37,572 bases of DNA. Origin: a virus. Location of the stretch: positions 1-37,572 of IMG/VR virus record IMGVR_UViG_3300048552_000055. The stretch is one strand, 5' to 3'. This document shows positions 1-37,572 of the stretch, in pieces (the first letter of the stretch is position 1; each line of letters opens with the position of its first letter). A model generated the notes under the pieces. The model did not search any database. It was not told the DNA's origin and saw only the letters and a program-made list of their open reading frames with translations. The position numbers and the translations under genes were made by a program.

Positions 1-20
1 CAATAGCAAGTGATAAAAAA

Positions 21-389
21 ATGTATCCTTATATAATTATCCCACTTAGTACCTTTATACCAAAGAGATTCGCTGCTTTTGTGTTTGCGTTTATCATCTT
101 TGTTCGTCCAGCGCATAAAAATAATCAGGCACTCATAGAACATGAGAAGGTTCATGTGCGTCAATTTTGGCGAACTTTCTGCACACACCCTATATGGTAC
201 CAGTTCAATAAATCATATCGATTACGATCTGAGGTTGAGGGGTACGCTGTACAGATTAAAGTTCGAGAGGTCCTTGGTAAGTCATTGGACTTTGAACGGT
301 ATGCAAAATATATTTCGTTACACTATAATTTAGATGTCAGTGTAAAAGAGGCAGAATCCTTGTTACGTGAAGAACACAGTAAACTATGA
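21..389 (+). CDS. Small HExxH-motif protein, putative metallopeptidase fold
   Basis: A 122-aa protein. Residues 5-29 are largely hydrophobic and may form a membrane anchor. They are followed by H41-E-K-V-H45 with Q48, and by E71/E73 and A76 about 30 residues later. HExxH plus a downstream Glu is the zinc-site pattern of gluzincin-type peptidases. The phage protein at 29844-30221 has the same layout (RP, then HExxHxxQ, then a Glu-Ala segment), so the two look like distant paralogs. The frame is open to the left window edge, but stops in other frames at positions 11-16 suggest a preceding gene ends there and that ATG 21 is the true start. No clear Shine-Dalgarno. Activity is unproven; it could be an inactive fold. 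Confidence 0.6.
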   Translation: MYPYIIIPLSTFIPKRFAAFVFAFIIFVRPAHKNNQALIEHEKVHVRQFWRTFCTHPIWYQFNKSYRLRSEVEGYAVQIKVREVLGKSLDFERYAKYISLHYNLDVSVKEAESLLREEHSKL

Positions 390-811
390 TAGTAGGATTC
401 ACTTGTTCGTCATTCGACCTTCTTCATGCGGGTCATGTCTCTATGTTACGAGACGCAAAAGCACACTGCGACTATCTTATTTGCGGACTACAAGTAGACC
501 CTTCTCTTGATCGTGACTATAAAAATCCCCCAGTACAATCCATTGTTGAAAGATACACCCAGTTGAACTCTGTGGGGTATGTCGACGAAATAATTCCCTA
601 TGTGACTGAACAAGACCTAGAAGATATTCTTTCCATGTACCAAATAGACTTGCGTATCATGGGTGAGGAGTATCGAGATTTAGATTTCACAGGAAAAGAT
701 ATTTGCCGTAAACGCGGCATACAGTTATACTTCAATGAAAGGTCTCACAGATTCTCATCTAGTGACCTAAGAAAAAGAGTAGTTGATAGTAACCAATTGA
801 CAGACCAGTAA
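386..811 (+). CDS. Cytidylyltransferase-like nucleotidyltransferase (glycerol-3-phosphate cytidylyltransferase type)
   Basis: A 141-aa single-domain nucleotidyltransferase. The signature HxGH motif is H14-A-G-H17, after an N-terminal strand (GFTCSSFDLL). An RFSSSDLR segment near the C-terminus corresponds to the second family motif (RTxGISTSxI-like). The size matches TagD-type glycerol-3-phosphate cytidylyltransferases, which form CDP-glycerol from CTP and glycerol-3-phosphate. The substrate here cannot be read from sequence and could be another phospho-sugar or phospho-alcohol. The start codon overlaps the upstream stop (ATGA), so the two genes are probably translationally coupled. Similar genes occur in marine T4-like phages, perhaps for surface or cell-envelope modification. 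Confidence 0.8.
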   Translation: MIVGFTCSSFDLLHAGHVSMLRDAKAHCDYLICGLQVDPSLDRDYKNPPVQSIVERYTQLNSVGYVDEIIPYVTEQDLEDILSMYQIDLRIMGEEYRDLDFTGKDICRKRGIQLYFNERSHRFSSSDLRKRVVDSNQLTDQ

Positions 812-825
812 TATTTTGGTATAAT
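797..825 (+). promoter_or_regulatory. Sigma-70 promoter for the gp55 gene
   Basis: TTGACA at 797-802 and TATAAT at 820-825 with a 17-bp spacer: a perfect consensus. It overlaps the end of the upstream gene and would give a leader of about 24 nt to ATG 856. Confidence 0.85.
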
Positions 826-855
826 ACGTACTAAATCAAATGAGTGGTATACATT

Positions 856-1443
856 ATGAAACCTAAAGAAAAACCGCATTACGTAAGTAACAAAGACTTC
901 TCAAACGCAGTCGTCGAATACTGTACCTCAGTGCATGAAGCTAAAAACGATGGAGAACCTCATCCGGTAGTAACTAACTACATCGCCTCCTGTTTTCTGA
1001 AGATCGCAGAGGGTCTCTCTCACAAGGCAAACTTTGTTCGTTACACCTATCGTGAAGAGATGGTCATGGACGCAGTGGAGAACTGTCTCAAAGCGATTGA
1101 GAACTATGATATTGAAGCGGCCACTCGTTCTGGTAAACCAAATGCATTCGCATATTTCACACAGATATCATGGTACGCATTCCTTCGTCGTATTCAAAAA
1201 GAAAAGAAACAACAAGACATCAAGATGAAGTATATCGCTGAGGCAGATATCAGCGAGTTCTTGGGTGATGATGATGACGGAATGTTTCAACAACAAACTT
1301 CCCCCTTCGTTGATACACTTAGACAGAGAATTGATGTCGTAAAAAGTGCAGACAACGAATTCAAAGAGTACGTCAAAGAAGAGAAGAAACGTAAACGACG
1401 TGCGGTGAATGTAGACTCAGACCTATCGGACTTTATAGAATAA
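856..1443 (+). CDS. 55: Late-transcription sigma factor, T4 gp55 family
   Basis: A 195-aa protein with a sigma region 2-like core: the segment AFAYFTQISWYAFLRRIQKE (about residues 93-112) is the conserved gp55 signature. In T4, gp55 replaces the host sigma on RNA polymerase, recognises the TATAAATA late box and is activated by the gp45 sliding clamp. The C-terminus is very basic (KRKRRA) and ends DLSDFIE, a hydrophobic/acidic tail like the clamp-binding end of T4 gp55. ATG 856 is preferred over ATG 844 because a GAGTGG element lies 8 nt upstream and conserved family sequence begins there. Transcribed from the perfect promoter at 797-825. Several exact late boxes in the window are its presumed targets. 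Confidence 0.93.
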   Translation: MKPKEKPHYVSNKDFSNAVVEYCTSVHEAKNDGEPHPVVTNYIASCFLKIAEGLSHKANFVRYTYREEMVMDAVENCLKAIENYDIEAATRSGKPNAFAYFTQISWYAFLRRIQKEKKQQDIKMKYIAEADISEFLGDDDDGMFQQQTSPFVDTLRQRIDVVKSADNEFKEYVKEEKKRKRRAVNVDSDLSDFIE

Positions 1444-1447
1444 TGAC

Positions 1448-1476
1448 TTGACAGACCCCTTTTATTGTAGTATAAT
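1448..1476 (+). promoter_or_regulatory. Sigma-70 promoter for gp47-gp46
   Basis: TTGACA 1448-1453, 17-bp spacer, TATAAT 1471-1476. It lies between the gp55 stop and the gp47 start at 1507 and should drive the gp47-gp46 pair. Confidence 0.85.
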
Positions 1477-1506
1477 AGTCGTCATATAAATTGAGTTGAG
1501 TCATTT

Positions 1507-2565
1507 ATGAAAATAGCAATACTTAACGACACCCACTGCGGATGTCGTAATTCTTCGGACATCTTTATGGATTACCAAGAACGCTTCTACAATGAGGTGT
1601 TCTTTCCTTATTTGAAACAAAATGGCATTACTCAGATTCTACATCTGGGTGACTACTATGATAACCGTAAAACTATCAATCTCAAAGCGTTGAACCACAA
1701 CCGCCAGATATTCTTGGATAAACTCCGTGAGTATAATATTCACATGGATATCATCCCCGGCAACCACGACGTTTATTTCAAAAACACCATCGAGTTGAAC
1801 TCTCTCAAGGAGTTGATGGGTCACTACATCAATGAGGTGGACATCCTCATGGACCCTATCGTTCGTGATTATGGCGGTGTCAAGTTTGGTCTTGTTCCTT
1901 GGATATGCCCTGAGAATGAGAAAGAGTGTTTGAAGTTCCTAGAGAATTGTGGTGCAGATGTCATTGGTGGTCACTTCGAACTCGCAGGGTTTGAGATGGA
2001 TAAAGGTCTGGTATGTAAAGAGGGTATGGACCCCAAACCACTGAATCGTTTTGAAACTGTGTTGTCCGGACACTTCCATACCAAGTCGAGTAAAGGTAAC
2101 ATACACTATCTTGGCGCACAGATGGAATTCTTCTGGAACGATGCACATGATAGAAAGTTCTTTCACATCTATGACACGGAGACCCGTGAGTTGACTCCTG
2201 TTCAAAACACAGTCACCCTGTTCCATAAGATTTACTATGATGAGAACACCATCAATTTCTTCGAGGACCTCTCATATCTAGACGGTAAGTTCGTCAAATT
2301 GATTGTGTCCAATCGTTCAGATATGCAGAAGTTTGAGAGATATGTTGAGAGAATCCAACGTCAGAAAATATATGAGTTGAAGATTGCTGAAGACTTCAAA
2401 GAGTTTCGTGGTGAAAATGTCTCAGATGAGGATTTAAGGGTTGACGACACGGAAACTTTAATATATAATTACATACAAGAAGTCGAGACTGATTTGGATA
2501 AGGGAAGAATCACCGGCGTAGTATCTGAACTAATGATTGAGGCGCAGAGCGTAGAAATTGCATGA
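1507..2565 (+). CDS. 47: Recombination endonuclease subunit gp47 (SbcD/Mre11 family)
   Basis: A 352-aa metallophosphoesterase. Visible metal-site motifs in order: D8-x-H10 (NDTHCG), GD at 48-49 (LHLGDYYDNR), GNHD 85-88, GGHFE near 157 and SGHFH near 190. This is the Mre11/SbcD arrangement; T4 gp47 partners gp46 to process DNA ends for recombination-dependent replication and host DNA breakdown. Length agrees with T4 gp47 (about 340 aa). It has its own perfect promoter, and its stop overlaps the gp46 start by 4 nt (ATGA), as expected for subunits made in fixed ratio. The Shine-Dalgarno is weak (GAGTTGAG). Confidence 0.95.
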   Translation: MKIAILNDTHCGCRNSSDIFMDYQERFYNEVFFPYLKQNGITQILHLGDYYDNRKTINLKALNHNRQIFLDKLREYNIHMDIIPGNHDVYFKNTIELNSLKELMGHYINEVDILMDPIVRDYGGVKFGLVPWICPENEKECLKFLENCGADVIGGHFELAGFEMDKGLVCKEGMDPKPLNRFETVLSGHFHTKSSKGNIHYLGAQMEFFWNDAHDRKFFHIYDTETRELTPVQNTVTLFHKIYYDENTINFFEDLSYLDGKFVKLIVSNRSDMQKFERYVERIQRQKIYELKIAEDFKEFRGENVSDEDLRVDDTETLIYNYIQEVETDLDKGRITGVVSELMIEAQSVEIA

Positions 2566-4286
2566 TAAAGTTTGAGACCCTCCGTTGGAAGAACTTTCTT
2601 TCGACGGGTGATTATTATAATGAAATAAACTTCCTAGACAGTTCCACTAACTTGATTGTTGGTGAGAACGGTGCTGGTAAGTCTACAATGCTCGATGCAC
2701 TATCGTTCGCATTGTTTGGTAAGGCACACCGTAAGATTACTAAGAACCAGTTGGTCAACACGATCAATAATAAGGGGTGTGTCACTGAAGTTACCTTTGC
2801 TGTAAATGGTATACAGTATCGTGTAGTGCGGGGAATCAAACCCGCTAAGTTTGAAATCTGGAAAGATGGTACTATGATCGACCAGAGTTCACACGCAAGA
2901 GAATATCAAGAGATTCTTGAGAAGAACGTCCTACAGATGTCTCACAAGAGTTTCCACCAAATTGTTGTTCTCGGCTCGTCGTCTTTTGTCCCGTTCATGC
3001 AACTCAACTCAACCTCTCGGCGTGACGTGATAGAAGACCTTCTTGATATTAACATATTTTCCAAAATGAATGTGATACTCAAGGAGAAAATCTCTCTCCT
3101 CAAAGGCGAGCTAGAGAACAACAACCATTCTATTGAGATGGTCAAGACCAAGATAAACTCACAGAAAAAATACATTCGTGATTTGACCGCAATCAATACT
3201 CAACATCGTAAAGATAAAGAGGGTGAGATTTCAGAACTCCAATCTGAGATTGCGGACCTGAACGAGACAAATGTCACTCTTTCTGAGACCGTCAATAATT
3301 TGATGCCTACCATCACAGATAGTCTAAACAACGTTCGTGCAAATAAAAGTAAACTGGATGAGTATTACGCACAGTTCAAGTCACAGGTGAAGTCTGTAGT
3401 CAAAGAGGCAAAGTTCTTTGACGATAATGAACACTGTCCTACTTGCGACCAAGACATCGGGGATGAACTTCGAAAAAGTAAGAAAGATGCTGCGACTGAT
3501 AAAGCGAAAGAACTAAAGTCTGCTATGGATAAGGCGGAAGAACAACAGAAACAGTACCAGACGGAGATCACGACCCTAGAGGAACAGATGTCATCCTGTC
3601 TTGCGGATCAGAATACCTTGAACAATAACAATCAGACTATCGGTCGTCTTCAAAGGTCAGTCACCAAGATTCAACAAGACTTGCAGGATATGACTGACAG
3701 TGATGGTGATATGGGTCAGGCGAATTCTGACCTCACACAACTAGACTCTGAGTTACATGATCTGACCGACTCTAAGTTTATTCTGAATGAAAAGTCATCT
3801 TACAACCGTATTGCAAGTGAGTTGCTTCGTGATACCGGAATCAAGACTAAAATCATTCGACAGTACGTGCCGGTCATCAATGAGTTGACCAACAAGTACT
3901 TACAGATTCTAGATTTCTTTGTCCACTTTGAGTTGGACGATAGTTTTAGTGAGACTATCCGGTCACGTTACCGCGACACGTTCTCATATGATTCTTTCTC
4001 CGAAGGTGAGAAACAACGTATTGATTTGTCCCTGTTATTTACTTGGCGACAGATTGCTAAGATGAAGAATTCGGTATCGACTAATCTGTTGATACTAGAT
4101 GAAACGTTCGACTCTTCGTTGGACGGTGAGGGTGTTGATAACCTTATGAAGATTATCGACACATTGAAAGAGGACACCAATGTCTTTGTTATTTCTCATA
4201 AGACTGAATTAGAGGATGCCCACTTCGAACGCAAGTTGTCGTTTGTCAAGGACAAGAATTTCAGTAGAATGCGAGAAAGTACTTGA
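2562..4286 (+). CDS. 46: Recombination endonuclease subunit gp46 (SbcC/Rad50 family ATPase)
   Basis: A 574-aa SMC-like ATPase. Walker A is GENGAGKS at 34-41. Two charged coiled-coil stretches (about 170-285 and 300-400) flank a zinc hook, C292-P-T-C295. The ABC signature SEGEKQRIDL (about 478) and Walker B LLILDETFDSSLD (about 515) follow. Together with gp47 it forms the Mre11/Rad50-type nuclease complex; the hook dimerises through zinc. The length is close to T4 gp46 (560 aa). The gene starts inside the gp47 stop, and the -35 box of the gp45 promoter overlaps its final codons. Confidence 0.96.
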   Translation: MIKFETLRWKNFLSTGDYYNEINFLDSSTNLIVGENGAGKSTMLDALSFALFGKAHRKITKNQLVNTINNKGCVTEVTFAVNGIQYRVVRGIKPAKFEIWKDGTMIDQSSHAREYQEILEKNVLQMSHKSFHQIVVLGSSSFVPFMQLNSTSRRDVIEDLLDINIFSKMNVILKEKISLLKGELENNNHSIEMVKTKINSQKKYIRDLTAINTQHRKDKEGEISELQSEIADLNETNVTLSETVNNLMPTITDSLNNVRANKSKLDEYYAQFKSQVKSVVKEAKFFDDNEHCPTCDQDIGDELRKSKKDAATDKAKELKSAMDKAEEQQKQYQTEITTLEEQMSSCLADQNTLNNNNQTIGRLQRSVTKIQQDLQDMTDSDGDMGQANSDLTQLDSELHDLTDSKFILNEKSSYNRIASELLRDTGIKTKIIRQYVPVINELTNKYLQILDFFVHFELDDSFSETIRSRYRDTFSYDSFSEGEKQRIDLSLLFTWRQIAKMKNSVSTNLLILDETFDSSLDGEGVDNLMKIIDTLKEDTNVFVISHKTELEDAHFERKLSFVKDKNFSRMREST

Positions 4287-4311
4287 CAAACGCTTCTGGA
4301 TATTATATAAT
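4283..4311 (+). promoter_or_regulatory. Sigma-70 promoter for the sliding clamp gene
   Basis: TTGACA 4283-4288, 17-bp spacer, TATAAT 4306-4311, overlapping the gp46 stop. The leader contains a good GAGGAA ribosome site before ATG 4341. Confidence 0.85.
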
Positions 4312-4340
4312 GTGCAACATATTAACTGAGGAATCAATCA

Positions 4341-5018
4341 ATGGAACTATCTAACCGAACGGTCGAGATACTGCGTAACTTCTCTACCATCAACCCAAAC
4401 ATTGTAGTCAATGGCGGCAACGTTCTGAAGACTATGTCTATTGCAAAAAACATTGTCTCCCGTGCTGAGATTGATGAGAGTTTTCCGAACACGTTCGGCA
4501 TTTACGACTTATCTGAATTCTTGTCGGTGTTGTCTTTGGTGGATCGTCCATCAATCACTTTTGGTGAGAACTTCTGTACTGTGTCGGACGGTAGTGGTCT
4601 ATCATCTGTGAAATACTTTTACTCTGACCCTGAGATGCTTTCTGCCCCCAAGAAAGACATTGTCATGCCAGAGTGTGAAGTCAAATTTTTACTCACTAAC
4701 GAAACCCTAAGTAAGATCAAACGTGCGTCTTCTGCGTTGGGTTACGAGAACATCTCTATTCGTCCCAATGGAAGTGCGGTTGAAATTACGGTAGTTGATA
4801 CCGATGATTCCACGTCTAACTCATTCTCCGTGTTAGTTGAAGGTCAATTCCCTGAAGGTGCCGACTTCAACTTTATCATGGGTGTGAATAACATGAAATT
4901 GCTGGGTGAAGACTATGAGGTGTCAATCTCTACCAAGTTGATCTCACATTTCAAATCTATAACATCTAACACGCAATACTTTATTGCACTTGAAAAGTCA
5001 TCTACTTACGGAGCATAA
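4341..5018 (+). CDS. 45: DNA polymerase sliding clamp gp45
   Basis: A 225-aa protein whose length (T4: 228 aa) and position between gp46 and the clamp-loader genes identify the trimeric sliding clamp. The N-terminal segment with NFSTINPNIVVNGG, the acidic FGIYDLSEFLSVLSL stretch and the central ISIRPNGSAVEITVVDTDD strand pattern are typical of T4-like clamps. gp45 tethers the polymerase to DNA and activates gp55-dependent late transcription. It has a dedicated perfect promoter and a strong GAGGAA ribosome site, consistent with high expression. Several proteins in this window carry C-terminal tails that resemble clamp-binding peptides. Confidence 0.92.
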   Translation: MELSNRTVEILRNFSTINPNIVVNGGNVLKTMSIAKNIVSRAEIDESFPNTFGIYDLSEFLSVLSLVDRPSITFGENFCTVSDGSGLSSVKYFYSDPEMLSAPKKDIVMPECEVKFLLTNETLSKIKRASSALGYENISIRPNGSAVEITVVDTDDSTSNSFSVLVEGQFPEGADFNFIMGVNNMKLLGEDYEVSISTKLISHFKSITSNTQYFIALEKSSTYGA

Positions 5019-5019
5019 C

Positions 5020-5256
5020 ATGACTGAAGATCAAAAGAATTTAAACGACCTCGCTAACCGCGTAGCACGTTCATGTGTTGCGGTAGTGGATACCGTAGTC
5101 ACTCGTGGCGGTTTCAAAGGTGAAGAACTTACTACTATTGGACAGTTGCGTGACCAAGCAATCAAAGTAGTTGCTCTCTATGAGAATGTTGCTAAAGCAT
5201 ACGCTGAAGAAGAAGTTGAGAAAGCATCTCCAAAACAGAAGAAGACTTCTAAGTAA
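5020..5256 (+). CDS. Hypothetical small helical protein
   Basis: A 78-aa protein of unknown function. ATG 5020 has a good ribosome site (CGGAG) and follows the gp45 stop after 1 nt, so it is co-transcribed with the clamp; an upstream in-frame start at 4984 lies inside gp45 and is less likely. The sequence is predicted helical, rich in Ala, Val and Glu, and ends in a lysine-rich tail (SPKQKKTSK). No motif is recognisable. Its position directly after gp45 suggests a replication or transcription accessory role, but this is only context. Confidence 0.7.
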   Translation: MTEDQKNLNDLANRVARSCVAVVDTVVTRGGFKGEELTTIGQLRDQAIKVVALYENVAKAYAEEEVEKASPKQKKTSK

Positions 5257-5264
5257 ACCCTTTT

Positions 5265-5352
5265 CGGTCTCTTGAATCATAATGTCTTTGCCCAAGGATA
5301 TGATTCGAGTTGAAGAAACACTATATAATGAATTATTTGATTCAAGAGGCCG
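5265..5352 (+). promoter_or_regulatory. Possible RNA switch: two mutually exclusive stems, one hiding a ribosome site
   Basis: Bases 5265-5279 pair with 5338-5352 in an uninterrupted 15-bp stem (one G-U pair). The 3' arm contains AAGAGG (5344-5349), the only plausible Shine-Dalgarno for ATG 5359. The 5' arm can alternatively pair: 5271-5280 with 5300-5309 (10 bp, one G-U). The two stems share 5271-5279 and cannot coexist. The second would free the ribosome site. A TATAAT at 5324-5329 lies in the loop but lacks a good -35. Function is inferred from base pairing only. Confidence 0.5.
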
Positions 5353-5358
5353 ACCCTT

Positions 5359-5595
5359 ATGAAGTGGTATGATAAAGAAATTGCACAGGAAACATTGATA
5401 CATGTCTCTCTAGGCACTCTTATAAATTATCCACTAAATATTTTCTTCACTTGGTTGGTGATTGTCCAGTGGGGAAATACAGACCCTATAGTTTTATCCA
5501 CAACACTTACAGCGGGTATCTCAGTTATTGCGTTCACGCGCATATACATAGTACGTACCCTTACAGAAAAACGTAAGAAACGAATGCTCGGATAG
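5359..5595 (+). CDS. Small two-helix membrane protein
   Basis: A 78-aa protein with two hydrophobic segments (about residues 18-37 and 44-62) followed by a basic tail (RTLTEKRKKRMLG). The pattern of a short amphipathic N-terminus, two membrane helices and an R-x-x-x-R-T-L end resembles small phage membrane proteins of unknown function (DUF7220-like, from memory, unverified). Its last 10 nt are the first 10 nt of the tRNA-Thr gene: its TAG stop is T8-A9-G10 of the tRNA. Its ribosome site is buried in the 15-bp stem at 5265-5352. Confidence 0.65.
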   Translation: MKWYDKEIAQETLIHVSLGTLINYPLNIFFTWLVIVQWGNTDPIVLSTTLTAGISVIAFTRIYIVRTLTEKRKKRMLG

Positions 5596-5661
5596 CTCAG
5601 TTGGTAGAGCAGCTGACTTGTAATCAGCAGGTCGCAGGTTCGACTCCTGTTCCGAGCTCCA
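5586..5661 (+). tRNA. tRNA-Thr (anticodon TGT)
   Basis: Acceptor GCTCGGA (5586-5592) pairs with TCCGAGC (5651-5657), then T and encoded CCA. Anticodon stem GCTGA/TCAGC encloses loop CTTGTAA, anticodon TGT. The T arm has the usual TTCGA loop. The gene overlaps the upstream CDS stop by 10 nt. Confidence 0.96.
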
Positions 5662-5685
5662 TTTTTATTATGAATACGGTGAATC

Positions 5686-6768
5686 ATGTCATATATCTTC
5701 ACGAGTGAGAGTGTTAGTAATGGACATCCGGACAAGGTTGCAGATGCAATTTCCGACTCTGTTGCTACATATCTCATAGACCAAAATATCAATAATCGTG
5801 CCGCAGTCGAGACCCTAGTCACGACGAATATGGTAACCCTTGCGGGAGAATACAAGAGCGACAAGTTTGATAAGAATGTCATCGACCAGATTGTGAGGGA
5901 TGTTGTAAAGAGAATTGGGTATGAGCAAGATGGGTTTCACTGGAGAGACCTAAAGATTTATAATGAACTGCATGGACAAAGTTCAGACATTGCATTAGGG
6001 ACAGATGACTTCGGTGCTGGAGATCAGGGGTTGATGTTTGGTTATGCTACCAGAGAAACCTCTAACTATATGCCTTTGGCAATTAGTCTCAGTCACAAAA
6101 TACTTCGAGAAGTTACTTCTAAATTACCATACGGACCAGACGCCAAGGCTCAAGTATCAGTAGAGTACAGTGAAGTGGGTAAACCGTTACGAGTAACCAA
6201 GGTAGTGTGTTCTGCACAACACGGAGAGGACCAAGACATAGAAGTGGTTCGCAGTAATATTGTTGCGGTAATCTCTTCTTCTCTTTCTGCTTGGGTAGAC
6301 GATAATACTGAGTATCTGATAAATCCGACTGGTAATTTTGTTATTGGTGGACCAGATGGTGATGCTGGAGTCACAGGTAGAAAAATTATTGTAGATACCT
6401 ACGGTGGTTATTGTCCTCATGGTGGTGGTGCATTCTCAGGTAAGGACTGTACCAAGGTAGACCGTTCTGGTGCATATATGGCACGATACTTAGCGAAGAA
6501 CCTTGTACATTTCAAGGGGTTTGACAACTGCACTGTTCAACTAAGTTATGCGATCGGTGTGAAAGAACCCACTAGCATTTATGTCTATGCTGACGGTAAA
6601 GTGTGGGAACATCTTGTGTCAGAGATTCGAGAGACCGTAGACCTAACTCCCAAAGGTATCATTGATCGATTTGATCTGTTTGGACTTGACCTCACTAAAA
6701 CTACCAACTATGGACACTTCGGAAAACCGGATATGCCATGGGAACGTCTCGACTTATATAAATCGTAA
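5686..6768 (+). CDS. metK: S-adenosylmethionine synthetase (methionine adenosyltransferase)
   Basis: A 360-aa enzyme forming S-adenosylmethionine from methionine and ATP. Seen: H14-P-D-K17 of the ATP site, the GAGDQGLMFGYA methionine-binding motif, GGPDGDAGVTGRK, and the glycine-rich P-loop GGGAFSGKD followed by TKVDRS. One position that is usually Pro in the last motif is Cys (KDCTK). Length is slightly below the bacterial ~385 aa, but all catalytic blocks are present. It begins 24 nt after tRNA-Thr, leaving no room for a SAM riboswitch. The two DNA methyltransferases at 14832 and 16870 would use its product, so a role in supporting phage DNA methylation is a reasonable inference. Confidence 0.95.
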   Translation: MSYIFTSESVSNGHPDKVADAISDSVATYLIDQNINNRAAVETLVTTNMVTLAGEYKSDKFDKNVIDQIVRDVVKRIGYEQDGFHWRDLKIYNELHGQSSDIALGTDDFGAGDQGLMFGYATRETSNYMPLAISLSHKILREVTSKLPYGPDAKAQVSVEYSEVGKPLRVTKVVCSAQHGEDQDIEVVRSNIVAVISSSLSAWVDDNTEYLINPTGNFVIGGPDGDAGVTGRKIIVDTYGGYCPHGGGAFSGKDCTKVDRSGAYMARYLAKNLVHFKGFDNCTVQLSYAIGVKEPTSIYVYADGKVWEHLVSEIRETVDLTPKGIIDRFDLFGLDLTKTTNYGHFGKPDMPWERLDLYKS

Positions 6769-6815
6769 GTATCATACCTATAGATAAAAGTCATACTGTT
6801 TTTTTCTCTTTGAGT

Positions 6816-6823
6816 GATAAATA
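6816..6823 (+). promoter_or_regulatory. Possible late promoter box (GATAAATA)
   Basis: GATAAATA in the 81-nt gap before the alternative oxidase gene differs from the T4 late box TATAAATA only at the first base. The gap has no sigma-70 promoter that I can see. Confidence 0.35.
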
Positions 6824-6849
6824 CAAGTTTGGAATGATTTGGAAATAGA

Positions 6850-7428
6850 ATGATACACCAGAAAATATCACATGTTGTAGCAAAATCTCAGACGGCATTC
6901 TTCCGGTTCTTTGCGGACACATTCTTTGGTCAACGTTACGGTCATCGTGCACTTGTTTTAGAAACAGTTGCCGGAGTGCCGGGCATGGTTGGAGGAATGC
7001 TTACCCACCTAATGAGTCTTCGTCGACTGGAACGTGGCAATGGACATAAGATACAAGAACTTCTAGACGAAGCGACCAACGAAAGAAAACATCTAATGTT
7101 CTTTATGGAAGTGGTCCACCCATCCATATTAGAACGTATAATAATCATCATCGCGCAATTCATCTTCTGGCATTACTACCTGTTGCTTTACGTCTTGTTT
7201 CCTAAGACGGCACACCGTATGACAGGATACTTCGAGGATGAGGCAGTACGTAGTTATACCACTTATCTGGAACTTATTGAGTCAGGTGAGATTGAGAACG
7301 TCCCTGCGCCACAGATTGCGATTGAGTACTATGGACTATTACCGGATGCAAAACTGTCTGATATGATAAAATATGTCCGACAAGATGAAATGCATCACGC
7401 TGAAGTGAACCATAGATACGCTGAATAG
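6850..7428 (+). CDS. Alternative oxidase (di-iron quinol oxidase)
   Basis: A 192-aa AOX/PTOX-family protein. All six iron ligands are visible: E38 in LETVAGVPGM, E78 and H81 in NERKHL, E129 (or E131) in FEDEAVRSYT, and E180 and H183 in DEMHH. Hydrophobic helices at about 39-55 and 96-118 provide the monotopic membrane face. AOX passes electrons from quinol directly to oxygen without pumping protons. Cyanophages are known to carry a plastoquinol version; here no photosynthesis gene accompanies it, so a respiratory ubiquinol oxidase is more likely. It would lower reactive oxygen and keep central metabolism running while the host is being drained. The ribosome site is weak. Confidence 0.93.
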   Translation: MIHQKISHVVAKSQTAFFRFFADTFFGQRYGHRALVLETVAGVPGMVGGMLTHLMSLRRLERGNGHKIQELLDEATNERKHLMFFMEVVHPSILERIIIIIAQFIFWHYYLLLYVLFPKTAHRMTGYFEDEAVRSYTTYLELIESGEIENVPAPQIAIEYYGLLPDAKLSDMIKYVRQDEMHHAEVNHRYAE

Positions 7429-7450
7429 TGACTAATGAGACGTTATTTTT

Positions 7451-7458
7451 TATAAATA
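7451..7458 (+). promoter_or_regulatory. T4-type late promoter box upstream of gp44
   Basis: Exact TATAAATA in the AOX-gp44 intergenic gap, 16 nt upstream of the sigma-70 -35 box. It would add late (gp55-dependent) transcription of the clamp-loader operon. Confidence 0.6.
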
Positions 7459-7473
7459 ATTGTCTATAGATAG

Positions 7474-7502
7474 TTTACATGAGAGGGGTTTTGTAGTATA
7501 AT
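7474..7502 (+). promoter_or_regulatory. Sigma-70 promoter for gp44-gp62-regA
   Basis: TTTACA 7474-7479, 17-bp spacer, TATAAT 7497-7502, one mismatch to consensus. The leader carries a GGAG ribosome site before ATG 7538. Confidence 0.8.
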
Positions 7503-7537
7503 AGACCCCATACATTATTTTATATTATGGAGTTGTA

Positions 7538-8482
7538 ATGAGCAATGAGTTTTTGTGGGTTGAAAAGTACCGTCCGAAGAAAGTTTCCGAAACAGTCCTT
7601 CCGGATGAACTAAAACAAACATTTCAAAACATCGTGGATGGTGGTGAAATCCTCAACATGATGTTTACTGGTACTGCTGGTACTGGTAAGACCACGGTGG
7701 CACGTGCCATCTGTGAGGAACTTGACCTAGACTATATCGTCATAAACGGGTCGGAAGAAGGTAACATCGACACCCTGCGAGGTAAGATCAAACAGTTCGC
7801 GTCTTCGGTGTCTTTGTCCGGTGGTTACAAGGTGGTCATCCTAGATGAGGCAGACTATCTAAACCCCCAATCGACGCAACCCGCTCTCCGTGGGTTCATC
7901 GAAGAGTTCTCTAAGAATTGTCGGTTTATCATGACATGTAACTTTGAGAACCGTATCATCGAACCATTACATTCAAGGTGTTCAAAGTACGCCTTCAATT
8001 TTGACAAGAAAACTATGACCTCGCTATGTGGTGGGTTCATGCAGCGTCTCCAAGGAATCTTGCAAGAGGAGGGTGTGGAGTACGATAACAACGTGGTGGC
8101 AAACGTCATCATGAAACATGCACCAGATTGGAGACGTGTACTGAATGAGTGTCAGAAGGGTTCTGTATCCGGTACACTCAATGTCCCTAATAGTGTGAGT
8201 GCAGACATTTCTGACACTTATACTCAACTATTCAGTGCAATACGCGACAAGAATTTCAAGAAGATGAGGTCTTGGGTAGTCAATAACATTGACGTTGAAC
8301 CGGCATCTATCTTCCGTGGTGTATACGATAAAATGTATGACCATGTCGCACCAAACAGTATTCCCCAGTTGGTTCTTATCCTTGCGGATTACCAGTACAA
8401 GAATGCGTTTGTTGCTGACCACGAACTGAATCTTGTTGCATGTATGACCGAAGTTATGGCGAACGTGGAGATCAAAGCGTGA
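7538..8482 (+). CDS. 44: Clamp loader large subunit gp44 (AAA+ ATPase)
   Basis: A 314-aa AAA+ protein that opens the gp45 clamp and loads it at primer ends. Seen: N-terminal WVEKYRPKKVSE, typical of clamp-loader subunits; Walker A GTAGTGKT at 45-52; Walker B with DEAD (VVILDEADYLN, about 105); SRC arginine-finger motif (HSRCSKY, about 148). Length matches T4 gp44 (319 aa). The C-terminal third is the collar domain. The stop codon overlaps the GTG start of gp62, so the two subunits (4:1 in the T4 complex) are translationally coupled. Confidence 0.96.
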   Translation: MSNEFLWVEKYRPKKVSETVLPDELKQTFQNIVDGGEILNMMFTGTAGTGKTTVARAICEELDLDYIVINGSEEGNIDTLRGKIKQFASSVSLSGGYKVVILDEADYLNPQSTQPALRGFIEEFSKNCRFIMTCNFENRIIEPLHSRCSKYAFNFDKKTMTSLCGGFMQRLQGILQEEGVEYDNNVVANVIMKHAPDWRRVLNECQKGSVSGTLNVPNSVSADISDTYTQLFSAIRDKNFKKMRSWVVNNIDVEPASIFRGVYDKMYDHVAPNSIPQLVLILADYQYKNAFVADHELNLVACMTEVMANVEIKA

Positions 8483-8859
8483 GTCCATTTGACTTCCTAA
8501 ATAGCATCAATAACACTAAGTTGAATCTGATAGACAAAGACCCAGAATGTGTGAAAAACTATAATGGTTTTTTGGTCAACCGATCATTGTCATACTTTCC
8601 GGACACGGTATTTTTGTCCAATGAAATGAACAGATTGCACCACTTAGATAGCAAGATGCAATATGACTTCCTTATAAATATTGTAAGGAAAAAGAAACGA
8701 TTCTCTAAATGGGATAAACCTGATGAAAGGGCTGACATGGAATGTATCAAGGAATATTTTGGTTACAGTGAACAGAAAGCGAAACAAGTTATTGGGCTCT
8801 TGACAGAATCACAAATAAAAACTATCAAAAATAAGGTTACCAAAGGTGGAAGAGAATAA
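8479..8859 (+). CDS. 62: Clamp loader small subunit gp62
   Basis: A 126-aa protein identified by position between gp44 and regA and by the segments FLVNRSLSYFPDTVFLSNEMN and KKRFSKWDKPDE, which match the gp62 pattern. I place the start at GTG 8479, which overlaps the gp44 stop (GTGA) and has GGAG 8 nt upstream; an upstream ATG at 8440 lies well inside gp44. It is shorter than T4 gp62 (187 aa), as is usual in marine relatives. It bridges the gp44 ring. An exact TATAAATA occurs inside the gene at 8673-8680. Confidence 0.85.
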   Translation: MSPFDFLNSINNTKLNLIDKDPECVKNYNGFLVNRSLSYFPDTVFLSNEMNRLHHLDSKMQYDFLINIVRKKKRFSKWDKPDERADMECIKEYFGYSEQKAKQVIGLLTESQIKTIKNKVTKGGRE

Positions 8860-8881
8860 TCTCGTTCAATGGAATTCTGAT

Positions 8882-9256
8882 ATGATGTTGGAAATCAGTC
8901 TATCAGAACCAGATGACTTCCTGAAAGTCAGAGAAACATTAACGCGTATAGGGGTTGCTTCGCGTAGAGACAACACCTTATATCAATCGTGCCATATCTT
9001 GCATAAGCAGGGTAGGTACTTCATCGTCCATTTCAAGGAGTTGTTTTTACTGGACGGCAAAAAATCAAATCTAGAAGTGTCTGATATCGAAAGACGAAAT
9101 ACAATTGCGACACTATTGCAAGATTGGGGCCTAGTCGCAATAGTCAATAAAGAGGTTGCACGAGACTGCGCTCCTATGAGACAGATCAAGATTATCTCAT
9201 ATAAGGACAAGTCTAATTGGACACTACAACCAAAGTATAATATTGGAAATAGCTAA
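8882..9256 (+). CDS. regA: RegA translational repressor
   Basis: A 124-aa RNA-binding protein. Segments LYQSCHILHKQGRYFIVHFKE, RRNTIATLLQDWGL and W-T-L-Q-P-K-Y-N-I-G-N at the end are hallmarks of T4 RegA (122 aa), which blocks translation of early mRNAs, including gp44, by binding near their start codons. An in-frame GTG at 8846 would add 12 residues that the family lacks. ATG 8882 (or ATG 8885) fits the family N-terminus (M-x-E-I) and has GGA 8 nt upstream. Its stop overlaps the next start (TAATG). Confidence 0.94.
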   Translation: MMLEISLSEPDDFLKVRETLTRIGVASRRDNTLYQSCHILHKQGRYFIVHFKELFLLDGKKSNLEVSDIERRNTIATLLQDWGLVAIVNKEVARDCAPMRQIKIISYKDKSNWTLQPKYNIGNS

Positions 9257-9798
9257 TGTCAGATAATTATTATGGTATTTTTGAAGACCGCGAAGAGAAC
9301 CTTCGCACCAAGACTCCATTCGTGGGCGAACTGCCGTTTGACATGAAAGAGACTTACAACTGGAACGAGTTCATGCAGATGATGGACTCGCATCCAGATG
9401 ACCTGTACGACAGAAACTCAGATAAGATGCGTATTGGTCTAAACAACTTCCATACTCGCGGTAGTGCACCGGAGTTTGCGAAGAATATCTATTCAGAGAT
9501 GCAAGATGTATTTACACTCCATGCACCAAAAATCACTAATATCGCATTCAGTGGTTTTGGTCGTGCGAGTGGTTCATATCCATGGCACAAAGATTCTATG
9601 GATGTGTTCTTACTTCAGGTCATTAGTACTGTCGGTCTAAAGGTAGAAGGCATAAACAATAATGAACCGTTTGATTTTTCGCCTGGCATGTATGTTTATT
9701 TGCCTAGAGGTACACATCATCAAGTAGTTCCAAGAGAATCACGTGTCTCCTTTTCGTTTGGTGTGGAAGGAGACCCAGACCCATCAATGTACTATTAA
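9256..9798 (+). CDS. Cupin/JmjC-like putative iron-dependent oxygenase
   Basis: A 180-aa protein. Its C-terminal half looks like a double-stranded beta-helix: H111-K-D113 (SYPWHKDSMDVFLLQ) supplies an HxD iron pair, followed by SPGMYVYLPRGTHH with H154 or H155 as third ligand, then a strand ending FSFGVE. This spacing resembles cupin-type (ribosomal oxygenase/JmjC-like) 2-oxoglutarate oxygenases. Substrate unknown. It is directly coupled to regA by a 1-nt overlap. It could also be a metal-binding cupin without oxygenase activity. Confidence 0.65.
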   Translation: MSDNYYGIFEDREENLRTKTPFVGELPFDMKETYNWNEFMQMMDSHPDDLYDRNSDKMRIGLNNFHTRGSAPEFAKNIYSEMQDVFTLHAPKITNIAFSGFGRASGSYPWHKDSMDVFLLQVISTVGLKVEGINNNEPFDFSPGMYVYLPRGTHHQVVPRESRVSFSFGVEGDPDPSMYY

Positions 9799-9807
9799 GG
9801 ACGAAGT

Positions 9808-10050
9808 ATGTCTGGCAAAAAGAACAATATAATTTCTCTTGCCAATATAAGTGCAAGAAAAGTAGAAAAGGAACAAGAATTAGAATTTTATCGTCGACAT
9901 TTAGCTATGGCTGAAACCAAGTTGTCCTATATCCAGATGGACATAAATGTCACGTTAGAGATAATCAACATGATTGAAAATGAGAAGGTCGTGTTGGTTG
10001 ACGACTCTTTACCCATCATTGAAATTGATGACGAAGATAGTCCAGAATAG
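9808..10050 (+). CDS. Hypothetical coiled-coil protein
   Basis: An 80-aa acidic protein. Residues about 15-60 form a likely coiled coil (KEQELEFYRRHLAMAETKLS), followed by an acidic tail (EIDDEDSPE). The start has AAGGACG upstream. No family recognised. It sits between the cupin oxygenase and hsp20. Confidence 0.65.
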   Translation: MSGKKNNIISLANISARKVEKEQELEFYRRHLAMAETKLSYIQMDINVTLEIINMIENEKVVLVDDSLPIIEIDDEDSPE

Positions 10051-10095
10051 TAACATTTCGTTACTTTTATTCTCATAATTTGTATATATAGTACC

Positions 10096-10120
10096 GGATA
10101 TGCCGAATGGTCGGGTATCC
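10096..10120 (+). other. Small hairpin in the hsp20 leader
   Basis: GGATA (10096-10100) pairs with TATCC (10116-10120), and inside it CCG (10103-10105) with CGG (10112-10114). It lies 34 nt upstream of the hsp20 start. No U-run follows, so it is not a terminator. It might be a leader structure; the support is only this pairing. Confidence 0.3.
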
Positions 10121-10154
10121 ATAATAAACTTGCTAATAACTTAGGAGTCACAAC

Positions 10155-10634
10155 ATGACATTGACAGCAAAACAATTGTTTCCACGTTCAGCGTTCGTCG
10201 GATTTGACACAATGATTGACGAACTAGACAGGGTCGCAAGGCACTCTGGTGATACGTTCCCCCCGCACAATATTCTAAAGACGGGAGAGGATCAATACCT
10301 AATCGAGTTAGCCGTCGCCGGATTCACGGACGACGAACTCGAAATCGAAGTAAAGAACCGAACACTGACCATCAGAGGGCAGATAAAAGATTCTGATAGA
10401 GATTATATCCACAAGGGTATATCAACGAAAAAGTTTGAAAGACAATTCCGTTTGTCGGAGTATGTTGAAGTAATGGGAGCTGATTTCAGGAACGGATTAC
10501 TAGCCATCTCATTGGAAGTAATAATCCCTGAAAGTCAGAAGCCTCGTAAAGTCGCAATTAATGGGTCCACTATTGGACCGCAACTTTTAAACGAGGAGAG
10601 TTTAGATGCAACAGATCAAGGATTACATGGCTAG
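10155..10634 (+). CDS. hsp20: Small heat-shock protein (Hsp20/alpha-crystallin family)
   Basis: A 159-aa ATP-independent chaperone. The alpha-crystallin domain spans about residues 38-140: PHNILKTGEDQYLIELAVAG, ELEIEVKNRTLTIRG, FERQFRLSEYVEV and GLLAISLEVIIPE are the conserved strands. An IPES-x-x-P-R-K-V end resembles the IxI-type C-terminal anchor of IbpA-like proteins. Hsp20 genes are a typical marker of marine T4-like phages and may help capsid or tail protein folding. A strong TTAGGAG site lies before the ATG. A 39-aa ORF starts inside its 3' end. Confidence 0.94.
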   Translation: MTLTAKQLFPRSAFVGFDTMIDELDRVARHSGDTFPPHNILKTGEDQYLIELAVAGFTDDELEIEVKNRTLTIRGQIKDSDRDYIHKGISTKKFERQFRLSEYVEVMGADFRNGLLAISLEVIIPESQKPRKVAINGSTIGPQLLNEESLDATDQGLHG

Positions 10635-10725
10635 ACGTGAAGGAGACCTAGAAACATTTGGTCTCTTTGGCATAAACCTAGTATGTATTACTACTGTACT
10701 GGTTTGCTTATCATCAATTATGTAA
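10606..10725 (+). CDS. 39-aa putative single-pass membrane protein
   Basis: ATG 10606 has an excellent ribosome site (GAGGAGAG at 10592-10599) inside the last codons of hsp20, and the frame ends at TAA 10723-10725. The N-terminal half is charged (MQQIKDYMARREGDLE), the C-terminal half hydrophobic (LVCITTVLVCLSSIM), consistent with a tail-anchored mini-membrane protein. The strong ribosome site and placement before a terminator argue that it is real. No family recognised. Confidence 0.6.
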   Translation: MQQIKDYMARREGDLETFGLFGINLVCITTVLVCLSSIM

Positions 10726-10743
10726 ACTAATAATGTACTAAAT

Positions 10744-10769
10744 AAGGGGGAGTCAATCCCCCTTTTTTT
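10744..10769 (+). terminator. Rho-independent terminator after hsp20
   Basis: AAGGGGG (10744-10750), 7-nt loop, CCCCCTT (10758-10764) and a run of seven T (10763-10769). It ends the unit that carries hsp20 and the 39-aa ORF. It is the only clear intrinsic terminator in the window. Confidence 0.88.
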
Positions 10770-10775
10770 ATATCT

Positions 10776-11483
10776 ATGAATTATGACATAACAAAATTTG
10801 ACGAATTAGGTTACGTCGTCGTCAATGATTTTCTATCCACAGAAGAACACTCACGCCTCAACGAAGAGTGTGACAAGTATCGCAAATACGCTGTCAGACT
10901 TTTCGACAACCGCAACGGTTGGGTGATAAACGCAAAAGGTAATCCCTGCAAGATGGACTCGGCTATGGACAGAAGTTCTGTCTTTAGGGGTCTTGGTTCT
11001 AACACCACTCTCAAGTCAATCGCCCAAAATCTATTGGGACAACATGATATAGATACCTACATCTCTAAGTTTTTCCCTATGGTGCCCGAGTCTGGGTTCT
11101 CTGTGGGATGGCACCAAGACAACCATTACATCAAAGCAGACCCGAAGCGGTTGATAAGTTGTGATGTATTTGTCAATGGCGCAGACAAAGAGAACGGTTG
11201 TCTCAGGGTTATTCCCGCATCTCACCATGAGAACTATAATCACGACCTCAAGTCTCATCGTTTGTTTGAGTGGATGTCCGTGGATGAAGACGACCCCAGT
11301 ATAGTGGATGTGGAAGACGACAGGACGTTTGCAGTATTTTTTCATCCGAACTTAGTACACGGGTGTTACAGAAACAGAAGCGATAGATATCGTTACAGTG
11401 TCGCTTGGGAGTATATTCATAGGGGGTATGTTCCAGAATCTCATGATGGTCATCAATCAAAAGACAGGTTACCTGTAGAATGA
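10776..11483 (+). CDS. PhyH-family 2-oxoglutarate/Fe(II) dioxygenase
   Basis: A 235-aa protein of the phytanoyl-CoA dioxygenase superfamily. The N-terminus (FDELGYVVVNDFLS) is typical. Iron ligands: H113 and D115 in GWHQDNHY, and His in FHPNLVHGCYRN (about 198); a following Arg (RYRYS, about 207) would bind 2-oxoglutarate. GCLRVIPASHHENY is the usual connecting segment. Substrate unknown; phage members often act on sugars, nucleotides or small molecules. The ATG is only 6 nt after the T-run of the terminator and has no Shine-Dalgarno, so how it is expressed is unclear. Overlaps the next gene by 4 nt. Confidence 0.88.
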   Translation: MNYDITKFDELGYVVVNDFLSTEEHSRLNEECDKYRKYAVRLFDNRNGWVINAKGNPCKMDSAMDRSSVFRGLGSNTTLKSIAQNLLGQHDIDTYISKFFPMVPESGFSVGWHQDNHYIKADPKRLISCDVFVNGADKENGCLRVIPASHHENYNHDLKSHRLFEWMSVDEDDPSIVDVEDDRTFAVFFHPNLVHGCYRNRSDRYRYSVAWEYIHRGYVPESHDGHQSKDRLPVE

Positions 11484-12283
11484 AAGCAATACAAATTGTT
11501 ATGAAAGGAGACGAACGGTCTGAAGAGTATGCTGCACTCTCCCGTTGGTCTTTCCAACGCGCTATCGATGATGGTTACATTGACTCCATAGAAACCTTCG
11601 ATGCCATCACTCCACAGTCTGATACGTTTCAAGAACATGTAGACAAGTACACTTGGTCCAAAAGTCTCATGACTCTAGACCTAAATTCAGGAAATGGAAA
11701 GGAAGACCATTCTCCGACAGAGAAGGCGGGGATGTGTTCTCACTGGGAACTCATGCGTCAACAGGGAGAGTCGAATGAGAAGTTCTGGATCATGGAACAT
11801 GACACTTGGTTGGTGGAAGAGAGGTACGAAGCATTCAAACTTCTCACTGAGTACGCAGAGAACACGCTCTACGCGAATATAGGACTGTTCATGGGTATGT
11901 ACTGCATGGACAGGAGTTTTGCGCACTGGTCTCATCATATGATGACTGGCGGAAACAACTTCCCAATCAACTGTGGTCCTTATTGCACATTACAACGTCT
12001 TTTCAGAACATATACTACAAACTGGCTTTCCCGACCAGAAATTGATTACTATGGAATTAGAAATACGGCTTTACATCCTTGGTTCGACTGTGATACAATA
12101 GGCGTTGGTCGTGACATTGGAGTTTACTTCAATAATAGGGACCGTCGCAAGAACGGCATACCTACACCTACCACACAGGTAATTTCTAAGAAACTTTTGG
12201 TGACACAAGACCATCATGGTTATAAAGAAGAACAAATTCAAATACCTTGGACTCGACATAAATTTTTTCACGTTATTGATTGA
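11480..12283 (+). CDS. Glycosyltransferase family 25-like protein
   Basis: A 267-aa protein. The segment [14 protein letters not shown] (81-94), followed by [14 protein letters not shown] (101-114), resembles the GT25 arrangement in which a SH-x-x-W motif precedes a metal-binding acidic E-D-D motif; here it reads EHD. The N-terminal half contains the expected alternating strands. The C-terminal part is unrecognised and His/Arg rich. If correct it would transfer a sugar to LPS or to phage DNA or protein; the acceptor cannot be told. It is coupled to the PhyH-family gene (ATGA overlap), which suggests they work on one product. Confidence 0.55.
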
Positions 12284-12308
12284 CAACCCCCCTTACTTCA
12301 TGTATAAT
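12280..12308 (+). promoter_or_regulatory. Sigma-70 promoter placing gp43 on a leaderless mRNA
   Basis: TTGACA 12280-12285, 17-bp spacer, TATAAT 12303-12308. Exactly 7 nt separate the -10 box from ATG 12316, so transcription should begin at or next to the start codon. Confidence 0.85.
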
Positions 12309-12315
12309 GGTGGAC

Positions 12316-14799
12316 ATGACTAAAAAATTCTATACATCTGTTGTCCGATATGGTGACAAACTATTATACCGTGGATATGACGAAAACGGTCTCGCAACCA
12401 AATCTCGTATTCCATTCAAACCCACACTATTCATGTCCGGAGAAAGCGAGGAAGGTTGGACTACCCTAGACGGTATTCCGATGCAACCCGTCATCTTCGA
12501 GTCCATGTCAGACGCCAAAGATTTCAACAAACGTTATGAGAACGTCTCTAACTTCGAAATCGCAGGCAACACCAACTATGTCGCACAGTTCATTGCGGAA
12601 GAGTGGCCTAACCAGATTCACTATGACCGCAGTCTAATCAAGACTGCCAACATCGATATTGAGGTCTTCTCTGCCGATGGTTTCCCCGCCCCCGAAGATG
12701 CGGCACATCCTATCACTGCTATCTGTATGCGTGAGGACACCGGAACATATTGGGTCTGGGGGTGTGGTGACTACACAACCACACGCGAGGACGTTCTGTA
12801 CATCAAGTGCGACAATGAGGTTGACCTTGTGCGGAAGTTCGTTCGACGCATGGAAGAGTATGCGCCCAACGTGATTACCGGATGGAACACACGATTCTTT
12901 GATATTCCTTATCTCTATAACCGAATGGTGAAGTTGTTTGGTGACGACACCCTAGCGAAACGCATGTCTCCGTGGGGTCTTATCAAAGAACGTAATATCA
13001 CCATCAATGGTAAACAGAACCAAGAGTATATCATCAACGGTATCGAGCAACTTGACTACTTGGAAGTCTTCAAGAAGTTTACCTACAATACTCTAGGTCA
13101 ACAAGAGTCTTACCGACTCGACCACATTGCGAACGTGGTTCTGGGCGAACGCAAACTCTCATATGAGGAACACGGAAATCTGCACACACTCTATGAGCAA
13201 GACTACCAGAAGTTTATTGACTATAACGTGAAGGACGTTGAGTTAGTCCATAAACTAGATGTCAAACTCGACTTGCTTGATCTCATATTCACTATGGCTT
13301 ACAAGGCGGGTGTCAACTACAACGACACTCTGGGTACTACTGCCATCTGGGACACTATCATTTATCGACTGTTGAATAACCAGAAGATTGCGGTTCCCCC
13401 TAAGATCGAAAAACCCAAGACACCATACCCCGGCGGTTATGTGAAGGAACCACAGGTCGGTTCTCATGATTGGGTCACGTCTTTTGACTTGAACTCTCTA
13501 TATCCAAACATCATTGTGCAATACAATATGTCACCCGAGACTGTTCTGGATGGATTCCAGAATGGTGTTTCTGTCGACAAGTTCCTCGATGGTTCGGTCA
13601 ATATCGGTCAACAAGGATACTCTGTTGCTCCTACTGGTATTCGATTCACTCATGACCGTGAGGGTGTCATTCCCACGGTGATTAAACAGTACTACTCCGA
13701 ACGTCGCGTGATAAAGAACGAGATGTTGAAGTCTCAACAAGAGATGCAAACTAATCCGTCCAAGGAATTAGAATATCGGATATCCTCTCTTGACAACCAA
13801 CAGATGGCCATCAAGATTCTTATGAACTCCCTTTATGGTGCTCTGGGTAATCGGTGGTTCCGGTACTTCGACCAACGTGTTGCCGAGTCTATTACTCTTG
13901 CGGGTCAGTTGGCAATCAAGTGGGCAGAACGTTCAGTCAACACTGCTATGCAAGACGTTCTCGAAACAAATGAAGATTATGTCGTCGCAATCGATACTGA
14001 CTCCGTGTATATTCGCATGGGTGATTTGGTCGAGAAGTTTGCCCCGAAGAACCCTGTCAAGTTCCTAGATAAGATTTGCTCAGAACACTTCGAGAAGTCT
14101 CTCGCACGTGCGTACGCGACTATGGCAGATGCAACTGGTGCCTATGAGAATCGCATGGAGATGGGACGTGAGGTGATTGCAGACCGTGGTATCTGGATGG
14201 CTAAGAAACGATATATCCTCAACGTGCACAATAATGAGGGTGTCCAGTACGCAGAACCCAAACTCAAGATGATGGGTATCGAGGCAATCAAGTCTTCGAC
14301 TCCACAGGTTGTCCGTGATAAGTTCAAGGAAATCTTCCGTGTTATAGTAGAAGGTACCGAATTAGACACACAACGGTACATTTCGGACTTTAAGTCCCAT
14401 TTCAAGACCTTACCGCCCGAAGATGTATCGTTCCCTCGTGGTGTTTCTAATCTCACCAAATGGAAAGACCGCAAAACTATCTTCAAGAAGGGAACTCCCA
14501 TCCATGTGCGTGGTGCCCTGTGTTACAACAATGCGATTGATGAGAAGAATCTTGGTAAACGGTATGAGACTGTCAAACAAGGTGAGAAGATAAAGTTCGT
14601 TTATCTCAAGATGCCCAATCGTCTGGGACAGAATGTTGTGTCATATCCTCTCAACTTGCCAGAGGAACTTGGACTCCATAAGTATGTGGACTATGACATG
14701 ATGTTTGACAAGACTTTTCTAGACCCTCTGATTCCGATTCTAGATGCAGTGGGGTGGGACGCAGAACCACAGGCATCACTTGAAGACTTCTTCGGTTGA
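12316..14799 (+). CDS. 43: DNA polymerase gp43 (family B, with 3'-5' exonuclease)
   Basis: An 827-aa replicative polymerase. Seen in order: exonuclease motif with DIEVF (about 115), NTRFFDIPY (exo II), motif [10 protein letters not shown], motif [14 protein letters not shown], motif C IDTDSVY, and KKRY. The start MTKKFYTSV aligns with the T4 gp43 N-terminus; the upstream in-frame ATGs at 12280 and 12307 lie inside the promoter. The C-terminus ends ASLEDFFG, matching the known clamp-binding tail of T4-like polymerases. The transcript from the promoter at 12280-12308 would be leaderless. A single ORF with no intron or intein. Confidence 0.96.
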
Positions 14800-14824
14800 C
14801 AGACCGACAATATTTTGGTATAAT
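14796..14824 (+). promoter_or_regulatory. Sigma-70 promoter placing the D12 methylase on a leaderless mRNA
   Basis: TTGACA 14796-14801, 17-bp spacer, TATAAT 14819-14824, then 7 nt to ATG 14832. It overlaps the gp43 stop codon. Confidence 0.85.
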
Positions 14825-14831
14825 ACCCCGT

Positions 14832-15710
14832 ATGAAAGACTTAAAGACACCACTTCGATATCCTGGCGGCAAATCTCGTGCCGTTGATTTTTTATTCTCT
14901 CCGGAGAATATGCCCATTGCTGACATTCGCGAATACCGTGAGATGTTCCTAGGTGGTGGGTCGTGTGCGTTCTCGTTCACTAAAAAGTTCCCCAACATTC
15001 CTGTCAAGGTCAACGACAAATACTACAACCTTTATTGTTTCTGGAAGTCACTCCAGAGCCGTGGTCATGACCTTGCGGACAAACTACATGCAGTCAAGGA
15101 TGAACTGTCCGACGCAGAGGATTCTTTACAGGCGCACCTTGACTACTACCATGTCATGCGCGAGGGTCTGAGTACCGTAGAGGACCCTTTCGAGATCGCA
15201 TGGCGGTTCTATGTTATGAACCGATGCTCGTTCAGTGGATTGGGTGAGACTACTGGTTCGTTTTCAAAAGATGCGGTGCGTGACCTATTCAACCATCGAC
15301 TGATTGGTAAGTTGCCCAAGTTCTCTGCGTTGATGCGCAACTGGGAGATCACCAACGAGGACTACTCGTATCTGTTGGATGGTGCGGACAAGAACACATT
15401 CGTCTTTGCTGATCCACCATATGACATCAAGTCTTTCATCTATGGTAACAAGGGTGACATGCATGACACATTCTGTCACAAGCGTTTCCACGATGAACTC
15501 GACAACACCGATGCGATGGTGATGATCACCTACAACTCTAACGACACACTCAAGCAGGCATACACTGGTTGGAGTCAGTTGGAGTGGGATTTGACCTACA
15601 CTATGGTATCCACCAAGAAATATACTGAAGAACAACATTTGAGGAAAGAGTTGTTACTTTGGAATTATGAAGAGCAAGGTGTATCTACTCTGGATGCGTT
15701 CTTCGGATGA
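14832..15710 (+). CDS. D12-class DNA adenine-N6 methyltransferase (Dam-like)
   Basis: A 292-aa enzyme that methylates adenine in DNA. Seen: the SAM-binding start LRYPGGK (8-14), FLGGGSCAFSF, RCSFSGLGETTGSF and the catalytic ADPPYDIK with D194-P-P-Y197. The class includes Dam (GATC) and EcoRV-type methylases, so the target here is not certain. The ORF begins within 7 nt of a perfect promoter, predicting a leaderless mRNA. It ends STLDAFFG, nearly the same tail as the polymerase (ASLEDFFG). Its stop overlaps the start of a BglII-like nuclease (ATGA), forming a restriction-modification pair. Confidence 0.92.
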   Translation: MKDLKTPLRYPGGKSRAVDFLFSPENMPIADIREYREMFLGGGSCAFSFTKKFPNIPVKVNDKYYNLYCFWKSLQSRGHDLADKLHAVKDELSDAEDSLQAHLDYYHVMREGLSTVEDPFEIAWRFYVMNRCSFSGLGETTGSFSKDAVRDLFNHRLIGKLPKFSALMRNWEITNEDYSYLLDGADKNTFVFADPPYDIKSFIYGNKGDMHDTFCHKRFHDELDNTDAMVMITYNSNDTLKQAYTGWSQLEWDLTYTMVSTKKYTEEQHLRKELLLWNYEEQGVSTLDAFFG

Positions 15711-16237
15711 TTGTTTCTAAGATGAGACTGTACAACATGGAGATGTGCGATTCTCTCGAAGAAATTGTTTCTATACTGAACACTGATTTCATCGGAAACT
15801 ACATGTCTAAGATCAGTAAAGAGTCTACCAGAAAGGGTCGAAAGCAATTGAGCCCCCAATCTTTGAATTCTGAATATTCCAAATTGTTCAAGCGTAACGG
15901 TTTCGTTGAATATTGTCCTTTCAAAAATTCTAAGGATGAGATAGACTTTTTCAAAGATGGTGTGGGTGTAGAAATCCAATTTGGTAAGTATCCATATGTG
16001 ACTTATGATATCTTTACAAAACTAGGACCGTGTACTCTGGACGGTACTCTCAAGTTTGGGGTAGAGGTCATTCCAACTAAGAATATGTACGATAAGATGT
16101 CGACCGGAGTTGCTAACTTCGATGCCGAGGTTGTGAGATTGGATAGATGTTCTATTGATTTCCCTTTGGCAGTTATCGGTATCGAACCGACAAAAGAAAT
16201 TGAGTCTCCTAACAACATCGAAAACTTTTTTGAATAA
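15707..16237 (+). CDS. BglII-like restriction endonuclease (putative)
   Basis: A 176-aa protein with the segment DEIDFFKDGVGVEIQFGKY. D80, E89 and Q91 give the unusual Asp-x8-Glu-x-Gln site; from memory this is the spacing of BglII (Asp84, Glu93, Gln95), where Gln replaces the usual Lys of PD-(D/E)xK nucleases. The basic patch TRKGRKQLSPQSLN upstream is typical for DNA contact. It is translationally coupled (ATGA) to the D12 methylase, the standard order of a type II system. It is shorter than BglII (223 aa). The C-terminus NNIENFFE resembles the clamp-binding tails of its neighbours. Specificity unknown; cutting of unmodified host or rival DNA is inferred. Confidence 0.72.
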   Translation: MIVSKMRLYNMEMCDSLEEIVSILNTDFIGNYMSKISKESTRKGRKQLSPQSLNSEYSKLFKRNGFVEYCPFKNSKDEIDFFKDGVGVEIQFGKYPYVTYDIFTKLGPCTLDGTLKFGVEVIPTKNMYDKMSTGVANFDAEVVRLDRCSIDFPLAVIGIEPTKEIESPNNIENFFE

Positions 16238-16251
16238 TTCGAAAAAAACAC

Positions 16252-16280
16252 TTGACATATGTTCTCGAAACAAGTATAAT
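16252..16280 (+). promoter_or_regulatory. Sigma-70 promoter for the second restriction-modification pair
   Basis: TTGACA 16252-16257, 17-bp spacer, TATAAT 16275-16280, giving a leader of about 24 nt with GATGAGAGAG before ATG 16311. Confidence 0.85.
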
Positions 16281-16310
16281 GTTTACATAAATTGATGAGA
16301 GAGATATATT

Positions 16311-16886
16311 ATGAGAGACCTTACTGAATACACCTACGAAGAACTTGCCGCTGCCCTTTATAAGAAGGGTATCAATGACGGTTACTCTAAAGTTACTGAT
16401 AAGACTAAGTGGCGTGAACCTGTTATGGCTGATAAGTTAGGTCATGTCGCCCACAAGAAGATATCTGCTGGTGCCGGTAAGGATGAGTACGGTTCCGATG
16501 CTTTTGATCCGACCAACGGCAAGTATGCAGAATATAAGTCTAATGCAATCGATGATAAGAAACTCCGCAACCTGTTGCAGACTAGTAACGGTAAGCGTCG
16601 TTATGTTCCTCTCAAGGTGAGTGGTGTTTACAACGGTGCTTATAAAGAGTCTGCACTTGTCGCTTACGAAGATGTTGACCACTACTTCGGTGTATTCTAT
16701 CAAGAAGAATGTGTGTTAGTAGTCAAGCCAAACACTACAAATGTCATGCGTCAATTGCGTGAGAATAACGCCAAGCGTAAGCCAGGCCAGACAACAAACC
16801 TAAACACTGTCGTCGTCGACTTAGGTGATCTGTCTTCATACGAAGTTTCCTACAAGAAGGAGAGTTTTTTTGCGACTAGTCAATAA
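16311..16886 (+). CDS. Putative type II restriction endonuclease, PD-(D/E)xK type
   Basis: A 191-aa protein. GSDAFDPTNGKYAEYKSN (61-78) contains acidic residues D63/D66 and the E74-Y-K76 pair, a plausible PD-(D/E)xK active site in which the region after the acidic residue forms the beta hairpin. Basic residues around 44-57 (GHVAHKKISAGAGK) and 89-98 could contact DNA. It overlaps the following methyltransferase by 17 nt, and this pairing is the main reason for calling it a nuclease. Near its end it has KKESFFATSQ, a weaker version of the FF tail seen in neighbours. Family not recognised by name. Confidence 0.6.
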   Translation: MRDLTEYTYEELAAALYKKGINDGYSKVTDKTKWREPVMADKLGHVAHKKISAGAGKDEYGSDAFDPTNGKYAEYKSNAIDDKKLRNLLQTSNGKRRYVPLKVSGVYNGAYKESALVAYEDVDHYFGVFYQEECVLVVKPNTTNVMRQLRENNAKRKPGQTTNLNTVVVDLGDLSSYEVSYKKESFFATSQ

Positions 16887-17631
16887 AGACTGTATCGAAT
16901 TTCTAAAAGAACTGCCAGACAATAGTGTGGATCATGTCAATTGCGATCCACCCTACAATATTGGATATGATGGTGGTGACGGATGGGACACGTTTCCTAC
17001 CGAAGACGTGTATCTGGAATGGTGTCGTGAGTGGATAACTGAGTGTGCTCGTGTACTCAAACCAGAAGGCATGATGTGTATCTGGGGAACTCAGAAGACC
17101 GATCTTTTCTTTCGATTGAAACTAGAGGTCCTCAATAAAGTAGAGGGTCTTGTCGCACAATCTCCAATACATTGGTCCTACAACTGGGGTGGTCGTCCTA
17201 GAAATAACTTCGCACACAAGTTTGAAACTGCGTGGTGTTATTCCAAAGGTAAGACTTTCTTTTTCGACCGTACCCATGTTGAAGTGGAACGTAAGATGAA
17301 AATCAATGTGCGTACCGGAAAACCATTTGATAATGGGACAATCCCCACTACTATATGGGAAGGTAATCTCACCACTAATTCGTCTGAGGCTAAAGAGTCC
17401 AACTTCCACCCCACAGTGAAACCTCAGTTTGTTTTGCAACGCATGATATATGCATACACCAGAGAAGGTGACACCGTGTTAGATTGTTTCAGTGGTAGTG
17501 GTTCTACTGCGATTGCCAGTCTTGAGACCGGAAGAAAATTTATTGGGTGTGAGATGAGTTCTGAGTATTACGAAAAGTCTCTAGAAAGAATATCTAAGTA
17601 CGAGTGTATACTTGACAGTTTCTTTGAATAG
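16870..17631 (+). CDS. Beta-class DNA methyltransferase (N6-adenine or N4-cytosine)
   Basis: A 253-aa enzyme. Catalytic motif DPPYN is at 26-30 and the SAM motif DCFSGSGST near 216-224, the order that defines the beta class; HPTVKP precedes the SAM motif as usual. I choose TTG 16870 as start: AAGGAGAG (16857-16864) ends 5 nt upstream, and the family N-terminus begins there; an in-frame GTG at 16825 lies deep in the nuclease gene. Rare TTG use and a 17-nt overlap imply dependence on nuclease translation. The C-terminus reads ILDSFFE, another clamp-type tail. The recognition sequence is unknown. Confidence 0.9.
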   Translation: MRLVNKDCIEFLKELPDNSVDHVNCDPPYNIGYDGGDGWDTFPTEDVYLEWCREWITECARVLKPEGMMCIWGTQKTDLFFRLKLEVLNKVEGLVAQSPIHWSYNWGGRPRNNFAHKFETAWCYSKGKTFFFDRTHVEVERKMKINVRTGKPFDNGTIPTTIWEGNLTTNSSEAKESNFHPTVKPQFVLQRMIYAYTREGDTVLDCFSGSGSTAIASLETGRKFIGCEMSSEYYEKSLERISKYECILDSFFE

Positions 17632-17640
17632 TGGTATAAT
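17612..17640 (+). promoter_or_regulatory. Sigma-70 promoter placing the primase on a leaderless mRNA
   Basis: TTGACA 17612-17617, 17-bp spacer, TATAAT 17635-17640, then TACCCCC (7 nt) and ATG 17648. It overlaps the methylase 3' end. Confidence 0.85.
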
Positions 17641-17647
17641 TACCCCC

Positions 17648-18592
17648 ATGTATGAACTAACCATATTCAAAAATCAGTTTGATAACAAGACCCATCGACG
17701 AACCACATTCATGAACTGGATGGACTTCGTTGTGTGTCTTCGTGATTCTTATACTAAGCCGGGAGAAAAAGGTGGACCTAATAGTTCTCCTCTTCTTACT
17801 CCTGCTGTTTTCGACGTGGGCACGACGCGTAGCAATAAGTCTGTTCTATATTGGAGTCCTTGGTGTTGCGTTGATGTGGATGATATTATCGACAATTGTA
17901 ATACTGTAGAGTCTCTTAGAACTTGGTTGCAACGTAAGTATGGTCAGTATGATTATGTCGTCTACAACACAGCGAGTAGTACAGAAGAGCATCTAAAATT
18001 TCGAATCATATTCCGTCTCGACGAACAGGTCGAGAACAACCGCATCAAGTCTTTCTGGCACTCTCTCAATACCGAACTGGGAGACTTGGGTGATCCTCAG
18101 ACAAAAGACCTTGCTCGCATGTACTATGCGCCTGCGCAGTATCCAAACGCATACTCTTTCTTTATGGTAAACTCCGGTGGGTCTTCACTCAACGTATCTG
18201 AGTTGATTGCAAAACATCCATACCACGAGAAGACGGGTAATACTTTTCTAGATAGATTGCCACCAGAGATGCAGAGTGCGGTAATTCAACATCGTAAGAA
18301 TAGTCTAAATAACACCGACTACAGATGGTCGTCATACCGCGACTGTCCGTTTTGGCCTAAACGGTTAGGTGTTGAGTACCAAACAATCAATGAAACTGGT
18401 TGGTATTCTAAGATGTACAAGATAATGATTGCGGTTGCCGGTAATGCATATGCGAAAGGTTATCCCATCACCGCAACACAGATTGCAGACCTATGTCGTG
18501 AGTTTGACCGTGAAACAGGTAATTGGTATGAGAACCGTCCATTGACAGTTGAGGCGGATAGAGCATTGGAATTTATATACAGGAATAGTTGA
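17648..18592 (+). CDS. Archaeo-eukaryotic-type primase/PrimPol-like protein
   Basis: A 314-aa protein. Catalytic-type motifs of the AEP superfamily can be read: D76-V-D78 (CCVDVDD), then ASSTEEHLKFRIIF with S/T111-112, H115 and R119 (the sxH...R motif), and GDPQTKDLARMYYAP (148-162), which matches the family's D...R-x-Y-x-x-P segment. The C-terminal ~110 residues form a separate mostly helical part. Such proteins make primers for phage or plasmid replication. T4 uses a DnaG-type gp61 primase instead, and none was seen here, so this may be the functional replacement partnering gp41. Leaderless start as for gp43. An in-frame extension to 17612 would lie within the promoter. Confidence 0.7.
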   Translation: MYELTIFKNQFDNKTHRRTTFMNWMDFVVCLRDSYTKPGEKGGPNSSPLLTPAVFDVGTTRSNKSVLYWSPWCCVDVDDIIDNCNTVESLRTWLQRKYGQYDYVVYNTASSTEEHLKFRIIFRLDEQVENNRIKSFWHSLNTELGDLGDPQTKDLARMYYAPAQYPNAYSFFMVNSGGSSLNVSELIAKHPYHEKTGNTFLDRLPPEMQSAVIQHRKNSLNNTDYRWSSYRDCPFWPKRLGVEYQTINETGWYSKMYKIMIAVAGNAYAKGYPITATQIADLCREFDRETGNWYENRPLTVEADRALEFIYRNS

Positions 18593-18593
18593 A

Positions 18594-19535
18594 ATGAATA
18601 GAGTATTAGTAACAGGCGCGGCCGGATTTATCGGAAGTCAGTTATGCGATAGATTACAGAAACGCGGTTTGTCAGTAAAGGGTATCGACAACTTCAACGA
18701 TCATTTGTACACGCCTAGATTGAAGCGTGACAGGATGGTTCACTTCGGACTTGATATCTGGGGTTGTGACATGCGTGATGAGATCAAGCTGGAAGCGTTA
18801 CTGGGAGATTTCCGACCAGACGTTATTATCCACTTAGGTGCAATGGCGGGTGTTCGTGACTCACTTGGTAAAGAGAAGAGTTATCACCAGAATAATATCG
18901 ACGCGACACAAAACCTTATTGATATCTGCAAAAGACATCTACCAGATACTCGTATTGTTTATGCATCTACTTCGTGCGTATACGCGGGATCACCAGTACC
19001 GTGGGTCGAAGGTAAAGAGACAGGTAAGCAACTAAACGCATATGGTTACACCAAGTGGGCAAACGAATGTCAGATGCAGTCATCTGGTCTGAACACTGTC
19101 GGTCTGCGTTTCTTCACAGTCTATGGTCCTTGGGGTCGTCCAGACATGGCGTTGTTTGATTTTACCAAGAACATACTTGACGGAAAAGAAATTACCGTGT
19201 ATAATTATGGTGATATGAAGCGTGACTTTACCTATGTGGATGATATCCTAGATGGCATTGAAGTCGTCTTAGATAACACCGACATCGAGTCTGGTGAGAT
19301 TTTCAACATAGGACGTGGTGAACAGGTTGCGTTGATGGACTTCATCAATGAGATTGAGAAAAATACTGGTAAAGAGGCGATCAAGAATCTTGCTCCAAAA
19401 CATCCAGCAGACACATTAGAGACTTGGTCCAATACCTCCAAGTTGCAAGCACTAGGGTACGAACCAAAAGTTAGTATCGCTGAAGGTGTCGAAAGGTTCT
19501 ATGAGTGGTATAAAGAATATAATGGGATTGAATAA
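18594..19535 (+). CDS. NAD-dependent nucleotide-sugar epimerase (UDP-glucuronate 4-epimerase-like)
   Basis: A 313-aa extended SDR enzyme. The Rossmann motif TGAAGFIG is at 7-14; the catalytic triad region reads ASTS (124-127) and Y150-G-Y-T-K154. GVRDS and the LRFFTVYGPWGRPDMA segment are typical for UDP-glucuronate epimerases, which convert UDP-GlcA to UDP-galacturonate. ATG 18594 starts 1 nt after the primase stop; the longer frame from 18549 is inside that gene. Its stop overlaps the next ATG. The downstream dehydrogenase would make its substrate, so the two form a short pathway for an acidic sugar, perhaps for glycan or DNA modification. Confidence 0.9.
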   Translation: MNRVLVTGAAGFIGSQLCDRLQKRGLSVKGIDNFNDHLYTPRLKRDRMVHFGLDIWGCDMRDEIKLEALLGDFRPDVIIHLGAMAGVRDSLGKEKSYHQNNIDATQNLIDICKRHLPDTRIVYASTSCVYAGSPVPWVEGKETGKQLNAYGYTKWANECQMQSSGLNTVGLRFFTVYGPWGRPDMALFDFTKNILDGKEITVYNYGDMKRDFTYVDDILDGIEVVLDNTDIESGEIFNIGRGEQVALMDFINEIEKNTGKEAIKNLAPKHPADTLETWSNTSKLQALGYEPKVSIAEGVERFYEWYKEYNGIE

Positions 19536-20521
19536 TGTCTAGAATAATGCCTGAGGGCAACCCCTCCCGATTCCGTATTGGAATCGTTGGTCATGGATTT
19601 GTGGGTCAAGCGGTCGAGTATGCATTCACGCATCCTCTCGTAGACTTCAACTTCTATGATCCGAAGTATGATACTTCAGTTGAAAATCTGCAACATCTCC
19701 CAAAGGAGAACCACCCACAGTGTTTCTTCATTTGCGCACCGACCCCATCTAATGATGACGGTTCGGTAGACTCTACTATTGTTGAGGCAGCAGTTGCGAA
19801 CTGTTTGGTCTATACCGATGCATTGGTAGTCGTGAAGTCTACGATTACTCCGGAGTCGGTTGACCGTTTATACTCTGCAATGAACAGAGAACAAGTAGAC
19901 CGTTTCGTCTACAACCCAGAATTCTTGACAGAGAAGAATGCAAAGGCAGACTTTGTATGTGCGAAGTTTCATGTCATGGGTGGTATGCCTCAAGCGGCAA
20001 ACGAACTCATTGACATTTATGAAATCTTCAGTGCATGTGAGTCTAACGACTATCACCGTATGACTGCATATGAAGCATCGTTTGTAAAGTACACGATCAA
20101 TTCATTCCTGTCTACGAAGATCACATTCTTCAATCAACTATATGATCTAGTCAACCTTTATGGTTGTAACTATAATACGATTGTTCGTGCCGCAGGCAAG
20201 GATGAACGTGTAGGTATGGGTCACACCCGTGTGCCAGGATTTGATGGTAAACGTGGGTTTGGTGGCGCATGTCTTCCAAAAGATACGAGAGCGTTTTTAG
20301 ACTTCTCTGCACATGAATTTGAGGACGGAACTGAAACTAGTTTCGATTTATTGCAAAAAGTACTTGACATCAATAGTGCTTATCGTGTACAATATGACCT
20401 CGATGAACGTGAAAAAGTAAACAATATTACATTCGTAGATTTTGGAGGCAACAAGAATGTCGATAATGGACAAACTGAAGAAGAACTCGAAGATAAAGGA
20501 GACGGCGACACTCTCCACTAG
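19535..20521 (+). CDS. UDP-glucose 6-dehydrogenase-like enzyme
   Basis: A 328-aa NAD-dependent dehydrogenase. NAD motif GIVGHGFVG is at 16-24; YNPEFLTEKNA (126-136), K185/N189 (FVKYTINS) and the catalytic C246 in GFGGACLPKD are the known family blocks. It oxidises the C6 hydroxyl of a UDP-sugar to the acid (UDP-glucose to UDP-glucuronate most likely). It lacks the C-terminal UDP-binding domain present in the usual 390-450 aa enzymes; the tail after about residue 290 is acidic and unrelated, and its last 65 nt overlap the uvsX start. A UDP-ManNAc dehydrogenase role is an alternative. An internal promoter for uvsX lies at 20364-20393. Confidence 0.85.
   Translation: MSRIMPEGNPSRFRIGIVGHGFVGQAVEYAFTHPLVDFNFYDPKYDTSVENLQHLPKENHPQCFFICAPTPSNDDGSVDSTIVEAAVANCLVYTDALVVVKSTITPESVDRLYSAMNREQVDRFVYNPEFLTEKNAKADFVCAKFHVMGGMPQAANELIDIYEIFSACESNDYHRMTAYEASFVKYTINSFLSTKITFFNQLYDLVNLYGCNYNTIVRAAGKDERVGMGHTRVPGFDGKRGFGGACLPKDTRAFLDFSAHEFEDGTETSFDLLQKVLDINSAYRVQYDLDEREKVNNITFVDFGGNKNVDNGQTEEELEDKGDGDTLH
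20364..20393 (+). promoter_or_regulatory. Intragenic sigma-70 promoter for uvsX
   Basis: TTGACA 20364-20369, 18-bp spacer, TACAAT 20388-20393, inside the dehydrogenase gene. It would give a leader of about 56 nt with GGAGG before uvsX. Confidence 0.6.
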
Positions 20522-21509
20522 TAAGTTCTTCACCGAAAAAGATATGGTACCGACCGACGTTCCAATGGTGAACGTCGCGTTATCCGGTTCCGTAGACGGT
20601 GGTATCTCGCCGGGACTTACCGTCCTTGCGGGACCATCAAAACACTTCAAGACATCATTCGCCTTACTCATGGCGGGTGCATATCTTAACGCGAAACCAG
20701 ACGCAGTCATGTTGTTCTATGACTCTGAGTTTGGTTCCCCTCAGTCATACTTCACTCAGTTCGGTATTGACACGAGTCGTGTGTTACACACACCGATCGC
20801 AAACGTTGAAGAACTCAAGTTTGATATGATCAACCAGTTAGAACAGTTAGACCGCGAAGATGATGTCATTATTGTCATCGACTCGATCGGTAACCTTGCG
20901 TCTAAGAAAGAACTAGAGGACGCACTGAACGAGAAGGGTGTCGCAGACATGTCACGTGCGAAGGCACTGAAAGGTCTGTTCCGTATGTCAACACCATACC
21001 TTGCGATGAAGAACATTCCGATGCTTGCAATCAATCACACATATAAAGAGATTGGTTTGTTTCCGAAAGATGTTGTAGGTGGTGGTACTGGTATCTATTA
21101 CTCTGCCGACAACATCTGGATTATCGGTCGTCGTCAAGACAAACAAGGTACTGAAGTAGTTGGATACGACTTTGTCATCAAAGTTGAGAAGTCTCGTTAT
21201 GTCAAAGAGCAATCCAAGATTCCAATCGGAGTATCGTGGGAAGGTGGTGTACAGAAGTACTCTGGTCTTCTTGATGTTGCCCTTGCGGGTGGGTATGTCG
21301 ACAAACCGTCCAATGGTTGGTATCAACGTGTTGACTTGACTACAGGTGAGGTCCTTGGTTCTAAATTGCGATTGAAAGAAACCATGACCGCTGACTTCTG
21401 GGAACCTATTTTTGAGTCAAGTGATTTTTCAGAATTCCTTGCCAAAACGTATAAAATAGGGTATAATAGTCCGGTAAATTCAGAAGAACTCGTTGAGGAA
21501 TTATTGTAA
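20457..21509 (+). CDS. uvsX: UvsX RecA-like recombinase
   Basis: A 350-aa strand-exchange protein. The N-terminal LSTSKFFTEKDMVPTDVPM, Walker A GPSKHFKTS (59-67), LFYDSEFGSPQSYF, IDSIGNLASKKE and NHTYKEIGLFPK all match T4 UvsX. It promotes strand invasion for recombination-dependent replication. ATG 20457 follows an ideal GGAGG (20444-20448) at 8-nt spacing; translation from TTG 20442 is unlikely. It overlaps the upstream gene by 65 nt and has its own promoter within that gene. Shorter than T4 UvsX (about 390 aa), lacking the acidic C-terminal extension. Confidence 0.96.
   Translation: MSIMDKLKKNSKIKETATLSTSKFFTEKDMVPTDVPMVNVALSGSVDGGISPGLTVLAGPSKHFKTSFALLMAGAYLNAKPDAVMLFYDSEFGSPQSYFTQFGIDTSRVLHTPIANVEELKFDMINQLEQLDREDDVIIVIDSIGNLASKKELEDALNEKGVADMSRAKALKGLFRMSTPYLAMKNIPMLAINHTYKEIGLFPKDVVGGGTGIYYSADNIWIIGRRQDKQGTEVVGYDFVIKVEKSRYVKEQSKIPIGVSWEGGVQKYSGLLDVALAGGYVDKPSNGWYQRVDLTTGEVLGSKLRLKETMTADFWEPIFESSDFSEFLAKTYKIGYNSPVNSEELVEELL
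21439..21467 (+). promoter_or_regulatory. Possible intragenic promoter for 21509 and gp41
   Basis: TTGCCA 21439-21444, 17-bp spacer, TATAAT 21462-21467, inside the uvsX 3' end and 41 nt before the next start. One mismatch in the -35 box. Confidence 0.55.
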
Positions 21510-21874
21510 TGAAGGATTTAGACTTGGACAAGCCGTCCGAAAACTTAGACTACAAGTTAGTCCCTGCAATTGGGGAAAACGGTAGTGACCTGTGGAACGT
21601 AGAGTTATTACGTGCTCCTTGGGAGAATACCACTATAAGATATAACAATGTCCGCATCAATGGTGAGGAAGGAAACATTAGTTATAACTTTGATGTCATC
21701 TCCACAGAGAAAGTCGAGTACACCATAGACAATATTACTTTGCAAGGATTTGCGAGTGAAGTGTTGGGTGATATTTTAGACGTTGCAATCACTGAAGGTT
21801 ACTTACAGAAAACTGAGGATTCTAATGACGGAAATCAATCTACAACAGACGATTCTGCGGAATCTACTGACTAA
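21509..21874 (+). CDS. Hypothetical acidic protein between uvsX and gp41
   Basis: A 121-aa protein, pI clearly acidic. Segments WNVELLRAPWENTTIRYNNVRING and NISYNFDVIS predict beta strands; the tail is Ser/Thr/Asp-rich (STTDDSAESTD) and probably disordered. Marine T4-like phages commonly have an uncharacterised gene in this position. The start overlaps the uvsX stop by 1 nt and its 3' end overlaps gp41 by 50 nt, so it is coupled to both and may act in recombination or replication. No motif supports a specific activity. Confidence 0.7.
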   Translation: MKDLDLDKPSENLDYKLVPAIGENGSDLWNVELLRAPWENTTIRYNNVRINGEEGNISYNFDVISTEKVEYTIDNITLQGFASEVLGDILDVAITEGYLQKTEDSNDGNQSTTDDSAESTD

Positions 21875-23225
21875 CGATTCGTATATGAGGAAGGTTGCGC
21901 CCTTCCTCTCTCCCGAATACTTTGAAGGTACTTACAAGAGTGTCTTCAAAGAGTTCACTGCGTATATCGCCAAATACAACAATCTTCCCTCTAAAGAAGC
22001 ACTCAAGATTGAGATTGATTCTGAGGACCGTATGTCTGACGAACACTATCGTCACACTATGGATATCCTTCCAGATATCTTCAAGTATGCTGAGGAAGAC
22101 TTATCGTGGTTGGTAGAACGCACTGAGAGGTGGTGTCAGGATCGTGCAGTATTCAATGCAGTGATGGAGTCCATCTCTATTATTGACGGTAAGCACCAAG
22201 AGTTATCCAAGAATGCGATACCCGATGTGTTGTCTAAAGCACTGTCTGTATCCTTTGACACTAACATTGGTCATGATTACCTAGAATCTGTGGAAGATAG
22301 ATATGACTTCTATCATGAACAAGAAGAGCGTATTCCGTTCGATTTGGACTACTTTAATAGAATCACTAAGGGTGGACTACCTAATAAGACCCTCAACATC
22401 GCACTGGCGGGTACGGGTGTCGGTAAGTCTCTCTTCATGTGTCATTGTGCTGGTGCTGCCTTGTCACAGGGGAAGAATGTCCTTTATATCACTATGGAGA
22501 TGGCTGAAGAACGTATCGCAGAAAGGATCGATGCGAATCTACTCAACGTCCCGATAGATCAGTTGGAACATCTGAGTAAGGACATGTTTTCAAATCGTGT
22601 AAAGGGTATCGCAGATAAGACTAACGGTAAGTTGATTATCAAGGAATATCCTACGGGACAGGCACACGCCAGTCACTTCCGTGCACTTCTAAACGAGTTG
22701 AAACTCAAGAAGAAGTTCACACCGGATATGATTTTTATTGACTACCTGAACATCTGTGCGTCGTCTAGAATGAAGTCAATGGGGGGTGCTATCAACTCCT
22801 ATACATATATCAAGTCTATTGCGGAAGAACTCCGTGGTCTTGCTGTTGAGTTTGATGTTCCTGTCATTTCTGCGACCCAGACTACCCGTTCTGGTTATAG
22901 TAATGATGATGTGGGTCTGGAGGATACGTCCGAATCATTCGGTCTTCCCGCCACAGCAGACTTGATGTTTGCACTTATCAGTAATGATGAACTAAATGCA
23001 AACGGACAGATATTAGTGAAACAGTTGAAGAATAGATACAACGACCCTAGTGCCCACCAGAGATTTGTTGTGGGTATTGACCGGAGTAAAATGCGACTAT
23101 TTGATGTCGATCAAAATGATTCTCCCCTAAATAAAGAGGTAGATGATGGTCCAGCATTTGATAACTCAAACTCGGGTCGTCGTGTCTCTTCTGAAAAGAT
23201 GAACTTCGATGGCTTCACACTATAA
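21825..23225 (+). CDS. 41: Replicative DNA helicase gp41 (DnaB-like)
   Basis: A 466-aa hexameric 5'-3' helicase. The helical N-terminal domain spans about 1-150; the RecA-like domain has Walker A AGTGVGKS (195-202), MEMAEERIAERID, Walker B MIFIDYLN and the ATQTTRSGYSN loop. Family length is about 460-475 aa. ATG 21825 fits the DnaB-type N-terminus (INLQQTILRNLL) and has a GAGGA site; the frame from 21783 is inside the preceding gene. It unwinds DNA ahead of gp43 and would partner the primase at 17648. Confidence 0.95.
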   Translation: MTEINLQQTILRNLLTNDSYMRKVAPFLSPEYFEGTYKSVFKEFTAYIAKYNNLPSKEALKIEIDSEDRMSDEHYRHTMDILPDIFKYAEEDLSWLVERTERWCQDRAVFNAVMESISIIDGKHQELSKNAIPDVLSKALSVSFDTNIGHDYLESVEDRYDFYHEQEERIPFDLDYFNRITKGGLPNKTLNIALAGTGVGKSLFMCHCAGAALSQGKNVLYITMEMAEERIAERIDANLLNVPIDQLEHLSKDMFSNRVKGIADKTNGKLIIKEYPTGQAHASHFRALLNELKLKKKFTPDMIFIDYLNICASSRMKSMGGAINSYTYIKSIAEELRGLAVEFDVPVISATQTTRSGYSNDDVGLEDTSESFGLPATADLMFALISNDELNANGQILVKQLKNRYNDPSAHQRFVVGIDRSKMRLFDVDQNDSPLNKEVDDGPAFDNSNSGRRVSSEKMNFDGFTL

Positions 23226-23235
23226 GGACTCCATA

Positions 23236-23421
23236 ATGGACCCGTACGCACACACTATAATTGCGATTGCTCTTTTGTTCTTGGCTAACTGGTTCGGTAA
23301 AAAATCGGGGAGACAAGAAGGTATAAATGCGGCAGTTTCATATCTAGTTGAGATGGGAGCATGTAATGAACAAGATATCCAAAAAGCAAATGAAAGATTC
23401 ATGGATGGAGATGATATTTAA
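23236..23421 (+). CDS. Small single-pass membrane protein
   Basis: A 61-aa protein. Residues about 4-19 (AHTIIAIALLFLANWF) form one membrane helix, followed by KKSGRQEG and a soluble acidic end. ATG 23236 has AAGGA 8 nt upstream; a start at 23209 would lie in gp41. Function unknown. Confidence 0.65.
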   Translation: MDPYAHTIIAIALLFLANWFGKKSGRQEGINAAVSYLVEMGACNEQDIQKANERFMDGDDI

Positions 23422-23423
23422 TA

Positions 23424-24107
23424 ATGACTGAGGTAGTTATTCGTAATAAAGAGTTGTTAGAGACTCTAAACAGTTTCTCAGATGAGATGCTGTCTAAACC
23501 GTCGTACAACGACGAAAAGTATTGGACCTATCACGAACCAGAAGATGTTCACAAAGGGGATTATTACACTTCTCGTGAATATCTAGAAGACTGTTTGTCT
23601 CGTGGTCGTGATGGTCTGGTTGGCCCGCCCGATAGATACTTCGCACAACCGATTTCAAAGATGGTGCGTGAAGATGAAGATATGTGGGGTGGATTTATGC
23701 AGAAGGTGAAGTATGACTTTGCCGCTCACCTAGGTGCGCATACATCTGCCCTACTATCTTACTATCCGCCTGGCGGTTTTGTGGGATGGCATACTAACTT
23801 TGATGCCAACGCATACCAAGTGTTGTTCACGTGGTCAGAGACCGGAGACGGGTTCTTTGAGTACTATGACAAACAGAACGACGAAATAGTAAAGATTCCG
23901 GATGTGCCGGGCTGGCAGTGTCGTCACTATTATTTTGGTGCGGGTCATGAAGAAGACCTACACTGTTGGCACGCTGCATACACGGAGTGTCAACGCATTA
24001 CCCTCGCATATAAGTTTGTGAATAATGGTAGTGTGGATAACCCTGAAGATGCGCAAGCAAGACAGATGCGTGATATGTTAATTGAAGAGATTGAAAATGA
24101 AGAGTAA
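23424..24107 (+). CDS. 2-oxoglutarate/Fe(II) oxygenase-like protein
   Basis: A 227-aa protein with a double-stranded beta-helix pattern: LLSYYPPGGFVGWHTNFD (first ligand H123) and LHCWHAAYTECQRITLAYKF, where the second His and the Arg 8-9 residues later are the usual distal iron ligand and 2-oxoglutarate contact. The first motif reads H123-T-N-F-D127 rather than HxD, so N125 or D127 must take the carboxylate role, or the protein is inactive. This is the third oxygenase of this general type in the window. Substrate unknown. Two nt after the small membrane protein. Confidence 0.72.
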   Translation: MTEVVIRNKELLETLNSFSDEMLSKPSYNDEKYWTYHEPEDVHKGDYYTSREYLEDCLSRGRDGLVGPPDRYFAQPISKMVREDEDMWGGFMQKVKYDFAAHLGAHTSALLSYYPPGGFVGWHTNFDANAYQVLFTWSETGDGFFEYYDKQNDEIVKIPDVPGWQCRHYYFGAGHEEDLHCWHAAYTECQRITLAYKFVNNGSVDNPEDAQARQMRDMLIEEIENEE

Positions 24108-24372
24108 TGATGTGGTGACAGTTGTCACAGTAAGTGGTGAGTATGTTGGTCGACTAGATAGTGTGAACAGTAATGGTGTTATTACACTGAACGATCCACG
24201 CATGTTGATTCATGGCGATCAAGGTATCGGTTTTGCACGTGGTGTGTGTATGACCAGTAAAGAGAATCCTAAACAGATTTCTTTCCAACAGTATGTTTTG
24301 TGTACTGAAACTAACGATGATTTTTCCGCAGCATGGACGGAATCAACAAGTGGAGTGAAATTAGTAGTATGA
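24097..24372 (+). CDS. Hypothetical protein with Sm/Lsm-like beta-barrel pattern
   Basis: A 91-aa protein starting at ATG 24097 inside the end of the oxygenase gene. Residues about 4-37 (VVTVVTVSGEYVGRLDSV, then NGVITLNDPRML) follow the Sm1-like strand pattern: a hydrophobic strand, G-x3-G-x-L, then a strand ending L-N-D. Hfq and Lsm proteins use this fold to bind RNA. The match is by pattern only. The C-terminal half has SFQQYVLCTE. Overlaps the next gene by 40 nt. Confidence 0.6.
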   Translation: MKSNDVVTVVTVSGEYVGRLDSVNSNGVITLNDPRMLIHGDQGIGFARGVCMTSKENPKQISFQQYVLCTETNDDFSAAWTESTSGVKLVV

Positions 24373-24611
24373 TAGGACCAGAAGATAAAAAGAAAGTCGC
24401 AGATGCGATTAGAGAGATGTCTGACAGCATGTTGCGTATCGATGCTGAGAAAGAATTGATGAAAGATATCGTAGATGTCACTAACGAGAAGTACGGTGTT
24501 GATAAGAAGCACTTCCGTAAACTTGCGACTATATATCATAAACAAAATATGGAAGAGTCTCGCACAGAGGCTAATGAAGTTTATGAATTGTATGAGGAAT
24601 TATTTCAATAA
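24333..24611 (+). CDS. dsbA: DsbA-like dsDNA-binding late-transcription protein
   Basis: A 92-aa helical protein. KKVADAIREMSDSMLRIDAEKELMK... and HFRKLATIYHKQNMEE... LYEELF match my memory of the T4 DsbA family, a small DNA-binding protein implicated in late gene regulation (not the bacterial disulfide oxidoreductase). Length agrees (T4: 89 aa). It overlaps the preceding gene by 40 nt and the following start by 1 nt. With gp55 and gp45 in the window, it fits the late-transcription set. Confidence 0.7.
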   Translation: MDGINKWSEISSMIGPEDKKKVADAIREMSDSMLRIDAEKELMKDIVDVTNEKYGVDKKHFRKLATIYHKQNMEESRTEANEVYELYEELFQ

Positions 24612-25408
24612 TGCTTTTGACTGCCGGTTGTAGTTTCGTCTGGGGAGATGAACTGGAGGGTTTTGACCAAGACCCTCCTACACATTGGGATAAAACCTTC
24701 ACGTCTATACTCGCTAAGAAACTAGATGTTGAGTATAAGAACCGTGGTATTTGTGGGGCTTGTAACGATAAGATTTTCCGTGAGGTTACGGACTATCTCC
24801 ATGCGCATCCCAACACAGTCACTCACTTGGTGGTGATGTGGTCTGCATGGCAACGTAAAGAAGTCGTTGAGTATATGCCCAACGACCGCGATGTGAAGAT
24901 CGGTAGACAGAATGATGTCACGCAGTTTTCACAACTTCGTACGGAATGCATTTACGATATGAACAAACGCAACACCTATCAACATATGTTTGAACATTCA
25001 TATGATTCCAAAACAGATATCATGCACACTCTAACTAAGATGAAGGCGCTTGAACTAATCTGTGATGCGGCGGGGATACAACTGATTCAAGGCGTATTCC
25101 ACTCAAGGAATTGGTCCAATGTTCAGGCTATACTGACAGACCGAAATCCAGACGATTCTTCTAACAAATCTTTGGAAGGAGAGTATTCGATAAAATCCAT
25201 TCCGGACTATAAGAAATGGTTGGTCGATTCTATCGGTTCGCTGAAGAGTTCTAGTCGTGTGGGTATGGGTCGAGGCAGAGATATGTTCACTATCTGTAGG
25301 TCAATAGAAGATATGAAAGAGTTCGGTCACCCCGGCGAAAGAACTCAAGTCATATTCGCAGACTTCTTGCATGAGATTTTTGCAAAGTCGAGTCAAGAAG
25401 AAGTATAA
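24611..25408 (+). CDS. SGNH-hydrolase-like protein
   Basis: A 265-aa protein. GCSFVWGDE (6-14) fits block I of SGNH/GDSL hydrolases with S8 as nucleophile; a late FGHPGERTQ segment (about 238) supplies the expected His near the C-terminus; LVVMWSAW and the preceding N (GICGACND) could be the oxyanion-hole blocks. Similar proteins are frequent in marine T4-like phages without known substrate; esterase action on glycans or lipids is a guess. The stop at 25406-25408 overlaps the late promoter box at 25404-25411. Confidence 0.7.
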   Translation: MLLTAGCSFVWGDELEGFDQDPPTHWDKTFTSILAKKLDVEYKNRGICGACNDKIFREVTDYLHAHPNTVTHLVVMWSAWQRKEVVEYMPNDRDVKIGRQNDVTQFSQLRTECIYDMNKRNTYQHMFEHSYDSKTDIMHTLTKMKALELICDAAGIQLIQGVFHSRNWSNVQAILTDRNPDDSSNKSLEGEYSIKSIPDYKKWLVDSIGSLKSSSRVGMGRGRDMFTICRSIEDMKEFGHPGERTQVIFADFLHEIFAKSSQEEV

Positions 25409-25411
25409 ATA
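25404..25411 (+). promoter_or_regulatory. T4-type late promoter box
   Basis: Exact TATAAATA overlapping the SGNH gene stop, upstream of the membrane protein at 25448 and the capsid-tagged gene at 25769. No sigma-70 promoter is visible in this gap. Confidence 0.7.
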
Positions 25412-25447
25412 AACTAGAATCAACTAAATAAACTATGGAGTTTTGAG

Positions 25448-25744
25448 ATGAGTGATGAAATAAGTAATACTTTATTCGCAGTAGGAGTTTTTTCTGTTGT
25501 CGGAGTATTCTTTGTATTATGGTTAAAGAATAGAGGAAAGAACAGTCGAGTTGTTCTGACTGGACCATCTGACGAACAGATTGAAACGCAACGTGTTGTG
25601 TTTACTAAGATGACCGTCAAACAACTTAGAGACTATATCCAAAAGAAAAGAATGTCGTTGGGAATCCCAGCAGGCAGAATGCCAGATCGTAAAGCAGCTT
25701 TGGTAGAGTATGCACTAGAACTGTGGCGTTCTCAACCTTGGTAA
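25448..25744 (+). CDS. Membrane protein with SAP-like C-terminal motif
   Basis: A 98-aa protein. Residues about 7-26 (TLFAVGVFSVVGVFFVLWL) are one membrane helix. The C-terminal MTVKQLRDYIQKK...RKAALVEYAL has the helix-turn-helix spacing of SAP or Rho-N type nucleic-acid-binding motifs. A membrane-anchored DNA-binding protein is therefore possible. It is the first gene after the late box at 25404. Family not identified. Confidence 0.6.
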   Translation: MSDEISNTLFAVGVFSVVGVFFVLWLKNRGKNSRVVLTGPSDEQIETQRVVFTKMTVKQLRDYIQKKRMSLGIPAGRMPDRKAALVEYALELWRSQPW

Positions 25745-25768
25745 AATAAATTCACGGAATATATAACA

Positions 25769-26443
25769 ATGAAATCTTTCAAGACCTTTCTAAATGAAGG
25801 CGTAAATGATCCAGCAATCTTCAAGGCAATCTTTCTTGCGGGTGGGCCGGGTTCTGGTAAGTCATTCATCGTCGGTAAGACAGGTCTGACTTCTATGGGT
25901 TACAAGGTTGTCAACTCAGATGACGCATTCGAAGCTGCCATGAAGAAGGTTGATATGGATATGACTCCGGACAACATCTTCTCTCCGAAAGGACAAGAAC
26001 TCCGTGGTAAGGCAAAGAAACTTACAGGTAAAAAGGAAGAACGTTATCTGAAAGGTCGTCTTGGTCTCGTAGTAGATGGTACTGGTAAAGACCCAGATAA
26101 AATTGCTGAACAGGCAAAGAAAGTAAAGGCCATGGGTTACGATGTCGCAATGATTTTCGTAAACACAGACCTTGATACTGCTATCAGCCGTGATGCAAAA
26201 CGTGCTCGTACCCTAGGCGAGAAAGGTGTTACTGAGTATTGGAAAGCAGTACAACGCAATATAGGTAAGTTCCAACGTATGTTTGGTAAACCTAACTTCT
26301 TGGTTGTAGATAACTCTGAAGGTAAAGACTACGAGAAAGAAACTCTAACTGCATTCCGTGATGCTAAGAAGTTCACTGACAAACCTGTCTCTAAGAAGGC
26401 ACAGAAGTGGATTGATGCAGAACGTAAAAAATCCCAAAGATAG
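25769..26443 (+). CDS. P-loop kinase/zeta-toxin-like protein with capsid-targeting N-terminus
   Basis: A 224-aa protein. After a short leader comes a P-loop: FLAGGPGSGKS with Walker A 25-32, then a core resembling zeta-toxin or polynucleotide-kinase-like NTPases (VNSDDAF; LVVDGTGKD; MIFVNTD). The first ten residues MKSFKTFLNE|G resemble the T4 internal-protein capsid-targeting sequence (MKTYQEFIAE|A), including a gp21-protease-type LxE site. It is preceded by a late promoter two genes upstream. If the tag works, the protein would be packaged in the head, trimmed, and injected with DNA. Phosphorylation target unknown. Confidence 0.72.
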   Translation: MKSFKTFLNEGVNDPAIFKAIFLAGGPGSGKSFIVGKTGLTSMGYKVVNSDDAFEAAMKKVDMDMTPDNIFSPKGQELRGKAKKLTGKKEERYLKGRLGLVVDGTGKDPDKIAEQAKKVKAMGYDVAMIFVNTDLDTAISRDAKRARTLGEKGVTEYWKAVQRNIGKFQRMFGKPNFLVVDNSEGKDYEKETLTAFRDAKKFTDKPVSKKAQKWIDAERKKSQR

Positions 26444-26472
26444 TTGACACCCCCCTCATAATATAGTATAAT
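26444..26472 (+). promoter_or_regulatory. Sigma-70 promoter for the small-gene/wall-hydrolase operon
   Basis: TTGACA 26444-26449, 17-bp spacer, TATAAT 26467-26472, immediately after the zeta-like gene. Confidence 0.85.
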
Positions 26473-26507
26473 TCACCTCGTAATGTAAACAATAACCGAG
26501 GTGTTTT

Positions 26508-26663
26508 ATGCTAGTTCAACTTGAAGTAGACGATGATAGTATTGATCAATTGATGGTCAGAACATTGTCTGACAATATTCTATACCTATGTCCCAAAGAA
26601 GAAATCGAACTCATAGACGCGATGAAATGCGTTTGTGACTACTTTAGCGTGGAGGGTATATAG
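26508..26663 (+). CDS. 51-aa hypothetical acidic protein
   Basis: ATG 26508 follows GAGGTG with a short spacer and ends at TAG 26661-26663. The product is acidic (LEVDDDSIDQL) with C28, C41 and C43. First gene after a perfect promoter and coupled to the next small gene, so very likely translated. No family recognised. Confidence 0.6.
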   Translation: MLVQLEVDDDSIDQLMVRTLSDNILYLCPKEEIELIDAMKCVCDYFSVEGI

Positions 26664-26788
26664 TGAGTTATCAATCAAACATTGCCAGAGAGTACGCTAT
26701 ACTACTCGCAAAGTCGGGTTCTAACCCCAGTCCTAAACAAAAGAAAGAGTTAGCGAAACTTCTAAAACTACTGCGTAAGACAGTCTAA
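26663..26788 (+). CDS. 41-aa hypothetical basic protein, GTG start
   Basis: GTG 26663 overlaps the preceding stop, and GGAGGG at 26651-26656 is an excellent ribosome site. The product is Lys/Leu-rich (KKELAKLLKLLRKTV) and probably helical. The stop TAA overlaps the next ATG (26788), so three genes are tightly coupled. Function unknown. Confidence 0.6.
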   Translation: MSYQSNIAREYAILLAKSGSNPSPKQKKELAKLLKLLRKTV

Positions 26789-27309
26789 TGAGATTTCGCA
26801 TAGCATCGTTCCTAGTGTCAATATCTGTGATTGGATATATAAACTATGTCAACGCACAAGATGATGATATGGACGAAGAAGTCGAATGTCTGGCATTGAA
26901 TATATACCATGAAGCAAGAAGTGAAAGTCTTGCCGGACAATATGCGGTTGCGGATGTTACTCTCAATCGTGTGAAAGACCGACGTTATCCATCATCTATA
27001 TGTGGGGTCGTCAAACAAGCAGTACTGAGTAAGTGGGGAGTTGAGAGAGGACTCGAAATACCTAGACGCAACATGTGTCAGTTTAGTTGGTATTGTGATG
27101 GACTCTCGGATGAACCAGTAGAGACGTATTCTTGGTTACGTGCAAAGGACGTGGCACGAGATATGATTTTCTTCCGTAAGTACAATGGAATAACAGAAGG
27201 GTCTACACACTACCATGCTAATTATGTAAAACCTGAGTGGAGTTCCCACGAAAGGATGAGATTGATTGGTAGGATTGGAGACCACATCTTCTATAAAGAG
27301 GAATACTAA
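26788..27309 (+). CDS. Exported SleB-type cell-wall hydrolase
   Basis: A 173-aa protein with an N-terminal signal peptide (basic MRFR, hydrophobic 5-20, likely cleavage after VNA at 23). The mature part matches the Hydrolase_2/SleB family: CLALNIYHEARSES with catalytic E42, QYAVADVTLNRVKD, CGVVKQ, and a CQFSWYCDG block, ending THYHANYVKPEW. These enzymes cleave peptidoglycan glycan strands. Export by the host Sec system would let it act from the periplasm, either in lysis or in exclusion of other phages. No T4-type lysozyme gene is seen in this window. Confidence 0.88.
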   Translation: MRFRIASFLVSISVIGYINYVNAQDDDMDEEVECLALNIYHEARSESLAGQYAVADVTLNRVKDRRYPSSICGVVKQAVLSKWGVERGLEIPRRNMCQFSWYCDGLSDEPVETYSWLRAKDVARDMIFFRKYNGITEGSTHYHANYVKPEWSSHERMRLIGRIGDHIFYKEEY

Positions 27310-27566
27310 TGTCAATCGATTATGCATCGCTTCCAACGGGTTTGTTTCCAGAAGAAGTAGAGGTAAATAATGCATATATATTGTACGATCATACAGGTGG
27401 ACTAATCTGTGTGTACGGTGATGCAGAACGGGCGATAGACCGCGCTGCAGATGAAGTGACTAAGGACTACCAATACAATACAGTGCACGTTGATGTGTTT
27501 GATTGGGCTATCACAGTTAGAGGTGATTTAGGAGAGGTGACGATCCTAGTAGAAAAAATCAACTAA
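27309..27566 (+). CDS. Hypothetical 85-aa protein
   Basis: An acidic alpha/beta protein coupled to the wall hydrolase (stop/start overlap). GGLICVYGDAERAIDRAADEV suggests a strand-helix unit and VHVDVFDWAITVRGD two strands. No family recognised. It is the last gene before the promoter of tRNA-Glu. Confidence 0.65.
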   Translation: MSIDYASLPTGLFPEEVEVNNAYILYDHTGGLICVYGDAERAIDRAADEVTKDYQYNTVHVDVFDWAITVRGDLGEVTILVEKIN

Positions 27567-27570
27567 AGTA

Positions 27571-27599
27571 TTGACAAAGACGTTGTCTTTTGTTATAAT
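27571..27599 (+). promoter_or_regulatory. Sigma-70 promoter for tRNA-Glu and isocitrate lyase
   Basis: TTGACA 27571-27576, 17-bp spacer, TATAAT 27594-27599, ten nt before tRNA-Glu. Confidence 0.85.
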
Positions 27600-27608
27600 A
27601 CTGAAAAT

Positions 27609-27683
27609 GTCCCGTTCGTCTAGAGGTTAGGACACCGCCCTTTCACGGCGGTAACAGGGGTTCGAGTCCCCTACGGGATACCA
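27609..27683 (+). tRNA. tRNA-Glu (anticodon TTC)
   Basis: Acceptor GTCCCGT (27609-27615) pairs with ACGGGAT (27673-27679) with one G-U; A and CCA follow. Anticodon stem CCGCC/GGCGG, loop CTTTCAC, anticodon TTC. T arm AGGGG/CCCCT. Confidence 0.95.
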
Positions 27684-27705
27684 TACATTATTGTAGGACT
27701 ATACT

Positions 27706-28944
27706 ATGAAAAAACGAGATTATTCACAACAGGATGTGAATCGATTACAAGGCACGGTTCAAATCGACCATACCCTCGCAAAGATGGGTGCGACTAAACT
27801 GCGTCAGTTATTCGAAGATAATGAGTACATCAATACTTTTGGAGCATACAATGGCCAACAAGCAGTACAACATGTCAAAGCAGGACTCAAAGCGATATAC
27901 CTTTCGGGATGGCAGGTGGCAGCGTCCGCAAACTCTCATGGAGAAGTCTATCCGGATCAGTCTCTATACGCTGTTGATAGCGTTCCTAATGTGGTCAGGT
28001 CTATCAATAATGCATTTAGACGACAAGACCAGATCGAATATTTGGAATCTGGGCGGGGGTTTGAATTTGCTCCCATTATTGCAGACGCCGAGGCAGGATT
28101 CGGAGGAGTTCTGAATGCGTACGAACTTTCTCGTAACCTCATTGAGGCAGGTGCTGCCGCTGTTCACTTTGAAGACCAAGTTGCTGCCGAGAAGAAGTGC
28201 GGACACTTGGGAGGAAAAGTTCTCATACCGACTAGTCAAGCTCTACGCAACCTTAATGCCGCTCGCCTTGCTAGTGACGTTGCTGGCACTGATACAGTCG
28301 TTATTGCTCGTACCGATGCTGAGTCTGCTAAACTAATCTCTAGTGATGTTTCGCTCATTGACAAACCATTTATCAAGAGAGCCCGACAAGGCAAGGCCTC
28401 TATTCAATGTCGCACACAGGAAGGGTTCTACCAACTAGATGAAAGTAGAGGTCTAGAGTTCGGTTGTGTGCGTGGTCAGGCATACGCAGAATACGCAGAC
28501 CTCGTTTGGTGTGAAACATCGACACCAGACTTGAAGGATGCGAAGCGTTTCGCTGACGCAGTCAAAGGTGCAGTGCCCGACGCAATGTTGGCATACAACT
28601 GTTCACCGTCATTCAACTGGCGCAAGTCAATTCCCGGCGATCAAGAACTGAAAGACTTCCAACGTGAGTTGGGTAAGATGGGATTCAAGTTCCAGTTCAT
28701 CACGCTCGCTGGTTTCCACCAGACAAACTACTCTATCTTTGACTTCGCGAACCGATACAAAGACGAAGGTATGTACGCATACTCTTTGTTACAAGAATCA
28801 GAGTTTGCCGCAGAGTCACGTGGATACACAGGTGCGAAGCACCAGAGAGAAGTGGGTGTCGGTTACTTCGATGCCATCACCACTACTCTGGGTTCTAGTT
28901 CAACTGCCGCCATGGCGGGATCAACTGAAGAGGGACAGTTCTAA
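27706..28944 (+). CDS. aceA: Isocitrate lyase
   Basis: A 412-aa enzyme that splits isocitrate into glyoxylate and succinate, the first step of the glyoxylate shunt. Seen: SGWQVAASAN (67-76), metal-binding ADAEAGFGG (126-134), the catalytic K163-K-C-G-H167 with nucleophile C165, ARTDA, NCSPSFNWRK, FQFITLAGFH and the conserved end GSTEEGQF. All diagnostic blocks are intact, so it should be active. It is about 20 residues shorter than E. coli AceA (434 aa). It is co-transcribed with tRNA-Glu from a perfect promoter, and its stop overlaps the next start. No malate synthase is present in the window. Confidence 0.95.
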   Translation: MKKRDYSQQDVNRLQGTVQIDHTLAKMGATKLRQLFEDNEYINTFGAYNGQQAVQHVKAGLKAIYLSGWQVAASANSHGEVYPDQSLYAVDSVPNVVRSINNAFRRQDQIEYLESGRGFEFAPIIADAEAGFGGVLNAYELSRNLIEAGAAAVHFEDQVAAEKKCGHLGGKVLIPTSQALRNLNAARLASDVAGTDTVVIARTDAESAKLISSDVSLIDKPFIKRARQGKASIQCRTQEGFYQLDESRGLEFGCVRGQAYAEYADLVWCETSTPDLKDAKRFADAVKGAVPDAMLAYNCSPSFNWRKSIPGDQELKDFQRELGKMGFKFQFITLAGFHQTNYSIFDFANRYKDEGMYAYSLLQESEFAAESRGYTGAKHQREVGVGYFDAITTTLGSSSTAAMAGSTEEGQF

Positions 28945-29282
28945 TGTTCAAGAGTATCGGATTTGCAATTTATGACTTCTATAGATATTTCTTTGATTTG
29001 AAAGTCAATCCACTGAGACACATTCCTAACGAACTTGTGCAGTTTATTCTCATGTTCTACTTGTCGGTGATGTGGTCAGTAGTGTTCACTTTCTGGGCAG
29101 GGTACACGTGGATGTATGGAATCTACAGTGTAGGTGGACACCTTATGGTGCTTGGTGCATTCTTCATCACTGTTGCTATATTCAGTGACGCGGAGAAGAA
29201 TGGTCACTTGTGGGTACAGAGGACTAAGTTACCCTCAGTGCCGAAACGTCGTATTGTTTGGGATGTGGAGAAGGAAGGATGA
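28944..29282 (+). CDS. Two-helix membrane protein
   Basis: A 112-aa protein with hydrophobic helices at about 30-50 and 61-79, a basic N-terminus and a soluble C-terminal tail (KLPSVPKRRIVWDVEKEG). The start overlaps the isocitrate lyase stop by 1 nt and its stop overlaps the next start, so it is part of that operon. Function unknown. Confidence 0.68.
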   Translation: MFKSIGFAIYDFYRYFFDLKVNPLRHIPNELVQFILMFYLSVMWSVVFTFWAGYTWMYGIYSVGGHLMVLGAFFITVAIFSDAEKNGHLWVQRTKLPSVPKRRIVWDVEKEG

Positions 29283-29506
29283 TTGAGATTGCGGAGTCAC
29301 CTATTTCCAAAACAGGTAACTCAGAGTGGGATGACACTTTTAACGAGTGTTTTTATGAAAACGCAAAGACCGTGATGTGGCCACATAGTTGTATGCATGA
29401 CGGTTACATATATGTCGCACGAGGAGAAGAATGTTCTTGGTGCGGTGGAAAAGAAGAAGACGAACCACAGGGTAAAAATGTTGTGGTCCCTATATTAAAG
29501 TTGTGA
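29279..29506 (+). CDS. Small Cys/His protein, possible zinc-binding
   Basis: A 75-aa protein. SCMHDGYIYVARGEECSWCGG contains a C-x-H spaced about 13 residues from C-x-x-C, a pattern compatible with a zinc knuckle. ATG 29279 overlaps the upstream stop (ATGA) and has AAGGAAGG just upstream. No known family. Confidence 0.6.
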   Translation: MIEIAESPISKTGNSEWDDTFNECFYENAKTVMWPHSCMHDGYIYVARGEECSWCGGKEEDEPQGKNVVVPILKL

Positions 29507-29513
29507 GGTAACA

Positions 29514-29726
29514 ATGCCAATTAAGTACAAAGAAGACACGATCGTGAAGGACCGTATGACCGGAAAGGTTACGACATCACGTTTCTACGTAAAGAACCTT
29601 TCTATCGAAGCGTTGTGGAATGAGTTCCTATCATGCCGCACACCTAAGTTGAAACAGAAGTTCCGTAATGAACTCGCGGCACGTAAAGTCACACACGAAG
29701 AGATGGTGGAACGGGCAAACGCGTGA
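29514..29726 (+). CDS. Hypothetical basic protein
   Basis: A 70-aa Lys/Arg-rich protein; starts after a GAGGTAAC ribosome site 7 nt from the previous stop. Predicted as an N-terminal strand pair (KYKEDTIVKDRMTGKVTTSR) then helices. Ends with a GTGA overlap into the next small gene. No family recognised. Confidence 0.62.
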   Translation: MPIKYKEDTIVKDRMTGKVTTSRFYVKNLSIEALWNEFLSCRTPKLKQKFRNELAARKVTHEEMVERANA

Positions 29727-29854
29727 GTGTAGGAATGTTGGGTATTCTCGCAGTCTTTATGTGTCCTATGGTGTTTGGTGGTATTACGATGTACTACTCT
29801 CATAAAGAGATTCATAAAGAAACACTGCGTAGGTGGGGAAAAGATGAAGTTTAA
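29723..29854 (+). CDS. 43-aa single-pass membrane protein, GTG start
   Basis: GTG 29723 overlaps the preceding stop (GTGA). Residues about 3-25 are hydrophobic (VGMLGILAVFMCPMVFGGIT), followed by HKEIHKETLRRWGKDEV. Its end overlaps the next gene by 11 nt. The lack of a strong ribosome site makes it less certain than its neighbours. Confidence 0.5.
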   Translation: MSVGMLGILAVFMCPMVFGGITMYYSHKEIHKETLRRWGKDEV

Positions 29855-30221
29855 GATAGTCCACAAGGAAGAAGACGAACTAATATTTCCTTGGAAACCT
29901 CAGTTACGTGGCATAGTGTTATGGCCGTATATGATTATACGACCTAAGAAATATGCGAAGGGTGAGATTTCTCAATCGGAGTTGATGACACGTCGTTCCC
30001 TCGTGAAGTTGTATCGTCACGAGTTGCAACATTGTTATCAAATCAAACAGAGAGGGATATTGGGGTTCTATATAAGGTATGTGTTTCTCAATATCACCAA
30101 GGGGTATCATAACCATCCCGATGAACTAGAGGCGCGTCAGTATGAGAACGAAAAACTGACCCCTTTAGAAGAAAAGTGGCTCCATGAAGGGGTCGTGAAC
30201 TTAAACGATTTGGACACTTGA
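29844..30221 (+). CDS. HExxH-motif protein, putative metallopeptidase fold
   Basis: A 125-aa protein. H59-E-L-Q-H63 with Q66, and then HPDELEARQYE (91-101) with E94/E96, form a gluzincin-like zinc-site pattern. Strands with PYMIIRPKK precede it. It resembles the protein at 21-389 in layout. ATG 29844 has GGTGGGGAAAAG just upstream; an in-frame start at 29775 lies in the preceding gene. It is the last gene before the tRNA-Asn promoter. Substrate unknown. Confidence 0.62.
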   Translation: MKFKIVHKEEDELIFPWKPQLRGIVLWPYMIIRPKKYAKGEISQSELMTRRSLVKLYRHELQHCYQIKQRGILGFYIRYVFLNITKGYHNHPDELEARQYENEKLTPLEEKWLHEGVVNLNDLDT

Positions 30222-30246
30222 CAGTCCTCTTAGTTTTTGATATAAT
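30218..30246 (+). promoter_or_regulatory. Sigma-70 promoter for tRNA-Asn and tRNA-Leu
   Basis: TTGACA 30218-30223, 17-bp spacer, TATAAT 30241-30246; the -35 box overlaps the preceding stop codon. Confidence 0.85.
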
Positions 30247-30259
30247 ATACACATAATTT

Positions 30260-30335
30260 TGGCGAGTAGTTCAGTTGGTAGAACGCATGACTGTTAATCA
30301 TGTTGTCGCAGGTTCGAGCCCTGCCTCGCCAGCCA
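30260..30335 (+). tRNA. tRNA-Asn (anticodon GTT)
   Basis: Acceptor TGGCGAG (30260-30266) pairs with CTCGCCA (30325-30331), then G and CCA. Anticodon stem CATGA/TCATG, loop CTGTTAA, anticodon GTT. D stem GTTC/GAAC. Confidence 0.95.
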
Positions 30336-30339
30336 TTTT

Positions 30340-30424
30340 GCGAGAGTGGTGGAATTGGTAGACACGCTGGTTTTAGGTACCAGTGCTTCACGGCGTGAGA
30401 GTTCGAGTCTCTCCTTTCGCACCA
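30340..30424 (+). tRNA. tRNA-Leu (anticodon TAG)
   Basis: Acceptor GCGAGAG (30340-30346) pairs with CTTTCGC (30414-30420), one G-U; A and CCA follow. Anticodon stem CTGGT/ACCAG, loop TTTAGGT, anticodon TAG. The 85-nt length includes the long variable arm of a class II tRNA. Confidence 0.94.
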
Positions 30425-30451
30425 AATTTTTTATGAACCAGTGAGAGTAGT

Positions 30452-30805
30452 ATGACTATGAAGGCAGGCAAAATCTGGGGACAGACAGAACTCATTCATG
30501 CGAATGGTGTTTTAGAGTTTCACCGCATTGAATACAAGAAAGGTTTCAAGTGTTCCGAACATCTCCACGAGTATAAGTGGAACGGGTTCTTCGTAGAGTC
30601 CGGTGAGATGATCGTGCGCGTATGGCAAGATGACCAAGACGGTCTTGTTGATGAAACCCTACTACGTGCGGGTGAGTTTACCCAAGTCAGGCCTGGCAAG
30701 ATTCACCAGTTCGAAGGTGTAAAAGACGGTGTTGCATTTGAGTTGTATTGGGCAGAGTTCAATCACAACGATATCGTCCGTCGTACCATCGGAAGTAAGT
30801 CGTGA
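30452..30805 (+). CDS. Cupin-domain protein
   Basis: A 117-aa single-domain cupin. CSEHLHEYKWNGFFVESGEM (residues about 31-50) gives the first metal-binding motif (HxH with a later E), and RPGKIHQFEG the second His. Such small cupins bind a metal and act as isomerases, dioxygenases or small-molecule sensors; nothing fixes the role here. It is the first protein gene after tRNA-Leu and ends with a GTGA overlap into the next gene. Confidence 0.8.
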   Translation: MTMKAGKIWGQTELIHANGVLEFHRIEYKKGFKCSEHLHEYKWNGFFVESGEMIVRVWQDDQDGLVDETLLRAGEFTQVRPGKIHQFEGVKDGVAFELYWAEFNHNDIVRRTIGSKS

Positions 30806-31089
30806 ATGGAGACCCCGAAGTAAGAGCAGACGGCCGCAGTAAACCGGACCGTGGTTGGTACCCCGATAACTTCGATTGGTACCTCAAGTGGGTCGCATCT
30901 ATTTTGATTCTAATTTCTATGGCGATGCGTTCTGCCGGACCAGATTTTCGCATGTATGACTTGACAATCGGGTTCGCAGGCATTATACTATGGACTTGGG
31001 TATCTGTTATCTGGAAAGACCGTGCGTTGATTATGTTGAACACGGTTTCATTGTTTATGTTAGGCACAACTATATTGAGAGAATGGTAA
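30802..31089 (+). CDS. Two-helix membrane protein, GTG start
   Basis: A 95-aa protein beginning at GTG 30802, which overlaps the cupin stop and has GGAAG about 7 nt upstream. Membrane helices at about 30-45 and 54-70 are followed by KDRALIMLNTVSLFML. The W-K-D-R-A-L-I-x-L-N segment resembles short membrane proteins of marine phages (DUF6552-like, from memory, not verified). Function unknown. Confidence 0.65.
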   Translation: MNGDPEVRADGRSKPDRGWYPDNFDWYLKWVASILILISMAMRSAGPDFRMYDLTIGFAGIILWTWVSVIWKDRALIMLNTVSLFMLGTTILREW

Positions 31090-31090
31090 T

Positions 31091-31522
31091 ATGAGTAAAA
31101 CGATTTATGCACACACTCCACCTTATACTAATGAGACGGTAGAGTTTGAGAGATACACGAATGGTGTAGATATCAAAGGACTGAGAGCTGACGGATATGT
31201 TCCTGAACATGAAATTCCTGTGGTCACTATGAAAGAAGCCTCAGAAATCGAAGCGATCGATTACAAGTTCACTGAAGGTAAATTGATCGAAGAATTGAAG
31301 AATTATGTCGACGCTACATATACTCAACACTATGCGAAACAGAAGTTTCAGGCGACAGAGTTCATCGTCGATGGTGGACATGGTACAGGGTTTTGTATTG
31401 GAAACGTGTTGAAGTACGCACAACGTTACGGTAAGAAAGGAACTCGTGACGACGCACGTAAAGATATTATGAAGGTTTTACATTATGCGATTATCCAGTT
31501 ACATATACACGATAACACTTAG
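31091..31522 (+). CDS. DUF3310-like protein
   Basis: A 143-aa protein. Its C-terminal part, GTGFCIGNVLKYAQRYGKKGT with ARKDIMKVLHYAI, fits the DUF3310 (SaV-like) domain, which has the form G-N-x-x-K-Y-x-x-R-Y-x-x-K followed by a helix. This domain is widespread in phages, often near nucleotide metabolism genes, and has no established function. Its 3' end overlaps the next lipoprotein gene by 38 nt. Confidence 0.75.
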   Translation: MSKTIYAHTPPYTNETVEFERYTNGVDIKGLRADGYVPEHEIPVVTMKEASEIEAIDYKFTEGKLIEELKNYVDATYTQHYAKQKFQATEFIVDGGHGTGFCIGNVLKYAQRYGKKGTRDDARKDIMKVLHYAIIQLHIHDNT

Positions 31523-31862
31523 TTTATTGTTATCTGGTTGTACGGCATCCGGTGTCACCAATGCGTTCCGTTATGGTGCGGATGATTATAAGTTCCTAGA
31601 AAAGGAATATGAGAATCTAAGCCCAAAGGTTAACTTTGTTTTGTTGAAGAACCAAGCTGAGTACAACTCTGCTCGTAAGAAAAAGTTAGGTGTAAAGTGG
31701 GATTCGGTGAGTGCGTTTACTCTATGGATTCCGTCAACAGGTGAGTGTACAGTTTATATTAAAGACCCTGAGTGGCAATGGGAACCAGAGTTGATTGGGC
31801 ATGAAGTTGCTCACTGTATCTGGGGAAGATACCACCAAGGTAAAAAAGGATTGAAACCATAA
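31485..31862 (+). CDS. Lipoprotein with HExxH motif
   Basis: A 125-aa protein. Signal peptide with lipobox L16-S-G-C19 predicts a lipid-anchored protein in the cell envelope. H106-E-V-A-H110 followed by H117 (HEVAHCIWGRYH) resembles a metzincin zinc site, but the gap to the third His is one residue longer than the standard HExxHxxGxxH. TGECTVYIKDPEW lies before it. It could be a small periplasmic metallopeptidase, or a lysis or exclusion lipoprotein. The start overlaps the DUF3310 gene. Confidence 0.68.
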   Translation: MRLSSYIYTITLSLLLSGCTASGVTNAFRYGADDYKFLEKEYENLSPKVNFVLLKNQAEYNSARKKKLGVKWDSVSAFTLWIPSTGECTVYIKDPEWQWEPELIGHEVAHCIWGRYHQGKKGLKP

Positions 31863-31867
31863 TTATT

Positions 31868-31944
31868 GGAGCGGTAGTTCAGTTGGTTAGAATACCGGCC
31901 TGTCACGCCGGGGGTCGCGGGTTCGAGTCCCGTCCGCTCCGCCA
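31868..31944 (+). tRNA. tRNA-Asp (anticodon GTC)
   Basis: Acceptor GGAGCGG (31868-31874) pairs with CCGCTCC (31934-31940), then G and CCA. Anticodon stem CCGGC/GCCGG, loop CTGTCAC, anticodon GTC. Confidence 0.95.
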
Positions 31945-31965
31945 ACTTTATAGAAAGGATAGTTT

Positions 31966-32178
31966 ATGAGAGGTAAGGCAGAAGATCGCCGTCGCCGTGA
32001 AGGCGCACTAGAGAGACTCACAGAGTCAAAGTTCTTTGAGAAGAACAACAAGAAAGGGGTTGCTCGAACTGAGCAACAGTGGCAGAAGCGTAAGGACAAG
32101 GAGATCGAGATTCTCGAAACTTATCTTGGTATTCGTCAACCCGCTAAGAAGAAAAGAGAGGAGATTATCCTCGACTAA
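31966..32178 (+). CDS. Highly charged small protein
   Basis: A 70-aa, strongly basic, probably helical protein (MRGKAEDRRRREGALERL; EKNNKKG; QPAKKKREEI). It lies between tRNA-Asp and tRNA-Tyr with a GAAAGGATAG ribosome site. A nucleic-acid-binding role would fit the charge but is not shown. Confidence 0.65.
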   Translation: MRGKAEDRRRREGALERLTESKFFEKNNKKGVARTEQQWQKRKDKEIEILETYLGIRQPAKKKREEIILD

Positions 32179-32183
32179 ATATC

Positions 32184-32267
32184 GGGGAGGTTCCAGAGCG
32201 GTCAAATGGATCAGACTGTAAATCTGACGCGAGAGCTTCGGTGGTTCGAATCCACCTCTCCCCACCA
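32184..32267 (+). tRNA. tRNA-Tyr (anticodon GTA)
   Basis: Acceptor GGGGAGG (32184-32190) pairs with TCTCCCC (32257-32263), one G-U; A and CCA follow. Anticodon stem TCAGA/TCTGA, loop CTGTAAA, anticodon GTA. Class II variable arm. Confidence 0.95.
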
Positions 32268-32371
32268 TTTAGTCTCGGAATGACTTTAAACTTGCACTGG
32301 TCGTTACGCCCGTCACCTGAGTATGTGGAAAACTGCTCAACACACAAACACACACACAAAAGGAGACAATT

Positions 32372-32584
32372 ATGTCTAATCCAAACCCATACGAACTTCG
32401 GTTCCAAATCTTTAACGAAGCAAGAAATGTCCTAACAGATGAGTACTGGGCTAAAGTAAATCGCCGAGAAGTTTTGATTGAAACTGGTGGCGTCGATACC
32501 GTCCCAGAATTTCCGACATACCCTACTATGGAAGATATCATGGAAAGGGTTCAGGTCATCAACGAGTTTGTTTCAAACAGCTAA
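32372..32584 (+). CDS. Hypothetical protein abutting tRNA-Pro
   Basis: A 70-aa acidic protein starting MSNPNPYELRFQIFNEARN; similar starts are familiar from marine T4-like phages, without known function. It has a strong AAGGAG ribosome site, preceded by a short CA-rich stretch (32340-32358). Its TAA (32582-32584) is immediately followed by the first base of tRNA-Pro. Confidence 0.7.
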   Translation: MSNPNPYELRFQIFNEARNVLTDEYWAKVNRREVLIETGGVDTVPEFPTYPTMEDIMERVQVINEFVSNS

Positions 32585-32661
32585 CGGAGATTGGCGCAGT
32601 CTGGTAGCGCATTCGCTTTGGGAGCGAAGGGTCGTAGGTTCGAATCCTACATCTCCGACCA
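32585..32661 (+). tRNA. tRNA-Pro (anticodon TGG)
   Basis: Acceptor CGGAGAT (32585-32591) pairs with ATCTCCG (32651-32657), then A and CCA. Anticodon stem TTCGC/GCGAA, loop TTTGGGA, anticodon TGG. Confidence 0.95.
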
Positions 32662-32728
32662 AGGAATAAGGGTCTCATTCCCCTTTACAAATAACTGAAT
32701 GAGTGGTGCCCAGTAGAGCAAACAGGTT

Positions 32729-32803
32729 TGGGGTGTCGCCAAGTGGTAAGGCAACGGGTTTTGATCCCGTCATTCGTAGGTTCGAATCCTTCCACCCCAG
32801 CCA
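32729..32803 (+). tRNA. tRNA-Gln (anticodon TTG)
   Basis: Acceptor TGGGGTG (32729-32735) pairs with CACCCCA (32793-32799), then G and CCA. Anticodon stem ACGGG/CCCGT, loop TTTTGAT, anticodon TTG. The T stem GTAGG/CCTTC has a T-T mismatch at its second pair. Confidence 0.93.
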
Positions 32804-32813
32804 ACTTTTCTAC

Positions 32814-32890
<77 letters not shown>

Positions 32891-32911
32891 GAAAATAAAA
32901 ATAAAAAAGAG

Positions 32912-32940
32912 TTGACAAACGTCATACAATGATGTATGAT
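32912..32940 (+). promoter_or_regulatory. Sigma-70 promoter for tRNA-Ser and the peroxidase
   Basis: TTGACA 32912-32917, 17-bp spacer, TATGAT 32935-32940, twelve nt before tRNA-Ser. Confidence 0.8.
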
Positions 32941-32952
32941 GTACGTATAAAT

Positions 32953-33043
32953 CGAGGGATGGCAGAGCGGTTGAATGCACCAGTCTTGAAAACTGGCATA
33001 CGTTAATAGCGTATCTAGGGTTCGAATCCCTATCCCTCGGCCA
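32953..33043 (+). tRNA. tRNA-Ser (anticodon TGA)
   Basis: Acceptor CGAGGGA (32953-32959) pairs with TCCCTCG (33033-33039), then G and CCA. Anticodon stem CCAGT/ACTGG, loop CTTGAAA, anticodon TGA. A 91-nt class II tRNA with a long variable arm. Confidence 0.95.
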
Positions 33044-33082
33044 TTTTATTATAGAAGACGAGTTTTGAGAGGCTCTTATATT

Positions 33083-34492
33083 ATGAAAAACCTACTAACT
33101 GTAGCATTATGCACAACTGTACTTAGCGCATGTTCAGGTGGCAGTTCTAATTCTGCACCAGAACCAGTGACCGTGACACCCCCATCTGCACCAGAACCGA
33201 CAGCACTAGAGGTCGCAGTTGATGATCTGAAACAGTTGATGAGTTCATCATCCCCTACAGGTTCCTATGAAGGATATATTCTCCCAGAGAGTGACGACTT
33301 CCTAAACATTCCCCAAGACCCCAGTAACCCAATCACCGCAGAGAAGGTAGCACTGGGACAGTTGATCTATCATGAGACTGGTATCACCGACGGCAACATC
33401 GCGGGTATGGAAGATACTTTCTCTTGTGCATCATGTCACAACGCACAGAACGGATTCAAGTCCGGTATTCGTCAAGGTATTGGCGAAGGTGGTGTCGGTT
33501 TTGATCATCGTATGATTGCTGAGGGTGTCAATCCCGAAGACATCGATGTACAACCCGTCACATCACCTACAGTACTGAACACTGCCTACCAAGAAGTCAT
33601 GTTGTGGAATGGTCAGTTCGGTAACGTCATTGGTGGTATCGTCAATGTTGGTATTGATCCGGATCGTCACTTTACAGAAGGTACTCCCAAAGAGGCTAAC
33701 CTACGTAGTCTCGCCGGTCTAGAAACACAGGCAGTTGCGGGACTTGGTGTTCACCGTATGAATGTGGAAGAGGGTTCTATCCTAACCACCAACGAGAAAT
33801 ATCAGATGATGTTCGAAGCGGCATATGGTACGTCACAACCGCACGATATGTTGGAAGCGGCATCTTTTGCAATTGCCGCATACGAGAGAACCATTCTCGC
33901 AAACCAAGCACCATTTCAAGACTTCCTACGAGGTGACGAAGAGGCATTGACCCTAGAAGAAGTAGAAGGTGCGAAAGTATTCTTCGGTAAAGGTCAGTGT
34001 GCCGGTTGTCATAACGGTCCCGCTCTTTCATCTCCTGTCGGTTCTCTTGCCAGTGAGATGTTTATGACACTTGGATTTCATGACCTAGATATATGGGATG
34101 ACGTAGTTGGTGATGTAAACGAAGCGACCAAAGCGGGACGTGGTGGTTTTACGGGTGACGATATGGATAAGTTCGCGTTCAAAGTACCACCACTTTACAA
34201 CCTTATAGATACTACTGTATTCGGTCATGGTGCGTCGTTCTCTAGTGTAGAAGATGTAGTACGATACAAAGTTGCCGCATCACCTCAACATCCTCAAGTA
34301 GAGATTGTTGATCTAGACTATAGGTTCACACCACTTGACTTGACTGAAGAAGAAATTGCTAACCTAGTTACGTTCTTAGAGACAAGTCTGTACGATCCTG
34401 AGTTGATGCGATACGTACCGGAAGAATTACCTAGTGGTTTGTGTGTCACTAATAATGATGAAGAATCACGACGTGACTTAGGATGCGACTAA
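33083..34492 (+). CDS. Di-heme cytochrome c peroxidase/MauG-family lipoprotein
   Basis: A 469-aa protein. Signal peptide and lipobox L14-S-A-C17 predict a lipid-anchored periplasmic protein, followed by a Pro/Ser-rich linker to about residue 40. Two c-type heme sites are present: C115-A-S-C-H119 and C306-A-G-C-H310, in the usual two-domain order. Family segments include AIAAYERTILANQAPF and GAKVFFGKGQC. Bacterial enzymes reduce hydrogen peroxide with electrons from cytochrome c; MauG relatives oxidise other substrates. It is longer than typical peroxidases (about 330 aa). Heme attachment would need the host Ccm system. ATG 33083 is preferred over TTG 33065 because the signal peptide starts there. 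Co-transcribed with tRNA-Ser. Confidence 0.92.
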   Translation: MKNLLTVALCTTVLSACSGGSSNSAPEPVTVTPPSAPEPTALEVAVDDLKQLMSSSSPTGSYEGYILPESDDFLNIPQDPSNPITAEKVALGQLIYHETGITDGNIAGMEDTFSCASCHNAQNGFKSGIRQGIGEGGVGFDHRMIAEGVNPEDIDVQPVTSPTVLNTAYQEVMLWNGQFGNVIGGIVNVGIDPDRHFTEGTPKEANLRSLAGLETQAVAGLGVHRMNVEEGSILTTNEKYQMMFEAAYGTSQPHDMLEAASFAIAAYERTILANQAPFQDFLRGDEEALTLEEVEGAKVFFGKGQCAGCHNGPALSSPVGSLASEMFMTLGFHDLDIWDDVVGDVNEATKAGRGGFTGDDMDKFAFKVPPLYNLIDTTVFGHGASFSSVEDVVRYKVAASPQHPQVEIVDLDYRFTPLDLTEEEIANLVTFLETSLYDPELMRYVPEELPSGLCVTNNDEESRRDLGCD

Positions 34493-34499
34493 ATGTATT

Positions 34500-34575
34500 G
34501 CGGGTATAGCTCATTTGGTAGAGCGCAACCTTGCCAAGGTTGAGGCGGTCGGTTCAAACCCGACTACCCGCTCCA
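34500..34575 (+). tRNA. tRNA-Gly (anticodon GCC)
   Basis: Acceptor GCGGGTA (34500-34506) pairs with TACCCGC (34565-34571), then T and CCA. Anticodon stem CAACC/GGTTG, loop TTGCCAA, anticodon GCC. Starts 7 nt after the peroxidase stop. Confidence 0.95.
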
Positions 34576-34601
34576 ATAAACTGATCATAAATGACATCAA
34601 A

Positions 34602-34751
34602 ATGGTAAGTAAAAACGACATCACCGGAGACGCAATACAGTCCAAGACGTTATCAAAACAAGGTAGAGATAACTGGGATAAAATCTTCGGTAAAGATAAA
34701 AAGACAGTCGAATCTGTCAAAAAAGTAAAGGATATAAATAGTAAAAAGTAA
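34602..34751 (+). CDS. 49-aa hypothetical basic protein
   Basis: ATG 34602 begins MVSKNDITGDAIQSKTLSKQ; GRDNWDKIFGK follows and the end is Lys-rich. The I-T-G-D ... N-x-D-x-I-F-G-K pattern is familiar from small uncharacterised marine phage proteins. The open frame extends upstream into tRNA-Gly, but that part would translate the tRNA and is rejected. The ribosome site is weak. Confidence 0.6.
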   Translation: MVSKNDITGDAIQSKTLSKQGRDNWDKIFGKDKKTVESVKKVKDINSKK

Positions 34752-34756
34752 AGTTT

Positions 34757-34832
34757 GGGGTTATAGCTCAGTAGGGAGAGCGTCTGGTTTGCATCCAGAA
34801 GGTCGTGGGTTCGATTCCCTCTAACTCCACCA
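34757..34832 (+). tRNA. tRNA-Ala (anticodon TGC)
   Basis: Acceptor GGGGTTA (34757-34763) pairs with TAACTCC (34822-34828), one G-U; A and CCA follow. Anticodon stem TCTGG/CCAGA, loop TTTGCAT, anticodon TGC. The T stem GTGGG/CCCTC has a T-T mismatch at its second pair, as in tRNA-Gln. Confidence 0.94.
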
Positions 34833-34836
34833 TTTT

Positions 34837-34997
34837 CCCCACACAGTACGGGGCTCGGTACACGAGATGGAATTGCGCATACTTTAGCGCACTAACTTGA
34901 TAACTGCGATCTCTCAAACGTGCATGTTATAAATGCCAAGGCAGCAAGTTCAGTCCACCGACACAAACGTACCCTTCGGAGCCCTGTACTTGTGGGG
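34837..34997 (+). ncRNA. Candidate structured noncoding RNA at the end of the tRNA cluster
   Basis: The 268-nt gap between tRNA-Ala and the next gene has no ORF. Its ends pair in a 19-bp helix: 34837-34843 with 34991-34997 and, after a bulged C34844, 34845-34856 with 34979-34990 (one G-U). Inside: 34857-34861 pairs with 34969-34973; hairpin 34874-34878/34887-34891; 34894-34899 with 34945-34950 continuing into 34904-34907 with 34941-34944; hairpin 34922-34925/34933-34936. GAGAT 34864-34868 could pair with ATCTC 34909-34913 as a pseudoknot. No U-run follows, so it is not a terminator. T4 encodes stable RNAs C and D among its tRNAs; this may be an analogue. I do not recognise it as tmRNA, RNase P or an intron. 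Confidence 0.6.
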
Positions 34998-35040
34998 ATT
35001 CTTATGTGACCAATACCATAAAAATAGTCATCTTTCGTTA

Positions 35041-35070
35041 TTGACAAACGTTTCTAAAATATGTTATACT
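35041..35070 (+). promoter_or_regulatory. Sigma-70 promoter for the RecB-like nuclease
   Basis: TTGACA 35041-35046, 18-bp spacer, TATACT 35065-35070, leading to ATG 35102. Confidence 0.7.
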
Positions 35071-35101
35071 ACTTGTATATTGAATTGAATTGGACTATAT
35101 T

Positions 35102-35821
35102 ATGTTTACACACAAATCGATACCTTTGACCGAAATGACTACTGTCACTACAGACATGGGTCGGCAATACGAAACTCCCGAAGGTATTCAACTACCTTCT
35201 ATCACTACGGTCCTTTCTATACTGTCTCGTGACTCCATTGCTAAATGGCGAGCACGTGTCGGTGAGAAAGAAGCAAACCGTATCTCCTATCGCGCATCTA
35301 CGCGTGGTACTGCGGTTCACGAAATCTGTGAACAGTACGTAAACAACGACCCCGACTATGACAAGTACATGGCGATGAATATCGACACTGGTGAACAGAC
35401 GTTGACCAAACGTACTCCCGATCTAATCGAGTCTTTCCTGAAACTCAAACCCATCCTTGACGAACGTCTTGGTACCGTCTATGCTCAAGAAGCGCCACTG
35501 TACTCTACCCATTTGGGTGTCGCTGGTCGTGTGGATTGCGTGGCTGAGTTCGATGGTAAACCTTCCATCATTGACTACAAGACTTCCATGAAACCAAAAC
35601 GTCTTGATTGGATCAAGAACTATTTCATGCAAGAGTCCGCATATTCAATCATGTGGGAAGAACGCACTGGAATGCCTATCACTCAACTCGTGACAATTAT
35701 CTCTGTCGACAACCATGAACCACAGGTGTTTATCGAACATCGTGACAACTGGGTGCGTCCATTACGAGATACTATCGCTCAATATAACGAAGAAAATTCT
35801 CACAATTCCCTTGACATATAA
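35102..35821 (+). CDS. PD-(D/E)xK exonuclease (RecB/Cas4-like fold)
   Basis: A 239-aa nuclease. TRGTAVHEICE supplies the motif His; GVAGRVDCVAEFDGKPSIIDYKTS contains the catalytic Asp and the D-Y-K pair; QESAYSIMWEE is the following Q-x-x-x-Y motif. This set defines the RecB-type nuclease branch (Cas4, lambda exonuclease relatives). Marine T4-like phages often have such a gene near the structural region; it may process DNA ends or degrade host DNA. ATG 35102 is preferred to the frame start at 35090, which would lie within the leader. Confidence 0.88.
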   Translation: MFTHKSIPLTEMTTVTTDMGRQYETPEGIQLPSITTVLSILSRDSIAKWRARVGEKEANRISYRASTRGTAVHEICEQYVNNDPDYDKYMAMNIDTGEQTLTKRTPDLIESFLKLKPILDERLGTVYAQEAPLYSTHLGVAGRVDCVAEFDGKPSIIDYKTSMKPKRLDWIKNYFMQESAYSIMWEERTGMPITQLVTIISVDNHEPQVFIEHRDNWVRPLRDTIAQYNEENSHNSLDI

Positions 35822-35838
35822 ATAGTATCTGTTATACT
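35811..35838 (+). promoter_or_regulatory. Overlapping sigma-70 promoter for the capsid-tagged genes
   Basis: TTGACA 35811-35816, 16-bp spacer, TATACT 35833-35838. Its spacer contains the exact late box at 35817-35824, so early and late polymerase forms would compete for the same site. Confidence 0.65.
35817..35824 (+). promoter_or_regulatory. T4-type late promoter box
   Basis: Exact TATAAATA 45 nt before ATG 35869, upstream of two genes whose products carry capsid-targeting-like N-termini. Confidence 0.72.
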
Positions 35839-35868
35839 TACCATATCAAATTATAGGGAATTTGATCG

Positions 35869-37155
35869 ATGATATCATTCAAATCATTCTTATCAGAAGA
35901 GGTCAATGTGTCCGACCTACCGGATGTATTCGGTGACCTGTCTGTTGAGAAAAAATCCGAAAACAGTAAGACCACAGTATTTGTTGTTCGGTCAGGAGAC
36001 CGTCTCACGGACAGGGATGAGATCGCTCGTGACCTAAACCAAGCGGGTGTCAAGGCAGAAGTTCGTGAGAAGTCTGGGCAGTCAGTTGACCCTATATTCA
36101 TTGATTCTGGTTTCGATACCAAAGTAGTTATTCTGGTAAAACCTAAGTCCGGTGGTATCGGTGAGACCACTCTAAACGCATCTATTACAGAACTGTTCCC
36201 TGCCATCGCGTGGGAAACGGGTTACACGATGACGACCAGTGTACAAGATTTCTATGATCACCTATTGAAACAGGACCCTAAAACTCTAACCTGTGTTCAA
36301 CCGTCCGATGCTCAAGCAGCAATCGATACCATCCAGAAGGCGTCTGAATCTTCCAAGTTCACTGAGAAGATGTTGAACGCGATGGGCGTCTACAAGTATC
36401 TGCAAGAAGAAAACAAGAACAAATCAATCAAACAGGTCTATTGGGGATATCGTGCAAAACCTACGGGTGTCCCTAAGAACCATCCCGGCGATATCTTTAT
36501 TGAGTTTACCGATGGTGCAATGTTGGGAGTATCCCTCAAAGCGGGTGGTAAGAAGACCAAAGAACCTAAACTCAACACCTACGTCAATCCTATCTTCACG
36601 TCCTTCAAGAAACAACGTAATGTAAGTGTCCTTCGCAGACAACTGCACACCGATGTCTATTCTAAGATACAAGGTATGCCACCTAGTGGTGCATATGACA
36701 AATCCAAGAAACGAGTTACTTCTGGACTACTAGTAAAGTTGAATCGTGATGACAGTGCCAAATATGAGGAACTGTACGACAAACACTTGGAGACATGTCG
36801 TAAGGCTGTCATTGACCTTTTCAATACAGATAAGGATAAGACTCTAGACTATATCCGGACAGAAATATTGAGGGACGCACCCGACGTTCCTACCAAAGTT
36901 ATCAAAGCGGTAAAGGACGGTTTTGAAGAGATCACTTCGAATGATGAACTAGGTGTATTTTTGCCTATGGTAAAGTTCGTTCGTGCATATCCATCTACCA
37001 CATCAAAACAGAATTGGTTCATTGAACTAAAGTCGAAAGACGATAATGTGACTATGGAGATGTCCATACGAACTAATAAAGCGGGTAGTGCGGGTCAAAA
37101 GAAACTGGGACAATTTTTCAATTTAGCAGTCAAATATAATTCACTGAGTACATAA
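35869..37155 (+). CDS. Large hypothetical protein with capsid-targeting N-terminus and nuclease-like motif
   Basis: A 428-aa protein. MISFKSFLSE|E at the N-terminus is a T4-like capsid-targeting pattern with an LxE cleavage site. About residue 205, GDIFIEFTDG...GVSLKAGGKK resembles a PD-(D/E)xK core (D-x...-S-x-K) as found in restriction-like nucleases, but the glutamate position is Ser, so activity is uncertain. The rest is alpha/beta with many Lys. It is the first gene after the late box at 35817, and its stop overlaps the next start. It may be a head-internal protein delivered with the DNA. Family not identified. Confidence 0.65.
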   Translation: MISFKSFLSEEVNVSDLPDVFGDLSVEKKSENSKTTVFVVRSGDRLTDRDEIARDLNQAGVKAEVREKSGQSVDPIFIDSGFDTKVVILVKPKSGGIGETTLNASITELFPAIAWETGYTMTTSVQDFYDHLLKQDPKTLTCVQPSDAQAAIDTIQKASESSKFTEKMLNAMGVYKYLQEENKNKSIKQVYWGYRAKPTGVPKNHPGDIFIEFTDGAMLGVSLKAGGKKTKEPKLNTYVNPIFTSFKKQRNVSVLRRQLHTDVYSKIQGMPPSGAYDKSKKRVTSGLLVKLNRDDSAKYEELYDKHLETCRKAVIDLFNTDKDKTLDYIRTEILRDAPDVPTKVIKAVKDGFEEITSNDELGVFLPMVKFVRAYPSTTSKQNWFIELKSKDDNVTMEMSIRTNKAGSAGQKKLGQFFNLAVKYNSLST

Positions 37156-37572
37156 TGGAAAACTTCGCAAACTTCATTACAGAGCAAAAGAATACGCATA
37201 TGACTCACATCGAGGACAAAGTCCTGTACGGTGGAGTTTCTGGTACGCGTGAAGCTATCAATGCGTTACGTGGTTTGCGAGACATGTTAGCGGGAAAGGG
37301 TGCGGGCAATGTATCTGTCAAATGGGACGGTGCGCCCGCAATCTTTTGTGGAGAGGACCCAAGTGACGGTAAGTTCTTTGTTGCTAAGAAAGGTATCTTC
37401 AACAAGAACCCAAAGGTATATAAGACCGACGCAGACATCGACGCAGACACCAAGGGCGACCTGAACTCTAAGTTGAAAGACGCACTCAAGTATTTACCAT
37501 CCCTAGGAATCAAGGGTGTCATACAAGGTGACTTTTTATTCGGTGACGGAGATGTCTCTACTAAGACCATCG
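37155..37572 (+). CDS. Partial gene: ligase-like nucleotidyltransferase with capsid-targeting N-terminus (cut by window edge)
   Basis: 139 codons are visible with no stop before the window ends. The start MENFANFITE|Q is a third capsid-targeting-like N-terminus. VKWDGAPAIF contains K-x-D-G, the adenylation motif of ATP-dependent DNA/RNA ligases and capping enzymes; FFVAKKGIF and GVIQGDFLF downstream could be later ligase motifs. Proteins of this type in marine T4-like phages are annotated as DUF6267 or RNA-ligase-like (from memory, not verified). It overlaps the preceding stop by 1 nt and shares the late promoter at 35817. Confidence 0.65.
   Translation, partial: MENFANFITEQKNTHMTHIEDKVLYGGVSGTREAINALRGLRDMLAGKGAGNVSVKWDGAPAIFCGEDPSDGKFFVAKKGIFNKNPKVYKTDADIDADTKGDLNSKLKDALKYLPSLGIKGVIQGDFLFGDGDVSTKTI

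Follow-up and report, generated by a model that had tools for sequence, protein, structure and literature searches.

What appears to be a nuclease-methylase island within the replication cluster of a marine T4-like phage raises the question of whether its four genes form two restriction-modification systems, and of how the phage would avoid being cut by its own nucleases. The window considered here is the whole stretch of 37,572 bases of virus record IMGVR_UViG_3300048552_000055, which is probably a fragment of a T4-like phage genome. A preliminary description had proposed two complete restriction-modification pairs in tandem, with which the phage would methylate its own DNA and destroy that of its host or of competing phages. 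We favour another arrangement and give it about an even chance of being right: the second nuclease and methylase (R2, M2) would form a type II pair, the first nuclease (R1) would be a separately acquired, RGATCY-specific enzyme downstream of an orphan methylase (M1) that was there before it, the genome would have been purged of RGATCY, and M1, R1 and M2 would be docked to the gp45 sliding clamp. In our opinion, the absence of RGATCY and the tails of clamp type are of more interest than the gene pairs themselves.

Table 1. Features of the window that bear on the nuclease-methylase island.
Feature	Position	Strand	Evidence or remark
Late sigma factor (gp55-like)	844..1443	+	By synteny with C48C1; C-terminus DLSDFIE
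gp45-type sliding clamp, proposed docking partner	4341..5018	+	PF09116 7e-12
S-adenosylmethionine synthetase, possible methyl-donor supply	5686..6768	+	
Family B DNA polymerase (gp43-like)	12313..14799	+	C-terminus SLEDFFG, reference clamp-type tail
Sigma70-type promoter before M1, perfect TTGACA-N17-TATAAT	14796..14824	+	Overlaps polymerase stop codon
M1, D12 (alpha-class) amino-methyltransferase, DPPY	14832..15710	+	PF02086 4e-23; PDB 7m6b 1.5e-44
M1 tail TLDAFFG, clamp-binding type	15687..15707	+	Kept in 47/48 distinct relatives
R1, BglII/BstYI-family restriction endonuclease	15707..16237	+	PF09195 5e-12; BstYI 7.8e-17; PADLOC REase_II 1e-18
R1 C-terminal extension TKEIESPNNIENFFE	16190..16234	+	Past the end of the BstYI and BcepIL02 homologues
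Promoter of R2-M2 unit, perfect TTGACA-N17-TATAAT	16252..16280	+	
R2, PvuII-fold PD-(D/E)XK nuclease (predicted)	16311..16886	+	Alignment; AlphaFold; Foldseek 1pvu
M2, beta-class amino-methyltransferase (m6A type, DPPY)	16870..17631	+	PF01555 6e-49; PDB RsrI 1.3e-29
M2 tail ILDSFFE, clamp-binding type	17608..17628	+	
Primase promoter, perfect TTGACA-N17-TATAAT	17612..17640	+	Within M2 tail codons

The replication context is T4-like, as had been recognized before: profile searches identified a family B polymerase, a gp45 clamp (PF09116), UvsX and a primase in the window. Among isolates and in GenBank, Phage C48C1 (Kyanoviridae) comes closest, sharing 72% identity in the polymerase and 85% in M1. 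Its polymerase, M1 and primase follow the same order as in the window, but R1, R2 and M2 are missing. In the window, the four reading frames are all open at the positions of Table 1 and lie between polymerase and primase as two units, each with a perfect TTGACA-N17-TATAAT promoter ahead of it; the second of these promoters had already been predicted. A scan of the window for this pattern yielded 16 matches with at most one mismatch vs. 0.4 expected, and ten perfect promoters are found in the window as a whole. M1 and R1 overlap by ATGA, while M2 starts with TTG at 16870, after AAGGAGAG, and overlaps R2 by 17 nt. Both gene couples are composed as first described, the one of a D12-class methylase and an overlapping nuclease with a BglII-type D-x8-E-x-Q site (PF02086, PF09195), the other of a nuclease with an EYK motif (D63-x10-E74-Y-K76) and an overlapping beta-class methylase (PF01555) in which both DPPYN and FSGSGST are present.

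Judged by its sequence, R1 is a member of the BglII/BstYI restriction family. It scores 46.2 bits against the PF09195 profile (cut-off 26), and its intact D80-x8-E89-x-Q91 lines up with the BstYI site in the HMMER alignment, so that the restriction fold anticipated for this reading frame is borne out at sequence level by PF09195 and BstYI. R1 shares with the family the fold signature and the D-x8-E-x-Q motif, and differs from it in being shorter (176 aa) and in carrying a 15-residue clamp-type tail: BstYI and the homologue of phage BcepIL02 both stop at the residue equivalent to R1 161, and R1 continues with TKEIESPNNIENFFE. Within IMG/VR, homologues of R1 were found in this species only. Relatives occur in phages BcepIL02 and DC1, each adjoining a methylase. 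The BcepIL02 methylase is a beta-class SPPY enzyme unrelated to M1, whereas R1 stands beside a D12 methylase. The G+C content of R1 is 38% vs. 46-47% in the polymerase and M1, which suggests that R1 was acquired late.

RGATCY is the recognition site of BstYI, and, in a further parallel to this family, it is absent from R1's own genome as represented by the window. None of the 86 GATC in the window lies within RGATCY, the four R-Y flank combinations being empty and the other twelve filled. Among 1,144 IUPAC palindromes tested in the window RGATCY is the most depleted, with 0 occurrences vs. 31.1 +/- 5.0 in synonymous codon shuffles. In loci with M1 and without R1, RGATCY accounts for 24% of GATC (802/3283), a difference from the window with a binomial p-value of 3e-11 that overstates independence because the loci are related. 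Of these loci, 56 have 20 or more GATC, and RGATCY occurs in every one of them; the pieces of C48C1 that were counted contain RGATCY at 165 of 766 GATC. The phage therefore seems to be protected from R1 by lacking its sites, not by M1.

Restriction systems of the hosts could also drive the avoidance of RGATCY (and of TTAA, see below), R1 being an incidental arrival from the same gene pool. Within the Burkholderia Lessievirus, RGATCY is avoided equally in phages with and without the BstYI-like gene, and it is likewise avoided in the marine locus L058, whose 22.8 kb contig encodes no member of the BglII family; avoidance may for this reason be host-driven. BcepIL02 and DC1 were considered as independent proof that a BstYI-like gene causes RGATCY loss and were rejected, as BcepMigl, JC1 and CSP3 avoid the site about equally without the gene. 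Two nearly identical contigs, L005 and L038, point in the same direction, having neither R1 nor a single RGATCY, and in L005 the tail of M1 seems to preserve an ancestral state. However, host pressure would leave it to coincidence that the purged site matches that of the phage's own nuclease family, and it sits poorly with the 56 marine M1 loci above, all with RGATCY, and with the normal counts in C48C1 and in further relatives whose M1 is closely similar. We regard a purely host-driven origin as doubtful, though it deserves some weight. The history of the R1 site in L005 and L038 can be read in both directions. The first 12 nt of R1 are fused there to the R1 end, resembling a deletion scar, and this favours deletion; the M1 tail codons, which depart from the window's at six synonymous positions within 16 nt, are closer to those of relatives than the window's are, and this favours insertion. 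In either case, the sequences indicate that recombination acted here.

M1 is, as far as its distribution tells, a mobile and mostly solitary methylase. Its homologues adjoin polymerase, capsid, tail and other genes, and a nuclease is usually absent nearby. The top PDB match of M1 is 7m6b, which we take to be M.CbeI, an N4-cytosine enzyme for GGCC. M1 as a plain Dam was rejected, considering 1.5e-44 for 7m6b vs. 0.007-0.008 for the DNA adenine methylase chains 2g1p and 4rtj. If M1 has the specificity of M.CbeI, it cannot protect RGATCY. M.CbeI has been described as a DPPY-bearing N4-cytosine methylase with the target GGCC (PMC3425538). M1 resembles the alpha-class N4-cytosine methylases M.CbeI and DmtB in its DPPY motif, and differs from them in its clamp-type tail and in being an orphan in most phages. 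Other nucleases occur next to M1 homologues in a few loci. In L067 (1518-1919) and L070 (6686-7087) another PD-(D/E)XK nuclease (PF11645 for L067), with a C-terminus NNWEFFG of its own, overlaps the M1 stop, and in L056 (2304-2840) a third nuclease-like reading frame (PD..ECK), with no family above cut-off, lies near M1.

Of the two complete pairs claimed, R2-M2, which recur together in 17 loci, finds support, and M1-R1 as a self-protecting pair does not. The latter is probably a pseudo-pair rather than a classic one. Two conventional type II pairs, with M1 methylating the R1 site, M2 methylating the R2 site and depletion arising as a side effect of incomplete protection, would account for the M1-R1 gene order with its ATGA overlap and for the R2-M2 association, and a working methylase can coexist with depletion of its system's own site. 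Linkage of M1 and R1 is not upheld across relatives, however: M1 is mostly found without R1, and R1's phage relatives adjoin a different (SPPY) class of methylase. The base composition of R1 differs from that of M1, and the total absence of RGATCY would be needless if M1 protected the R1 sites. We thus think it unlikely that both couples are conventional systems, and favour a cognate R2-M2 beside an M1 and R1 that are probably no pair.

R2-M2, in its distribution, behaves as a cognate type II restriction-modification pair. Homologues of both genes occur together in 17 dereplicated viral loci, where they are overlapping, separated, reversed (L017) or convergent (L018). In 15 more loci an unrelated nuclease takes the place of R2 upstream of M2, and the two of these that were tested both matched PADLOC REase_II. 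The varied co-occurrence and the repeated replacement argue for a true pair with exchangeable nucleases. M2 is RsrI/MboII/CcrM-like.

For R2, profile and sequence searches found neither a named family above cut-off nor a Pfam or PDB sequence match. An alignment of 10 sequences shows E36, D63, E74 and K76 to be invariant, and an AlphaFold model built with nine viral relatives reached a pLDDT of 86 and a pTM of 0.85. In Foldseek, the PDB matches of this model at E < 0.001 were all to PvuII (1pvu; E 2.3e-4, probability 1.00). Since the TM-scores are about 0.5, the likeness is one of fold only. The active-site stretch YGSDAFDPTNGKYAEYKSNAID lines up with a 21-residue stretch of PvuII, and the restriction fold first suggested for R2 is in this way supported by the predicted structure. 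R2 thus resembles PvuII in predicted fold and in the D-x(n)-E-x-K stretch, but differs from it in that the sequence profiles are not linked (hhalign probability 0.2), in its partner, M2 being of the m6A type with DPPY, and in its target, which is perhaps TTAA. Weak matches of R2 to SAM lyase and DrmA (E 0.003 and 0.0006, the Pfam one below cut-off) were rejected, since the nuclease motif is invariant and the predicted fold is that of PvuII. No relatives of R2 were found in sequenced prokaryote genomes in two scans, nor among GenBank phages.

TTAA is strongly depleted in the coding DNA of the window (18 vs. 121). Among 4-base palindromes, it also separates M2-bearing from M2-less dereplicated loci most clearly, in a comparison that kinship among the loci may inflate. 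AGCT is likewise low in M2 loci with an alternative nuclease, and TTAA did not differ significantly between loci with M2 and R2 and those with M2 alone (p 0.21). We take TTAA depletion as a lead for the target of M2 only; that R2 and M2 share this site is weakly hinted at. Six loci with an M2 homologue and an alternative nuclease (L186, L134, L165, L178, L184 and L187) have TTAA observed/expected values of 0-0.07 in 9-13 kb. In the related R2-M2 phages L013 (5.6 kb) and L015 (7.2 kb), GATC is at zero, which suggests another total site purge.

A second feature, which is new with respect to the preliminary description, is the likeness of the C-termini of M1 (LDAFFG), R1 (IENFFE) and M2 (LDSFFE) to those of the polymerase (LEDFFG) and the late sigma factor (LSDFIE). 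The motif ends five of the 35 proteins of the window vs. 0.16 expected from its internal rate, a figure that serves as a guide only because the pattern was written post hoc. Independent evidence comes from conservation: in M1 the tail is kept in all but one of 48 distinct relatives despite a variable preceding linker, and three cyanophage homologues end without it. The M2 tail is found in only eight of 64 distinct relatives, and the R1 tail is from one species only. In T4, gp43, gp55 and gp33 attach to the gp45 clamp by C-termini of a similar kind, which are interchangeable (PMC2988020). Given the conservation of the M1 tail, the T4 precedent and the presence of gp45 in the window, tethering to the clamp is the most economical reading, and by this analogy M1, R1 and M2 look clamp-tethered. 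As putative clamp ligands, the tails share with the T4 ligands a short hydrophobic and acidic C-terminal peptide that is portable between proteins (PMC2988020), and differ in being located on methylases and a restriction nuclease. In the titles and abstracts of the partial literature searched, no clamp-binding motif on phage methyltransferases or restriction enzymes was found.

The FFG/FFE tails might instead be a compositional or recombinational relic of promoter-adjacent 3' ends. Tail codons are indeed overlapped or adjoined by the -35 boxes (14796 and 17612), and the clustering of synonymous differences within the M1 tail is suggestive of recombination. Such a relic would, however, hardly be conserved at protein level across M1 relatives in which gene position and linker vary, nor would it be common to the polymerase and the late sigma factor, whose counterparts in T4 contact gp45 by way of the C-terminus (PMC2988020). 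We consider this explanation improbable and continue with clamp tethering.

The mechanism that we posit, from clamp binding and enzyme specificities to catalysis and biological role, builds on the families, motifs, site absence and co-occurrence observed here. Early in infection, host RNA polymerase would transcribe both units from their consensus promoters. Methylases docked to gp45 would mark phage DNA during its synthesis, so that methylation follows the fork, perhaps fed by the phage's own S-adenosylmethionine synthetase. R2 would cut DNA without the M2 mark, and R1, patrolling clamp-bearing DNA, would cut at RGATCY, which is absent from the sequenced part of the phage; immunity to R1 would result from this purge and not from M1. 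The targets may be host DNA, for nucleotide salvage and shut-off, or competing phages. Destruction of host or competitor DNA is plausible by analogy with chloroviruses and marseilleviruses, lytic viruses in which a nuclease and a methylase have been proposed to serve this purpose (PMC7253447). Marseilleviruses, however, guard their own sites by methylation, whereas the R1 site is absent here; the presumed host of the window phage, unlike those of these viruses, is bacterial, and its enzymes have clamp-type tails.

It is conceivable, with a probability that we place somewhat short of even, that a restriction nuclease and two methylases are tethered to the sliding clamp and act coupled to replication, with self-immunity to one nuclease achieved by total site loss and independent of a methylase. 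If true, phage restriction would be possible without a cognate methylase, through site purging, and enzymes that modify DNA as well as enzymes that cut it would be brought to the replication clamp by a portable C-terminal peptide. It would become directly testable how a lytic phage that encodes restriction enzymes escapes self-cutting during replication, and the tail motif may serve as a sequence rule to find further clamp-docked phage proteins.

The window contains further genes of interest. The S-adenosylmethionine synthetase encoded by the phage exceeds the cut-off in each of its three Pfam domains. A gene of the isocitrate lyase family (27706-28944; PF00463 6e-90) is a metabolic gene unusual for a phage, positions 33065-34492 encode a MauG-like di-haem cytochrome c peroxidase that bears a signal of lipoprotein type, and 12 tRNA genes are present.
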